From a virus: a stretch of DNA of 52,621 bases. This document shows, piece after piece, positions 1 to 52,621 of the stretch. The translations under genes and the position numbers were made by a program. The stretch is from the IMG/VR virus record IMGVR_UViG_3300018405_000026, positions 1 through 52,621 of that record, one strand, 5' to 3'. Within the stretch, counting starts at the first letter, position 1. Each line of letters opens with the position of its first letter. Below the pieces are notes generated by a model that was given only the letters and a program-made list of their open reading frames with translations, had not been told where the DNA came from and did no database searches.

Positions 1-121
1 GTAATTTTTTTTCTTTTTCTAACCGATAATGTCTCTCGCCAAACGCTTTTTCTACCTTATCTTCTAGGTGTTCATATGTATTCTTACCAGTTACCCATGT
101 CATTAAATTTTTAGTTAACAT
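1..121 (-). CDS. Hypothetical protein, 3' end beyond window
   Basis: A minus-strand frame opens with ATG at 121 (MLTKNLMTWVTG...) and runs off position 1 after 40 codons without a stop. A GGAGGTGG ribosome binding site inside the end of the YopX gene precedes it, and the two genes overlap by 7 nt. The peptide is charged (EKAFGERHYRLEKEKK) and has no family I recognise. If the window is circular, it would continue into the partial frame ending at 52492. As written, the junction shifts the frame by one base within a run of eight A's, so either that homopolymer is miscounted or these are two separate genes. Confidence 0.6.
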   Translation of the reverse strand, partial: MLTKNLMTWVTGKNTYEHLEDKVEKAFGERHYRLEKEKKL

Positions 122-483
122 TCTGCCACCTCCAACAATTCTGGGCTTTCGTAAATGTTTCCGATAATCTTCAAGCCCCCGCCAAACCATCTGTTCTTAG
201 GCTTATATCCACCTCTTATTTTGCGTAATCCATTACAGCGTAGACAATCGCCTTCAAATACTACTTCATATCTGTGCCCGTATTCATCTTCTACAATGTC
301 ATTAAAATATACTTCCACTCCGTCTTTGTCATTCAGACCTGTGTACTGCATAAGTTCAACACGCTCAAAAGGCTTTTCGATTTTGCCAAAGTCTAAGTCC
401 ACCAAACCACTCAGCCAATCTATAACCAGCACATCGTGCATTCTTTTTTCATCATAATCCCATGCTCTATATTTAGGTATCAT
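115..483 (-). CDS. YopX family phage protein
   Basis: The 122-aa protein begins MIPKYRAWD and contains the blocks MQYTGLNDKDG, VEVYFNDIV, YEVVFEG and IIGNIYESPELL. These match the YopX family (named for Bacillus SPbeta YopX), common in the early region of Gram-positive phages. The biochemical role of YopX is unknown; the fold is a small beta-rich protein. It lies in the leftward early operon downstream of DNA polymerase, and its last codons contain the ribosome binding site of the next gene. Family assignment is confident, function is not. Confidence 0.85.
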   Translation of the reverse strand: MIPKYRAWDYDEKRMHDVLVIDWLSGLVDLDFGKIEKPFERVELMQYTGLNDKDGVEVYFNDIVEDEYGHRYEVVFEGDCLRCNGLRKIRGGYKPKNRWFGGGLKIIGNIYESPELLEVAEC

Positions 484-504
484 CTCGCCACTTCCTACTT
501 TTTT

Positions 505-771
505 CTATGAGATTTTTACATAAACTCTTGTATATTTTTGCTCATTAATTAAATTTTCCCACTCGATGGTACTGCTTGCTTTATATGTAATCAGCTTAAT
601 ATTTTGACGTTCTTTTTCAGCCTTGCTGGACATCTGAATGTTTCCAAATCGTTTCAAGAAGCCAGTTTTGAATTCGGATAAAGTTTCAAAATAAAAAGTG
701 AACTCGTGCTGATACTCCAAACGCCCATTTACATAAGCGCCGTACCCTAGCTTAATCAAAGCCCTTTTCAA
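505..771 (-). CDS. Hypothetical early phage protein
   Basis: An 88-aa protein (MKRALIKLGYGAYVNG...) sits between DNA polymerase and the YopX gene, 10 nt beyond the polymerase stop, with an AGGGATG-type ribosome binding site in the polymerase 3' end. It is basic, has no membrane segment or signal peptide, and holds an aromatic stretch (HEFTFYFETLSEF). I recognise no domain. Its place in the replication cassette is the only hint of function. Confidence 0.7.
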   Translation of the reverse strand: MKRALIKLGYGAYVNGRLEYQHEFTFYFETLSEFKTGFLKRFGNIQMSSKAEKERQNIKLITYKASSTIEWENLINEQKYTRVYVKIS

Positions 772-781
772 GACATCCCTC

Positions 782-2800
782 CTAGTCTTTCATGTAATAA
801 TCAGTAGCAAAGCCTTCAGCGCCTAGCGGTAGACCTTCAGCCCAATCAGGGATTTCCGACATAATCGCATTCATTTCTTCAATCGTGCGAGTGCCTTTTT
901 TAACTTCGGCCACCGCCTCGTCATGAACGTGAAAGACAATCTCGTAGCCTGCTTCTTCTAGTCTAAGAAGTGCACCTGCTAGTAAATCACGCGCAGTAGC
1001 TTGAACGATGTTCTCGACTAGCTTTCCTCCGTATGTATCCTGCTTTTCGAAGTAAACTTTCTGGCCTTGACCTTCATAGGTGATTTTAGGCCTTTCCCAC
1101 TTATCTAATTCCAATTTAGGACGTGCGTAGCTTAGCGTTCGTCCACTAGGCAGTTGAATAAATAAGAATCCCGCTTTTCTAAAATATCGTAATCCTTTTG
1201 GCCCTCTAACCACACCGCCTTTTTCTAACGCTTGAATAACGCGCCTCTGCGTGTCGTACCAAAACTTAACAATCTTGCTATTCGCTTTACGCCACGTATC
1301 AACCAACGGCTGCAACTCTTCCTCGTTGATGCCCTGTTCCAAGGCACCCATCGAGATAAGCGAGCCAACGCCCCCTTGATAACCAAGTGCTAAAGTAGCA
1401 ACTTTCCCACGTTGTCGCATGTCGCTTGAAACTTTATCCACGCCGCCGAGATTAAACATCTGATCAGCAGTCGCTTCATAAATCTTGCCATGTTCACGGA
1501 ACGCATCAAGCACCCACTCCTCGTTCGCATACCAAGCAATTACGCGTGCTTCAATCGCGCTAAAGTCACTGATATGTAACTCGTAACCATCTTTAGCTAC
1601 AATACTCGTGCGAATTAACTGCTTTAACACGTCTGGTACATCGTCATAAACCATTTCCATCGCTTCCAAATCGCCAGCTTTAACTAAGTGACGAGCAGTG
1701 TCCAAGGTTTTCATGTAATTTCGAGGCAGGTTCTGGACTTGGATTAAACGTCCTGCATAACGACCTGTACGTGAAGCGCCATAAAATTGTAAAATGCCAT
1801 GCATTCGACCATCGGTATGTGTCGCGTCGCGCATCATGATGTATTTCTTCGTTGAGGAATTAGCGAGCTGTAATCGTAGCTCAATTGCTTTTTTCACATC
1901 ACCTTTAACGATGTTGTTGTCTAAGTAACCTTCTAATATTCCTTTGGCTAACGTATCAACAGGAAAATTCTGAGAATGAAACCACTCTTTCAATTGCGCC
2001 GGAGAGTTCGGATTTTCTAGACCTGTTAAAGCTTTTAATTCGGCCATCGTTTCTTCTCTCAGTGCTGCATCCATTTCAATTGCTGCTTCAGCCAAATCTG
2101 TATCAATCTTCACGCCTAAGTCATGCATTCTTTGGTCTTGGTGGTACAGCTCCCACTCCGAATCAGGCATAGGCAAAATGCCGATTCTATCGTCAATTGC
2201 CATCTCAACCACCACGTCTTGGCCACAGTACTGCATAAAGTTCTCCCAGCGTTCAGAATCATGTTCAGGCAAGTTGCGAGTTCTCATGCCATTCGCCTTA
2301 GTCGGCTTACAAGGTTTAGAGAAATAATTAATCAAATGCGTACCTGCTGTATCTTTTTGTTCTTCAATAGATAGATACTCCGCACATTTACCTAGCGAGG
2401 CAGGCAAGCCTAGTTCCATTGCTTGGACCATCGTACATTGCCACTGCGTCGGATCTAATTGTTTGCCGAAATATTTAGACAGCGCCACGCGCTCAAACTG
2501 CGCGTTGTAGGCTTTTTTCAAAACATCAGGACTTAATATCAACTCTCTAATGTACTGCGGTAAATCGGACTTAGTGAGGTCCCAGACCTCTACTGGACCA
2601 CCATCAATTGAAAAAGCAAATATTAACACTTGAAAATTTGGAGTATCGACGTATTTATAAACGCCCATCTTAATGTTGTTATCAGAATATGTTTCAATAT
2701 CAATCGACATTTTTTTAAGCTTGTTACGTCTTAACCATTCAAAGTAATAACCTGTGTCAAATGTAGGATGTGCCGTGCGCTGCACGATAACCTCCGTCAT
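782..2800 (-). CDS. Family A DNA polymerase with 3'-5' exonuclease domain
   Basis: This 672-aa replicative polymerase is of the short phage type that lacks the 5' nuclease of bacterial Pol I. The exonuclease motif I is SIDIETYSD (D34, E36). In the polymerase domain, motif A is HISDFSAIEARVIAW (D412), motif B is the stretch from RQRGKVA to LGYQGG (about 463-476), and motif C is HVHDEAVAE near residue 635. All catalytic carboxylates appear present. An AGGAGG site precedes ATG 2800. The neighbours DUF2815 and DUF2800 upstream, and primase, VRR-NUC and helicase further along the operon, form the replication cassette common in Bacillota phages. It presumably copies the phage genome in the cytoplasm. 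Confidence 0.96.
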   Translation of the reverse strand: MTEVIVQRTAHPTFDTGYYFEWLRRNKLKKMSIDIETYSDNNIKMGVYKYVDTPNFQVLIFAFSIDGGPVEVWDLTKSDLPQYIRELILSPDVLKKAYNAQFERVALSKYFGKQLDPTQWQCTMVQAMELGLPASLGKCAEYLSIEEQKDTAGTHLINYFSKPCKPTKANGMRTRNLPEHDSERWENFMQYCGQDVVVEMAIDDRIGILPMPDSEWELYHQDQRMHDLGVKIDTDLAEAAIEMDAALREETMAELKALTGLENPNSPAQLKEWFHSQNFPVDTLAKGILEGYLDNNIVKGDVKKAIELRLQLANSSTKKYIMMRDATHTDGRMHGILQFYGASRTGRYAGRLIQVQNLPRNYMKTLDTARHLVKAGDLEAMEMVYDDVPDVLKQLIRTSIVAKDGYELHISDFSAIEARVIAWYANEEWVLDAFREHGKIYEATADQMFNLGGVDKVSSDMRQRGKVATLALGYQGGVGSLISMGALEQGINEEELQPLVDTWRKANSKIVKFWYDTQRRVIQALEKGGVVRGPKGLRYFRKAGFLFIQLPSGRTLSYARPKLELDKWERPKITYEGQGQKVYFEKQDTYGGKLVENIVQATARDLLAGALLRLEEAGYEIVFHVHDEAVAEVKKGTRTIEEMNAIMSEIPDWAEGLPLGAEGFATDYYMKD

Positions 2801-2821
2801 AGTTAAACCTCCTAGTATTTA

Positions 2822-2843
2822 AAGAAAGGGGCTAAAGCGCCCC
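2822..2843 (-). terminator. Intercistronic hairpin, possible attenuator
   Basis: In the leftward transcript, a 5-bp GC stem (GGGGC/GCCCC, 6-nt loop) is followed by UUUCUUU, between the DUF2815 and polymerase genes. It looks like a weak intrinsic terminator or an mRNA processing/stability element that could lower polymerase expression relative to the ssDNA-binding-like protein. Confidence 0.5.
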
Positions 2844-2853
2844 ATATTCAGCC

Positions 2854-3429
2854 TTAAATCAAATCGTCTAAATCTTCATCTAATTCTTCTACTTCGAAAT
2901 CTTCAAAATCTGATTCAGCAGAAGCACGTCCACCCAAGTAATCGCCGTGGCCAAGTGACATTACGTTGTTTAAACCGGCCGTAACCCCTCTATTGCCCGC
3001 AGTGTTATATGCGTAGAAATTCACGGATACGTGAGCAAATACACCTGAGTAGATATCATCTTGACTGTCTGTTTTCTTTTTGTATTTATCTAAAAGACCT
3101 GGCTTTTGAGCGCTGTTCACATTCATAAACATGTGGCCCTCGAACTCCGGATTAGCTTCTAAGTCCAATTCTTCGTCCGCGTCTCGTAACGTAATTTTCA
3201 AGCGGTCACGCTTTACACCTTTTAAATGAGTAGCTTTACCAGCTTCATAAGCAGCGTCAATCGCGCGTTCAATTCGAGCTAAATTCTTTTTATCGTCTTT
3301 AGGAATCAGAATCATGCATGAGTATTTAGGATCTTGACCTTCTTGTATAGCTTTTGGCTCTAGTAAAGCGACGTATGATAAGCGAACATTTTGTAAGACT
3401 ACTTTTGTATTTGATGGTTTGTTTGACAT
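2854..3429 (-). CDS. DUF2815 family protein, likely ssDNA-binding protein
   Basis: The 191-aa protein begins [19 protein letters not shown], with a lysine-rich middle ([20 protein letters not shown]) and a strongly acidic C-terminal tail ([16 protein letters not shown]). The sequence matches DUF2815, which occurs next to family A polymerases in Bacillota phages and is thought to resemble T7 gp2.5-type ssDNA-binding proteins. An acidic tail is typical of SSBs and recruits replication partners. Family call is firm; the SSB role is inferred from tail and context. Confidence 0.85.
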
Positions 3430-3450
3430 AATAAATTCCTCTTTTCGTTT

Positions 3451-3735
3451 TTATAAGTTTTTAAAATCTTCTTCTGCACTTTTTTCTGACAAGTCTTTAA
3501 GAGTTTTCATGTAAAGTAAATTTTCATCAAAACCTTTAGCGGCGTACCACTTATACAAGTTGCGAGCATAATTTGCGTCAATATCTCGGATATCAATACT
3601 TCTGCTACTTGAGACTGGGTGAGAGAAATATTCTTTCTCTTGCTGTTCTTTCGATACATCAGTGAACTCCGCATAATAAGCTTCGAAGTCTTCAAGTTCC
3701 CAAGCGTCATAGCCCATATCTTCAGCCCAACTCAC
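3451..3735 (-). CDS. Hypothetical acidic phage protein
   Basis: A 94-aa acidic protein starting at GTG 3735 (MSWAEDMGYDAWELEDFEAYY...) with an AGAGGTG site a few bases upstream. It is rich in D, E, Y and W and lies between the DUF2800 nuclease and the DUF2815 gene in one co-directional operon. No recognised domain, membrane segment or cysteine motif. Another frame within it is also open but has no ribosome binding site and was discarded. Confidence 0.7.
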   Translation of the reverse strand: MSWAEDMGYDAWELEDFEAYYAEFTDVSKEQQEKEYFSHPVSSSRSIDIRDIDANYARNLYKWYAAKGFDENLLYMKTLKDLSEKSAEEDFKNL

Positions 3736-3752
3736 AGCTACACCTCTTTCCC

Positions 3753-4931
3753 CTATAACTCGGCGAAATCGTCTTGTGCAGACTCCTCACTATTAATTGC
3801 TGGACGTTTGTCTTTAGCAGGAGCTAATACAGGTTTACCTGCTGGCTTGATAATCAAGTCATCTGCAATTTTGGCGAAATTCGCCTTACCGACAACTTTT
3901 TCTAATGCGCCTAAAGCGAGCAATTCTTTTGGCTTCAGAATCTTATCCGCTTCGTAGCCTTCCATCATCAAGCGAACTTCTAGCTCACTTTTATCTGTAA
4001 TTACACGATTGCTGCGACCTTCAACCAATTTCCAACCAGGAATCACTTTACCTTGCAATGCTGAATGCAATGCATAATTCTCAACATCATCTAACCAACT
4101 TTTGATTTCTTTTGCTTGGGCTAAAATCTCTGCTATTTCTTCATCATCTAACAACGCATTTTCCTTAAAGTCGTACTTCTCGATAATTTCAAAGTTCTTC
4201 TCTGCTCTCGGACGCAGCGTAGCCCTAACTGGACTGAAGCGCAGCACATCAGCTTTTAAATTCCATTCGCCAATACCTTCAAAAGCATAAACGGCACGAG
4301 GTGCGACGTAGTTATTCGCCCAGTAAAGCAACTCTTCAACTTCAATCTCAAACGTTGACACATTATCTAATCTCGGCTGAACAATCGTCATGCGGATGCG
4401 ATCAAAATCGTACAGCAAGTCGTAACGATCATAAGCACCTAACGCATATAACATTAATTGCGGATTCTGATAGGCGTCAACTGGGACTCCTTTTCCATAC
4501 TTCAAATCAATCACTTCGATTACGCCGTCGGAGATAATCACGACGTCGGACGTGCCAAAGCTGTCAGGCACCCACTTGCTAATATCGACCTGCACCTCTA
4601 ACTCCATACGCGCATTCTCGTACGCGTTGAAATGTTCAATTACCAAATCTGCATACTGTCCTGTGAAATCTTCCATTTCTTGGTTGTAATACGTGAGATT
4701 GTCAATCACTTCGTCACGCTTCGCTTCGTAATCTTCAAACGGATTAAGGAAGTGCTGAAGCTTAAATTCAGCTAATGTATGCGCGTCAGTCCCTTCTATT
4801 GTGTACGCTGTATCTTTACGCGGAACATCGGTTTCCAACTGTACAATCGGCGGAACGGCCATCCATCGTACAGCACTTGACGGACCAAGATAGGCGTGCT
4901 TCGTCGGACCAAATTCTTCTGCCATAGCCAT
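3753..4931 (-). CDS. DUF2800 PD-(D/E)XK nuclease-like protein
   Basis: The start is taken at ATG 4931 (MAMAEEFGPTKHAYLGPSSA) because AAGGTGGG lies 7 nt upstream; an earlier TTG lacks a site and lies inside the previous gene. The 392-aa protein has the DUF2800 signature: HAYLGPSSAVRWMACPP-type N-terminus, DVVIISDGVIEVIDLKYGKG (D...EVIDLK, the PD-(D/E)XK core) and QLMLYALGAY. Family members are RecB/Cas4-like nucleases next to phage polymerases and are thought to act in recombination or end processing. Residues consistent with an active nuclease are visible; activity is inferred. Confidence 0.88.
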   Translation of the reverse strand: MAMAEEFGPTKHAYLGPSSAVRWMAVPPIVQLETDVPRKDTAYTIEGTDAHTLAEFKLQHFLNPFEDYEAKRDEVIDNLTYYNQEMEDFTGQYADLVIEHFNAYENARMELEVQVDISKWVPDSFGTSDVVIISDGVIEVIDLKYGKGVPVDAYQNPQLMLYALGAYDRYDLLYDFDRIRMTIVQPRLDNVSTFEIEVEELLYWANNYVAPRAVYAFEGIGEWNLKADVLRFSPVRATLRPRAEKNFEIIEKYDFKENALLDDEEIAEILAQAKEIKSWLDDVENYALHSALQGKVIPGWKLVEGRSNRVITDKSELEVRLMMEGYEADKILKPKELLALGALEKVVGKANFAKIADDLIIKPAGKPVLAPAKDKRPAINSEESAQDDFAEL

Positions 4932-4932
4932 G

Positions 4933-5535
4933 TTAGTTCCCACCTTTTTCAATAAGTAACAAGCCTTCGTAAAACTCCGCGTAGTGTTTCTCGTCCATTT
5001 GACCGAATTTAGCTACATCGAATCGTGCTAATAAAGCTGTTAACTCTGCTTTAACTGCGCCGTTAGCTCTCAAAAGATCACCCATCTTAGTTACGATAGT
5101 AGACTTGTCCACAGGCTCAACATTCTCAACTGGGAAATTAGTTTCAGTTGTCGTTTTTACTTCATCTTGAGCAGCCTCCCACGCAGCTTTGCTAGCGAAC
5201 ACTTGCGCTTCATCCGGAATCTCTTGCCCTTTACGTGAGCTGCCAAAATCTTCGCCTAGTAACCAATACGTCATCTTAGTCGCAATATTATCTTCAACTT
5301 CTTCGGATTCTTCTTTAACGCTGTCCTCAACTTTAATTTCAGAAGCTTTTTCCTCTGGTTTAGGTTCAGCAGCCTTTTCGATGATCTTGTCAACAGTTTT
5401 TTCTATTGTTTTTTCGTCTTTAACCTCGACTACATTGTTCTCGACTTGTTGGCCAACCCCGAAAGATTCAACCAAGCCATCTAACTTCTCTTTCAATTCC
5501 GTTGCGTTATCTGCGATAATTTCAATTTTAAACAT
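4933..5535 (-). CDS. Hypothetical protein with acidic low-complexity segment
   Basis: The 200-aa protein has an N-terminal part (MFKIEIIADNATELKEKLDGL), a long low-complexity E/K/V/D linker at about residues 35-85, and a C-terminal part with ANGAVKAELTALLARFDVAKFGQM. The C-terminal segment resembles proteins found in recombination/replication clusters of Bacillota phages, but I do not recognise a named family. It overlaps the clamp-like gene by 8 nt at its start and ends just before the DUF2800 gene, so the three are probably translated together. Confidence 0.75.
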   Translation of the reverse strand: MFKIEIIADNATELKEKLDGLVESFGVGQQVENNVVEVKDEKTIEKTVDKIIEKAAEPKPEEKASEIKVEDSVKEESEEVEDNIATKMTYWLLGEDFGSSRKGQEIPDEAQVFASKAAWEAAQDEVKTTTETNFPVENVEPVDKSTIVTKMGDLLRANGAVKAELTALLARFDVAKFGQMDEKHYAEFYEGLLLIEKGGN

Positions 5536-6304
5536 GTAATTTTCCTCCTAAATGATTCAAACGAATTGTAGCTAACATATACTCAAAGTCATCAGCCATT
5601 AAGCCAATTGGCCTTACAGGCGCTGTAAATTTCAACTCAACTGTTTCATGGCCTAAATCTCTGGCCAATTTCAAAGCGTCATAGAAATACTTAGTGTTAA
5701 TACCAAACTCGAAATCTTCTTCGAATAAAAATCCAGATTCGTAAACAGCTTCAGTAATCAAGCTATCCTTACCTAATGGCCTGATATTTATTTCGCCTAA
5801 AACCGAGAATTTTAAAGCTACAGCATTTGACTCTTTCAGAAACGGATAGAGCATATCCATAAACGGACCTGTCTCCAGCGTCCCTGCTGCAACACCAGCG
5901 TTTTTAACATTTCGGTCTAATAGTTTAACCATTTGTTCCGTTGCCTTCCCTTTCTCGCCAACACTATAATCGACTTTATCTAAGTGCATCGTTTCTTCTA
6001 GGGTGATTCTGGCCACACGGTAGAATGAACCAAATATGACTTGGTCAATGTCGACCATACGAACACCTCTGAAATTCTCTTTGCGATTTTCATACGCTTC
6101 ATGAGTGTCCATTAAAACTAAATTTTCTTTTTCTCTAACTTCGTTTTCTTGGATTTTAGCTAACCGTCTCTCTCGCTGCTTTTCGGTTTCGCCTTCAACT
6201 TCTTTCGGAACCTTCAATTTCTTTTTCAAGCCTGCAGCCTTTTTAAACTTTAATTCCTCAAAGGAACTATGATGCGCCTGGATTATTTTAGAATTATTTG
6301 CCAT
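5528..6304 (-). CDS. Sliding-clamp-like replication protein (putative)
   Basis: The 258-aa protein has a basic, helical N-terminus (about 1-75, with ETEKQRERRLAKIQ). Its C-terminal half, particularly residues 203-249 (NTKYFYDALKLARDLGHE, VELKFTAPVRPIGL, DDFEYMLATIRL), reads like the last domain of bacterial DnaN: NPKYLLDAL..., E(I/L)xFxxPxxPxxI, DDxxYxxMPxRL. DnaN has three such domains; only about one complete domain plus part of another is visible here. It would serve as a processivity factor for the phage polymerase encoded in the same operon. The assignment rests on motif recall; the N-terminal half is unexplained. Confidence 0.55.
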   Translation of the reverse strand: MANNSKIIQAHHSSFEELKFKKAAGLKKKLKVPKEVEGETEKQRERRLAKIQENEVREKENLVLMDTHEAYENRKENFRGVRMVDIDQVIFGSFYRVARITLEETMHLDKVDYSVGEKGKATEQMVKLLDRNVKNAGVAAGTLETGPFMDMLYPFLKESNAVALKFSVLGEINIRPLGKDSLITEAVYESGFLFEEDFEFGINTKYFYDALKLARDLGHETVELKFTAPVRPIGLMADDFEYMLATIRLNHLGGKLHV

Positions 6305-6308
6305 TTTG

Positions 6309-6369
6309 TGGTATACTCCTCTCAGATAGATTTAACATTGAGACTGCCTCTGCAAAGGTAGTCTTTTTT
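6309..6369 (+). ncRNA. Candidate small antisense RNA with terminator
   Basis: On the plus strand, against the early operon, an extended -10 (TGGTATACT, 6309-6317) lies about 24 nt before a perfect intrinsic terminator: stem AGACUGCC/GGUAGUCU at 6341-6348 and 6357-6364 (one G-U pair), 8-nt loop, then six U's. On the minus strand the same stem has an A-C mismatch and no U tract, so the orientation is plus. The product would be about 45 nt and would overlap the ribosome binding site of the clamp-like gene. The -35 is poor. Inference only. Confidence 0.35.
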
Positions 6370-6385
6370 ACGTCCTGCAATTTCC

Positions 6386-6574
6386 TCACCTCCCTTCATT
6401 TGTCTGTTTAGCGCGGTCTACTTCGCGCTCCCATCCTTCCAAATAATCGTTATACCGTTTATGTAATTTTGCCTTTAAAGCCGGATGCGCCCTCAAGTAC
6501 CGATTGCGGTCCAAGTTGACTTGCGTTAAAGACAGCCAATTTTCAAATGACAAAGGTTTTACGTTTTCTAACAT
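6386..6574 (-). CDS. Small hypothetical protein
   Basis: A 62-aa protein (MLENVKPLSFENWL...) with a basic/aromatic helical C-terminus (LHKRYNDYLEGWEREVDR). Its ATG overlaps the stop region of the preceding HTH gene by 7 nt, a typical coupled arrangement. It ends about 80 nt before the clamp-like gene. No recognised domain. Confidence 0.65.
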   Translation of the reverse strand: MLENVKPLSFENWLSLTQVNLDRNRYLRAHPALKAKLHKRYNDYLEGWEREVDRAKQTNEGR

Positions 6575-7176
6575 GTCACATCCCCCAAATCTTCATTGAA
6601 CTGATAGCCAATGTGGTATATTTTTATGAAACGATCATGCTTCACTTTGTGTGTCATAGTCTTCAGCCACTTAACGTGATTGAAAGATACTTTTAGCTGC
6701 TCAGCAATTTCAGTAAGTGAGCCTTGTGCTAGCAAACGGCCATCTTTATAAGCTCCATACACTTTTCTGTTGTTTAAGTTAATGCTGTTTGGTGCTACCT
6801 TGTAGGTTTTATACAAATCTGTTTCGATGTCTGAAATTGGTAAATCTCGCTTGATAACTAGTCCATCTTTCAACAAGTGGTAATATCTTGGTTCTGTAAT
6901 GCCTAGATACTTAATGAATAAATCTTTTGGACCTTCGAACATCAGCTTGCCATCCGCCGTGTAATAGGCGTATTTAATAGAAAAATCTATATCAAAGTAT
7001 TCTTTAATTAATCTCATACTATAGGAACCCACCACGCCACCTTTTTCCCAGTTGAATACACTACTTACACCAATCTCTTCAGCTAATACTTGCCTTGAAA
7101 TGTTCCATTCTTCACGGTACTCTTTTAGGAATTTAGGTAAATCTCGGTTGTAAAGACTTGTTTCTTGGAATTCCAT
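6568..7176 (-). CDS. HTH (XRE-like) phage regulatory protein
   Basis: The 202-aa protein has an N-terminal XRE-like helix-turn-helix at about residues 13-60 (LPKFLKEYREEWNISRQVLA, EEIGVSSVFNWEKGG). A second region near the C-terminus also looks like an HTH (GSLTEIAEQLKVSFNHVKWL, about 152-171). The segment between is beta-rich with repeated YYTADGKLMFEGP/YGAYKDGRLLAQGS patterns, suggesting an internal duplication. It probably binds phage DNA as an early regulator, but its target cannot be told from the sequence. Confidence 0.7.
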   Translation of the reverse strand: MEFQETSLYNRDLPKFLKEYREEWNISRQVLAEEIGVSSVFNWEKGGVVGSYSMRLIKEYFDIDFSIKYAYYTADGKLMFEGPKDLFIKYLGITEPRYYHLLKDGLVIKRDLPISDIETDLYKTYKVAPNSINLNNRKVYGAYKDGRLLAQGSLTEIAEQLKVSFNHVKWLKTMTHKVKHDRFIKIYHIGYQFNEDLGDVTC

Positions 7177-7616
7177 TTCATCACCAACTTTTTAATAAGT
7201 AATAAATTGCGTATAAAAAAGTACCTACTAATGTACCTGCGCAGATAATCGCTGTGAACTTTGTTACGCAGCTGTTGTTGTCGTTCATTTTTATCCCTCC
7301 TATATATATTCCGCTCAAACAAATCAGCACCAACCTCAAAATTATCTGGTAGCGGATAGAAATCTTTCTTAAACTCAATCCCATCTCTCGACACTGTGAA
7401 TGAATCACCATCTGAATCAATGATGTTAAACTCGCAATGCAAATATTGCGGATATGGATAATCAAACTCAGTTGATTTAGTCGCATATCGAGCTACTGCT
7501 TCTTGAACGATGCCATGTTTGAAATTAGCTATTCGACCTAAGTACACGACTTTAATTGATTCGCTATTTATAAATTGACTTCTGACCAAGTCTTGGACTT
7601 GCTTAAGTGTTTTCAT
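7125..7616 (-). CDS. Hypothetical early protein with overlapping 3' end
   Basis: The frame is open for 163 codons from ATG 7616 (MKTLKQVQDLVRSQFINSES). The first about 110 residues look like a genuine soluble protein (QYLHCEFNIIDSDGDSFTVS). The last about 50 (RRYISRYFFIRNLLLIKKLV) are the out-of-frame reading of a nested membrane-protein gene and of the start of the HTH gene, so the natural C-terminus may have been extended by loss of a stop codon. No family recognised. Confidence 0.55.
   Translation of the reverse strand: MKTLKQVQDLVRSQFINSESIKVVYLGRIANFKHGIVQEAVARYATKSTEFDYPYPQYLHCEFNIIDSDGDSFTVSRDGIEFKKDFYPLPDNFEVGADLFERNIYRRDKNERQQQLRNKVHSDYLRRYISRYFFIRNLLLIKKLVMKWNSKKQVFTTEIYLNS
7181..7288 (-). 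CDS. Small membrane protein, nested
   Basis: A 35-aa frame starts at ATG 7288 with a clear AGGAGGG site 6 nt upstream. It encodes a polar N-terminus (MNDNNSCVTK) and one transmembrane helix (FTAIICAGTLVGTFLYAIYY), ending LLKSW. It lies inside the 3' part of the preceding gene in another frame. The ribosome binding site and hydrophobic pattern support it over chance. Function unknown. Confidence 0.6.
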   Translation of the reverse strand: MNDNNSCVTKFTAIICAGTLVGTFLYAIYYLLKSW

Positions 7617-7620
7617 TTAC

Positions 7621-7809
7621 TCACCTACCTATTACATATTGAAAAATCTCCACATATGCGTTCCTGTCCAGTCCAGTATTCTGATACACTCGTTGCTGGC
7701 AGAACGCTGTAATGGATAGAAACAAGACGCAGAATATAACTACCGACAGAACCGATTGGATTAATACTTTCGCCGTTTTCTTCCACACTCTCCAATCAAA
7801 CATCATCAT
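7621..7809 (-). CDS. Small membrane protein
   Basis: The 62-aa protein has a short basic N-terminus (MMMFDWRVWKKTAK), one strong transmembrane helix at about 15-36 (VLIQSVLSVVIFCVLFLSIT) and a short polar tail. Its start overlaps the end of the upstream gene by 14 nt. One-span proteins like this are frequent in phage early regions and mostly uncharacterised. Confidence 0.6.
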   Translation of the reverse strand: MMMFDWRVWKKTAKVLIQSVLSVVIFCVLFLSITAFCQQRVYQNTGLDRNAYVEIFQYVIGR

Positions 7810-8050
7810 AATGTCGCTCCTCTATTGAAGTTTGGGCAAACTTAACTAGCAAGTGAAATATCTGTCTAAGCCTCTCCTCGTCTATCATGTTGCTGTGATA
7901 TTCCGTACTCATTGCGCACACTTCACGCCTAACCACTGAAGCGACTATCCAATTAATTGGGCCATCATCAATGATGTAGTCAGTTGATGTACGATTAGCA
8001 ACTTTGAAACCTAGGTCCTCAACTTCACTTTTAAATTCTGCATACCTCAC
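7796..8050 (-). CDS. Hypothetical early protein
   Basis: An 84-aa soluble protein read from GTG 8050 (MRYAEFKSEVEDLGFKV...), overlapping the stop of the upstream 50-aa gene by 4 nt, so probably translated by coupling. The pattern (KSEVEDLGF, INWIVASVVRREVCAMST) resembles small phage proteins of unknown function with an alpha-beta fold. No family named. Confidence 0.6.
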   Translation of the reverse strand: MRYAEFKSEVEDLGFKVANRTSTDYIIDDGPINWIVASVVRREVCAMSTEYHSNMIDEERLRQIFHLLVKFAQTSIEERHYDDV

Positions 8051-8199
8051 GCTCTCACCGCCAAACTGAAGCCTTTACGTGGTTCAAAATAAATGTGATG
8101 ACCAGTCAACTCGTCAGTGGCAAAAAAATGATAGTTATCTGGAACCGACTCGACTACTTCGGCAGTGCCGTAATAACCCTCATACCAATTTGTTATCAT
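8047..8199 (-). CDS. Small hypothetical protein
   Basis: A 50-aa frame from ATG 8199 (MITNWYEGYYGTAEVVESVP...) with AGGAGG 9 nt upstream, at the DUF771 gene's stop. It is followed by overlapping GTG 8050 of the next gene. Tyrosine-rich, soluble, family not recognised. The site, tight spacing and coupling support it as a real gene. Confidence 0.65.
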   Translation of the reverse strand: MITNWYEGYYGTAEVVESVPDNYHFFATDELTGHHIYFEPRKGFSLAVRA

Positions 8200-8201
8200 C
8201 T

Positions 8202-8528
8202 TTATTTACCTCCTAGGATGTTGACAAAGTTATCTTCTAAGAACTGTTTTGTTTTCGTGGCCAAGAATAAATAACCACTCTTACCGCCTGTTGGATATTT
8301 GACGAAACCACCTTCATCGATATCAATTCTACGTTTGTATTTTGGGACTTCTAAAATCGTATCTTTTAACCATCGTTCACTGCGATTAGTTCGCTCACAC
8401 ACTTCTTTTAACGTCCACCAAGTCCCGACGTCATTATCTTTAAGCAGATCGTTGTAATCGGCTGTTAGAAGCAAGGTGTATTCAGGCGGTATGCTGATCA
8501 ACACTTCTGCTTTTAATTTTTGCTCCAT
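8202..8528 (-). CDS. DUF771 family protein
   Basis: The 108-aa protein matches the phage DUF771 family: WWTLKEVCERTNRSERWLKD at about 37-56 is a helix-turn-helix-like segment, and the C-terminus holds GFVKYPTGGKSGYLFLATK and the ending FLEDNF. DUF771 proteins are encoded next to the Cro/antirepressor cluster of Gram-positive temperate phages; they may bind DNA, but the role is not established. A GGAGGTGCATC site precedes the ATG. Confidence 0.82.
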   Translation of the reverse strand: MEQKLKAEVLISIPPEYTLLLTADYNDLLKDNDVGTWWTLKEVCERTNRSERWLKDTILEVPKYKRRIDIDEGGFVKYPTGGKSGYLFLATKTKQFLEDNFVNILGGK

Positions 8529-8543
8529 GATGCACCTCCTACT

Positions 8544-9020
8544 TTACTCGTTGGACTCTAATTCAATAATTTTAAGAATGGCTGGTGTCGGTGTTAAATC
8601 TGAAGCAGAAAACGCAACATAACTAATGTTCTCGATGAACCTGATTGCTGTTTCATATTCTTCTCTTTTTATCGCTGTATATCTCACCACGTTCATTCGG
8701 TTTTTTAACTTCGTGTGAATTCTTCGGGTAAATAACCCTTTCCAAGCTTTGAATAGGTTATCGCTATATTTTCTACCGTCTAAATGCTCTCTAGCTAAAT
8801 CAGTTGACAACTTCCAAATGATTGATTGAATTACTTTTTGCTCTTCATAATTGATCGTGATTTCTTTAGAAACTTTATCTACCATCGAAATTAGACGCTG
8901 TTCAGTTTCTTTAACGCTTTGTTTGATGTTTCGCATCTCTTTGATAATTGCTAACTGAGTCAATGCGCTTTGTTCTGCTTGATCTAACTCGTAATTGTTA
9001 TATCTCATCATTTCAGTCAT
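8544..9020 (-). CDS. ORF6C-domain protein
   Basis: The 158-aa protein has an N-terminal coiled-coil (IKEMRNIKQSVKETEQRLIS) and the C-terminal ORF6C signature: about 100 residues including QKVIQSIIWKLSTDLA, LFKAWKGLFTRRIHTKLKN, VVRYTAIKREEYETAIRFI. ORF6C is the C-terminal domain of many phage antirepressors (after a BRO/AntA domain); here it stands alone. It may act with or against repressors during induction. It overlaps the DUF3102 gene by 8 nt. Domain firm, role inferred. Confidence 0.82.
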   Translation of the reverse strand: MTEMMRYNNYELDQAEQSALTQLAIIKEMRNIKQSVKETEQRLISMVDKVSKEITINYEEQKVIQSIIWKLSTDLAREHLDGRKYSDNLFKAWKGLFTRRIHTKLKNRMNVVRYTAIKREEYETAIRFIENISYVAFSASDLTPTPAILKIIELESNE

Positions 9021-9933
9021 TTATAATCTCTCCTTCTATAATCATGTTGTTGGTTATTTTTTTTGTAATATCTTCGTTCAATTTCAAGAAACGGCTTAAA
9101 AGAATATCTAACTCACTCTTAACCAACGTGTCATTAGCCACCGCATCCGATAAATCGCTGTAAACCAACACGCTTAGTTTGGCTAACAAGGCATTGCCCT
9201 CTTTTAACACTTTGTGCAAACCGTCATAGTCTGCTATTTTCTGTTGCACTCGGTTAAGCTCTCCCTGCGATTGTTGAATAGCATTTGTGAGTTCATCATA
9301 TTTTTGCGACTTCTCGTTGACTTCTTTGCGTTGATTTAATAAATCTTGGTGTTCTTTTTCTAAATGTTCATTGCGTTTGGTTAAGTAATCTTTCGTGCGC
9401 TTCAAGTCCTCGTAATCGCTTGGAACAATTTGTTTCTCAATAATTTTCGGTTCTTGTCGCTGTGCTTTTTCCAACTGTTCGTAAGTTTTGTTAATAACAT
9501 CATCTTTCTCGGCTAGTTGCCTTTGGTGCTGTTCGGCTTGTTGCTGGAGTTGTTTTTTCAACTCCTGCAATTCTCTCGTGGTCATTTCATCAGGTGTTTT
9601 GGTTTTACCTTTATCAGTAACGTGTTCCTTAGTGCGTTCTTCTTCAGGAAGAGTTGAAATTAGATATAAAGCTCTACCACCTAAATGCGACCACGTGTCC
9701 GTATTTGGCAATTCACTAGCCACTTTCATAAAACGCTGAGCTTCACGAATGTCCATTTTCAAGTTCGATTCAACCCACTTGATAAAGTTCCCATGCGCTA
9801 AATCATTTTCTTTAACATGGTTTAAACGTCTACCTATTTCCCAAATTGATTGACCTGCAATGTTCTTGTGATGATTTATCTCTAGTTCGATTTGTTTCAA
9901 ATCTGTGGATAAACTTATCTCATTCACTTGCAT
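9013..9933 (-). CDS. DUF3102 coiled-coil protein
   Basis: The 306-aa protein begins with a DUF3102 segment (about 10-90: LKQIELEINHHKNIAGQSIW, EIGRRLNHVKENDLAHG, FIKWVESNLKMDIREAQRFM). A long Q/K/E-rich coiled-coil at about 110-230 includes QQQAEQHQRQLAEKDD. DUF3102 is linked to ParB/KorB-like host-range and partition-type proteins in phages; function unclear. It is the first gene after the Cro-like repressor, and an operator copy lies just upstream at 9959-9972. Confidence 0.8.
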   Translation of the reverse strand: MQVNEISLSTDLKQIELEINHHKNIAGQSIWEIGRRLNHVKENDLAHGNFIKWVESNLKMDIREAQRFMKVASELPNTDTWSHLGGRALYLISTLPEEERTKEHVTDKGKTKTPDEMTTRELQELKKQLQQQAEQHQRQLAEKDDVINKTYEQLEKAQRQEPKIIEKQIVPSDYEDLKRTKDYLTKRNEHLEKEHQDLLNQRKEVNEKSQKYDELTNAIQQSQGELNRVQQKIADYDGLHKVLKEGNALLAKLSVLVYSDLSDAVANDTLVKSELDILLSRFLKLNEDITKKITNNMIIEGEIIND

Positions 9934-9942
9934 GCTCCTTCC

Positions 9943-10179
9943 TTAAACTGATATACTATCGCATTTATGCGACTTCTTACTTAAAAAAATTTCTATTGCT
10001 TCTTCATTAGACAACTGCATAATCTTTGCAATTTCCGCCACTTCTCCTATTGAAAAATCTCCATTGTTTTTCATTTTTCTATAAAAAGTACTTCTGTCTA
10101 TTCCAATAGATTGAGCCAATTCTTGTTGAGAAAAACCTTTTTCAACAATCTTACCTCGCAACTTATTAACGTCCACCAT
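9943..10179 (-). CDS. Cro-like XRE repressor
   Basis: The start is placed at ATG 10179 (MVDVNKLRGKIVEKGFSQQE) because AAAGGGGG lies 7 nt upstream; an earlier ATG at 10206 lies within an operator. The 78-aa protein is little more than an XRE HTH (FSQQELAQSIGIDRSTFYRK, about 16-35), the normal size for Cro. It is the first gene leftward from the early promoter and divergent from CI. Its last codons (KSHKCDSI) are encoded by a copy of the operator palindrome. Confidence 0.85.
   Translation of the reverse strand: MVDVNKLRGKIVEKGFSQQELAQSIGIDRSTFYRKMKNNGDFSIGEVAEIAKIMQLSNEEAIEIFLSKKSHKCDSISV
9959..9972. promoter_or_regulatory. Operator copy O4 inside cro-like gene
   Basis: TCGCATTTATGCGA matches the consensus TCGCATTNNTGCGA of the three sites in the switch region. 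It lies in the last codons of the Cro-like gene, 26 nt upstream of the DUF3102 start, and could modulate readthrough or a local promoter. Confidence 0.65.
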
Positions 10180-10200
10180 GTGATTACCCCCTTTCCATTG

Positions 10201-10214
10201 TCGCATTCGTGCGA
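10201..10214. promoter_or_regulatory. Operator O1 (CI/Cro site)
   Basis: TCGCATTCGTGCGA, a palindrome with 5-bp arms (TCGCA/TGCGA), lies just downstream of the early promoter -10. A bound repressor would block leftward initiation or escape. Confidence 0.75.
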
Positions 10215-10226
10215 CTTATTAATTAA

Positions 10227-10255
10227 ATAATAACAGTTAAGGTTTCAATAGTCAA
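10227..10255 (-). promoter_or_regulatory. Early leftward promoter
   Basis: On the minus strand, TTGACT (10255-10250) and TATTAT (10232-10227) are separated by exactly 17 nt. This near-consensus sigma-A promoter drives the Cro-like gene and the early operon. Operators O1 and O2 flank it on either side. Confidence 0.85.
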
Positions 10256-10263
10256 GAGATAAA

Positions 10264-10277
10264 TCGCATTTCTGCGA
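10264..10277. promoter_or_regulatory. Operator O2 (CI/Cro site)
   Basis: TCGCATTTCTGCGA lies just upstream of the -35 of the early promoter, between the two divergent promoters. Together with O1 and O3 it forms a three-operator switch. Confidence 0.75.
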
Positions 10278-10309
10278 AAATAGTTAAAATAAAAACTCTT
10301 CATTATATG

Positions 10310-10323
10310 TTGCATTAATGCGA
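10310..10323. promoter_or_regulatory. Operator O3 overlapping the CI promoter
   Basis: TTGCATTAATGCGA differs from the operator consensus at one outer base and overlaps the -35 of the rightward CI promoter. This implies autoregulation of CI, or Cro repression of CI. Confidence 0.7.
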
Positions 10324-10338
10324 CTGATGATTTATAAT
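10310..10338 (+). promoter_or_regulatory. CI (maintenance) promoter
   Basis: TTGCAT (10310-10315), a 17-nt spacer and TATAAT (10333-10338) form a good sigma-A promoter. It lies 28 nt upstream of the repressor start, with an AAGAGGTG ribosome binding site in between. Its -35 is embedded in operator O3. Confidence 0.85.
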
Positions 10339-10365
10339 TAAGACATAAAGAAAAGAGGTGAAAAA

Positions 10366-11055
10366 ATGGATATCGGCAAAAGAATGAAAGAAAGACGAAA
10401 ACAACTTAAAATGACAGCCGATGAGATAGGCGAGAAATTAGGCGTATCAAGAGCAACGATTTATAGATACGAAAAAGGTGACATCGAAAAGTTTCCAATC
10501 GAATCATTAGAACCCTTGGCTGAAGCGCTTCAAACAACTAACGAATACTTGATGGGTTGGGAGTTTGAAAGGGATATTCTACCAATCTATAAAGAACTTA
10601 CCCCTCAACGTCAAATCAAAGTATACAACTTCGCTGAAAAACAACTTGATGAACAGAATAACATCATCAATGTTGATTTTGCAAAGGAAGACAGCAAAAC
10701 AATCATTACCAACAGACGAACTGCTGCAGGATCCGCTTTACACGTGGATGATACAGACGCAAGAAAAGAAGTTGTATCATCAGCGCTAATACCTAAAGGT
10801 GCAGACGAGCTAGTAGAAGTTGTTGGTAAGTCAATGGAGCCTTTAATAAAAGATGGCCAAGAAGTATATATGAGATATCAGCCAAGTGTTGAGAATGGCG
10901 AAATTGCTATTGTAAGGATTGAAAACGAAGGCGTGACTTGTAAGCGGGTCTATGCTGATAATGGCACAATCACGCTAAAGTCTGAAAATGAAGAGTATGA
11001 TGATATGCATTTTGACGCTAGTCAAGTGGTAGTTTTAGGCAAGGTCTTGTTATAA
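10366..11055 (+). CDS. CI-like lysogeny repressor, XRE plus S24 peptidase
   Basis: The 229-aa protein has an N-terminal XRE HTH (about 6-60: MTADEIGEKLGVSRATIYRY). The C-terminal LexA/S24 domain shows the catalytic pair S156 (VVGKSMEPL) and K193 (VTCKRVY), plus an Ala-Gly cleavage site at 121-122 (RRTAAGSA). This is the design of RecA-inducible phage repressors: it binds operators, holds the lytic operon off, and cleaves itself on DNA damage. It sits divergent to the Cro-like gene with four operator palindromes around it. The phage is thus probably temperate and SOS-inducible. Confidence 0.95.
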   Translation: MDIGKRMKERRKQLKMTADEIGEKLGVSRATIYRYEKGDIEKFPIESLEPLAEALQTTNEYLMGWEFERDILPIYKELTPQRQIKVYNFAEKQLDEQNNIINVDFAKEDSKTIITNRRTAAGSALHVDDTDARKEVVSSALIPKGADELVEVVGKSMEPLIKDGQEVYMRYQPSVENGEIAIVRIENEGVTCKRVYADNGTITLKSENEEYDDMHFDASQVVVLGKVLL

Positions 11056-11080
11056 ATAAAATTAAAAAGGAGAAATCTAA

Positions 11081-11731
11081 ATGAAAAGAAAAATTTTTTT
11101 TGTTTTCGGAGTTCTTAACCTCATCTCTGCAATTTCTGCTAATTTTTTAGGGGAGCCTATTCCGGATCAACAACAATTGATAACTGTTATGACATTAGTA
11201 GGGATATTGCTGATTACACTAGCGGTAAGAATACCAAAGCATGAGAAAACATCCGGAATTACGAAACATAAGAAGATAAAAAAACATGAAGAAAAAGAAC
11301 AGTATTTCGACCCTGACAAAATGATAACCGCAACTGTGGGAGTGGATATGGATAGGAGATTAATCGGCGTCAAACATTTCAGAAAATTCTCTGAGATTTG
11401 GCCACTAGAAGAAATACAAACTTATGAAATTGTTGAAAATGGACAGTCTATTTCTTCGGGCGGAATAGGAAGTGCCGTTATCGGAGGTATGGCTTTTGGC
11501 GGAGTAGGAGCCATAACAGGAGCAATTACGGGAAAAAAAACACAAAACAAAAAGGTAACTACTTTCTGCGTTAAGTTGAATACGAATAACATAGACAAAC
11601 CTGTCAGATACATAAATCTAATCTCCGGACCAACAAAATCTAACTCTTTAACATATAAAAATGCCGTCTCTGACGCAGATACTATCATCGCAAGCTTGAA
11701 TATTTTAATGGGTAAAAACGAACGCACATAA
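11081..11731 (+). CDS. Membrane protein of the lysogeny module, possibly frameshifted at 3' end
   Basis: The 216-aa protein has two N-terminal transmembrane helices (about 5-24 and 34-51), a basic cytoplasmic linker (HEKTSGITKHKKIKKHEEK) and a glycine-rich segment near 128-155 (SSGGIGSAVIGGMAFGGVGA). It is co-transcribed with CI, a place that often holds superinfection-exclusion or lysogenic-conversion genes. After the present stop, another frame continues without a stop as KTNAHKEKSQFEGQLSPEEM... to 11789. Removing one A from the run at about 11712 would join them, so the C-terminus is probably truncated. Function not recognised. Confidence 0.65.
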   Translation: MKRKIFFVFGVLNLISAISANFLGEPIPDQQQLITVMTLVGILLITLAVRIPKHEKTSGITKHKKIKKHEEKEQYFDPDKMITATVGVDMDRRLIGVKHFRKFSEIWPLEEIQTYEIVENGQSISSGGIGSAVIGGMAFGGVGAITGAITGKKTQNKKVTTFCVKLNTNNIDKPVRYINLISGPTKSNSLTYKNAVSDADTIIASLNILMGKNERT

Positions 11732-11789
11732 AGAAAAATCCCAATTTGAAGGTCAGCTATCACCTGAAGAAATGGCAGATTTAGAATAA

Positions 11790-11838
11790 ACAAAAGAAGC
11801 CCACACTAACGCCGGCAAGCAAATAAGTGTGAGCGGAT
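11790..11838 (-). terminator. Possible leftward terminator upstream of integrase
   Basis: On the minus strand GCTCACACT and AGTGTGGGC can form a 9-bp stem (one G-U pair) with an 18-nt loop, followed by TTCTTTTGTTT. It would stop transcription entering the CI region from the right. The plus-strand side lacks a U tract. Confidence 0.4.
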
Positions 11839-11902
11839 GAAAAAATACCTATATTAGGCTTATTTTCTATGCCCTATTATAGCATAAATAGGAGGAGTTT
11901 GA

Positions 11903-13000
11903 ATGGCTTCTTATACTAAAAGGGGCAAAACATGGACGTATATCGTATCTTACAAAGATAAAAACGGCGAATTTCAAACAGCGCGCAAAGGTGGTTTTCG
12001 CACCAAGCCTGAGGCAGCTGCAGCAGCTAGAGATATTGAAATCGCAATAGCCAAAGGTCATGATCCTAGCGTTAAGAAAAAACTTTTCTCGGACTATTTT
12101 AAAAATTGGATGGAATTATATAAAAAACCAGCAGTAACAGAAGTCACTTACCGTAAATATAAAGTGGCCTACAACAATATTAAAAAATTATTTCCTTACG
12201 AGACACTTGAGGATTTGGACCGTGACACATATCAAAGAGCGCTAAATGAATACGCCAAAACTACGGCTGAATCAACAGTCAAACGCTTAAACAGCTACAT
12301 AAGAGCGTGTTTAGCATACGCCTTAGAAGATAACACCATCTTCCGGGACCCGACGTTTAAAGCGGTAATTTCGGGCAATAATGAACGGGTAGTCGATGAA
12401 GAGGCGAAATTTTTAGAGAGAAAAGATTACGACAAGCTGATGGCCAATATTTCAAAAAGACCTCTGACGGCGTCAAAAATGCTGGTGATTATAGCTGCTC
12501 ACACTGGCGCACGATATGCAGAAATTTTAGGTTTGACGTGGAATGATATTGATTTCGAAGCCAAAACTGTGACCATTAGTAAAACTTGGCTATATAAATT
12601 GAAGCCGCCTGTATTCGGTGAAACTAAGAATAAAAAACGGCGCGTGATACTTGTAAGCGACGAATTGCTCGCCTTTATAAAAGAGATTGAAGCACACCAA
12701 GAGTTAAACGGCTCTAAAATTGATCGCATCATTAACGCACCCTGCTCAAACGAAGCAGTCAATAAATATTTACGCAAAGTGCAAACACAGATAGGCGTGA
12801 CTGAGAAACAAATAACACTACACGGGTTACGACATACACACGCTTCGCTATTGCTTTACGCCGACGTAAACATTATGCTTATAGCAGAACGACTTGGACA
12901 CAAAGACGTGACCGTCACGCAGACCGTCTATTCTCACGTATTAGAAGAAATGCGAAAAAATAAAGAAAATCAATTGATAAATTCTTTGAAAATTTTTTAA
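11903..13000 (+). CDS. int: Phage integrase, tyrosine recombinase
   Basis: The 365-aa protein has a full integrase layout: an AP2-like arm-binding domain (about 1-50, MASYTKRGKTWTYIVSYKDK, RTKPEAAAAARDIE), a SAM-like core-binding domain (about 60-160) and a catalytic domain. Catalytic residues visible are R204 (HTGARYAE), H307 and R310 (LHGLRHTHAS), H333 (RLGHKD) and Y343 (QTVYSHV). AGGAGG lies 7 nt before the ATG. It catalyses integration and excision at attP, probably in the repeat-rich region just downstream. A second recombinase at 50-52 kb shares its core (PTFKAVISGN versus PTYKAVISGN) but not its N-terminus. Confidence 0.95.
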   Translation: MASYTKRGKTWTYIVSYKDKNGEFQTARKGGFRTKPEAAAAARDIEIAIAKGHDPSVKKKLFSDYFKNWMELYKKPAVTEVTYRKYKVAYNNIKKLFPYETLEDLDRDTYQRALNEYAKTTAESTVKRLNSYIRACLAYALEDNTIFRDPTFKAVISGNNERVVDEEAKFLERKDYDKLMANISKRPLTASKMLVIIAAHTGARYAEILGLTWNDIDFEAKTVTISKTWLYKLKPPVFGETKNKKRRVILVSDELLAFIKEIEAHQELNGSKIDRIINAPCSNEAVNKYLRKVQTQIGVTEKQITLHGLRHTHASLLLYADVNIMLIAERLGHKDVTVTQTVYSHVLEEMRKNKENQLINSLKIF

Positions 13001-13032
13001 TTTTTATGCCAATTTCAAACATGTCTATGCAG

Positions 13033-13347
13033 TAGCTATCCTTTAGCTTATAAAATAGTTTGCACATATTTTACACAAGTTAAAAATTAATGCTATAATA
13101 GCAAGGTTAGCAGGCTATTGAAATTCCCTTCAGAGGCGTTTTATTAATATTCATAGCAAGTAATAGCAATTAAAAACGTTGATTTGAAAGCTTTTTTAGA
13201 ATTAGCTATACTTTAGCTTTTAAAACATTTTACACATATTTTACACATAAATTTAGACCGTCTTAGGACGGTCTTTTTGTTTTGTTTATCGTGGTATTGA
13301 TATGATTTAAGCAGAAAATAACCGTCAATTTTACACAAGTAAAAATT
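13033..13347. other. Probable attP region with arm-type repeats
   Basis: Two direct copies of a 46-bp element at 13033-13078 and 13203-13248 agree at about 40 positions; both start TAGCTAT and end CACATATTTTACACA. A shorter motif, ATTTTACACAAGT followed by (T)AAAAATT, occurs at about 13068 and 13328. Between the long copies is the perfect palindrome TGCTAT-A-ATAGCA (13091-13103). Spaced direct repeats immediately 3' of int are typical integrase arm sites flanking a core. The exact core cannot be fixed without the host junctions. Nothing in this stretch looks coding. Confidence 0.55.
13255..13281 (+). terminator. Intrinsic terminator downstream of att region
   Basis: AGACCGTC-TTAG-GACGGTCT (perfect 8-bp stem, 4-nt loop) is followed by TTTTTGTTTTG on the plus strand. 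It would end int transcription after the att region and insulate the moron operon. Confidence 0.88.
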
Positions 13348-13399
13348 CCTACTATTATATACACCTTTAAATTTGTGCATGATATACAAATTAAATAAT

Positions 13400-13452
13400 T
13401 ATACATAATTATGCACAAAACACTTTACAAGTTATACATAATCATGTATAAT
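13400..13452 (+). promoter_or_regulatory. Moron promoter with paired operator palindromes
   Basis: TTTACA (13424-13429), 17 nt and TATAAT (13447-13452) form a strong promoter 49 nt before the operon. A palindrome TATACAT-AATC-ATGTATA (13433-13450) covers the spacer and -10. A second copy, TATACAT-AATT-ATGCACA, is at 13400-13417. Operon autoregulation by the encoded HTH protein is a natural inference. Confidence 0.7.
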
Positions 13453-13500
13453 ATAATTAAAGAGTAAGAGATAAATAAAAAACAGAAAAGAGGAAATGAA

Positions 13501-13905
13501 ATGGAAAAAGTATACGAGGTAATTAACAAGGAAATCGCAAAATTCAATTTATCATACGACCAAGACGACGCAACGGAAAGCCAAAAAGAAAACACAAAAC
13601 AATTTGACGGGCTAAGCCATATTAATACATCTAAAGTGAGTGCAGAAGCTTCGTGGGAATTTTCAAAGGTAATCGAAAACATCTTGGCAATTGTTGAAGA
13701 TGGTGTTAAAACTTTCGAAGAAGTTCCAGAGGGCGCAATCTTAAAAGGAACCCCAGAATACAAAGAACGTGTAAAAAACGAAGAACCAAAGAGTGTAGTT
13801 ACAGGGTTCAGAAGAAGATTTGGCTATACACAATTAAAAAACATTCAGTTCGATGGATTTTCAATCATTACTGAAAAAACATTTTACTTCGAGGGTGATA
13901 AATAA
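13501..13905 (+). CDS. Hypothetical protein of a two-gene moron operon
   Basis: The 134-aa soluble, acidic protein begins MEKVYEVINKEIAKFNLSYD and has the features ILAIVEDGVKTFEEVPEGAI and FRRRFGYTQLKNIQFDGF. GAGGAAATGAA precedes the ATG. The stop overlaps the start of the next gene (TAATG), so the two are coupled. Position between att and the lysis end places it where lysogenic-conversion genes usually sit, and its promoter is independent of the lytic programme. Family not recognised; it could be half of a toxin-antitoxin or exclusion pair. Confidence 0.65.
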   Translation: MEKVYEVINKEIAKFNLSYDQDDATESQKENTKQFDGLSHINTSKVSAEASWEFSKVIENILAIVEDGVKTFEEVPEGAILKGTPEYKERVKNEEPKSVVTGFRRRFGYTQLKNIQFDGFSIITEKTFYFEGDK

Positions 13906-14498
13906 TGAAAGTAGATTTAAAGGAAATAGATAAGTTATTAAATGAAAGCAATCTTAGCGAAGTGGCAAAAGCGGTGGGAATACCCTACCGCACACTACAA
14001 GCTTGGAAGCGTGGCGAAAATAAATGGTGGACCGATACACAACAAAAGCTAACCGCATTGCAAAACTACCTAAATACGGAGGATAACAAAATGGAAAATA
14101 TAACACTATATTTCAAAACTCGAATTAGCGGCGGTGAATATAGATATTCTGATATCGTTGAAGTGTCTGCTACTTGGGGAGAAAATGTTTTTAAAGAGAT
14201 TTTCAATCAGCTATACAGCGAAATGAAACGTCGTGATGAATGGATTTTCTACAAATATGATTTCGAAAAGACGATGGAAAAAGCTCAAAAGTATTACGGA
14301 AAGCCAATAGAAGAATTTAGTGACTTTGAAGCTTCGGCTTTAATCAGTGAAGCAATAGGACATGTAGAGGTTTCAGAGTGGTTGGGATATTATATCATGA
14401 AAGACGGTGTCATCTATCGCTTAGGCTCAAGCGAAACCAACGAAAACATTTTCACTTTTAAGGACAATAACGGAAATAAAATAAATCTTCCGCTATAA
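13905..14498 (+). CDS. HTH-fused moron protein with possible internal start
   Basis: The 197-aa protein has a small N-terminal HTH (about 5-60: LSEVAKAVGIPYRTLQAWKR) and a C-terminal domain (about 63-197) of unknown kind with KYYGKPIEEFSDFEASALIS. At the domain boundary, a good ribosome binding site (CGGAGG, 7 nt upstream) precedes an in-frame ATG at 14091 (MENITLYFKTRISGG), so the 135-aa C-terminal domain could also be made alone. A single gene giving an HTH-fused and a free product would suit an autoregulated toxin/antitoxin-like or immunity system. Function is inferred from layout only. Confidence 0.65.
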   Translation: MKVDLKEIDKLLNESNLSEVAKAVGIPYRTLQAWKRGENKWWTDTQQKLTALQNYLNTEDNKMENITLYFKTRISGGEYRYSDIVEVSATWGENVFKEIFNQLYSEMKRRDEWIFYKYDFEKTMEKAQKYYGKPIEEFSDFEASALISEAIGHVEVSEWLGYYIMKDGVIYRLGSSETNENIFTFKDNNGNKINLPL

Positions 14499-14504
14499 AC
14501 AAAA

Positions 14505-14545
14505 ACAGCCCCACAGCTCAAAAAGAGTAGTGGGGTTTCTATTTT
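14505..14545. terminator. Bidirectional terminator between moron and endolysin genes
   Basis: CCCCAC (14509-14514) and GTGGGG (14530-14535) form a GC stem with a 15-nt loop. TTTCTATTTTG follows on the plus strand and CTGTTTTTGTTT on the minus strand. It separates the converging moron and late operons. Confidence 0.8.
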
Positions 14546-14560
14546 GTTAAATGTCCATTA

Positions 14561-16375
14561 TTAAGCTTTAGTGATTTTGTATTTCTTGCCTTCCCAGAAA
14601 AATTCGCCGTCTTTCAAGTCGACAGCAGGTGTTTGACTACCTTCGTCTTTCGGCTGCTCTTCTTTAGGCGCTTCAACTACATCTGTCGGAGGCAGTGGTT
14701 TTGTCGGCTCTTGTGCCTTTTTAGACGGGTCTTCAACATATAATTTTTGACCACTAAAAATTACATTCGATGATAGTCCGTTCCAGTCCTTGATGTTAGC
14801 GACTGTAATTCCGTACTTCTCGCCGATTAAGTATAAATATTCGCCAGATTTAACCGTGTGTGTTTTTAAGCTGGCATTACTTGCGCCCCAATTAGCTCTT
14901 GGCTCTTCCAGGTCCTGCTCTAGGATCCAGCTAACCTTGTTTTTCAGCAGATAGGCACGTTTAGAGTAGCTCACATTAACTGCCATTGATTTAACGACGG
15001 TATCGGTATCACCAGCAAAGTCTTTTGATGGCTTTTTACCAAAACTTGGGTTATTCGGAATAAACCATGCTGAATGCCCTTTGCGAATCTTAACTTTAGC
15101 ACCATCTTTCACTACATCAAATTCTTGTGTCGGCGCTTTATAGGCCGGCCATTTAACGTCATCCAATCCGCCTCCACCTGTTGCAGGTGTTGATGGAGTA
15201 GCTCCAGATGGCACTTCTTGCATACCAAAGTAAGCATTAATTCCATTAGCCAATCCTTCCGCCATTTGAGTTGTATATTTATCTTGTTGACTGCCAAAGA
15301 TTTTATCAAAGTCAGTTGTACCAGACATGAAACCAAGTTCCATTAATACAGCTGGCATTGTTACTTCTCTAGTCATATGGAAATTTGTCCAGTTAGTTAA
15401 TACAGAAGGGATTGAGCCAGCGCCGTAAATTGTTTGACCTTGTTTACGATATTGTGCCATAATCGCATCTGCTAGCTTTTTAGAATTAGTAGAGCGTGAG
15501 TCACGATCATAGTTCGCATAGAAAGCACCGATACCATTTGTTGAGTTTTTAAAAGTGCCTATCCAATTCGCATGAATTGATACCATGATATCAACTTTTT
15601 CCGCATTAAAACGGTTAGTTCTTGCCGTTAGAGACGTGTCATTTGCCATCGGCTGTTGAACACCATAAGTTACTTTGTGTCCTGATTTTTCCAATAAAGT
15701 TTTTAGCTTTTTGGCAACGATTGAGTTAAAAGTATGCTCCTCATAGACTCTACCGCCAGTTGATACACCTTTACCTCCACCGGTTTCCCACGTGTTCGCA
15801 CCGTGTCCAATATCTAATCCAATATATGTCATTTTTATGTCTTCCCCTTTATTCGTTTCTTCCTTAGGAGTCTCTTCAATATCTTTCAAGCTTGCGCTTT
15901 CCTTCATGCCATAGTTCTTTAGCCCATAGTTATCAATAGTTCTTAATAACTTAGCCGCATACCCAATCGAGGTTGAGGTAGGAACATCTGTTGCATATCT
16001 TCCTGGACCCATTAGGGCTTTAGCTTCATCTTGGTAGTTTTTAGCCTCTATCGCCTCTTTATAAGCCACGTTTTTACGGTGTGAGGTCGATACAAAGAAT
16101 AGCGCCTGATCTGCGACACAATCCTCAACTGTTTTATATTTTCTGAAGTTGTCACGAATTTGGATCTCTTTACCGTTCACCGTTTCACCTGTTTTTGCAT
16201 TAAAACTGTCGCCTGTCCACGGCGCTGATGCCTTAATGCCGAAACTGTTATTCGCATTCTTAAAAATATCACTCGTGAAATTCCCTGTCTCGTGGACGGC
16301 TTGAGCTAATCTAGTCAATTCTGAAATCGGGGACGGATACTTCTTGATCAGCTGTGCCATTGTTTTAATATCCAT
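14561..16375 (-). CDS. Endolysin: glucosaminidase, amidase_3, LysM
   Basis: The 604-aa lysin has three parts. Residues about 1-160 are a FlgJ-like glucosaminidase (LTRLAQAVHETGNFTS, NNSFGIKA, GRYATDVPTST). Residues about 182-385 are a zinc amidase_3 (GLDIGHG H191, VYEEH E212, SIHAN H268, VLMELGF catalytic Glu). A linker and a C-terminal LysM motif follow (about 508-552, HTVKSGEYLYLIGEKYGITV). It cuts both glycan strand and stem-peptide bonds at lysis; no signal peptide, so it needs the holin. An in-frame ATG at residue 182 has AAGGGG upstream, so a free amidase product is possible. Confidence 0.93.
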   Translation of the reverse strand: MDIKTMAQLIKKYPSPISELTRLAQAVHETGNFTSDIFKNANNSFGIKASAPWTGDSFNAKTGETVNGKEIQIRDNFRKYKTVEDCVADQALFFVSTSHRKNVAYKEAIEAKNYQDEAKALMGPGRYATDVPTSTSIGYAAKLLRTIDNYGLKNYGMKESASLKDIEETPKEETNKGEDIKMTYIGLDIGHGANTWETGGGKGVSTGGRVYEEHTFNSIVAKKLKTLLEKSGHKVTYGVQQPMANDTSLTARTNRFNAEKVDIMVSIHANWIGTFKNSTNGIGAFYANYDRDSRSTNSKKLADAIMAQYRKQGQTIYGAGSIPSVLTNWTNFHMTREVTMPAVLMELGFMSGTTDFDKIFGSQQDKYTTQMAEGLANGINAYFGMQEVPSGATPSTPATGGGGLDDVKWPAYKAPTQEFDVVKDGAKVKIRKGHSAWFIPNNPSFGKKPSKDFAGDTDTVVKSMAVNVSYSKRAYLLKNKVSWILEQDLEEPRANWGASNASLKTHTVKSGEYLYLIGEKYGITVANIKDWNGLSSNVIFSGQKLYVEDPSKKAQEPTKPLPPTDVVEAPKEEQPKDEGSQTPAVDLKDGEFFWEGKKYKITKA

Positions 16376-16393
16376 GTTAAGCTCCTTTCGTTG

Positions 16394-16419
16394 AAAAAAG
16401 ACGGAGGTTAATCCGTCTT
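16394..16419 (-). terminator. Strong terminator between holin and endolysin
   Basis: In the leftward transcript, AAGACGGA and TCCGTCTT form a perfect 8-bp stem with a 6-nt loop, followed by a run of U's (16394-16399 region). It lies after the holin stop and before the endolysin start, so it would lower endolysin expression relative to holin or define an mRNA end. Confidence 0.8.
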
Positions 16420-16432
16420 AGGTATCTCTTTT

Positions 16433-16705
16433 TTATAAATCTGTTGGTAATTTAAGCTTAAATAGTTTAGTGGCCAACTCATAAATACCGGGTGCGGCGA
16501 TCCCGCCTGTCACCCCGACATATACGTTGGATGCAAAATCTCCACCGAATATTTGCATGGCAATGATTCCTCCGACAACTCCTAGTGTTAAATTTAGCAA
16601 GTGGATCTGTTCGGCTGTTAATTTTACAAACGCTTTTGCGATTTCTGAAATTACCGCGATTGCTATTGCGATGACAACCACTAAAGCAACTGTTTCGTTA
16701 TCCAT
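16433..16705 (-). CDS. Holin (putative)
   Basis: The 90-aa protein has an N-terminal transmembrane helix (about 5-27, VALVVVIAIAIAVISEIAKA), a short loop, a second helix (about 37-55, LNLTLGVVGGIIAMQIFGG), a third weak helix (GVTGGIAAPGIYELATKLF) and a lysine-containing tail. Size, helix layout and place just before the endolysin fit a phage holin that permeabilises the membrane to start lysis. AAAGGAGG precedes the ATG, and the start overlaps the stop of the gene upstream. The exact holin class is not certain. Confidence 0.8.
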   Translation of the reverse strand: MDNETVALVVVIAIAIAVISEIAKAFVKLTAEQIHLLNLTLGVVGGIIAMQIFGGDFASNVYVGVTGGIAAPGIYELATKLFKLKLPTDL

Positions 16706-16968
16706 TAAATTTCCTCCTTTACCGGATTTGACATTTTGTAACGATGAAATTCTTCTTGAATTTTGTGTTTTTCGTTTCGTTCTAAGTCGTAAGCAAGCTT
16801 CAATTCTTTAATCGTTTCTTCTTGCTCTTCGATTCTGCCGTGAGCGATCGTTAATAAACTGTTAGCGCTAGTTTTGTTGGCGTTAAAAAATTGAAAGATA
16901 GCACTGACTATCACTCCAACCGTTCCGCCTCCAATCAGCGTTAAAAAAATAGACGTCGTTTCATTCAA
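16705..16968 (-). CDS. Membrane-anchored coiled-coil lysis-module protein
   Basis: The 87-aa protein has an N-terminal transmembrane helix (about 6-28, IFLTLIGGGTVGVIVSAIFQ) and a charged coiled-coil (about 45-80, RIEEQEETIKELKLAYDLER). This topology is common directly before holins in Gram-positive phages and may be a second holin, an antiholin or a morphogenesis accessory. It abuts the holin with a 1-nt overlap. No catalytic motif. Confidence 0.65.
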   Translation of the reverse strand: MNETTSIFLTLIGGGTVGVIVSAIFQFFNANKTSANSLLTIAHGRIEEQEETIKELKLAYDLERNEKHKIQEEFHRYKMSNPVKEEI

Positions 16969-16969
16969 A

Positions 16970-17374
16970 TCAGAAATCCCCCCTGTACGATATTCGGTAG
17001 CATATCGCGGCGACTAAAGCAGTGTACATGTAGGACGGGTTAGGATAGCCGGTACCAAAACTATAGGTAATTGCCAACACTAAAAGACCTGTCCAAAGTG
17101 CTGACAAGCCTAAAATACCAACTCTTTTTAAGAAAGCCCGATTTGTAATCACCCCCAAAATTTTAATGATAGCCCAAATGATCAGTAGTGCACCGATAAT
17201 ATCTTCAGGCAAACTAGAAAAATAAGGTTCGACGTTAGCAATTAAATAGCCGTCGTAATAAATAGTGAACGCTCCGAAAAACAAACTCATAAATGAGACG
17301 CAAAAGCTGTAGAAAATTTGCGGTATCCGTTCAGCCTCTTTAATTAGTTGACGTTTAAGTTCACGGTTCGACAT
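16970..17374 (-). CDS. Polytopic membrane protein
   Basis: The start is set at ATG 17374 (MSNRELKRQLIKEAERIPQI), because the longer reading would overlap the whole preceding small gene. The 134-aa protein has about four transmembrane helices (FCVSFMSLFFGAFTIYY, IIGALLIIWAIIKILGVI, VGILGLSALWTGLLVLAI, YTALVAAICY). It lies between tail-end small genes and the holin. Role unknown; may help lysis or membrane targeting. Confidence 0.65.
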   Translation of the reverse strand: MSNRELKRQLIKEAERIPQIFYSFCVSFMSLFFGAFTIYYDGYLIANVEPYFSSLPEDIIGALLIIWAIIKILGVITNRAFLKRVGILGLSALWTGLLVLAITYSFGTGYPNPSYMYTALVAAICYRISYRGDF

Positions 17375-17492
17375 GATGAACACCGCCGTTCTGCTTCTCC
17401 AGTTCTGCTTTGACTCCGTCATAAAAAATTGACGGAACGTCTTCTAGTCTGCGAAGACCGGCGTTAATTAATCTGACATATACTCCTACCAT
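17361..17492 (-). CDS. CD1375-like small phage protein
   Basis: A 43-aa protein from ATG 17492 (MVGVYVRLINAGLRRLEDVP) with GGAGGTG upstream in the stop region of the previous gene. The pattern VYxxLIxxGLxxxxDVPxxxxxxVxxEL matches the CD1375/XkdX-like peptides found after tail-fibre genes in Bacillota phages. Role unknown, probably structural or assembly related. It overlaps the next gene by 14 nt. Confidence 0.75.
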   Translation of the reverse strand: MVGVYVRLINAGLRRLEDVPSIFYDGVKAELEKQNGGVHHVEP

Positions 17493-17493
17493 A

Positions 17494-17757
17494 TTAGACA
17501 CCTCCTAACATCATCTCGACCAGTTCAGCGATTGCTAAATCTGAAGTCATTTGATTTTGTTTAATGGTCGACAAGATATAATCATCTTTTGTGTACTGCT
17601 TTAATTGATATCGGTAATGTACTACTGGTACTGTTTCTTCCCCAGTTTCAACCTCAACTTGAAATTCTTCAATATCTGTTGCTTCCCAAACTGAATACTC
17701 GTCAACTACGATCGGTTCTGGCAGTGTGTTACTTTCTACTATTCCGTGGTCTATCAT
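17494..17757 (-). CDS. Small tail-end hypothetical protein
   Basis: The 87-aa acidic protein has a beta-like N-terminus (IVVDEYSVWEATDIEEFQVE) and a helical C-terminus ending SDLAIAELVEMMLGGV, a motif common in short proteins after phage fibre genes. Its ATG overlaps the RT stop (TAATG), so it is coupled to the RT. It is not an obvious Avd: Avd is a basic, about 120-aa four-helix protein. Probable late structural accessory. Confidence 0.65.
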   Translation of the reverse strand: MIDHGIVESNTLPEPIVVDEYSVWEATDIEEFQVEVETGEETVPVVHYRYQLKQYTKDDYILSTIKQNQMTSDLAIAELVEMMLGGV

Positions 17758-18815
17758 TATGCAACTCCTCCTTTTATGTAATGTGTGTAATAGTAATCTG
17801 AGTGCACCTGCAACGGTGCGCTATATTTCTGATACAATCTGTGCGAATCGCAGTGTTTCAGCCAACCTTTATAGCTATTAAATGCTGCCCAGTCGTGTTC
17901 CGACATGTGTTGCCCTGATTCAATTTCCTTTGAGATATGAGTCATTTTACGTTTATATTCCTTGGCAATTGATTTTCGCAGCAACACAAAATCCTCAAAT
18001 GTTCGGTAGCCAATAAAATCAACCCCTCGAACAAATGTGGGGAACACCTGCCAGTTGTCTTTTACTTTTAAGCTCAATTTACTTTCGAGATTATCGCTAA
18101 TTTCGATCCGGAGTCTATGTAATTCGTCTTTATTGTCACTTAGAATTACTATGTCATCCATGTAGCGATAATAATATTTAACTTGCTTGACTTCTTTAAT
18201 CCAGTGGTCAAATTGCGATAAATAATAGTTTCCGCTGTATTGCGACAAATAGTTTCCAATCGGTATTCCTTTGGTACCTTCTGTTGAGTCAATAATTTCA
18301 TCGAGTAACCAAAGTAAATTAGGATCTTTAAACTTGCGACGGTATTTTTGTTTCAAAATATCATGATTTATTGAGGGGTAGTATTTAGAAACATCCATCT
18401 TCAGACAATATTTAGTACCTTGAGGGTCTTTCTTTATGGCTTCTCTCATCTTATTAAGACATAAGTGGGTTCCTCTCCCAGGTATCGCACTATAAGTGTC
18501 TGCCGTAAAATGCTTGATTAAGACAGGCTCAATGACTAGCATAATCGCCCATTGACAAATTCTATCTGGGAAATAAGGCAGTTTAAATATCTCCCGTTCT
18601 TTGCCGCTGTCGGACTTAATAAATGTTTCGTATTCCGAAGTTTTGTAAGTCTTATCCATTAGCATTTTCTGCAACTTTTCTAAATAATAATCAGGATTTT
18701 CATCCACCATTTTCACTTCTTTGTACCAACCTTTACCGACTTTTGCTTTTTGATGAGCCTTTTTAAGGTTATCCATGTTATACACTTTTTCATATAAATT
18801 CCCGTAACGTTTCAA
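17757..18815 (-). CDS. DGR reverse transcriptase
   Basis: The 352-aa RT is read from TTG 18815 (MKRYGNLYEK); an ATG 13 codons later is possible. Visible RT motifs are LPYFPDRICQWAIM (about 79-92), KMDVSKYYPSIN with catalytic D141, GIPIGNYLSQYSGNYYL (183-199), and YYYRYMDDIVIL with D220/D221. The SQ after the IPIGN block is diagnostic of DGR RTs, where group II intron and retron enzymes have other residues. No maturase or endonuclease domain. The RT makes adenine-mutagenised cDNA from TR RNA, which replaces VR in the fibre gene. It is coupled to the late operon, so it would be expressed with the fibre. Confidence 0.95.
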   Translation of the reverse strand: MKRYGNLYEKVYNMDNLKKAHQKAKVGKGWYKEVKMVDENPDYYLEKLQKMLMDKTYKTSEYETFIKSDSGKEREIFKLPYFPDRICQWAIMLVIEPVLIKHFTADTYSAIPGRGTHLCLNKMREAIKKDPQGTKYCLKMDVSKYYPSINHDILKQKYRRKFKDPNLLWLLDEIIDSTEGTKGIPIGNYLSQYSGNYYLSQFDHWIKEVKQVKYYYRYMDDIVILSDNKDELHRLRIEISDNLESKLSLKVKDNWQVFPTFVRGVDFIGYRTFEDFVLLRKSIAKEYKRKMTHISKEIESGQHMSEHDWAAFNSYKGWLKHCDSHRLYQKYSAPLQVHSDYYYTHYIKGGVA

Positions 18816-18917
18816 TGGTTTTTAGAACCTTTCAATTTTGTATGCAAATCAGCCGAGCGTTCGAGAGTGAACCTACTAGCACGGCGTCATTATTTTTATA
18901 TATTTTGCCAAGAGGCA

Positions 18918-18931
18918 GGGTAAAAGAAATA
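18918..18931 (+). repeat. Inverted repeat arm, RT side of TR
   Basis: GGGTAAAAGAAATA is the exact reverse complement of the 14 bp at 19114-19127. The TR (18949-19074) lies between the arms, 17 bp from this one. In the TR transcript the arms could pair and present TR in a closed loop. Confidence 0.85.
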
Positions 18932-18948
18932 ACACGTTATTCAGTTTT

Positions 18949-19074
18949 GCATTTACTAGGTGGGTGCCATGATTACGATTCCGATTAGCCGACGAATTAT
19001 TCACATTCCAAATGAAACCCCCACCATTCGTACCATTCGTCCAATTACTGCCGAAGATGGTGGTTAACCAAGTG
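18949..19074 (-). repeat. DGR template repeat (TR)
   Basis: These 126 bp are 106/126 identical, without gaps, to the VR at 19158-19283. All 20 differences are at adenines in the coding (minus) strand of TR. Many fall in AAT/AAC/ACT codons that in VR become S, G, Y, I, A, R or P codons. Read in the VR frame, TR encodes a continuous peptide with GGGFIWNVNNSS, but it is a non-coding template here. It lies between fibre gene and RT, as expected for the RNA donor of a DGR. The 329-bp gap between fibre and RT holds TR and its flanks; I see no gene in it. Confidence 0.95.
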
Positions 19075-19113
19075 AAGCTAAAAGGCTTTTTTGTCATCGT
19101 TTGTTCATACACA

Positions 19114-19127
19114 TATTTCTTTTACCC
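19114..19127 (+). repeat. Inverted repeat arm, VR side of TR
   Basis: TATTTCTTTTACCC pairs perfectly with 18918-18931. It lies between the fibre stop codon and the TR, 39 bp from the TR end. Confidence 0.85.
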
Positions 19128-19144
19128 ATAAGTTAGTTAGTTAA

Positions 19145-20911
19145 TTAATTTTTTGCGGCATACACCAGGCGGGCGCCAGGACTACGATTCCGATAAGCCG
19201 ACGAAATATACACACCCCAAACGAAACCCCCACCACTCGCACCACTCGTCCAATTACCGCCGAAGATGGCGGCTAACCAAGCGGCCGTACTGGCTGCGTT
19301 TTGGTAGAAATGGTCTCCTACCGGAACAGCAGAGTTTCCAAGCGTCTCAGATGGGAAGAATAGCCAGTCAAACGGTTCATTATATGCCATGGCTGATACC
19401 CATCCGGTTGTTTTAGCAAGCGTAATGCCGGCATTTCTATAGCTACCGTCGCCTTTATCATCTGCGAAAGCGTGGTCAGCGACGTACAACTCGTGCAATC
19501 CTTGCGGCTTGATATTCATACCGTCGACCCATTTCCAAATATTCATCCAAAAGTTTTCTTCTCCTCGATACGTTACCGAGCCATTTTCAGCTTTTCCTGA
19601 AGCGTTACCGAGTAAAGCAGTTGCCCCAGTAGGCTCCGCCATATTTGTTGTAGCGTCGTCTGATTTAGTCACGCCCATACCGATTGCGTTTTGAGTATTA
19701 AACGTCCCATACTCAATCGCAAACAACAGTTGAGTTGCTGCAATCGTAGCTGCATAAGAAATGTCCCAGCCACTCCCGCGGTTCTGTGCGACGATTCTAG
19801 CGCCCCCGCGCGTCAATCCTTGAGTCAAACCTGATACCGGTTTAGCGTTAGCGATACTACTTAATTTATCACCAGTTGTCGCGGTGAAATCTCCGCCCTG
19901 GTCATCAATCAAGTTGTAAGCACTCGCAGACACGTCATATAAGCTCCCCTCGTACGCCGATAAGTAAATACGGTTAAGAACCTCACCATTCTTGATAAAG
20001 GCTGGGTGAAGCTTAAATCCGAGTTTAGGAGTATCCGAAACATAGTAGCGTGCTTTTCTTAAATGGTGGCCTTTTCCACCTTCAATTTTTTCAGTTACCA
20101 GAGGTACGACTTTGTAATAAAATTTCGGCTGTTCTACCATCACCTGGACGGGAGTTCCTACTGGATACGTCACACCATTTTTGGTAATCGACTGAGCTAA
20201 AGCTCCGGTTTCGGTGTAGCCTGCGTCTCCTAAATATCCTAAGTTGACGCCGTCGTCCGTCAACATGCAACGCTTACGGCCACCAAACATTTTAAAGCCA
20301 TCGAATGAGGCACCTGGAGTACGATTAACTGCACCCGAGAGACGGGTGAATTTGCTTGCTTTGAAATCAACTTCCAGGCCTAGAATATCATCATCTTTAT
20401 AGCCGACATAAGATTTCAAATCAATGATTTGTGCTTCTAAATCTCTCACATCACCAATCGTTGCGACTGCAGCCGGATCAACTTGAATTGTGACGTTACT
20501 TGAATTTCCGATGGTTGTGACAATTTTAAAATGCGCCCCGCTCGTCGTTTTGCCATTAAATGGTGGCATGAACCCAGCTTGTTGGGCCGTTGTTACAGCA
20601 AATAAGATAATGCCGTCTTGCGGGTCTTTTGCAAACAGTCCGATGGTGCGCATGTAATAACCGACGGTTAGTGACTCGTTGCCGACAGCCCCTTCCACTT
20701 GTACAGCTACTTCGTTAGTGCGTGTGACTTTTGACACCGCCGTGGTTTGTTTGATATTCGCTAATGCTGTAAGGTTTTCTAATTGCGACTCGCTATATGC
20801 TGTTTCCGACACGCGAATTTCTGTAAATTCTACTTTGCTAGAGCCACTCATTAGTTTGGCCATGAGTGCTTGACCTTTCTTCGTGATAACTACTTTTGAA
20901 AATTCTGACAT
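19145..20911 (-). CDS. Tail fibre / receptor-binding protein, DGR target
   Basis: The 588-aa protein has an N-terminal tail-fibre assembly domain (about 1-160; MSEFSKVVITKKGQALMAKL, the phage tail-collar/DUF3751 type that binds the baseplate). A middle region (about 165-420) follows, and then a C-terminal C-type-lectin/formylglycine-enzyme-like domain (EPFDWLFFPSETLG, PVGDHFYQNAA, FGGNW, GGGFVWGVYISSAYRNR). VR encodes its last about 40 residues. This layout matches Bordetella phage Mtd and other DGR-varied receptor binders, so DGR activity would change host tropism. It follows the baseplate genes J and DUF2313. Confidence 0.93.
   Translation of the reverse strand: MSEFSKVVITKKGQALMAKLMSGSSKVEFTEIRVSETAYSESQLENLTALANIKQTTAVSKVTRTNEVAVQVEGAVGNESLTVGYYMRTIGLFAKDPQDGIILFAVTTAQQAGFMPPFNGKTTSGAHFKIVTTIGNSSNVTIQVDPAAVATIGDVRDLEAQIIDLKSYVGYKDDDILGLEVDFKASKFTRLSGAVNRTPGASFDGFKMFGGRKRCMLTDDGVNLGYLGDAGYTETGALAQSITKNGVTYPVGTPVQVMVEQPKFYYKVVPLVTEKIEGGKGHHLRKARYYVSDTPKLGFKLHPAFIKNGEVLNRIYLSAYEGSLYDVSASAYNLIDDQGGDFTATTGDKLSSIANAKPVSGLTQGLTRGGARIVAQNRGSGWDISYAATIAATQLLFAIEYGTFNTQNAIGMGVTKSDDATTNMAEPTGATALLGNASGKAENGSVTYRGEENFWMNIWKWVDGMNIKPQGLHELYVADHAFADDKGDGSYRNAGITLAKTTGWVSAMAYNEPFDWLFFPSETLGNSAVPVGDHFYQNAASTAAWLAAIFGGNWTSGASGGGFVWGVYISSAYRNRSPGARLVYAAKN
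19158..19283 (-). repeat. DGR variable repeat (VR) at fibre gene 3' end
   Basis: The last variable codons of the fibre gene. Compared with TR, 15 sites read A to G, 4 A to T and 1 A to C (coding strand), and no other base type differs. About 16 codons change. The fixed residues (IFG, NW, GGGF, SSA, RNR, LV) match the core of the C-type-lectin-like fold of known DGR targets. The VR ends four codons before the stop. Confidence 0.95.
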
Positions 20912-20924
20912 TTAATAATTCCCC

Positions 20925-21704
20925 CTAATCAATTAATATTTCTTGGATAAATTCCGCAGAGCTGACTGCGTAAGACTCGCCGGAGCTTGTGATAACTACG
21001 TCGTTTTGGTCTGTCATCTCGTGAAGTGTTGCATGGATATAGCCAGTACCAGACTGAGCTGTCCCATCTAGTGCTAAATTTGTATGATACTGATCCGTAA
21101 ATTCGGTAAATGTTACGCTCGCAACAGACCCCCCTGACCCAAATACCCCGCCAGTTGATTCGAAATAACCTTCATATTGATCCGTCACCTCTAATTCAAT
21201 CGTGCCGGATTTATAGTTTGCTAAGTTTAGATTGGCTTCTAAATCGTAATCCATGTCTATTTTGTAATACAGATGAGCCGGAATGATTTGTTTCAGCAAC
21301 AGTTCAAATTGGTGCATCAAGCTTTTATTTATCCCACTTAATAGCGTCACTTTGACAATCGACTCATCATTCATAAATTCGACTTTATTGCTGGCTCCTG
21401 TAAATTGTTTAACTAGGGTGCTTAGAGAATCAGCACCGACTTTAATCTTAGTGACAAGCAGCATTTGTAAGTAGCGCCTACGCTGTTCTAAGTCACTCGG
21501 CGCAGGATTGACCTGTACCGACTCTTCCCAGCGCTTGATATGTATTTCATCCGCATTTTGCAACAAGACAAGTGACCGTTCGTCAATCATGCGTTGGCCA
21601 ATCAGCCGGAGTTCCGGCTCAATTGACATAAAATAATCTTTCACTTTTGGATCTACGTAATCAAAGCTACTAAGCAGTCTATACTCAATATCAGCTAATA
21701 TCAT
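20925..21704 (-). CDS. Baseplate protein XkdU/YmfQ-like (DUF2313)
   Basis: The 259-aa protein has the DUF2313 N-terminus (LLSSFDYVDPKVKDYFMSIE, RWEESVQVNPAPSDLEQRRR, LLVTKIKVGADSLSTLVKQF), matching Bacillus PBSX XkdU and Mu gp48. These sit at the baseplate rim next to gpJ and connect the fibre. The C-terminal half (TIELEVTDQYEGYFESTGG) carries short beta repeats with a FTDQY/MTDQ pattern. It lies between baseplate J and the fibre and overlaps J by 14 nt. Confidence 0.85.
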   Translation of the reverse strand: MILADIEYRLLSSFDYVDPKVKDYFMSIEPELRLIGQRMIDERSLVLLQNADEIHIKRWEESVQVNPAPSDLEQRRRYLQMLLVTKIKVGADSLSTLVKQFTGASNKVEFMNDESIVKVTLLSGINKSLMHQFELLLKQIIPAHLYYKIDMDYDLEANLNLANYKSGTIELEVTDQYEGYFESTGGVFGSGGSVASVTFTEFTDQYHTNLALDGTAQSGTGYIHATLHEMTDQNDVVITSSGESYAVSSAEFIQEILID

Positions 21705-22752
21705 TGAGTATCACTCCTTGCAGATAAGCAGGTACGCCGTTGTCAACTATCAAGCTTTCTGCCACTCCGTTTATTTTCACATTGCTGACGCTTCTAACCC
21801 CTTGAACCCGGTCAATCACTGTTAATATTTTAAATATCTTAATTTCTGAATCATTAAAGGCTTCTCCGGCTAAGTAGATTTGCAACTCGTTTCGAATTAA
21901 CTCTTCCACGTTAGTCATCTCAAAGTCGATATCCAATCGGATATCTGCTTCAATTGTTACGGCTACGGCATTGATACTTTCAACTGTTACGATTGCCCCA
22001 ATCGGTGCCACACCTAACCCATGGCCACGAGGCTCGGGATCAAGGTATTCTTGCAACTGTGCTACCAGCTCAGCACTCGCCTCTGAACCAGTCGCGTCAG
22101 TAATTGCCACTTTAACCGTATTAGCGCCGTTCCAGAGCGGTTCAATCTTCACCGAGCCAACACCTTCAAAGTCTCTCGCCCACGCTTCGTATTGCGCAAC
22201 CGTCCCGAACAAAGAGGGCGCTCTTACTCTAGCAGCGGTTCTTTCTCGCAAGTCGTCATCGCTTTCTTCATCTTCCCCCGCAATGACGACACGTCCTAAT
22301 ACCGCACCACTGAACGTGTCCAGCGGGTCGATGTTTAACAATTCGCCCTGAATCGTGTTACCTTCAGCGCCTAAATCCTCAGACGTTAGAAAATACATTC
22401 CTCCACCATTATCTTGCGTCACGATAAAATTGGCGTCTGTGTCAATGATTGAAAATCTTGTGCCAATAGGAATGCTCTCAATAAAAAAAGCTTCTCGTAA
22501 CGCTGCCGAAGCCGGCATACGGTCCACACCGAATTGAGACGCTAATCGTGTCAATCCCTCGCCATAAGCTGTATCCAAAAATTGAGTGTTGGAATACTCT
22601 TCTAGATACATGTACTGTATAGCAATCTCTTGGGCAATTGCTGCGGTTAAGTTGTACAACGCTGACCCTTGACGTAAATCATATTTTTCACGAAAGCGAT
22701 CCAGCGCATCGCTTAGAATCTCATCAAATTCTTTAGTTTGTATTAAAACCAA
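21691..22752 (-). CDS. Baseplate J-like protein XkdT
   Basis: The 353-aa protein shows the baseplate_J pattern: LSDALDRFREKYDLRQGSAL, FLDTAYGEGLTRLASQFGVD, REAFF...IPIGTRFSI, GRVVIAGEDEESDDDLRERT. It assembles the wedge of the contractile-tail baseplate (Mu gp47, P2 gpJ, PBSX XkdT). It is read from TTG 22752, with GGAGGTGG 9 nt upstream at the end of the DUF2634 gene. Confidence 0.93.
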   Translation of the reverse strand: MVLIQTKEFDEILSDALDRFREKYDLRQGSALYNLTAAIAQEIAIQYMYLEEYSNTQFLDTAYGEGLTRLASQFGVDRMPASAALREAFFIESIPIGTRFSIIDTDANFIVTQDNGGGMYFLTSEDLGAEGNTIQGELLNIDPLDTFSGAVLGRVVIAGEDEESDDDLRERTAARVRAPSLFGTVAQYEAWARDFEGVGSVKIEPLWNGANTVKVAITDATGSEASAELVAQLQEYLDPEPRGHGLGVAPIGAIVTVESINAVAVTIEADIRLDIDFEMTNVEELIRNELQIYLAGEAFNDSEIKIFKILTVIDRVQGVRSVSNVKINGVAESLIVDNGVPAYLQGVILNDIS

Positions 22753-23191
22753 AATCTGCCACCTCCTCCATTGCGCCGAAAATGGTGTCTACTGTAAAGG
22801 TCAAACGGTATTCATTACCGTCGAACACTTTATCGAAACCGTGGATATCTAATATCCGGTCATCTTCATTTAGCGCTTCTTTTATGCGACGTTCGATTTC
22901 CACATCTACAAATTCGGCGTCGTTGCCGTATAAATCTTCTGATTCAATGCCGTAGCTGTGGTCGTAAATCGTACGAGTAAATCGCTCTGTCGTTAACATC
23001 CGTCGGATGCTTTGCTTCAAAGCGTTTACGCCGTCAATCTCTCTTAAAATGTCTGTTTCATCCAGTGTCAAGGAAGGAGGATGTTCTTCCGACGCTGAAA
23101 CGACATCCATGTTTTCACTTTGAACTGCATCTTCAATAGCGGCCCAAGCCTCCAAGCTGAAATCGCGTATTGGTCTTTCTGGAACACTCAT
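22733..23191 (-). CDS. Baseplate protein XkdS-like (DUF2634, gp25-like)
   Basis: The 152-aa protein has the DUF2634 pattern: LTLDETDILREIDGVNALKQ, IYDHSYGIESEDLYG, EIERRIKEALNEDDRILDIH. This family is the PBSX XkdS / T4 gp25-like wedge protein that begins sheath assembly. It lies between the tail hydrolase and XkdT, overlapping both. Confidence 0.9.
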   Translation of the reverse strand: MSVPERPIRDFSLEAWAAIEDAVQSENMDVVSASEEHPPSLTLDETDILREIDGVNALKQSIRRMLTTERFTRTIYDHSYGIESEDLYGNDAEFVDVEIERRIKEALNEDDRILDIHGFDKVFDGNEYRLTFTVDTIFGAMEEVADFGFNTN

Positions 23192-25506
23192 CCTGTAACC
23201 CTCCTATATCCTGTAATTTGCATTGAGTCCGCCCGCTGATAAATAACACCAAGTGATGGCGTGGCGGCGTGTACTAGTGATTTAGGGCTACTTAAAGTAG
23301 GTCCTAAATAAATACCGACGTGACCTGGATACATAATCAAATCGCCACGCTTCAACTCACCTCGACTAATCGTCTTAAATGGTGCTTGGTTGGCATTCAT
23401 CGTGTAAGTCGTACTCCGGTGGTTAATCTTAAAACCAGCCTCCCGATAGGCATAATAGACCAATCCGCTACAATCGAACGAGTTAGGGCCGACTGCACCT
23501 AGTATATAAGGCTTACCTACTTGAGCAATTGCCTTACTAATAGCTGCCTCAATCTTAGACGCTGTTGCATTAGAGATGGCTGGTGTATTCGCACTAGCCC
23601 CTGTACCAGCTAGACGATACCAGCGTGTATTTGAACTAGTGTAACCGGCTATCGGCGTGATCACGATTCCATTCTTTGAATATGTACAATGAATAATTCG
23701 GTTCGAATCGTAGACCACACCGGTATGTCCGGCCGCTCCAGCAGACCTGCCCGGGGTTCCGGTGACAAATATATCCCCGCGCCGAATTTCATTGCGGTTG
23801 ATTCGGATCAATCGGTTCCCCTCGTAGCCAAATAGCGTTTCCGTTGTTCCTGGCCAAGTTCCTACCGGAAGAAATCCGGCATGCATCAACGCATAAAAAA
23901 CAGCACTTGAACAGTCGTAACTGTTTGGTCCTGTCCGATTTGCCATTGAATAAGTAACTTTGCCCAATCTTGCTTCAAACCACTGTAAGATCTTTTCGAC
24001 GCGTGCGTCTGTTTGATAGTCAGTAGGATTGGCCACTTGGTTAATATTAATCGCCTGCACGTCATCGGTCTGTTTAGACAGATTCGTCTTAACTACCGAA
24101 TCGCTCGTATTGTACCCGAAAGCTTTGATTACGCCCCACATGATGTTTTTAAATGTCGCTTGGTTATTTTCAAACGGTGGACTGTAAACATTTAAGAATG
24201 CTTCGTAACTTGCCAAGCCTTGCTCAACGTAGCGATAGCGAACGTATTTGAACCACTCGCCGATACCTACGTTTTTACTTGGGAATTTAACCCAATACCG
24301 ATCACCGTAATAGACTTTTGGGTATTGCGGTGCAGTGGCAGCTGTCATACACCCGTAGTTGTGGTCTACTTTACCAGGATGCCCTCGGCCAAAGGTTGTT
24401 TCTTTCGCCCAAACACCAAGTGCCGCTCCTACTGATATACCGTAATAATCGGACCAGCGTTTAATGGTTTCGCCTTGCCCAATAAGAGGACTGTCCGAAT
24501 AATAACTTTTTAAAAAGTTATCAATGTAAGTTCCCGTCACGTGTGGAGGGTCGGCTGAGTTCATTTTAAAACGGTTGATTTCCTCTAAGTTCCAGCCAAC
24601 TGTTGAGACAGCTGTTGCTCGTGTCGCTTTACTGATGTCAAAAGTTGAAGCTTTCGGCTGTACGAGTCCTCCGCTTGATGGACGGAAAACCTTACCTTTG
24701 TATCTTGCATAATAATATTCAGCCCATTCACCTCGTTTAGGTTGCGTTTGATTAGCTGGTCGTTCGAAATTCTTCATAAAAGCTCGAGCTAAATTTGTTG
24801 GGCTGTCTGTCGACGTTTTAAAGGCTTGATAAGACATCGGAAATTCATCTGTCATGATCCAATGTCTTAGCGTGTCGCCGTTAACCGAGGTCAGTTGTGC
24901 TTTGATGTCAGTTGGGTCCAGATTATTTGCTTTAGCCCAATTGTGAAAGATTGAAGCGGGTGTCCACTGAACTAATCCAAACCCTCGTTGCATATTACCC
25001 ACGTCTAAATTCTCGTAAATACCGGGGTTATGCGATGATTCGACGTGCGTGTTGCCTAAAAACCCAGCGGCCGCCTGTTCGCTCCACCCATTATCTTTAA
25101 GCCACGTCCAGATGAATTGAGCATTCTCTTCCATTTGACTGTCTTTAAGCCAAGCGTTCGAACTTGTGACTGTACCGTAATTACCATATCCGTTAGTAAT
25201 GCCTAAATTGGCAGAACCATCACTATTTAGTCGACCCAGCTGCGTTGATGTGAATTTAGGTAAGGCATAATAATGACCTCCCGTATCTTGTCGAATTAAG
25301 AATATTTTCTGATTAAGTGACTCTGGACCTAGTTGATCCGCCCACGTGATTGTGACCAGCTCTCGGGACAACTCGATATTGTTTTCTAATCTGATTTTGA
25401 GCGGATTAATTGAGGTAATCGTTCCCGCAGAGACTTTCGCAAATTGTCTATTATCAATAAAGTTATTGATTAAGTGTTTTAAATTGTCGACATTAACTTT
25501 AGACAC
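23188..25506 (-). CDS. Multidomain tail/baseplate peptidoglycan hydrolase
   Basis: The start is GTG 25506 (MSKVNVDNLKHLINN), with AGGAGGT 5 nt upstream; an upstream GTG overlaps that site. The 772-aa protein has an N-terminal DUF2577-like baseplate segment (about 1-100), a phage tail lysozyme (about 120-280, FIWTWLKDNGWSEQAAAGFL, NTHVESSHNPG), a glucosaminidase-like domain (about 325-475, ALGVWAKETTFGRGHPGKVD) and two NlpC/P60 peptidase domains (SYDCSSAVFYALMHAGF, AAGHTGVVY; SFDCSGLVYYAYREAGF, YPGHVGIYLG). It would open the cell wall during DNA injection. All Cys/His pairs are visible. Confidence 0.9.
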   Translation of the reverse strand: MSKVNVDNLKHLINNFIDNRQFAKVSAGTITSINPLKIRLENNIELSRELVTITWADQLGPESLNQKIFLIRQDTGGHYYALPKFTSTQLGRLNSDGSANLGITNGYGNYGTVTSSNAWLKDSQMEENAQFIWTWLKDNGWSEQAAAGFLGNTHVESSHNPGIYENLDVGNMQRGFGLVQWTPASIFHNWAKANNLDPTDIKAQLTSVNGDTLRHWIMTDEFPMSYQAFKTSTDSPTNLARAFMKNFERPANQTQPKRGEWAEYYYARYKGKVFRPSSGGLVQPKASTFDISKATRATAVSTVGWNLEEINRFKMNSADPPHVTGTYIDNFLKSYYSDSPLIGQGETIKRWSDYYGISVGAALGVWAKETTFGRGHPGKVDHNYGCMTAATAPQYPKVYYGDRYWVKFPSKNVGIGEWFKYVRYRYVEQGLASYEAFLNVYSPPFENNQATFKNIMWGVIKAFGYNTSDSVVKTNLSKQTDDVQAININQVANPTDYQTDARVEKILQWFEARLGKVTYSMANRTGPNSYDCSSAVFYALMHAGFLPVGTWPGTTETLFGYEGNRLIRINRNEIRRGDIFVTGTPGRSAGAAGHTGVVYDSNRIIHCTYSKNGIVITPIAGYTSSNTRWYRLAGTGASANTPAISNATASKIEAAISKAIAQVGKPYILGAVGPNSFDCSGLVYYAYREAGFKINHRSTTYTMNANQAPFKTISRGELKRGDLIMYPGHVGIYLGPTLSSPKSLVHAATPSLGVIYQRADSMQITGYRRVTG

Positions 25507-25508
25507 GT

Positions 25509-26465
25509 TTAACCTCCTAACCACAACTCAACTTCCATTGTGTGTGAGCTGGCTGTAACTTTATGGTCTACTGATTCCAATAGATACCACCCTTTCACTT
25601 TGATTTCTGGTAAGTCTACAAATGCAGACCTGCCCGCAATAAAATCAAAATCACCTACACTCATGGATAGTTTAATCGTTTCTTTCGGTTTATTTTTCAA
25701 TTTGATCAGCATTTGTCCCATACTGTTAATTTGTGCCGCGTTGAGGTTTTCATCGACTACCTTAAAGTATTGTAGCCGTCCCCATTTCTTAATATTATTA
25801 CTGTCAATAAAATGGTACATCGTACGTTTACCGTACTCGCCGTCCTCGTGTAGCAATTTCACGACGTTAGCTGAATCTTCGATACTGCGTTCATAATCAA
25901 AGTCCGTTACGATTGACCCTTCGCCTAAAATGGTTAATATCGCCAAATTCTTCGGATAGTCCAATCGAAGTTCGCCGTAATCATCCCAGAAAACGGTTAG
26001 TTCACCAGTTTGTACAAGAATTTGGTCGATGCTTTCTTCGATAATATCCAGCGCTGTTTTTTCCTCTTTTAGCATGGTCGGCATTTTAGCTGAAGGTCCT
26101 ACCAATTTCCCGACTTTTAATTCAAAGTCTTTTGCGATACTCGTGATAATGCTTGCCAGTGTGCTGTTTTGAAACACATATGTTTCTTTCCTCAATAGAT
26201 ATTTCTTCTGGTCAAAAAACGTTAACAAGTGTTTGCCGTTCTTGTTACGGCGTATTCTAAATAGGTAGCCGTAAAATAATTTATGTGTTCCGGCCGTCAA
26301 AGCAAGCATTGAACCTTCTGGAAAGTTCATCGTACTTAATAACTCAACTTCCAATTTAGACGGTGAACCGCTTCGTTTTGAGCTAAGATTAAAGCTTTTA
26401 ACCACCGGCGCAAGGTCCCAGACCTCGCCTGATAAAACATTTTGAAAATACAATTTATATATCAT
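25509..26465 (-). CDS. Baseplate hub protein XkdQ-like (gpD/gp27-like)
   Basis: The 318-aa protein matches PBSX XkdQ: IYKLYFQNVLSGEVWDLAPV, GSPSKLEVELLSTMNFPEGS, WDDYGELRLDYPKNLA, FDYERSIEDSANVVKLLHED. Such proteins form the central hub of the contractile-tail baseplate, equivalent to P2 gpD N-terminus and T4 gp27. It lies between the LysM tail protein and the hydrolase, overlapping the former by 4 nt. Confidence 0.85.
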   Translation of the reverse strand: MIYKLYFQNVLSGEVWDLAPVVKSFNLSSKRSGSPSKLEVELLSTMNFPEGSMLALTAGTHKLFYGYLFRIRRNKNGKHLLTFFDQKKYLLRKETYVFQNSTLASIITSIAKDFELKVGKLVGPSAKMPTMLKEEKTALDIIEESIDQILVQTGELTVFWDDYGELRLDYPKNLAILTILGEGSIVTDFDYERSIEDSANVVKLLHEDGEYGKRTMYHFIDSNNIKKWGRLQYFKVVDENLNAAQINSMGQMLIKLKNKPKETIKLSMSVGDFDFIAGRSAFVDLPEIKVKGWYLLESVDHKVTASSHTMEVELWLGG

Positions 26466-27364
26466 GGGATTGTTAACACCATCCCTGCGTAAATCAAATC
26501 AGGGTTCTTAATGACTGATTTATTCGCGTTATATATTTTCTTCCACTGCATTTCATCTCCGTAAAACTTCTTAGAAATCTTACGTAAATAATCACCTTTT
26601 ACAACTTTATATGTTTTCGCTTTAGGCGCCGTAGTCGTTTTGGCTTCGGTTCCTGGTATCAAAAACACTTGTCCAGGATAAATCAAGTTAGGGTTTTTAA
26701 TCTTGGCTTTATTCGCTGCCACAATGCCGTTCACTAGCGCTGTCGTCGCTTTGCCGTAATACTTCCTAGCAATGCCCCAAAGAGTGTCACCTTTGACCAC
26801 CGTATGCATAATCGGCTTCTTAACCTGTTCTGGTGGCTTAGGAGGCGTCTCTTTGTCACGAGGCGGTGTTTTAGTCGGTGGTGCTGGTTTTGGTGTTTCT
26901 TTAGGTTTTTCTTTTTCGACAATAATCAATTTCTTTTCTTGTAGTTTCCTGTACTCGATAAAACTGATCTTATAGAGAATATCCGTCTCATAGCCGTGTT
27001 TCGTGCCTGTTTCAAAATTTTGAATATAATACAGTTGACTCGTATTCCCATGTTCTAGCGCGGAGCCAAACACTCCTGAAATAACCACCCTGACAGGCTG
27101 ATTCGCACGTTTCCACTCACGTAATTTCTGAATAAAATATTTAGCATCCATGCCTTTTGAAATGTAATTGCCGTCTTTTAGAGTGGGTAAAAAGGATTCC
27201 CAAGACAATGTTTGTAATTCTGAGTAGCCTGGAATCGGAGTACCGCCGAGGTTTAATACCTCGATGACTTCGATTTTTTGATTTTCATTTGACTTAATTT
27301 CATCAGGATTGACCGGCACAGTTAACAGTGTGCCGTCTTGACCTTTAATAAATATTTTGACCAT
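26462..27364 (-). CDS. LysM tail protein XkdP-like, two LysM motifs
   Basis: The 300-aa protein has an N-terminal XkdP-like part (about 1-155, NPDEIKSNENQKIEVIEVLN, FIQKLREWKRANQPVRVVI), a proline/threonine-rich linker (about 157-185) and two LysM motifs (about 187-235 HTVVKGDTLWGIARKYYGK; 252-300 YKVVKGDYLRKISKKFYGD). XkdP-type proteins link tape measure and hub, and LysM binds peptidoglycan. Two LysM motifs exceed the one usual in XkdP. Confidence 0.88.
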   Translation of the reverse strand: MVKIFIKGQDGTLLTVPVNPDEIKSNENQKIEVIEVLNLGGTPIPGYSELQTLSWESFLPTLKDGNYISKGMDAKYFIQKLREWKRANQPVRVVISGVFGSALEHGNTSQLYYIQNFETGTKHGYETDILYKISFIEYRKLQEKKLIIVEKEKPKETPKPAPPTKTPPRDKETPPKPPEQVKKPIMHTVVKGDTLWGIARKYYGKATTALVNGIVAANKAKIKNPNLIYPGQVFLIPGTEAKTTTAPKAKTYKVVKGDYLRKISKKFYGDEMQWKKIYNANKSVIKNPDLIYAGMVLTIP

Positions 27365-27382
27365 AAGTTAAACTGCTCCTTT

Positions 27383-30300
27383 CTAAACCGGCAACCCTTC
27401 TACGCCGTCGTGAATTGCATCTAATAAATCATCGTTAAATTGCGCGATGAAATCTTCATATTCTTGTTCGGTGTTGATTGATTCAATGTTTGTCGTGACT
27501 TGCGGTGTCATGGTGATGTAATTTTGTTGCCATTTCTGTTTGGCCACATCACGGATGAGATTAAGTGTTTCCTCATCCATTGTAATCTCATCTTCAATTT
27601 CGCCCACTGAATCTAATTTTCCGCCTGTTGGATTTGAACCTCCGCCGACTTCTGGCGCCTCTGGTATTTCAGGCATGTCTAAGTCGTTAAACATATCTGC
27701 AATATCTTTACCGGCATTCCCACTTTGGAAATCTGATAGAAGTTTTCCTAATTGTGCCTCCCAGTTTTCGCCTTTGGCATATCCGCGGTCAAATGATCCC
27801 GACAAGTCTTTAAAGTCAAAGTAATCGGCTTTCCACTGATCCGGTGCTTCTGGGGCCGACTTTCCATTGATCCAATCTGCTAAACCTGACGTAAAATCAA
27901 TGCGTTCCCACTGCGCGGTTTCTGGCATTTCCATACCTTCTAGAGCCGCTCGCAAGCTGTCACCTAGTTGGATATCAGAAGCATTGCCTCTTGACGTCGG
28001 CGTAGGTGCTTGCAGACCAGATGTAAAATTACTTACCTTTCCTGCGTAATTGGCTCGTCCTAACGACACTTGACCAATGGGCCCGATACTTACTCCTGGA
28101 ATCTTATCTAAAGCGGAAATCATGTCATTGATACCGCCAAGAACAGCATTTAACATACCTTCGATGCCGGATATTACGCCATTGATCATACCGTCTATAC
28201 CTTGTGCAATGGCAGTAGCCATGTTTCCAGCAGCCGAGGCAATGTTATACCAAACCTTTTCGGCTTCGTATTTCAAGGTATTAAACCCGTTAATAGCGCC
28301 GTTAATTAATCCGCTGACACTATCTAAGATGCCTATCATCATGTTGCCTGCAAATTGTTTAAATCCAAACCACAGCATGTTCCAATAGTTAATACCGGCA
28401 AACCAGGCCATGCCTGCGCCGTTAACAACGGATTGGACGAGATATAATATGCCAAATGCAATGAGCGCCACCGTCATTTGTAAACCGTACCACAGTAATT
28501 GGATCGCGTAGATACCGGCTTGCCACAAGTTGACGATAAAATTAACTACACCGATCACACTATTGACGATTGCGATTGCGATGTTGATTATTAAATCCCA
28601 TAGGACGTATAGCACACCTATGATAATACCGGTAGCCGATACGGCGGCACCTGTGAAATGATTCCACATGGCAACTCCCGCATATAGGGCAGCTACTATT
28701 GCAAGTAGCCCTCCAACTACCCAGGTAATCGGACTAGCTAACAGCGCAGCGTTAAACCCGTGTTGTGCAGCAGTCGCTACAAAAGTAGCTCCGGCTAACA
28801 TCATGGTCCTTGCAGCCCCTACAGCTTTCGTTGAGTTAGAGATAGCTTCGATTCCAGCTGTAATCATCAAGTGCGTTTTATAGATGATCAAGGCGGCAGT
28901 GTAGATTCCTAAAGCAGTAGCAGCAGCGTAAACGAATGGTGCGATCGTTGCCCAATGCTCACTGATGAGTCCACCGAGACTACCTAACACGTCCATGATC
29001 CCGACAACGACCGTTGACAGGACATATAAAGCTGATACAGCAGTACTTACAAACTGCTCAACGGCTTGACTGTTAGCCAAGTCATTAATTCTCTGAAGAA
29101 CCGGTTCAAACGCTTCTAGTGCGCTGTTTTTGAAACCTGTCCAAACTTGCGACCAAGTTCTAGGCATTGATTCGAATTTAGCATTGATATCGTCTGCAGC
29201 TGCAAACATCGCATTTTTAACAATATCCGCCGTCAGTTCTCCTTCAGCAGCAATTTCTCGTATCTCGCCTTTAGTAACTCCTAGATAATCTGCGATAGCT
29301 TGGATAATCGTCGGAGCCTGTTCCATGACAGAGTTCAATTCGTCCCCGCGTAACACGCCCGATGCTAAAGCTTGCGTTAACTGCAAAGTAGCTCCGGAAG
29401 CTTCCTGTGCGCTTGTACCAGCTAGTGTAAATTGTTTATTGATTAATTCAGCAAACTGAACGATTTCACCTGATCCGCTGAATGCGTCTCCGGCCAAAGT
29501 TCCTAATTTTCCTACCATGTCAGCAGTTGCTTGATATTCCATGCGCGATCGTTGCGCTGAGGCGAACACCATATTTTGTAATTCTGCTGTTGTTTGCAAA
29601 CCGTCATTCATTAAGTCTAGTCTAGCAATCGTTTGTGAGTATCTATCGGATAGGCCGACAACTGACTGTACTGCCTGATTGGCTCCGATTGCAACAGCGA
29701 CGTTTCTCAAAGTATTGACCAATTCGTTACTCGAACCGACTCCATTTTCAACTGTTGAGTTGAATTGGCTTTGGGCGGTTGTGTTTTCTCTGATTTGACG
29801 TTCAATCTGCCCGACTTGCGTATTCAACCGGTTGTAAGCCGCATGTGCCGCTTCGGTGTTAACGTCTGACAAGCCATTAGCGACTTCGTCTTGCGTCCGT
29901 AACAGCGATTGTAGGTTCGCACGTAGCGATTCAATCTGGTTATTAGCACCAGGTGATATAACGCCTTCAATTGGCTCTAAATTAGCAATAGATTGTTGAA
30001 TGCCGTTAATCCTGTTTTGCATTGTTTGAAAATCACTCATAATAGCAGGTGATGCTCTTAACTCACGCGCGAGTGCGTTTAAGTTAGCTTGAGATTGACT
30101 AGCACGTTCCAGCATTAGATTTGCCGAGGCCATTTCTTGCTGATAGCGTGTCAATCCGTCAGTTAAAAACACCTCTGGCTGTTCGATTGGTAGCCATTCC
30201 ATTTCGAGAGGAATAGGTTCAAATTCTGGTGGTGCGAAACTGTCTAATCCGCTGTCGTCAAAAAGTAATGGCACTTTGATAGCTTCTGGTTGAGCAATAT

Positions 30301-31183
30301 TCCATTCTGGTAATTGAGGCATGACAGGAAGGTCTATTGGTTCTAAGTTCGTGTTAATGGCACTTTCAAAGTTCGGTATAACAGCGACTTCTAAATCTTC
30401 TAAACTCATACCTTGTGTATTAAAAGTTGGCACAACTTCGACCGGAATGTCGTCTAAGTCAGTGATAGATTCAAAGACCGGTGTAAGCTGAATATCAGTT
30501 CGAATCTTCGCTAGATTCTCTGACATCTTGGCCATCTTGCTAGACATTGATTCGAAGCCTAGTGGGTTTTGGTCAAATTCTAACGGTGCTTGTAAAGACG
30601 TGCCTTTCACTTTTCCGAGAATCGCATTCATTCGTGTCGTTGCGTCACCGAGTTGATTCATGTTTTCGGTCATCTTCACCAGCTTGGTAGACGTTGTGTC
30701 AAAATCAATCGGGTTCTGGTTAATTTTCATGGGGCCGGCTAACGAAGTGTCCTTCACTTTTCCCAGAATGTCGTTCATTCGTATTGTTGCGTCACTTAGC
30801 TGATTTACATTGCCTGTTGCTTTTTTAAGTAAATTTGAGTCAGACGCTAAATCGCTCATCTCGCTACCAATCGCTCTGAAATCTGTCATGTTCACCGCTT
30901 CAAATGCGTTTAGTAACTCGTCAGAGCTTGTGCGAACTTGCGCTTCTGTCGCTTGCACATTGGTAACTAGTCGACTGTTAGAAGCAACTACGCCATTTAC
31001 TTGTGCGCTCATTGTGCGGTCGATGCCTATCATTGTTTGGTTCACACGTTCTGCCGTGTTGATGAGACGTTCAAAGCTATTGACGATTTTGTTGATTGTC
31101 CCTGACACACGATCCGTTAGTTGTAGACTAGTGCTACCTCCTGATCCGGTACCAGTTCCTCCTGTTGGTGGGTTTTCTGCCAT
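27383..31183 (-). CDS. Tail tape measure protein
   Basis: The start is ATG 31183 (MAENPPTGGTGTG), 8 nt after AGGAGG. The 1266-aa protein has coiled-coil helical N-terminal two-fifths with MTENMNQLGDATTRMNAIL/MSENLAK repeats, a tape-measure N-terminal domain (about 480-680, SGSGEIVQFAELINKQFTL, GVLRGDELNSVMEQAPTIIQ, IREIAAEGELTADIVKNAMF), several transmembrane-like helices (about 720-900) and a soluble C-terminus. It fixes tail length and may form the membrane channel at injection. It follows the chaperone frameshift pair as expected. Confidence 0.95.
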   Translation of the reverse strand: MAENPPTGGTGTGSGGSTSLQLTDRVSGTINKIVNSFERLINTAERVNQTMIGIDRTMSAQVNGVVASNSRLVTNVQATEAQVRTSSDELLNAFEAVNMTDFRAIGSEMSDLASDSNLLKKATGNVNQLSDATIRMNDILGKVKDTSLAGPMKINQNPIDFDTTSTKLVKMTENMNQLGDATTRMNAILGKVKGTSLQAPLEFDQNPLGFESMSSKMAKMSENLAKIRTDIQLTPVFESITDLDDIPVEVVPTFNTQGMSLEDLEVAVIPNFESAINTNLEPIDLPVMPQLPEWNIAQPEAIKVPLLFDDSGLDSFAPPEFEPIPLEMEWLPIEQPEVFLTDGLTRYQQEMASANLMLERASQSQANLNALARELRASPAIMSDFQTMQNRINGIQQSIANLEPIEGVISPGANNQIESLRANLQSLLRTQDEVANGLSDVNTEAAHAAYNRLNTQVGQIERQIRENTTAQSQFNSTVENGVGSSNELVNTLRNVAVAIGANQAVQSVVGLSDRYSQTIARLDLMNDGLQTTAELQNMVFASAQRSRMEYQATADMVGKLGTLAGDAFSGSGEIVQFAELINKQFTLAGTSAQEASGATLQLTQALASGVLRGDELNSVMEQAPTIIQAIADYLGVTKGEIREIAAEGELTADIVKNAMFAAADDINAKFESMPRTWSQVWTGFKNSALEAFEPVLQRINDLANSQAVEQFVSTAVSALYVLSTVVVGIMDVLGSLGGLISEHWATIAPFVYAAATALGIYTAALIIYKTHLMITAGIEAISNSTKAVGAARTMMLAGATFVATAAQHGFNAALLASPITWVVGGLLAIVAALYAGVAMWNHFTGAAVSATGIIIGVLYVLWDLIINIAIAIVNSVIGVVNFIVNLWQAGIYAIQLLWYGLQMTVALIAFGILYLVQSVVNGAGMAWFAGINYWNMLWFGFKQFAGNMMIGILDSVSGLINGAINGFNTLKYEAEKVWYNIASAAGNMATAIAQGIDGMINGVISGIEGMLNAVLGGINDMISALDKIPGVSIGPIGQVSLGRANYAGKVSNFTSGLQAPTPTSRGNASDIQLGDSLRAALEGMEMPETAQWERIDFTSGLADWINGKSAPEAPDQWKADYFDFKDLSGSFDRGYAKGENWEAQLGKLLSDFQSGNAGKDIADMFNDLDMPEIPEAPEVGGGSNPTGGKLDSVGEIEDEITMDEETLNLIRDVAKQKWQQNYITMTPQVTTNIESINTEQEYEDFIAQFNDDLLDAIHDGVEGLPV

Positions 31184-31202
31184 ACTTTTCACCTCCTATT
31201 AG

Positions 31203-31762
31203 TTATTTTTTAGCTCGACTTGCTTTCATTTCTTTTGCATTTATTTCAGTTGAAGCGATCATGAAAGCACGGTGCTCCTCGCTGTATGATTCCCACTTTT
31301 CAGGTGTGATGTGCTGATTTTGAAAAAGCACGTGAAGGATTCGACTTTCTGTATCGCTCTCAATTAGTTTTTTGCTTGTTTAATCTTCTCGTTAATGTCT
31401 TGGTTAAAGCCTGACTCTTCTAGGATAGCTTCAACAATTAATGTTTGCTCTGCCCAGTTAAACATTTCGTTATACAATTCAGCTTCGCCCATTACTCCGT
31501 AAGACTCCTGAATTTCAGTATTTGATAGAGGGGGGTTAACGATTGAGGCAATTGCTAATTTCTCGTTGTATGCTGAGCCGTCCATTTCTTTTTTAGTTTG
31601 ACGTCCTTGCTTGCGTTCCACCATTGACTCTTTTTGGATTCGTTTGTTTTCTGCACCGGAAATGACTTTTAGTGTGATTGGTTCCTCGAATGATTCTAAA
31701 TAGATGTCAAAAGTAGTCGCTTCTTTTTTGTTTTGTTTGAAAAATGCTGTTAATTTACTCAT
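31203..31762 (-). CDS. Tail assembly chaperone, -1 frameshift product (XkdN plus extension)
   Basis: Reading shifts back one base at the A AAA AAC at 31373-31367, just before the XkdN stop. It continues for 54 codons (LIESDTESRILHVLFQ...) to TAA 31203, giving 186 aa. The extension has no start codon or ribosome binding site of its own and ends 20 nt before the tape measure start. This copies the lambda gpG/gpGT arrangement. The long form would bridge tape measure and tube subunits during tail assembly. Confidence 0.85.
31364..31762 (-). CDS. Tail assembly chaperone XkdN-like, short form
   Basis: The 132-aa protein (MSKLTAFFKQNKKEATTFDI..., KVISGAENKRIQKESMVERK, AIASIVNPPLSNTEIQESYG) matches PBSX XkdN, placed between tail tube and tape measure. 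It ends KQAKN at TAA 31364, directly after the slippery heptamer. The short form would coat the tape measure in excess over the frameshifted form. Confidence 0.9.
   Translation of the reverse strand: MSKLTAFFKQNKKEATTFDIYLESFEEPITLKVISGAENKRIQKESMVERKQGRQTKKEMDGSAYNEKLAIASIVNPPLSNTEIQESYGVMGEAELYNEMFNWAEQTLIVEAILEESGFNQDINEKIKQAKN
31367..31373 (-). other. Programmed -1 frameshift site A AAA AAC
   Basis: The minus strand reads GCA AAA AAC TAA; A AAA AAC fits X XXY YYZ exactly, in phase, and is followed at once by the zero-frame stop. No obvious downstream stem was seen. Confidence 0.85.
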
Positions 31763-31782
31763 AGTTGTTTTTTTCCTCCTAA

Positions 31783-31806
31783 TAATTAAAGGCCCCGAAG
31801 GGCCCT
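31783..31806 (-). terminator. UUCG hairpin after tail tube gene, attenuator-like
   Basis: The leftward RNA has AGGGCCC-UUCG-GGGCCUU (7 bp, C(UUCG)G tetraloop), followed by UUUAAUUAUU. It is very stable and lies between tube and chaperone genes, so it can stop part of transcription or protect the tube/sheath mRNA 3' end. Confidence 0.6.
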
Positions 31807-31816
31807 AGCGTCGTTG

Positions 31817-32263
31817 CTATTTGAATGTTTCTAGGATATCGAAATCACCAAACGTAAAGGATGATGTTTCTTCTAAAGTGTCTTCGGACGTACCGTCTAA
31901 CGCTGCTAGAATAGAGTCATTAAAAATAACTTCTTTCAATAGCACTGTGTGACGGCCTTTTTGAGCTTGTACGTCGGCATTTGTAACCTTGATTGTAATA
32001 TCAGGGTACACGCCGGTCTTAACGTACGTCGCAATAGCTTGACGAGCGACATTAGAGAAGTAATGCGCGGTTAAGTCTCCAGTACCGGCAGCGCCGACCA
32101 CTTTTCCTTTTTCCATACGCATGCCAATCGCTTGTACGTTGGCTGTTTTTACGGCAATTTGAGCGGAAATGGTTTTTAATTCAGCCATCTCGTAGCGGTT
32201 GGAACCGACAGTCGCGAAGACTGTCCCTTCCTTACCACTGATTGCTTGGTTTGCTTTAATCAT
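31817..32263 (-). CDS. Tail tube protein XkdM-like
   Basis: The 148-aa protein (MIKANQAISGKEGTVFATVG, YEMAELKTISAQIAVKTANV, GMRMEKGKVVGAAGTGDLTA) matches the DUF2001/XkdM family of contractile-tail tubes. It forms the inner tube through which DNA passes. It follows the sheath gene, the standard order in PBSX-like phages. Confidence 0.93.
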   Translation of the reverse strand: MIKANQAISGKEGTVFATVGSNRYEMAELKTISAQIAVKTANVQAIGMRMEKGKVVGAAGTGDLTAHYFSNVARQAIATYVKTGVYPDITIKVTNADVQAQKGRHTVLLKEVIFNDSILAALDGTSEDTLEETSSFTFGDFDILETFK

Positions 32264-32292
32264 TATTCAGTTTGCTCCTTTCTAGAGTTGAA

Positions 32293-33570
32293 TTAGTTAC
32301 AGTAAACTTGGACATAAAGTTTTTCCATCGCATCGTTAATCACGATTGGCAATGTCACGACCACCGTGTCTTTGTTGTTGCCTTGTTCGATACTGATTTC
32401 GCCTGGGTCATAGCTAATCGCATTCGCTAACACTAAAGGATCCAACACGTTCGTGATAATCGCCGCTTTTAGGTTTTCACGTCCATCAAGATTGTTGACA
32501 AACTTTCCTAAAAATGACTCTTCAAATAGCGATGTTGCTTGAGTCTCAATGATTGCCATTGTACGAACGATGCGGTTTTTACTAAAATCTTGATTTTTGA
32601 TATCCGTGAACGTTACGAGCGTGTTGATATCTTGCTGAATTCTTACTCGTTCATTTTTGTACACGAACACGATATGTCCAGCTTTAACAGCCGCTACTGT
32701 ATCTGCATATGACAGTCGCTCACAGTCGACCGCACCCGGATAGGCTGCATAAGTCAATGAATTGGTTTCGGCTGCTGCTGAAGCGGCTGCGACCCAATAG
32801 ACCGCATCCTTCGGAGCTAATACTGTTCCATCTTCCAGTGTCACGCTGTTCTTGACGGATGTCACACCTTCATAGTCCATTGCCAAGTTGTTAGTCACCA
32901 ATACTACAGGACGGCCTAAGCTTTGTAATTCTCGAACTTTAGCCACAGCAATTGTTTTAACCGCCTCATCTTCTGAGCCGATTGCGATATGAGTGAAATC
33001 ATACTTCTCAATGCCTGCTAAGAAATCTGAATAAGCACTTGCTGATAATGTGCCATCTAGCCCACCTGTTAATTTGCCCGTACCTGAAGCTGTTGGCGCA
33101 GTCCCACTGAATTCAATAAAATCATTCGATGCAGGAAGCCCGGTCACATTTAACTGCTCATCTACCGTACGATTATTAAAGATTGTTTTGACTGTGATAG
33201 AGTCGTTAACCTCTTTTACTACAACCACGGATAGTTGATTACCTAATGCTCCTGCATACTTTGCAGTAGCTACTAATCCTGATACTGTGATAGTCGCTTT
33301 TGCTGCACCTGTATGAGCCGGTAGATAAATTAAGGCACGTCCGTTCCCTTTAAAGGTTTCTCGAATTTCAAGCAAATCTTTCAATTCTTTACCCAATAAA
33401 GTTAAAAAGTTAGTACCTCCATCCACTTCCACAAATACGTTATCTGGCCCCCAAGATTTCGGTACCACAAATGCCGAACGCCCAGCGGTTTCACCGATTG
33501 AAGCTGTTCCGCCAGTCGATTGAAAATCTACTCTTACACCTGGTAAGGGCATATTTTGAATAATCGCCAT
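32293..33570 (-). CDS. Tail sheath protein XkdK-like
   Basis: The 425-aa protein (MAIIQNMPLPGVRVDFQSTG, ETAGRSAFVVPKSWGPDNVF) and the C-terminal AISYDPGEISIEQGNNKDTV and MEKLYVQVYCN match contractile tail sheath subunits of PBSX type. Its presence proves a myovirus-like tail. It is followed by the tube. Confidence 0.95.
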   Translation of the reverse strand: MAIIQNMPLPGVRVDFQSTGGTASIGETAGRSAFVVPKSWGPDNVFVEVDGGTNFLTLLGKELKDLLEIRETFKGNGRALIYLPAHTGAAKATITVSGLVATAKYAGALGNQLSVVVVKEVNDSITVKTIFNNRTVDEQLNVTGLPASNDFIEFSGTAPTASGTGKLTGGLDGTLSASAYSDFLAGIEKYDFTHIAIGSEDEAVKTIAVAKVRELQSLGRPVVLVTNNLAMDYEGVTSVKNSVTLEDGTVLAPKDAVYWVAAASAAAETNSLTYAAYPGAVDCERLSYADTVAAVKAGHIVFVYKNERVRIQQDINTLVTFTDIKNQDFSKNRIVRTMAIIETQATSLFEESFLGKFVNNLDGRENLKAAIITNVLDPLVLANAISYDPGEISIEQGNNKDTVVVTLPIVINDAMEKLYVQVYCN

Positions 33571-33571
33571 A

Positions 33572-33757
33572 TTATTTAAAGTCTCCTTTCTTCCACTCGT
33601 CTACGGCCTTCTGAGCTTCTTGGACCGTATAGTCTATTGCGTCATCTAATATTACATTTGCAATGGATTGATCCGTTACATGCATTCCGCGTACAACCGC
33701 TTCTTTAACATAACGCTGTTCAACCACCGCTTTAGGCTTTGCCTTTGGTTCTGTCAA
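33572..33757 (-). CDS. Small protein before tail sheath
   Basis: The 61-aa protein (MTEPKAKPKAVVEQRYVKEA..., YTVQEAQKAVDEWKKGDFK) overlaps the tail terminator gene by 4 nt and precedes the sheath by 1 nt. Short basic/acidic proteins are usual at this place. Family not recognised. Confidence 0.65.
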   Translation of the reverse strand: MTEPKAKPKAVVEQRYVKEAVVRGMHVTDQSIANVILDDAIDYTVQEAQKAVDEWKKGDFK

Positions 33758-34170
33758 AGCTTAACGCCTCCTTCTATTTTTGTGATAGTTTCACCGGGAT
33801 CTGCTTCATAGCTACCATGTATTTTCACCTCAAACGAAATTGTCATTACCTCATCGTTATGGTTCGCTTTCAGGTAGTTAATGTGCGCAAACTCTCCTAG
33901 ATACTTCCATCGTTTAGAGTTTAATATTTTCCACACCATTTCTTGCATTTCAGTTCGTTTATCGAGACTGTCACCCGGTGTGTAGGTAATAAAATAAAAA
34001 ACAGCCACATCAACTGCGTTGTTGACCTGCCTGTCTGTGCTAATTCGATTCGCTTTAATGTTAAAGCATGGTGTGTCCATGCCTTGTTGGATTGGCTCAT
34101 CATAAACTTTGATACCAGGAAAGGTTTCTTTAAGTTTAAGAATCAGTGCTGCGGATAATGCATCAAGCAT
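33754..34170 (-). CDS. Tail terminator / completion protein (DUF6838-like)
   Basis: The 138-aa protein (MLDALSAALILKLKETFPGI, KVYDEPIQQGMDTPCFNIKA, DVAVFYFITYTP) resembles the phage tail terminator family that caps the tail before head joining. It lies after the HK97-gp10-like gene and before the sheath, the expected place. Confidence 0.75.
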   Translation of the reverse strand: MLDALSAALILKLKETFPGIKVYDEPIQQGMDTPCFNIKANRISTDRQVNNAVDVAVFYFITYTPGDSLDKRTEMQEMVWKILNSKRWKYLGEFAHINYLKANHNDEVMTISFEVKIHGSYEADPGETITKIEGGVKL

Positions 34171-34176
34171 AGGTCA

Positions 34177-34605
34177 TCATCCTCTCATTGCATTTCTTAT
34201 AACTTTTGCTAATTGTCTTTCGGTGGCAACTTTCCACTTAGGCAATAGTTGACGGACTTCGAACTCGGACAACTCTATAAAGAATTGTCCGTCCACATAA
34301 CCGACTTCTTCACCCTGTATCACTAAGCGGTGACCGTCGTTGACCCACTCTGTATAATATTGACCGGCTTTATTTCGAGCCACGTTCCATATTTTTATGT
34401 GAATGGTTTCCCCGGCATATTCAATATCCCACGTCCAACTGTCTTCTAACTGACCAGTATCATACGGCGAATTATATTCCAGTATTTCAACAAATTTGGC
34501 TGCCAAAGCAATCACGGCATAATGAATTTCTCGTTGAACTCCAGTTTGCACCTGCCTTAGTTGTGCAAGTCGTTTTTCAAACGATTTATAATCATACCCA
34601 CTCAT
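34177..34605 (-). CDS. HK97 gp10-like head-tail / tail completion protein
   Basis: The 142-aa protein (YKSFEKRLAQLRQVQTGVQR, VEILEYNSPYDTGQLEDSW, YYTEWVNDGHRLVI) has the SPYDTGxLxxSW pattern of HK97-gp10-like proteins, which join head and tail. It overlaps the adaptor gene by 14 nt. Confidence 0.85.
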   Translation of the reverse strand: MSGYDYKSFEKRLAQLRQVQTGVQREIHYAVIALAAKFVEILEYNSPYDTGQLEDSWTWDIEYAGETIHIKIWNVARNKAGQYYTEWVNDGHRLVIQGEEVGYVDGQFFIELSEFEVRQLLPKWKVATERQLAKVIRNAMRG

Positions 34606-34960
34606 GTTTGTTCACCCTAATTTCTTGGTGCGATGGGTATTTCATCGGCTTTTCAGTTGATTGATATTTCTCACGATGGTCGCCGTTACGTACCATCAGT
34701 TTACTACCAATTGGTACATTGACATCCGGTCCGCAGAATAAAATCAAACTGCTGTTATCCAAGTTGCCTTCACCTTTCAGCGATGATGGTCGTTTGTCAA
34801 TCGACACTCGACAAGGTTCGTTTAACTTTGTTGCTTGTAACTGCTTACCGTCTGCGCCGTTTGGTTTGGTATATTCGACTATCTCATAGATATCAAATAC
34901 TTTATCAAACGTCCAAGCGATAGCAGGTCCAGCTGCGGCTAAGATCGAATTAATATCCAT
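34592..34960 (-). CDS. Head-tail adaptor / head closure-like protein
   Basis: The start is ATG 34960 (MDINSILAAAGPAIAWTFDK), 7 nt after GAGGTGG. The 122-aa protein (YEIVEYTKPNGADGKQLQ, CRVSIDKRPSSLKGEGNLDN, PIGSKLMVRNGDHREKYQST) resembles head closure proteins by size, beta-rich content and position between connector and gp10-like genes. Confidence 0.7.
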   Translation of the reverse strand: MDINSILAAAGPAIAWTFDKVFDIYEIVEYTKPNGADGKQLQATKLNEPCRVSIDKRPSSLKGEGNLDNSSLILFCGPDVNVPIGSKLMVRNGDHREKYQSTEKPMKYPSHQEIRVNKHEWV

Positions 34961-34962
34961 GC

Positions 34963-35343
34963 TTACCACCTCAACTTACGAAAAGCTAAAATTTGTCGAT
35001 TGTAATCTTGCAAGAGGCTTTGTATAGCCTCGTCTACGTCTTTTGCTTTAGCCGTTGATGAACTTCCAGACAGGTCAACCGTTACGTCTCCAACTTTCAG
35101 GCTTTTCACGCCTGCTAATGGATTAACGATTTCCTCCGCGGATTCGTCAACTACGGGTTCGGCCGTCTCGCAAACCATTTTAGCCACCAAATAATACAAC
35201 TCTTTCGGTAGCTTTGTGTGGTTTGTAATATTCAGAATGTGCTGGACAATTTCATCCGTCACGTATTCTTGTAAAGCTGGCTCCATCTTCAGCTTATAAA
35301 CCGTTAGCCTTTGGTCGATGGTTTGTTTGAGTGTTTTGGCCAC
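34963..35343 (-). CDS. Head-tail connector protein (gp6-like/Phg_TCP)
   Basis: The start is GTG 35343 (MAKTLKQTIDQRLTVYK), 8 nt after AGAGGAG; an earlier GTG is possible. The 126-aa helical protein (YVTDEIVQHILNITNHTKLP, LYYLVAKMVCETAEP, LQDYNRQILAFRKLRW) fits the head-tail connector/DNA-packaging family that follows the capsid gene and attaches below the portal. Confidence 0.75.
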   Translation of the reverse strand: MAKTLKQTIDQRLTVYKLKMEPALQEYVTDEIVQHILNITNHTKLPKELYYLVAKMVCETAEPVVDESAEEIVNPLAGVKSLKVGDVTVDLSGSSSTAKAKDVDEAIQSLLQDYNRQILAFRKLRW

Positions 35344-35361
35344 TTGGACCACTCCTCTCTA

Positions 35362-36405
35362 CTAAGCAGCTACGACTTTAGTCGCAATATAGACTTTATC
35401 GGCAGCAGGGAATGACGGCAATCCCATACCTGAGGCACGTACCCATCTAGCTACTGGATCATCCGTCACATATGTGTCGACTACGATGTTTCCGACTTTA
35501 GAGTCATTCACTTCGTTTGTTTGGCGCAATACCAATTCTTCTGGAGTTGGACCGAATACGCGGTGTCCTAGAATGCCGTCAGGCAATAAAATGAATGAAT
35601 CTTCTGGAATGTAGCGATTAGTTTCGATGACGTATTTACCATTTTTTAATACGCGCTTACGGTATTTGCCCTCGACAACTTGCAATTGCGGTAAACCTTG
35701 CTCTGCGAAGAAACTATTCAACACTGCGAAACTAACTAAACGGTCAGAGTTCGTTCCATATAAGGCTGAACGGATAGACGCATTATTTTGCAGTGTATTA
35801 GCTACTTTACGAGATGTTATTGCACGTGATGGACGTGTACCAGTAGACGTTTCTACTGCGTCTTGCCATGCTCTGATATCATCCATAGGTTTTGCACTTG
35901 CTGTTGACCATTTAGTTGAAGGCGTACTTGTGTGTGCTGTCGGCAATTTGTAATCCAACGTACCTTTATAACCGTTTTCGTCAAATGTAAGTTTGCCTGT
36001 CGTTAGTGCCTCGAAAGCCATTGCGATGTAACGAGTGCGAACAGCTTTAACTAAGTTGTTTGCGTCGTCAAATACTTTAGCGATCTTCTCTGTTAACTCG
36101 CGGTCGTTACGAGGGGTCTCGATAACCATTGCGTCTTTGGCACTAAGTTTTAACTTACGTCTTACTTGGGCTAATTCCATAGACATGATTTCGAATGCCT
36201 CGCGGTCTCCGATTTCAGTCTCAGCATCCCAGCTGTGAACAGACGCTACTACAGGTAAGCCTTCGCCGCCTTTAATGTATTCAAGCGTTAAAGCCTCTTG
36301 TTTTGTTTCAGGGAATAACGCATCAATCACGCCGTTATCGACTGGAATCTCATGTGTGTAATCTTGTAAATTTGTTGCATTAACGATTTCGTGTAATTTA
36401 GGCAT
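35362..36405 (-). CDS. Major capsid protein (Phage_cap_E type)
   Basis: The 347-aa protein (MPKLHEIVNATNLQDYTHEI, LFPETKQEALTLEYIKGG, VASVHSWDAETEIGDREAFE, YIPEDSFILLPDG) has the pattern of HK97-fold major capsid proteins of the E family (SPP1/lambda gpE-like). It follows scaffold and a small decoration-like gene, as in SPP1-type head modules. Confidence 0.93.
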   Translation of the reverse strand: MPKLHEIVNATNLQDYTHEIPVDNGVIDALFPETKQEALTLEYIKGGEGLPVVASVHSWDAETEIGDREAFEIMSMELAQVRRKLKLSAKDAMVIETPRNDRELTEKIAKVFDDANNLVKAVRTRYIAMAFEALTTGKLTFDENGYKGTLDYKLPTAHTSTPSTKWSTASAKPMDDIRAWQDAVETSTGTRPSRAITSRKVANTLQNNASIRSALYGTNSDRLVSFAVLNSFFAEQGLPQLQVVEGKYRKRVLKNGKYVIETNRYIPEDSFILLPDGILGHRVFGPTPEELVLRQTNEVNDSKVGNIVVDTYVTDDPVARWVRASGMGLPSFPAADKVYIATKVVAA

Positions 36406-36409
36406 ATTC

Positions 36410-36721
36410 TTATACTCCTCCCACTGGTGTTAAGTCATAAAACGCAATCTGTTTTAAAGCAGCTTGGGCTGCTGCGGACGGTTCTGCAGGTAGCGCAGGA
36501 GCTAACAAGTGTCCCTCGACAATCAATGTCATCGGTTGACCGACTTCTGTGTCATGGTAAACCACCCCACGGGCTGTTGCATCATTGGCAGGATAAATTG
36601 CGCCGTGCGGTACGATATTACCTGGCCAAGTGCCTTCTGCAGTGTCTGTAAATGCTACATGGTGAGCAGATTTAAAAATATTCTGTTCCACAGTGTAGAC
36701 TGTTTTATCACTAATTTTCAT
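36410..36721 (-). CDS. Head decoration-like protein
   Basis: The 103-aa protein (HHVAFTDTAEGTWPGNIVPH, TARGVVYHDTEVGQPMTLIV, EGHLLAPALPAEPSA) resembles short head proteins placed between scaffold and major capsid genes, related to head decoration protein D in size and beta content. Function is inferred from place and pattern. Confidence 0.65.
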   Translation of the reverse strand: MKISDKTVYTVEQNIFKSAHHVAFTDTAEGTWPGNIVPHGAIYPANDATARGVVYHDTEVGQPMTLIVEGHLLAPALPAEPSAAAQAALKQIAFYDLTPVGGV

Positions 36722-36737
36722 AGTTTATATTTCCTCC

Positions 36738-37334
36738 TTAGTATTCTCCCCACGCTTTAGGTGCGGTAGCTTCAATTTCGGCTTTACGTTGCTGTCCTAG
36801 AGCTTCTGCAAGCGATACTTTCGTTGGATCTGCATTCTTATTGACGGCTGCTGGTTTAGCACCAAACAATGAGAATGAAGGCTTATCCTCTTTAGTATCG
36901 GCTTTCTTAACGAATTCGGGATTTTGTTCGGCAAATGCCGTAAACTTCGACTCAAAGTCTTTTAGTTTTCCGTCCGCGTCTCGTTCTAATTCGCCTAGCT
37001 TAAATAAAGCAAATTCGATATTCGTCACACCTTTATCACGCAATGCGTCTTCAGCATCTTTGCGAATTCGGTGTGCAGTCAAATCTTGCTCAGCTTTATC
37101 AGCTCTTGCTTTTTGGTCATTAATTTCAGCTTGTAAGGCCTCATTATCTTTATTGTCTTTTTGCAACTTCTCGATTGTCGAATTTGCGTCTTTGAGTTGT
37201 TCATTTTTTGAATTAAAATCGTGTTTAGGAACGTAGTCTGTTGCGATTCCTGCTTTTAATGCTTTCTCAGCTTCCGCAACATTTAGTTTTCCGTCCGCGT
37301 CCATGTGTTCATTCAAAATGTCAGTGATATTCAT
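36738..37334 (-). CDS. Capsid scaffolding protein
   Basis: The 198-aa, charged coiled-coil protein (MNITDILNEHMDADGKLNVA, SKNEQLKDANSTIEKLQKDN, DQKARADKAEQDLTAHR) matches phage scaffold proteins (GP20/DUF4355-like), with the typical N-terminal segment and C-terminal FSLFGAKPAA. It directs procapsid assembly and lies just upstream of the capsid genes. Beyond its upstream side, 37335-37443 shows nothing recognisable. Confidence 0.88.
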   Translation of the reverse strand: MNITDILNEHMDADGKLNVAEAEKALKAGIATDYVPKHDFNSKNEQLKDANSTIEKLQKDNKDNEALQAEINDQKARADKAEQDLTAHRIRKDAEDALRDKGVTNIEFALFKLGELERDADGKLKDFESKFTAFAEQNPEFVKKADTKEDKPSFSLFGAKPAAVNKNADPTKVSLAEALGQQRKAEIEATAPKAWGEY

Positions 37335-37443
37335 CTTGCTTTCTCCTTTATTCCTTTTTATTCTGGTCGGTTCCAGTAAGGATGTTTTTATTTGCCGGAT
37401 ATTCCGTCGGCGCGGTTAGTTTAATGACATTCCGGTCAAAGGT

Positions 37444-37689
37444 TTATAATCTGATTTTCTCGATGCGTGCGCGTTCTTCCAGTATGGCGCCGTAAGCTTC
37501 CATCGCTTTTAATTGTGCTGTCAACAGTTTCTCTGAACACTCCGGATCAAACTTCAGGACCCCATGTGACCATTGGGTCAGCATTTTTCGTAAGCCTTGT
37601 GTGCGGATCTTATTTTGTTGGTATTCGGCTTTAAACCGCTCACGGTATTCAGCGCTTTGCATCATTTCGATTGTGTCTTTCAGTTCCAT
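37444..37689 (-). CDS. crAss001_48-like small helical phage protein
   Basis: The 81-aa helical protein (MELKDTIEMMQSAEYRERFK, AEYQQNKIRTQGLRKML, KAMEAYGAILEERARIEKIRL) matches a widespread small phage family named for crAss001_48. Its role is unknown; here it sits in the head region between minor head protein and scaffold. Confidence 0.7.
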   Translation of the reverse strand: MELKDTIEMMQSAEYRERFKAEYQQNKIRTQGLRKMLTQWSHGVLKFDPECSEKLLTAQLKAMEAYGAILEERARIEKIRL

Positions 37690-37699
37690 TTTCTCACTC

Positions 37700-37855
37700 C
37701 TATAAAATGTATTTATTCAGGTCGTCGTCGGGAATTTCAATATCAGTTGATTCGACATTGTGAGCATTCCACGCTTCATCCGTATCAGCGATTCGCTCTA
37801 AAGCTTGGCGAATCTTCTTGACCTCTTTCAAAAACTCTTTAAATAGTTTCTCCAT
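37700..37855 (-). CDS. Small hypothetical protein in head region
   Basis: A 51-aa frame from ATG 37855 (MEKLFKEFLKEVKKIRQALE) with AGGAGTGAC upstream. The helical N-terminus is basic, the C-terminus acidic (VESTDIEIPDDDLNKYIL). It overlaps the preceding small gene by 17 nt. No family recognised. Confidence 0.6.
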   Translation of the reverse strand: MEKLFKEFLKEVKKIRQALERIADTDEAWNAHNVESTDIEIPDDDLNKYIL

Positions 37856-37985
37856 TTGTCACTCCTAATAGATATGGATTGTCATCCTGATCACCTCCTA
37901 GTGGCATGTGCGACGTTTCGTTTGGCTGTTCTTTTTCCGGTTGTCTTAAAGGTATCCACAGACTTAAAATGTCAGATATCGTCAT
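37839..37985 (-). CDS. Small hypothetical protein in head region
   Basis: A 48-aa frame from ATG 37985 (MTISDILSLWIPLRQPEKEQ) with GAGGGAGCGG upstream. Near its C-terminus lies the AGGAGGTGATC sequence that could start a still shorter reading. Small genes after the minor head gene are usual in SPP1-like modules. No family recognised. Confidence 0.55.
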   Translation of the reverse strand: MTISDILSLWIPLRQPEKEQPNETSHMPLGGDQDDNPYLLGVTNGETI

Positions 37986-38030
37986 GTTGACCGCTCCCTC
38001 GTTTTTAATCATCAAGTGCGTATCCTCCTT

Positions 38031-39092
38031 TTAATTCAAATCTTCAATCGTTAATTGATTGACTGTTTCAATTAATTCGTTCTCCCACTCTTCGTAAACG
38101 TCCTCTAATTCCGGTCCGGTGTAGTCGTGTTCGTCTGCAAAATAATCTATCAACGTTGCGTCACGTGTGGATGACACGCTTGACCGGCATCTATAATGAA
38201 AAGGCGGGGCAGTTTTACCGATTTGGTAATCATCAATGGCATAGACATTATCGTGTTCACTTCTGCATTTGTCGGTCGTTTTGTTATCTAGGACTGCGAC
38301 GATTTTATACTCGTTTTCTAAATGCGCTTTTAATTGCTCAACCGAACCCATCGAATTGTAAGCCGTCTGTTCCGTACGGACCAATGTTTCAATGCTTGAT
38401 TTTGCAACACTTACTCGTTTTTGTATTTCTTTGGTGATTTTATCTTGTGGCCATTGCCCGATAAAACCCTGGTCTAAGATATTCGCGATTGTGTCATACG
38501 TTTTTTCTTCCTGGCCCCAGATGCGTTCCGACAAGTTATCTCTCGCCCAATTGGTTTTCAACCGGCTTTTTATCGTGTCTAATTCTAGGACCGGACGCCG
38601 GACGCTGTAACCAATATCCGCATAGCTTTTTGCAATTTCGATTTTTGCACTACCGTACACATGACTCATATTTTTATAAGTCGTTTCAATCAATCCGTTT
38701 GAACTACCGTAAACCTCCAAAGCTTTTAATTCAATTTCGGCTAATAGCGCCTCTTGACGGCTGATTCGGTGTCGGTAAGCTAAAGCTTCAACTAACCTCG
38801 GTTCGGCCTTTGGGTCCTTCGCTAATTGGGCATAACGCGCAAGTGTGACGTTCTGGAACTCTTTGAGTTGATTATTAGTTAAATATTGTATCGCGTCATG
38901 CTTAGACATTTTATAATCGTTAGCAAAACGATTGTAAAACACTTCGATTTCTTTAATCGCTTCGCGTTGGAATAGTTCCAGTTGCGCGTACATTTTGGCC
39001 AAGTATTCGGTCGTAAGTTCTTCAGCGTGTTGCTCTTGCTGCATAGACCGTTCTAGCCAATATTGTGCATTAGTTCGTGTCTTCTTCGCCAT
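38031..39092 (-). CDS. Minor head / head morphogenesis protein (SPP1 gp7-like)
   Basis: The 353-aa protein (AQYWLERSMQQEQHAEELTT at the N-terminus) has the C-terminal CRSEHDNVYAIDDYQIGKTA/PPFHYRCRSS pattern of the Phage_Mu_F / SPP1 gp7 family. These proteins associate with the portal and enter the head or aid DNA ejection. It overlaps the portal gene by 23 nt. Confidence 0.92.
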   Translation of the reverse strand: MAKKTRTNAQYWLERSMQQEQHAEELTTEYLAKMYAQLELFQREAIKEIEVFYNRFANDYKMSKHDAIQYLTNNQLKEFQNVTLARYAQLAKDPKAEPRLVEALAYRHRISRQEALLAEIELKALEVYGSSNGLIETTYKNMSHVYGSAKIEIAKSYADIGYSVRRPVLELDTIKSRLKTNWARDNLSERIWGQEEKTYDTIANILDQGFIGQWPQDKITKEIQKRVSVAKSSIETLVRTEQTAYNSMGSVEQLKAHLENEYKIVAVLDNKTTDKCRSEHDNVYAIDDYQIGKTAPPFHYRCRSSVSSTRDATLIDYFADEHDYTGPELEDVYEEWENELIETVNQLTIEDLN

Positions 39093-40518
39093 CTGTCGTC
39101 ACCTTCTTTTCAGGTTCGAAACGTTTGTCATATTCTGGTCGGGGCGGAATGCCATATTCAGCGTTTTGCTTTTCCAAGCGGTCTTCCACTTTCTGAGAAT
39201 ACCATGGGTGCTGTTCTCGAATTGTTTGGTCATCTAATATGCCGATTGAGTTTTGCGCATTAGTAATCGCTTCAGTCTCATTCGATATCATGTCTCGGTT
39301 AAAGACGTATTCAAAACCATCAAGGTTAATCTCCCTGCCGTTGTTTGCAGCGTGCTTTTCTACAAACCACATAAACTGCTCGAGTGACTGTTGGAATTCA
39401 GTTTCCATATCGTTCATGTCGATATCTAAATCGGTGTAACGCCATTTCAAGGCTGTACCGGATGCATTACCCAAGTTTTCGTCCTGCGTGTCAATTGCAG
39501 CGGCCGCTTCATATAAAGCTTTACGAGTACGTTTCAGCTCATTTTCAGTGGCGGTAGTGTCGATTGTCGCTTGTAATTTATCCACGCCACCGTCTTGGCC
39601 AACTGAGATTGTCATGTATTCGTTGAGTAAAGCGAGAAATCGATCAAGGTCTTCGCCTTCGTAATTCTTCAAAATGTAAATAAACTTCGGAATGTCTGCT
39701 AATAAATCAGCGGCCGTTGATGATTGTAAAGCCAAGTTATCAATAATGGATTCGACTTGTTGAAGCAAACTCGCTTCATCTTCGTTATAGCGCCAAGCGA
39801 TTAATGGGGCGCGTTCCCAGTTCTGTCCATGCGTTTCGTTTAGCTTTGGATCGAACAAGTAGAAGTGCGATTGGGGTCCGTCATAAGTCGGGTCTAAACC
39901 TAAATAACCTGCTTTATCTAGCAGGTAGTAAGTAATGCCGTTCTCGTCAAAATATGCAACTTGTGTCCGGATGACAGGTTTACCTTTATCCCATACTTCA
40001 ATTGGGTAGATGCGGATAAAAGCGTCCAGGAATCCGTTACGCTCATCGCTCCAGAAAGGGATGATTTGCTCAGTGGGTACTTTAAACAAGCTTAGTTCGC
40101 CTTCCTCGTCTAAGTAGACCATTGAATAGGCAATGCCTTTAATAATAGCTTCTTGACCTAAGGACTTAATGACTTTGAGTAAATCTCGGTCAAACACTTC
40201 TTTGTTTAAATATTCTTGCGTTTGTTCGTCTTCGACAGTCACAGACGGCGCTTTGGCTAAGAGGTAGCCGACTTTCTGTTTAACTAGCTTTCTGAATTGT
40301 CCAAGCTCCAATTTAACGTTACTTCGATGTTTCAGCTGCGTCGTTTTCTTCTGGATGGCCGTTTTATTATGATAATAGGCATGTGCTTTTGTCATCATTT
40401 TCAATTCATCTGATTTTAAATGTTGATTAATACGATGTTCTAGGATTTTTTCTTGCGGTGTTTCCATAGCTAGGAATCGATCCACTAATTCTAGGTACCA
40501 CTTTGATTTGGATTGCAA
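39070..40518 (-). CDS. Portal protein (SPP1 gp6-like)
   Basis: The 482-aa protein (YYHNKTAIQKKTTQLKHRSN, QFRKLVKQKVGYLLAKAPSV, LSLFKVPTEQIIPFWSDERN, SSTAADLLADIPKFIYILKN) matches the SPP1-type portal family (Phage_prot_Gp6). It forms the dodecameric ring for packaging and ejection. It lies between terminase large subunit and the gp7-like gene. Confidence 0.95.
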   Translation of the reverse strand: MQSKSKWYLELVDRFLAMETPQEKILEHRINQHLKSDELKMMTKAHAYYHNKTAIQKKTTQLKHRSNVKLELGQFRKLVKQKVGYLLAKAPSVTVEDEQTQEYLNKEVFDRDLLKVIKSLGQEAIIKGIAYSMVYLDEEGELSLFKVPTEQIIPFWSDERNGFLDAFIRIYPIEVWDKGKPVIRTQVAYFDENGITYYLLDKAGYLGLDPTYDGPQSHFYLFDPKLNETHGQNWERAPLIAWRYNEDEASLLQQVESIIDNLALQSSTAADLLADIPKFIYILKNYEGEDLDRFLALLNEYMTISVGQDGGVDKLQATIDTTATENELKRTRKALYEAAAAIDTQDENLGNASGTALKWRYTDLDIDMNDMETEFQQSLEQFMWFVEKHAANNGREINLDGFEYVFNRDMISNETEAITNAQNSIGILDDQTIREQHPWYSQKVEDRLEKQNAEYGIPPRPEYDKRFEPEKKVTTDGEEDTN

Positions 40519-40521
40519 AAG

Positions 40522-41964
40522 TTAGCGCCTCCTTCTCGTTAAATTTTTTGGGGTTAATATTTGAATGCTCGGTGGTTTGCTAATCATTTCAGCAATCCCC
40601 GTAATTGCATCTTCCGCATCGTCATGTTCATTTTTACCTTCGCGTTGATAGCTGTTCAAGCTTTCCGACAACTCGTGCCATCGGTTTTCCCAGCCTTCAG
40701 GGAAATAGATATGATCCATTACCCACGTAGCGTTGGTTAAGATACGTGCGATTTTGTTCTTCGATTGGTGAAACCAAACGATTTTCGTTTTGTTCGTTTG
40801 ATACGTCTCTTTCAAGATGCGTTCGACTGCACGTGCGTAACCACGTCCACCGTTGTTAGACTCCACATAGGCGATATTTACGTCGTGCTCGTGTAATTTC
40901 TCCGCTAACAGCGGTTCCGTTTCTTCCATCGGCGCTTTAGTAAAGATTACATCCAAGATATACACCTCGTTATCAAACGTGACGCCGTATATGTAAGTTG
41001 CCAGGTAATCATTACCAGTGTCAGCCGTATCGGTATAGGATTCGACGCGTTTGAAAGTTGGCCGTCTTGTGTAAGTCTTAAAGCCTAAGTTATACAAGCG
41101 TCCTTTCAAGTCAATTGGCTCTTGCTGATAGTTAGCCGATGCAATTTCAGGGGACATAGCTTTCGTCTTACGCACGTATTCTTCGTAGGTTAAGACGTCA
41201 TCGCATAACATGACGCCGTTGCCTAAATGTGTCTTTAAATTGACGTGACGCACTTTAAATCCTAATTCAGGCAGTTCTTTCAATGCTCGTCCGGCTAAGT
41301 CTTTCGAATGCCAACGAGTCATGATCAGGATGATTTTACCGCCTGTCTCTAATCGTGACAGCATGGTGTTAGTAAACCAGTCCCAATGCATGTCTAAGAC
41401 TCGGGCGTTGTTCGCTTCTTCAGCGTTTTTGATTAAGTCATCGACGATGATAATGTCTGCACCGAAACCGGTTGCCGTTCCTCCTGGTGACGTAGCTAAG
41501 TAGTTTTGATGTCCTCCCTCTAATCCCCATAAGTTCATTGCACCGTCTCCTCGTCTGATACGTGTTTCTTTGAATATATCATTGAAGACGACGATGTTTG
41601 GGTCAGCTTTAACTTCAGATATAGCGTTTCGGACGGACTTAGAAAAAGTAGTAGACAGCGTCTCGTTATAAGACCCTGTCATTATTTTCATATTCTTGTT
41701 ACGGCCTAAAATCCACTCGACGAATTTACCAGCAGTACGTGACTTGCCGTGACGTGGTCCAATGTTAATGATCAGTACGTCGTCGTTGCTGTTTAAGTAA
41801 AAGTCTTGTAGATCTTTAGCCAAATCAATCAGATACTGTCTGTCTGCTTTGTAAAAATCTGGTGCGGTCAAATTGCAATACCTGAAAAAATCACGCGATG
41901 CAAGCTCAATACGTGCTTTGCGTTGAATGTATGCTTTCGTCAAGCCTAAGTTAGTCATAGCCAT
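40522..41964 (-). CDS. terL: Terminase large subunit
   Basis: The 480-aa packaging motor has a Walker A at about 68-76 (NIGPRHGKSRT), a Walker B (ADIIIVDDLIKN) and a coupling motif (IILIMTRWH). The RNase H-like nuclease domain shows YTDTADTGNDY, VAYVESNNGGRGYA and DDAEDAITG. This type (Terminase_6/17-like) is usual for headful packaging with SPP1-like portals. It overlaps terS by 14 nt. Confidence 0.96.
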   Translation of the reverse strand: MAMTNLGLTKAYIQRKARIELASRDFFRYCNLTAPDFYKADRQYLIDLAKDLQDFYLNSNDDVLIINIGPRHGKSRTAGKFVEWILGRNKNMKIMTGSYNETLSTTFSKSVRNAISEVKADPNIVVFNDIFKETRIRRGDGAMNLWGLEGGHQNYLATSPGGTATGFGADIIIVDDLIKNAEEANNARVLDMHWDWFTNTMLSRLETGGKIILIMTRWHSKDLAGRALKELPELGFKVRHVNLKTHLGNGVMLCDDVLTYEEYVRKTKAMSPEIASANYQQEPIDLKGRLYNLGFKTYTRRPTFKRVESYTDTADTGNDYLATYIYGVTFDNEVYILDVIFTKAPMEETEPLLAEKLHEHDVNIAYVESNNGGRGYARAVERILKETYQTNKTKIVWFHQSKNKIARILTNATWVMDHIYFPEGWENRWHELSESLNSYQREGKNEHDDAEDAITGIAEMISKPPSIQILTPKNLTRRRR

Positions 41965-42481
41965 CAGCCAACTTTGTCAACTGTTCGACCGTTAACTCTG
42001 AAAACGGATCAATCTTTCCTGAATGGTTGATATTGACGTTTTCTTGATTGAAGCCAAGCATGCGCGCTAAGCTATCGGCCGATTTCTGTTTATCGCTGAT
42101 TTCCGCCGGCACCTGTTTGACTATTCCGTCGACAATTTTATGATTAGGCAGTTCGCCTCGCATTACTTTAGTGTGAAACTGAAGTATTTCTGCACCACTT
42201 GCAATCTTCAACACTTCTTGACGTTCGTTGTATTCGGCCCTCAATTGCTCTACAACAGGCGGAATGTGTCTAAATTTGTCCGTACCGACTAACATGTTTG
42301 ACGCTACTTTACGAACTGATTTTGGACTGTATCCTGCCTTCCTTGCTGCCTCTGACGCGTTATCAAACCCTCCTGCGACGTATTCCAGGATAAATTCTTT
42401 TTGCCTTTGTCTAGATGGTGGCCAACTCGCCATCAACTCGTTTGCTTTATTTGATATCTCTTGAATTAACTGGTCGCTCAT
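41951..42481 (-). CDS. terS: Terminase small subunit
   Basis: The start is ATG 42481 (MSDQLIQEISNKANELMAS), 6 nt after AAGGGTGG; upstream GTGs overlap the site. The 176-aa protein has the Terminase_2 pattern (RQRQKEFILEYVAGGFDNAS, EAARKAGYSPKSVRKVASNM), an HTH used for pac/cos recognition, then a middle helical part and a C-terminal tail (PFSELTVEQLTKLADGYD) that binds TerL. Confidence 0.92.
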   Translation of the reverse strand: MSDQLIQEISNKANELMASWPPSRQRQKEFILEYVAGGFDNASEAARKAGYSPKSVRKVASNMLVGTDKFRHIPPVVEQLRAEYNERQEVLKIASGAEILQFHTKVMRGELPNHKIVDGIVKQVPAEISDKQKSADSLARMLGFNQENVNINHSGKIDPFSELTVEQLTKLADGYD

Positions 42482-42501
42482 TGACACCACCCTTTCTTTG
42501 C

Positions 42502-42711
42502 CTATCCAATTTCATAAGCATATTCCTTTTCTAGTTCTTCAATTAATTTAGGCGCCACAGATTTTAAAGTGGCAAATTGATTTTCGTAAATTTCCAATTC
42601 GTTTTCTTTCTCTGTTAGCTGTTCACGTAAATCTGACACTTCGGTTTTAACTAATTCAATTTGATTTTTGACCATGTTGTACTGATCTACCAGTTCAATA
42701 CCTTTTTGCAA
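42502..42711 (-). CDS. Small coiled-coil protein before terminase
   Basis: Start taken at TTG 42711 (MQKGIELVDQYNMVKNQIEL), 7 nt after GGAGG; an in-frame ATG at 42735 lies upstream of that site. The 69-aa protein is a heptad-rich coiled-coil (VSDLREQLTEKENELEIYEN). It is the first gene of the late operon after the terminator and structured leader. Function unknown, perhaps a packaging accessory. Confidence 0.65.
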   Translation of the reverse strand: MQKGIELVDQYNMVKNQIELVKTEVSDLREQLTEKENELEIYENQFATLKSVAPKLIEELEKEYAYEIG

Positions 42712-42737
42712 AATGCCACCTCCTTTTTTATTCACTC

Positions 42738-42820
42738 AAAACAATACCTAGCTACCCCCAGACGAAACCTACTAATGTCCGTCACGCTATCCGCCTTGCC
42801 ACCTCGCTAGGCATTGTTTT
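42738..42820 (-). ncRNA. Candidate structured RNA leader of the late operon
   Basis: On the minus strand AAAACAATGCCTAGC and GCTAGGTATTGTTTT pair over 15 bp (one G-U) enclosing 53 nt. Inside, GACGGAC and GTTTCGTC form a second stem with an 8-nt loop. The result is a multi-branched fold between the early terminator and the first late gene. It could be a leader, processed RNA or packaging signal. It has no tRNA T-loop and does not fold as a tRNA. Confidence 0.5.
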
Positions 42821-42824
42821 CAAT

Positions 42825-42865
42825 AAACAAAAAGCTGCCAGAAACATTTAAAGTTTCTGCCAGCT
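42825..42865 (-). terminator. Terminator at end of early operon
   Basis: Leftward RNA: AGCUGGCAGAAAC and GUUUCUGGCAGCU form 12 of 13 pairs with loop UUUAAAU, followed by UUUUUGUUUAUUG. It lies 57 nt after the putative late regulator gene and separates early and late genes. Confidence 0.85.
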
Positions 42866-42922
42866 ATAAAAAGTGTAGGGTATTCCCTTATGTTATCAAT
42901 ATATCGCATATTGATGGACATG

Positions 42923-43450
42923 TCAAGGACACATTTCGGACATTTCATTTTCATCTATCAAGTCGGTCAAATGCGATATGCCGAATAGGTAGACCGAAAA
43001 CTCTTCGATTGATTTGCCATCATCTCTGCGAATTGTTCGCTCATCCACGCCATGTTGTTTAGCTAACGTGATATTTGTGGGCAATTCTCCACTATCTAGA
43101 TATTTACGCTTAAACACGCTCCATCTTCGGTTAGTTGCTTGTCCGGCGCTTTTGCAATAGCTCTCGTAGCTTTTCAACATCATGTCAACATAGTCCATCA
43201 TTTTAATAGTTTTTGCCTTATATTCAGCCACAGAGTTCACACGGATATCTTTCAAGACGTCATCGTGTAACTTTAGCTCTTCAAGTGAAGCTCTACAATG
43301 ACTTTGAAGCTTTCGGTAATTTACTAATAGATAGCGCGTGTTACGTAATCGCCAATCTTTTTCTTGTTCTTTTTTGAGTTTATTCGTCTTGCTAAATTCT
43401 TTTGAAACTTCCTCAACGATTGATTCTAATATCTCTTTCGGTAAATTCAA
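42923..43450 (-). CDS. Putative late-gene regulator (sigma-like/ArpU-RinA type)
   Basis: The 175-aa helical protein (SKTNKLKKEQEKDWRLRNTR, LLVNYRKLQSHCRASLEEL, LKDIRVNSVAEYKAKTIKM) ends with an HTH-like segment (about 130-150, LPTNITLAKQHGVDERTIRR). It is the last gene before the terminator and late operon, where phages of Gram-positive hosts encode late transcription activators (ArpU, RinA and related). The family name is not certain; assignment is from size, HTH and place. Confidence 0.6.
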   Translation of the reverse strand: MNLPKEILESIVEEVSKEFSKTNKLKKEQEKDWRLRNTRYLLVNYRKLQSHCRASLEELKLHDDVLKDIRVNSVAEYKAKTIKMMDYVDMMLKSYESYCKSAGQATNRRWSVFKRKYLDSGELPTNITLAKQHGVDERTIRRDDGKSIEEFSVYLFGISHLTDLIDENEMSEMCP

Positions 43451-44811
43451 TTTGATCTGGCCTCCTCAATTTTCGCTTTTACTGCTGCAATCAATTCGTT
43501 CTGTCCTTGGTCTTTCGTTTCCAATCGACGTCTCGCTCGAATATCTTCAGTGCCTTTCACAATGATTCGGTGCATAATGACTGTTTGTTCAGTTTGTCCT
43601 TGTCTGTAAAGTCTAGCCACTGCCTGCTGGTACAGTTCTAAGCTCCACGTCATCGAGAACCACACCATGATATTTCCTCCTTTCTGGAGGTTTAATCCAT
43701 GTCCAGCTGATGCAGGATGTGCTAATAAAATTGGTATCTCGCCTGCATTCCATTTGGCCACATCACCGTCATTGACATCTAAGACCTTTGCTTGCTTGAA
43801 CCTTTTTAGGATTCGGTCGCGGTCGTGCTGGAACCAATAGAATACTAGAATCGGCTTACCTTGGGCTTCTTCGACGATTCGCTCTAAGACGTTTAACTTC
43901 TCGTCGTGTACTTCGATAACTTTTTTATCTTCGTCGTAAATTGCCCCATTAGCAATTTGCTGAAGCTTGCCTGACAGAACTGCTGCATTCGCCGCAACTA
44001 ACTCGTCTTCGCCTAACGACAGCACATAATCACGTTCGAATGTGTCATATTGCTTTTTGCTTTTACCGTCCAGTTCGATTTCAAGGTCATTGACAATTAA
44101 CTCAGGCATATCTAAGTAATCTGCACTTTTCATCGAGATGGCTACGTCTTCGATTTTGTCATAGATTATTTGATCACTGCCCGGAATCAACTTGTAGCTA
44201 TACACTATGTGTCCGTTCATTTTATCCGGTGTGAAGTACTTACGACGGTATTTCGTAATATTATTTTCCAACCGTTCACCTCGGTCAATTAAATACATTT
44301 GGGACCACAGGTCCATTAAGCTGTTCGGCGCAGGCGTCCCAGTCAGTCCAACAAAACGTTTAAACTTAGGTCGAACTTTTCGTAAAGACTTAAACCGTTT
44401 AGATGCAGCCGATTTAAAGCTAGACAACTCATCGACGACCACCATGTCAAACGGCCAATCTTTCTGATAGCGATCAACCAACCACGTCACAACATCAACA
44501 TTGGTGATATAGATATCCGCCTCGATTTGCAAGGCTTCTAATCGCTGCTTAGGACTACCAATCACTTTGGAATAGGTCAAGTTCTGGAGATGGTCCCACT
44601 TTTCGATTTCGTCGCTCCATGTTTGTTTGGCCACATTTAAAGGTGCGATGACTAAAACTTTTCTGATTTGATTGAACCTGAATAAATAGTCAATTGCGGT
44701 TAACGTGGTTAATGTCTTGCCTAATCCCATGTCCTGAAACACGCCCGAATGATTCTTTCCTAAAATCCAATCAACAGAATGGTCTTGGTAACTATGCAAT
44801 TTACATTCCAT
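43447..44811 (-). CDS. SNF2-type DEAD-box helicase
   Basis: The 454-aa protein has superfamily 2 motifs: Q-like motif YQDHSVDWIL, Walker A QDMGLGKTLT (29-33), Ia VIAPLNVAKQTW, II VVDELSSFK, III GTPAPNS, V ILLAHPASAGHGLNLQKG, VI ARLYRQGQTEQ. It is the helicase that usually follows VRR-NUC in this replication cassette. Its first codons MECKL lie in a 48-bp segment duplicated before the recombinase at 52 kb. Confidence 0.94.
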   Translation of the reverse strand: MECKLHSYQDHSVDWILGKNHSGVFQDMGLGKTLTTLTAIDYLFRFNQIRKVLVIAPLNVAKQTWSDEIEKWDHLQNLTYSKVIGSPKQRLEALQIEADIYITNVDVVTWLVDRYQKDWPFDMVVVDELSSFKSAASKRFKSLRKVRPKFKRFVGLTGTPAPNSLMDLWSQMYLIDRGERLENNITKYRRKYFTPDKMNGHIVYSYKLIPGSDQIIYDKIEDVAISMKSADYLDMPELIVNDLEIELDGKSKKQYDTFERDYVLSLGEDELVAANAAVLSGKLQQIANGAIYDEDKKVIEVHDEKLNVLERIVEEAQGKPILVFYWFQHDRDRILKRFKQAKVLDVNDGDVAKWNAGEIPILLAHPASAGHGLNLQKGGNIMVWFSMTWSLELYQQAVARLYRQGQTEQTVIMHRIIVKGTEDIRARRRLETKDQGQNELIAAVKAKIEEARSN

Positions 44812-44844
44812 CGCTAATACGTCCTATCCATTCGTCTACCGCCT
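44797..44844. repeat. 48-bp direct repeat, copy A
   Basis: Matches 52032-52079 at 47 of 48 positions (G at 44834, A in the other). It covers the last codons of VRR-NUC (AVDEWIGRISDGM stop) and the first codons of the helicase (MECKL). Here both reading frames fit their families, so this is likely the source copy. Confidence 0.95.
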
Positions 44845-45082
44845 GCTTCGAATCTAAGATGTAAACCTTAATGCCGTGTTTCTCCATCTCTCTGTGTTCG
44901 GCCATTTGATCTGGTCTTGGTTTTTCACCGGGTCGTTTCAATTCTACAAAATATACATGGCCATTCATGATGGCGATTCTGTCCGGTACGCCTCTTCTAC
45001 CGGGTGACGTGTATTTTCGTGAAAGGCCACCTGCCTGTTTGATTTGTTGGTTGAAATACTTCTCTATATCTTTCTCTAACAT
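44801..45082 (-). CDS. VRR-NUC domain nuclease
   Basis: The 93-aa protein (MLEKDIEKYFNQQIKQAGGL, RKYTSPGRRGVPDRIAIMNG, VYFVELKRPGEKPRPDQMAE) is a stand-alone VRR-NUC nuclease with the PDR...ELK catalytic core. These are PD-(D/E)XK enzymes acting on branched or flap DNA in phage replication. It overlaps the helicase gene by 11 nt. Confidence 0.94.
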   Translation of the reverse strand: MLEKDIEKYFNQQIKQAGGLSRKYTSPGRRGVPDRIAIMNGHVYFVELKRPGEKPRPDQMAEHREMEKHGIKVYILDSKQAVDEWIGRISDGM

Positions 45083-45125
45083 GGCACCTCTCCTAAAAAT
45101 TATTTTATTTTTATTTTTTACGATG

Positions 45126-45355
45126 GGTTACAATTTTTTTCAACTCATTGCTTCTTCATAGGGGTTAACATGTTTAAACCTGTTTTTACATGTGTATATT
45201 CTATACCCTAAGAGTCTAATTTAGAAAAAATTGTAACTTTGTAACCCATACCCTTTAAACCCTTACTGTTATTAGCTTTACGGGGGTTACAATTTGGTTA
45301 CAAAGTTACAATTCTTCGAGAAAGGTTACAATTCTTGATTTTTAAAATTGTAACC
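45126..45355. other. Iteron-rich intergenic region, possible replication origin
   Basis: In the 306-bp gap between primase and VRR-NUC genes the 10-mer GGTTACAATT or close forms recur: plus strand at 45126, 45286, 45296 (partial), 45304 (AG), 45324; inverted AATTGTAAC(C) at 45229 and 45346. The last two form a perfect 10-bp inverted repeat (45324-45333 / 45346-45355) before a T run. The region is strongly AT-rich. Such iterons beside replication genes suggest an origin or regulator-binding cluster. No gene is visible here. Confidence 0.5.
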
Positions 45356-45388
45356 TTTTTTACCGCTTTTCTATAACAATGTTGAAGT

Positions 45389-47803
45389 CTATAAAAAAAT
45401 ATCACTTTCGCTCTGGAGTCCTTCCCAACACCTTACGGGTTTTCCGTCAATTTTGAACACCTTGTTGACAAAGCCTAATTCGGACATTCTTTGACCAAAA
45501 CTATTACGTGATAAAGGCTTATATCCTGAACTACTGCAATACATTTTGTAGTCATCGTATGCAACTTTAACGGGCGTGCTCAAATCTTTTCCAACTTTAC
45601 ATTCTTCATCAATAAACATGGCCACCACATCGTTACCTTGTTCCCATTTAACGACGTCGTCTTTCATGGTTTTCGATTCACTGAACTCGCCGTTTTTAAG
45701 TAGACGTCTTAATCCTTTCATCGCTTCATTAAAGATCCCCGCCAACTCCCCCTGAATAACTTCCAAAGGATACAGATCTTTCACTTCGTTCGTTAGCACT
45801 TTGTCCATTGTTAGAATCATCATACGGCGTTTAAGTCCGCCGCTAAAGTCACGCATAGGAGGTAATTCGTTCATTGCAAACGTTAATTTCGCATAGTTAT
45901 AAAAAGTGATGGGTTCTTTGTTCTTGCGGTCTGCATAAATCGCATCTTCACCCGTTAGCATTTTAAGCGTAGCGCCGTCTGCTAAATATTGGGGCTTCGC
46001 ATCTGTGTCAAAGTTAGCAACCTTACGGTACAAACCAATTTTTGCGAATCGCTCAGTCATCAAGTACTGCAGCGTAACAGCTGAATAATTATCTGAACCA
46101 ATCATCTCGCGTAATAAGTTAATCAACGTCGATTTACCCGTTCCACCTTTACCGTGTATGAACAGCATCTTCTGCACGTCGTAGCTTCGGTAAAAGTTAT
46201 AACCGAACCACTCAAAGATGAACGGTAACATTTCCTCGCCAAGCACCTCTGTGATAAAACCTTTAAACACCGGACAGTCTGCATCAGTGTCAAACTCAAT
46301 GGGGTGTGACGCTCTCGCATGTAAATCAGGATCGAACGTCGTGCTAAACTTATCCCGTTTCATATCATATACACCGTTTTTCAACACAATTTTTGTTAAA
46401 TCGCCATCTTCGAACACAGATTCGCTAAATGTTTGTGCCTTAATGCTGGCAATCGTCTCACTTAACAGTCGAATTTTAGTTTCGGCCGCTAACTTTTTCA
46501 CGGCGATATAGGATTTCAGAAACTCCTCAGAATCAGCAGTCCAGATACCTGTCTGCGCATTATAGCGCAGTAACTCAAAGCCGTCATAAAACAAAGGTAT
46601 CTCCTTAGTAATTTGTTTCGCTAACAGAAACGTGTTGATATCAGGCCCTTGTTTAGTGATTTGGATCCAACTACGGTCATCTTCAACGTTTACGGAATCC
46701 GCTTGTTCATCATCTTCTTCTACACCAAATTCTGCGAAAGCTTCTTGAGCCATTAGGGAGTTCACATCTTCTAATTCGATAACAAAAGCGTGCATCTCCT
46801 TAAATGAAGGTCTTTTAGAGGTAGGTGTCGTCGATTTAACATTATCATCTAGTTCGCCAAATTTGTGAATCCTTACCAGGTCGAACGCGTTAACCAGCAT
46901 GTCCCCAACAGGGTCCGTACCGTGGTGAGAATAGGCAAATTTATCATCATAAATGACTAATCCCCCTGAAGTCGAACCTTCCATATAGGTGTATCGATCT
47001 GGATGACGTGTCTCAGAATAAACGCCTTCCAAGAATGTTTCAATGGCTTCTTTAATCGAATACACACGGTTAAATGCGCCAATCGCACCAGGCTTATCTA
47101 GCGGATCTCCTTGTTTCTTCGCAGCTCTCGCACGGATATTATGGCCTCTTGATGATTCTGGCCAATAACTGCTGTCCGACCAATCTGGGTATTCAGCGAG
47201 TATTTCATCAGGATTACACCACTTGTCATCTTGATAATCGAATAGGTAATCACCATCAAACGAATGACTCGGCCAATACATTAACCGCTCTGCTTGATAG
47301 GTCGTATCGTCAAAGTAATCCATTCCGAACTTGCTGGCTATTTTACGCGCTAAAGGCTCATACTCGTCAACAGTCACAGGTCTAGTTAACGGAATAATAA
47401 ATCGATAACGAGGATGACTACTTGTGTGACTGTGCGTCGTATAAACTGCAATAGCGAACGTGGATAGCAGTTGAATATCATCCCATAAATCCTTATGGCC
47501 ACTATCCGCGTCTAGCGTGACAATACTTCTCGATTGAACATGGTCGGCTTTACGGCGCCCCTGTTTTAGAAAGCCACCAACATATCCGCCGACGTCTTTA
47601 ATACCATCTCGCTTGTCTTTTGGCAGTTTGGCATACTCTGCAGCACTTTCCTGCGTAACGGTCGGACGCTGCAAGCGGTCAAGAAAAGCAGACCAAGCCA
47701 TTGTTTTGTTTTTCCATTTTGTGTCATGTCGACTCGTCCCGGTTGATAAATTAATCTCGCGGTCCACTTTTAAATCTAGCACCATTTTTTCTTGTTGCTT
47801 CAC
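45389..47803 (-). CDS. D5-type primase-helicase (virulence-E-like)
   Basis: The 804-aa protein has an N-terminal archaeo-eukaryotic-like primase part (about 85-200: RSIVTLDADSGHKDLWDDI, YTTHSHTSSHPRYRFIIPL, TYQAERLMYWPSHS) and a C-terminal superfamily 3 helicase (about 520-760). Walker A is IHGKGGTGKSTLINLLRE (about 547-560), Walker B-like VANFDTDAKPQ, and sensor TFAMNELPPMRDFSGGLKRR. Read from GTG 47803 with GAGGTGGCGAGGAT upstream. It unwinds and primes phage DNA. Confidence 0.93.
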   Translation of the reverse strand: MKQQEKMVLDLKVDREINLSTGTSRHDTKWKNKTMAWSAFLDRLQRPTVTQESAAEYAKLPKDKRDGIKDVGGYVGGFLKQGRRKADHVQSRSIVTLDADSGHKDLWDDIQLLSTFAIAVYTTHSHTSSHPRYRFIIPLTRPVTVDEYEPLARKIASKFGMDYFDDTTYQAERLMYWPSHSFDGDYLFDYQDDKWCNPDEILAEYPDWSDSSYWPESSRGHNIRARAAKKQGDPLDKPGAIGAFNRVYSIKEAIETFLEGVYSETRHPDRYTYMEGSTSGGLVIYDDKFAYSHHGTDPVGDMLVNAFDLVRIHKFGELDDNVKSTTPTSKRPSFKEMHAFVIELEDVNSLMAQEAFAEFGVEEDDEQADSVNVEDDRSWIQITKQGPDINTFLLAKQITKEIPLFYDGFELLRYNAQTGIWTADSEEFLKSYIAVKKLAAETKIRLLSETIASIKAQTFSESVFEDGDLTKIVLKNGVYDMKRDKFSTTFDPDLHARASHPIEFDTDADCPVFKGFITEVLGEEMLPFIFEWFGYNFYRSYDVQKMLFIHGKGGTGKSTLINLLREMIGSDNYSAVTLQYLMTERFAKIGLYRKVANFDTDAKPQYLADGATLKMLTGEDAIYADRKNKEPITFYNYAKLTFAMNELPPMRDFSGGLKRRMMILTMDKVLTNEVKDLYPLEVIQGELAGIFNEAMKGLRRLLKNGEFSESKTMKDDVVKWEQGNDVVAMFIDEECKVGKDLSTPVKVAYDDYKMYCSSSGYKPLSRNSFGQRMSELGFVNKVFKIDGKPVRCWEGLQSESDIFL

Positions 47804-47833
47804 ATCCTCGCCACCTCTACATTTCTAATCTAA

Positions 47834-48097
47834 TCACGGCTGACACAACGCTTTCAGCTCTTGAATTTTATCTTTCAATAACGTCACATAGTCCTTTAGC
47901 GTCAACGTCTCATGTTCCTCTAATAGCTGCTGACGAGCTAAGAACACTAACGCCTGTTCAATCGTCCGGAAATAGCCTAGTACTTTCTGCTTCTCTTTCG
48001 CTTGACCGAACTCATCTTCAATCGCATAAACGTGAATCAGCGTCAGATTGTACTTGTCAGCTTTAATGAAGTACTGATCGTTTATCTCAATGGTCAT
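47834..48097 (-). CDS. Small phage protein (DUF5405-like)
   Basis: The start is ATG 48097 (MTIEINDQYFIKADKYNLTL), 7 nt after GGGGGAA. The 87-aa protein (LGYFRTIEQALVFLARQQLL near the middle) has the EINxxYxIxSDxxNxxL...GYxxTxEQAL pattern found in DUF5405-like proteins of phages. Function unknown. It overlaps the upstream gene by 11 nt. Confidence 0.65.
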   Translation of the reverse strand: MTIEINDQYFIKADKYNLTLIHVYAIEDEFGQAKEKQKVLGYFRTIEQALVFLARQQLLEEHETLTLKDYVTLLKDKIQELKALCQP

Positions 48098-48389
48098 TTT
48101 GATTCCCCCATTCAAATTTCAAACCCAATTCACCATGCAATACTTTCTCAATATCTTTTAAACTAAAATAGCCTGCGTTATAAGCCTCCATCATCTCGGC
48201 GTAATAATCCAAATAACGCTCAATTCGCACTTTACCGAATCCGAATTTATCTCGTAGTATTAGCAGCGGAAATAAATTAATAATCTCAGCAGCATTGTCT
48301 GTCGCTTTTTGCTTCATCTTCTCGACTTCTTTAGTCGTCAACGTGACAGGCTTTGACAACAATTGACGCTTTAACTTTTTACGGTTCAT
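48087..48389 (-). CDS. Hypothetical early phage protein
   Basis: The 100-aa basic helical protein (MNRKKLKRQLLSKPVTLTTK, EVEKMKQKATDNAAEIINLF, LLILRDKFGFGKVRIERYLD, YYAEMMEAYNAGYFSLKDIE) occurs in Bacillota phages ahead of the primase; no named domain. It may be a DNA-associated accessory factor. The lysine-rich start and later acidic end are typical. Confidence 0.7.
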   Translation of the reverse strand: MNRKKLKRQLLSKPVTLTTKEVEKMKQKATDNAAEIINLFPLLILRDKFGFGKVRIERYLDYYAEMMEAYNAGYFSLKDIEKVLHGELGLKFEWGNQNDH

Positions 48390-48445
48390 CTTCTTTGCCT
48401 CCTGCTTCCTAAATCCAATCTAAGGCGAACATAAGCTCTTACCTC

Positions 48446-48880
48446 CTAAACGCCTGTCGAGCCGAAACCATTTGACCCTCGATCTGAATTAGATAAATCA
48501 CTCACTTCTACTACTTCGAATTTAGGCAATGGCTGAATAATCAGCTGCGCGATACGTTCACCTTTCGCGACCATATAACCGACATCCGATAATTCAGTGT
48601 CAAGCGAATCGCAGATGACTTTAATCTCACCGCGATAATTGGAATCAATCGTGCCTTCTTGAACCCTTAATAATGTTTTACTGGTTAAACCACTTCGACC
48701 TTTCAATCTCCCGTAATAGCCTTCTGGTATTTCTATTGCGATACCTGTCGAGATTAAGCGAGTTGAACCGCTAGGAATAATCTCGGAAATATCTGCATAA
48801 ATATCAAAGCCCGCATCGCTAGGATGCGCTTTGGTTGGCAACTTCGCCGACGCCGTTAACCTTTTCACTTTTAATTGCAT
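48446..48880 (-). CDS. dut: dUTP diphosphatase (trimeric dUTPase)
   Basis: The 144-aa protein shows all five motifs: DAGFDIYADI (1), GRLKGRSGLTSK (2), GTIDSNYRGEI (3, catalytic D), KGERIAQLIIQPLP (4) and RGSNGFGSTG (5, P-loop-like). It hydrolyses dUTP to dUMP, preventing uracil incorporation, and often regulates mobile islands. Complete and probably active. It lies 12 nt after the DNA-binding protein gene. Confidence 0.97.
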   Translation of the reverse strand: MQLKVKRLTASAKLPTKAHPSDAGFDIYADISEIIPSGSTRLISTGIAIEIPEGYYGRLKGRSGLTSKTLLRVQEGTIDSNYRGEIKVICDSLDTELSDVGYMVAKGERIAQLIIQPLPKFEVVEVSDLSNSDRGSNGFGSTGV

Positions 48881-48892
48881 TTAAGTGCCTCC

Positions 48893-49621
48893 TCATAAAT
48901 CAATTTTCAACTGTTCTTCCCATATCGAAACACGGCCTTCTAAATAATGCGCACTACCGTTGACTGCTTCAGCGATTTCTTGAAAACTCCTACCTTCAGC
49001 GCGCATTTCGACTGCCAGCTGAATTTCAGCTTCTGTATACTTTCGCTTTTTATCGACATATTTAGGACTGTGCGGAATCTTTAAATCGTATAACTTCCGC
49101 CTTATGGCCGCTTCGCTGCGATTCAAGCGAACCGCCATTTCAGATAACGTGTGTGAATATCGACCCACTAACCATTTCAGTTCCGCAATCTCACCGTCCG
49201 TCCAAGGTTTAGAATGGTTAAACTGTCGCAGCGGCATAGCCCTTAACTCGTCCACCCAATCAGGCTCCACACCGAACGCGCGGTGCGGAACTTTACTCCA
49301 ATTGACGCGGCGTTTGTTAACCTCCGCCCACCCCCAAAATTCAACTGGATCTATCATGCGATACTTCCCAATTTTCTTCGAAGGAAAATCCAGATTACGG
49401 TGCCAATATTCGACAGTGGCACGTGGCACATTCAGCGCTTCACAAAAGTCCGTTGTCGTCATAAGCTCCGACGAATCTTTGGATGTTAATCCTAAGCGAT
49501 TGATTTTATTCTGAATCGAACCTTCAGACCGTTTTAAATATCTAGCCATGTGCTTGACCGATCGAAGACCCACCCATCTTGCCAAATAATCTATTTCCTT
49601 TTCCGTCCAAATCTTGGCCAA
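48893..49621 (-). CDS. Myb/SANT- and HTH-containing DNA-binding protein
   Basis: The start is TTG 49621 (MAKIWTEKEIDYLARWVGLR), 9 nt after AAGGAGG. The 242-aa protein has three or four small DNA-binding modules: two SANT/Myb-like repeats (WTEKEIDYLARWVGLRSVKH; WTDGEIAELKWLVGRYSHTL with LNRSEAAIRRKLYDL), a MerR/excisionase-like HTH (TTTDFCEALNVPRATVEYWH) and a C-terminal HTH (YTEAEIQLAVEMRAEGRSFQ). It probably regulates or organises early DNA. Confidence 0.75.
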   Translation of the reverse strand: MAKIWTEKEIDYLARWVGLRSVKHMARYLKRSEGSIQNKINRLGLTSKDSSELMTTTDFCEALNVPRATVEYWHRNLDFPSKKIGKYRMIDPVEFWGWAEVNKRRVNWSKVPHRAFGVEPDWVDELRAMPLRQFNHSKPWTDGEIAELKWLVGRYSHTLSEMAVRLNRSEAAIRRKLYDLKIPHSPKYVDKKRKYTEAEIQLAVEMRAEGRSFQEIAEAVNGSAHYLEGRVSIWEEQLKIDL

Positions 49622-49635
49622 TTCAAGTTGCCTCC

Positions 49636-50232
49636 TTAAACCCACTTATGTATATTCATAAATTCCATCAACTTGTCACTTTTCTGCATTACATGAACTT
49701 CGCTAAAACCTTCATATTGATTGCTAAGGCTACGAATGAAGTACACGTTTTTAAATTCGCGCGTCAAACTGTCACCGTGTAATATAGCGCCGTTCATACC
49801 TCGAATCGCCATATTAAAAATTAGGAAAGGCAAGCTTCGGTCAGATAACTCTTCCACTTGGTACCAATAATTCCGAGGATTGTACATCCAGAAATTCTCG
49901 CAGTTTAAACGATGTTCATGCCACGCCTGAATCATAATACCGCCATTACCTGCAGCAATTTCATAATAGGTGCGATTGTCACTAACCAATCTCGCCATCA
50001 ACTCACTAAGTGATGGCGGAGTAAAATCTTGTTTTTTATTTTTACGGTCAGCATGTTCATTTTCAAATGCCTCCTGGAACCATTCATAACTCATATCTGT
50101 TTCCAGTTCCAGAAATTTATGAAATGTTTCAACTCTTTTCTTCTCATCAAGCATTAGGCTGAGCAATTTAGCAGGTTGCTTGTAAGTATCATCTACGCCT
50201 AAAATGCCATTAATTTGTTCGCTTGTAAGCAT
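49636..50232 (-). CDS. N-6 DNA methylase-like phage protein, catalytic motif absent
   Basis: The 198-aa protein has a HsdM/N-6 methylase-like core: QDFTPPSLSELMARLV, motif I YEIAAGNGGIMIQAW (about 90-104), QVEELSDRSLPFLIFNMAIR, GAILHGDSLTREFKNVYFIR. The (N/D)PP(Y/F) catalytic tetrad expected after GDSL is missing; residues there read FIRSLSNQYEGF. Family members in phages share this; it may bind SAM or DNA without methylating. Its stop region overlaps no gene; its start abuts the recombinase stop. Confidence 0.7.
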   Translation of the reverse strand: MLTSEQINGILGVDDTYKQPAKLLSLMLDEKKRVETFHKFLELETDMSYEWFQEAFENEHADRKNKKQDFTPPSLSELMARLVSDNRTYYEIAAGNGGIMIQAWHEHRLNCENFWMYNPRNYWYQVEELSDRSLPFLIFNMAIRGMNGAILHGDSLTREFKNVYFIRSLSNQYEGFSEVHVMQKSDKLMEFMNIHKWV

Positions 50233-52046
50233 TACAGACCTCCTAGCGCATCTTGCAATATTTTGTCATCTTTACGTTCTAACTCTTCAGTGATATGCGA
50301 ATAGACTTTCTGCGTCGTCGCTAAATTGGAATGGCCTAACCGCTTAGAGATACTAATCATTGACACGCCTTTCGCTAATAACACACTCGCATGAGTATGT
50401 CGCAGGGAGTGAGTCGATATCACTTTAATATTTGCCTTTTTACAGCATTTCGCAAGGTAATCATTAATAGTCGGATTTAAGATGTGAGATAAATGTGTCA
50501 ACCAAATTGGCCGTTCCGTCTGCATATCTTTGGTGATAGTCTTAAACAGCTGCATGGTCTGTGGATCTAAACTAACGGTCCTTATCGACGATTTGTTCTT
50601 CGTTTTAGCAAAGCCTCCACCGGCAAGATTTTTATAATCCCACGTTTTATTAATTGAAATTACATTTGATTCGAAATTAAAATCAGACACCGTTAATCCT
50701 AGCGTTTCGCCAAATCTGAAGCCCGTTTTAGCAGTTAAATAAATGAACCAGCTACACACAGTGTTGAGATTTGAGAAGTCACTTCCGTAATCTAAAACTT
50801 TTAGTAGTTCTGTTAACTCTCTTTCGGATATAAATTTCGATTTTTTACGACCATGAGAATTACCAGAAATGACAGCTTTGTAAGTTGGATTTTTCGCAAT
50901 CAACCCTTCATATACCGCATCATTAATCGAAGCTTTAAGCACGTTATGGTAATCGCGTGCAGTCTGAATATGGTAGACCGTGCCCATCTCTGTCAGCATA
51001 TCTTGGTACACTGTACGCGTTAAATCCTTTATCTTTAAATCACCCAACAATCGCACTAAATTACCGTAGGCTGCTTGATAAGCTTGAACTGAAACATCTC
51101 GGATAATACCAACTTTGTATTTATGCACCCACCAACGGAAATAATCAGCGAACTTGGTTTCTTTCGTAATCTCTATATCAATCGGCCCCCATTCCGGACG
51201 ATCATAATAACCTGTCAGCAATCTAATTTTAGTATCATCTGACATTTTACGTTCGGCATGCTTCACGTTGATATCGTTAGCTCGACATACATAGTAGACA
51301 TATTCGGTATTGAATCCTGTAAGTTCTGCTATCTCAGCTGCGTCCTTACCTTCTGCCGCCCATTGACGTAATTCACCAACTCGGTGCGTTAACTTAATTC
51401 TTTTGACGCCATTTACAACACGGTATTTACTATCTTGGCCAAAGCGGTCGCTTTTAATTCCTTCTTTTCGGCAGTAACCTCTAACATAACCTGTGGAATA
51501 TCCAAACTTTTCAGCAATCTCCTTTAAACTAGAACCATCTTCAACCATCTTGGTAATTTCAACACGCTTTAAATGAATACCTCTTGGTTTAAAAGTAAGA
51601 TCGTGCTGTTTGCAATAACCCCGAATGCGCGACTCCTCATAGCCTAGTTCTTCAGCTATTTCCACGGCAGATAGGCCTTTATCAATCAACTGCTTTAATT
51701 CTGCATCTTTCTCGGCTAAACCTCGAACATCTTTAGGTATTTCAAAACCGCCTTCTTTTGCCCATCTGACAACGGTTTGTACAGTAACATCGAATTTTCC
51801 AGCAATTTCGGCGCGCGTCAGCGTCTTAGCGAACTCTTTAATTAATTCGTTACGCTCTTCAACGGATCCGTATTGAATGCTATTCTTTTTACCCGGCTGA
51901 ATTTTCAGCGCTAAACCGTAACGCTTTAATAACCTGTACATTTGTGTTTGACTGATATTAAAATGTTGACAAATTTCAAATCGATCCATCGTTTCAATCT
52001 TCTCTGTCAACTCCTCACGAATAGAATTTGACAATTTACATTCCAT
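50232..52046 (-). CDS. HTH-array tyrosine recombinase
   Basis: The 604-aa protein has about five HTH modules at 20-45 (FEICQHFNISQTQMYRLLKR), 77-100 (TRAEIAGKFDVTVQTVVRWA), 125-150 (SAVEIAEELGYEESRIRGYC), 172-196 (SSLKEIAEKFGYSTGYVRGY) and 234-260 (DAAEIAELTGFNTEYVYYVC). A SAM-like core-binding domain (about 298-395) and a tyrosine recombinase domain follow, with R444, H546, R549, H572 and Y582. The core resembles the integrase at 12 kb; the arm-binding domain is replaced by the HTH array. It lies inside the early operon, not beside att. Possible roles are excision, inversion or dimer resolution. Confidence 0.88.
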   Translation of the reverse strand: MECKLSNSIREELTEKIETMDRFEICQHFNISQTQMYRLLKRYGLALKIQPGKKNSIQYGSVEERNELIKEFAKTLTRAEIAGKFDVTVQTVVRWAKEGGFEIPKDVRGLAEKDAELKQLIDKGLSAVEIAEELGYEESRIRGYCKQHDLTFKPRGIHLKRVEITKMVEDGSSLKEIAEKFGYSTGYVRGYCRKEGIKSDRFGQDSKYRVVNGVKRIKLTHRVGELRQWAAEGKDAAEIAELTGFNTEYVYYVCRANDINVKHAERKMSDDTKIRLLTGYYDRPEWGPIDIEITKETKFADYFRWWVHKYKVGIIRDVSVQAYQAAYGNLVRLLGDLKIKDLTRTVYQDMLTEMGTVYHIQTARDYHNVLKASINDAVYEGLIAKNPTYKAVISGNSHGRKKSKFISERELTELLKVLDYGSDFSNLNTVCSWFIYLTAKTGFRFGETLGLTVSDFNFESNVISINKTWDYKNLAGGGFAKTKNKSSIRTVSLDPQTMQLFKTITKDMQTERPIWLTHLSHILNPTINDYLAKCCKKANIKVISTHSLRHTHASVLLAKGVSMISISKRLGHSNLATTQKVYSHITEELERKDDKILQDALGGL

Positions 52047-52079
52047 CGCTAATACGTCCTATCCATTCATCTACCGCCT
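52032..52079. repeat. 48-bp direct repeat, copy B
   Basis: Near-identical to 44797-44844 (one mismatch). Here it supplies the C-terminal residues of the DUF3310 protein and the first five of the recombinase (MECKL), although those proteins are unrelated to VRR-NUC and helicase. Confidence 0.95.
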
Positions 52080-52302
52080 CTTTCAAATGACGAATTTCAT
52101 ATTTCTCTAAGCGATTCAACACTTCAATACCTTTTTGTAGGTCAATCAGACCATTCTTTGCATGGTATCGGCGAATATAGCGTTCAGCTACACAGCGCAT
52201 GACATCTCGAAAGACTTCAAACGGCAGCCGTTGATACCACTCTTCAAATAGGTCTTCACCTAATGCATTTAAATAGTGCATTGGATTAATTTCATTCCGC
52301 AT
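52036..52302 (-). CDS. DUF3310 family protein with borrowed C-terminus
   Basis: Start ATG 52302 (MRNEINPMHYLNALGEDLFE). The 88-aa protein fits DUF3310 (SaV-like): NPxHY, LPFEVFRDVMRCVAERYIRR, YHAKNGLIDLQKGIEVLNRL. DUF3310 proteins occur in many phages, annotated as possible nucleotide kinases without proof. The last residues (AVDEWIGRISDGM) equal the VRR-NUC C-terminus and come from the 48-bp repeat. Confidence 0.78.
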   Translation of the reverse strand: MRNEINPMHYLNALGEDLFEEWYQRLPFEVFRDVMRCVAERYIRRYHAKNGLIDLQKGIEVLNRLEKYEIRHLKEAVDEWIGRISDGM

Positions 52303-52303
52303 C

Positions 52304-52495
52304 CTACCAACCCATCCTCTCAATCAAATTTTTATAAACTAAAATCTCCTCTTGGATCAAACGCTTTTGATTTACCAGCGTTGTAACTACGTACGGATAC
52401 TTAGGAGAGCAGAAGAAGATTGCCCCGTCTAACTCTTTAATATTGAGCTGCGCACGTCTCAGACGGCTTAACGTATCAGTTTTATTCGTTTTCAT
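52304..52495 (-). CDS. Small hypothetical early protein
   Basis: The 63-aa helical protein (MKTNKTDTLSRLRRAQLNIK, LVNQKRLIQEEILVYKNL) has GGAGGTGG 7 nt before ATG 52495 in the end of the upstream gene, which it overlaps by 4 nt. No family recognised. Confidence 0.65.
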   Translation of the reverse strand: MKTNKTDTLSRLRRAQLNIKELDGAIFFCSPKYPYVVTTLVNQKRLIQEEILVYKNLIERMGW

Positions 52496-52620
52496 TCTGC
52501 CACCTCCAGTAACTGTTCTTTCAAAATTCTTCTTGATAACGTTCCAGTAGTACTAATATGCAACCTTGAAATTCCGTTGTTTTTCCCCAAAACCGCATTA
52601 GCATAATCGTGCAAATCATC
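52492..52620 (-). CDS. Hypothetical protein, 5' end beyond window
   Basis: An open minus-strand frame enters from the right edge (DDLHDYANAVLGKNNGISRL...) and ends EQLLEVAE at TGA 52492, overlapping the next ATG. 42 codons are visible. If the genome is circular it would be the C-terminal half of the gene cut at position 1, out of phase by one base in the A-run at positions 5-12. No family recognised. Confidence 0.55.
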   Translation of the reverse strand, partial: DDLHDYANAVLGKNNGISRLHISTTGTLSRRILKEQLLEVAE

Positions 52621-52621
52621 A

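What the first reader, a model, noticed from the sequence alone, without database searches (positions are those of the whole stretch)
18918..19127. TR enclosed by a perfect 14-bp inverted repeat
GGGTAAAAGAAATA (18918-18931) and its exact complement (19114-19127) flank the TR at 17 and 39 bp. A perfect 14-bp pair this close is unlikely by chance, even in AT-rich DNA. In RNA it would close TR into a stem-loop, or its arms could define the TR-RNA ends, aid RT priming or insulate TR from ribosomes running out of the fibre gene. I know of no standard DGR element of this form.
Basis: partly seen in the sequence, partly recalled or inferred. Interest (0 to 1): 0.72.

Follow-up and report, generated by a model that had tools for sequence, protein, structure and literature searches.

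The report
Conserved RNA helix closing DGR template
The matching sequences on either side of this phage's mutable-gene template form an RNA stem that has been kept, with its letters rewritten in matched pairs, in dozens of related mutation-generating retroelements, so it is very probably a working part of the template RNA that the reverse transcriptase copies.

Summary
The 14-bp perfect inverted repeat is real (18918-18931 / 19114-19127) and not chance: 0 of 3000 local shuffles contained one. The 3' arm ends exactly where the Rfam RNA families RT-17 or RT-18 begin. Anchored there, without using the 5' flank, a complementary 5' arm occurs upstream of TR in 23/26 RT-17-type loci at p<=0.01 and 17/25 RT-18-type loci at p<=0.05. 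Arm sequences differ between loci but stay paired: 88-91% of cells, against 34-53% when slid. G.T mismatches outnumber A.C 41 to 4 in RT-18, so the selected molecule is the TR-sense RNA. The same helix, in the same register before a small hairpin, appears in named phages, including a shorter form in the prototype BPP-1. Rfam RT-17, RT-18 and Phage_DGR do not model it. Best reading: a closing helix of the DGR template RNA, working like the retron a1/a2 stem, that holds priming spacer and TR together and probably sets the 5' end of the template. Function is inferred. The BPP-1 RNP papers could not be read, so it may be partly known there.

The parts
19114..19127 (-). 5' arm of the TR-closing helix (RNA sense GGGUAAAAGAAAUA); begins 17 nt after the fibre stop codon and ends 39 nt before TR
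18918..18931 (-). 3' arm of the TR-closing helix (RNA sense UAUUUCUUUUACCC); starts 17 nt after TR; its last 5 nt are the first, unpaired positions of Rfam RT-17
18949..19074 (-). DGR template repeat (TR)
   Evidence: 85% identity to VR, substitutions at TR adenines
19158..19283 (-). DGR variable repeat (VR) at the 3' end of the fibre gene
18838..18922 (-). Rfam RT-17 RNA (RF03020), the conserved core between TR and the RT gene
   Evidence: 52.8 bits, gathering 40.4
18906..18917 (-). hairpin UGCC-UCUU-GGCA that directly follows the 3' arm
   Evidence: similar hairpin in the same place in relatives
17757..18815 (-). DGR-type reverse transcriptase, 352 aa (motifs IGNYLSQ and YMDD in the translation)
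   Evidence: closest solved chain 8ub7 (328 aa), E 1.5e-34
19145..20911 (-). tail-collar fibre protein, DGR target

Best explanation
The inverted repeat is the closing helix of the DGR template RNA, transcribed on the - strand through fibre, TR and RT. The 5' arm, just after the fibre stop codon, pairs with the 3' arm, just before the RT-17 core, so TR lies in a closed loop with the hairpin UGCC-UCUU-GGCA directly beneath. Shown here: the pairing is conserved by matched changes, in the TR-sense RNA, at a fixed place relative to the RT-17/RT-18 core, in many DGRs. Inferred: RT binds the core, primes at a spacer nucleotide near the inner end of the 3' arm, copies TR inside the loop, and stops at or near the 5' arm. 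The helix would thus hold primer and template together and fix the 5' boundary of the template, much as the a1/a2 stem frames a retron RNA.
For: Anchored search, 3' arm fixed by the Rfam hit and its complement then sought upstream: 23/26 RT-17 loci p<=0.01 (Fisher 1e-33), 13/25 RT-18 loci p<=0.01 and 17/25 p<=0.05 (Fisher 2e-23). Blind test, 5' arm taken as the first RGGY after the target stop codon: own arms pair at 10.7 of 12 positions, arms of other loci at 7.6. Pair counts: RT-17 88% paired, 13 of 14 pairs with changes on both sides, slid versions 34-51%; RT-18 91%, 11 of 16, slid 36-53%; named phages 89%, slid 42-49%. Independent sister pairs: RT-17 45 compensated positions against 13 broken on one side and 2 on both. 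G.T 41 against A.C 4 in RT-18, including an invariant G.U at pair 4. In RT-18 loci the inner end of the 5' arm is mostly 0-3 nt from the 5' boundary of TR. In BPP-1 a spacer adenine primes cDNA and a motif at the 3' end of avd, just upstream of TR, terminates reverse transcription (PMC12875486).
Against: No experiment on this phage. In the window's own clade the 5' arm is 16-60 nt from TR, so a sharp stop at the helix would leave a non-homologous cDNA tail. No convincing helix was found in several loci (L034, L041, L084, L094, L100, L104, L111). Registers in A1-A3 were chosen by pairing, which inflates the percentage paired. The BPP-1 helix is only 7 bp and not significant on its own (p 0.27). 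The whole RNA folds no better than shuffles (z -0.36).
Confidence: 0.85

Rival explanations
1. The RNA helix is real, but its job is assembly or stability (holding TR RNA next to the RT-binding core, protecting or processing the RNA ends), not stopping cDNA synthesis.
For: The 3' arm abuts the conserved core in nearly all loci, while the distance from 5' arm to TR varies from 0 to 60 nt. For retron Eco1, termination was shown not to depend on ncRNA secondary structure (PMC8989520).
Against: In RT-18 loci and several RT-17 loci the helix sits at the TR 5' boundary, and the upstream segment in BPP-1 is reported to terminate reverse transcription (PMC12875486).
Confidence: 0.45
2. A DNA-level inverted repeat: transposon-like ends, a recombination site or a cruciform around TR.
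For: Fibre tip, TR and both arms differ together between L015 and L016 while core and RT are nearly identical.
Against: Many G.U pairs with far fewer A.C in RT-18; arms share little sequence between distant loci beyond the outer GG/CC; fixed register to the RNA core.
Confidence: 0.03
3. A barrier that shields TR from ribosomes leaving the fibre gene, or a transcription terminator.
For: The 5' arm starts 6-32 nt after the target stop codon in 21 of 22 RT-17 loci with a measured ORF.
Against: In BPP-1 the matching sequence is inside avd; in RT-18 loci the arm can be over 100 nt from the stop; no terminator-like site on the - strand; the helix spans about 180 nt.
Confidence: 0.07
4. Chance match in AT-rich DNA.
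For: None found.
Confidence: 0.01

Closest known systems
Rfam RT-17 RNA (RF03020)
   Same: The window's TR-RT spacer is a member (52.8 bits); the 3' arm runs into its first five positions.
   Different: The Rfam model starts with those positions unpaired and contains neither the TR nor the 5' arm, so it lacks the closing helix.
Rfam RT-18 RNA (RF03021)
   Same: Sister family in related DGRs, with the same helix directly 5' of the model.
   Different: Helix has an invariant G.U at pair 4, often a two-nucleotide mismatch at pairs 6-7, and usually abuts TR; the window scores below its cut-off (30.6 against 41.3).
BPP-1 DGR template RNA / Rfam Phage_DGR (RF03022)
   Same: avd 3'-end sequence AGGGCAG can pair with CUGUCCU directly before the GCUUCGGC hairpin, the same register with the same AGG/CCU outer pairs.
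   Different: Only 7 continuous pairs, 5' arm inside the avd gene; this window has 14 perfect pairs and no detectable Avd. Rfam shows the 3' side unpaired.
Retron a1/a2 inverted repeats
   Same: Template RNA enclosed by two inverted repeats, with priming next to them (PMC8989520).
   Different: From general knowledge: retrons do not retrohome into a VR, have an msr/msd RNA and a different RT clade. An analogy of working, not membership.
Stem-loop after IMH of VR in BPP-1
   Same: An inverted repeat that aids DGR homing (PMC12875486).
   Different: It is beside VR in the target; this one encloses TR and is selected as RNA.

Membership tests
Diversity-generating retroelement | TR/VR pair differing mainly at TR adenines, VR in a target gene | tested here: met
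   20 mismatches at A and none elsewhere over 126 nt
Diversity-generating retroelement | RT of the DGR clade | tested here: met
   Closest solved chain is the 328-aa RT of 8ub7, E 1.5e-34, same length as BPP-1 bRT; DGR RTs of named phages are its nearest annotated relatives; GxxxSQ and YMDD motifs in the translation
Diversity-generating retroelement | Avd accessory protein (present in many DGRs, not required of all) | tested here: not met
   No Avd in the window with a profile that recovers Avd in L113, L117 and L124
Rfam RT-17 RNA (RF03020) | Score above gathering threshold over the full model | tested here: met
   52.8 bits against 40.4, model 1-95
TR-closing helix of DGR RNAs (defined here) | Covarying complementary arms on both sides of TR, 3' arm abutting the RNA core | tested here: met
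TR-closing helix of DGR RNAs (defined here) | Helix forms in the cell and is needed for cDNA synthesis | not testable with these tools
   Needs RNA probing and mutants
Retron | msr/msd RNA with branching G and msDNA product | not tested
   Used only as an analogy; the locus has a TR/VR pair, which retrons lack

The most novel reading that the evidence does not exclude
A TR-closing helix, here seen with and without Avd, is a general part of DGR template RNAs that current RNA families miss. It frames reverse transcription inside a closed loop as a1/a2 does in retrons and sets the 5' end of the template, and in Avd-less DGRs a longer helix may take over part of Avd's role.
Probability: 0.4. Interest if true: 0.75.

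Novelty: new variant of a known kind. Interest (0 to 1): 0.62.

Why it matters
[quoted passage not shown] What outside the TR is needed to copy it is known mainly from BPP-1. A covarying helix gives a simple rule for the ends of the template RNA in DGRs lacking Avd, lets TR ends be called from sequence, extends Rfam families, and gives a clean compensatory-mutation test of how DGR reverse transcription is framed.

Tried and rejected
Chance and DNA-repeat readings were rejected on the shuffle, cross-locus and G.U evidence. A terminator reading was rejected. The first candidate BPP-1 pairing (TCGCCGAAG/CTTCGGCGA) scored best but was dropped: it uses the hairpin that RF03022 already pairs and breaks the register seen elsewhere. 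Whole-RNA folding energy was uninformative. A fixed TR-offset rule for RT-18 gave only a weak blind signal, 11.1 of 16 own against 9.4 cross, probably because TR ends jitter. Handa 2018, Handa 2021, Handa 2025 and Naorem 2017 are not held; the look-up aimed at the 2017 RNA-motif survey also found nothing. A search for papers on RT-17 RNA found none.

Full report
The observation. The 14-bp perfect inverted repeat is at the stated coordinates. On the - strand the order is fibre gene with VR at its 3' end, 5' arm (19127->19114), TR (19074->18949), 3' arm (18931->18918), then RT. TR and VR differ at 20 adenines of TR and nowhere else over 126 nt. The repeat is not expected by chance: mean 0.0 in 60 shuffles of the whole window, 0 of 3000 in shuffles of the surrounding 324 bases.

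What it abuts. Rfam places RT-17 RNA (RF03020) at 18838-18922 on the - strand. Its first five positions, drawn unpaired, are the last five bases of the 3' arm. The hairpin UGCC-UCUU-GGCA follows at once. The partner of the 3' arm lies beyond TR, outside the model.

Relatives. The RT protein fetched 80 viral and 26 genome loci. A TR/VR pair could be placed in 65 sequences including the window. Most have a 9-16 nt near-perfect helix between the VR-TR spacer and the TR-RT spacer, with arm sequences that differ between loci apart from outer GG/CC. Across 50 non-redundant loci, own flanks pair far better than flanks swapped between loci (mean score 27.3 against 17.1, Mann-Whitney p 2e-25).

Tests with less freedom. 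Fixing the 3' arm by the Rfam hit alone and then looking upstream gives 23/26 RT-17 loci at p<=0.01, and 13/25 RT-18 loci at p<=0.01 with 17/25 at p<=0.05. In most loci the helix ends within one nucleotide of the anchor. Choosing the 5' arm blindly as the first RGGY after the target stop codon still gives 10.7 of 12 paired against 7.6 for swapped arms, and 15 of 20 loci with at least 10 pairs against 57 of 380 swaps. Pair counts with slid and shuffled controls are (RT-17; RT-18; named phages). The alignments A1-A3 used there are constructs: the two arms joined by an artificial constant linker in place of TR, with registers chosen by pairing, so the percentages are upper values. On phylogenetically independent sister pairs, RT-17 helices show 45 compensated positions, 3 one-sided tolerated and 15 broken; RT-18 shows 18, 12 and 16.

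RNA, and which strand. In RT-18 helices G.T mismatches outnumber A.C 41 to 4, partly because of an invariant G.U at pair 4. That is expected if the TR-sense RNA is selected. RT-17 helices have too few mismatches to tell (6 against 3).

How far it reaches. Named phages with diverged DGRs have the same arrangement, arms ending next to a small hairpin: Psychrobacillus phage Perkons, crAssphage LMMB, Bacillus phage BalMu-1, Vibrio phage VP58.5, Pseudoalteromonas phage ACA1, Pseudomonas phage Bise, Faecalibacterium phage Lagaffe and others. In BPP-1, AGGGCAG at the end of avd can pair with CUGUCCU directly before the hairpin of Rfam Phage_DGR. Taken alone the BPP-1 pairing is not significant; it rests on register and shared outer pairs. 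Avd was not detectable in the window or in the close relatives tested, while positive controls were recovered, so the helix occurs with and without Avd.

Mechanism. In BPP-1 the spacer folds and recruits bRT-Avd, a spacer adenine primes cDNA, and a motif at the 3' end of avd, just upstream of TR, ends it (PMC12875486). A helix joining the upstream segment to the spacer would explain why both flanks matter (inference). The position of the priming adenine relative to the 3' arm in BPP-1 (spacer A56) is from memory and was not verified. In RT-18 loci the helix mostly meets the TR 5' boundary within 3 nt, as a stop would; in the window's clade the gap is 16-60 nt, which argues for assembly or looser termination. 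Retron RNAs are likewise framed by the a1/a2 inverted repeats with priming next to them (PMC8989520); there, secondary structure was found not to cause termination in Eco1, a caution for the stop model. The confidence of 0.85 is for a conserved, functional TR-closing RNA helix; the stop role and the assembly role are about equally likely as its main task.

Novelty. [quoted passage not shown] It may already describe the equivalent pairing in BPP-1. What seems new is the covariation evidence, its breadth, the Avd-less cases, and the fact that Rfam RT-17, RT-18 and Phage_DGR lack the helix.

Noticed in passing
L015 and L016, upstream of the RT gene: RT proteins are 99% identical and the RT-17 core nearly so, but fibre tip, 5' arm, TR and 3' arm differ together, with identity resuming inside the 3' arm: the target/template cassette seems to be exchanged as a unit with both arms.
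   Followed up: partly
window 45123-45358: Cluster of direct and inverted copies of GGTTACAATTTT just upstream of the helicase-primase gene, iteron- or origin-like.
   Followed up: no
window 11903-13000 (+) and 50232-52046 (-): Two integrase-like tyrosine recombinase ORFs in one phage window; names from reading the translations only.
   Followed up: no
window 44801-45082 and 52036-52323: Two ORFs share the C-terminal sequence VDEWIGRISDGM, perhaps a redundant end of the assembled record.
   Followed up: no
L011 3867-3937 (-), L024 865-926: Hammerhead II ribozyme and RAGATH-18 RNA hits in related phage contigs.
   Followed up: no
RT-18 loci, helix pair 4: Invariant G.U wobble in all 21 sequences; the same G.U recurs in BPP-1 and several named phages, suggesting a protein contact.
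   Followed up: partly
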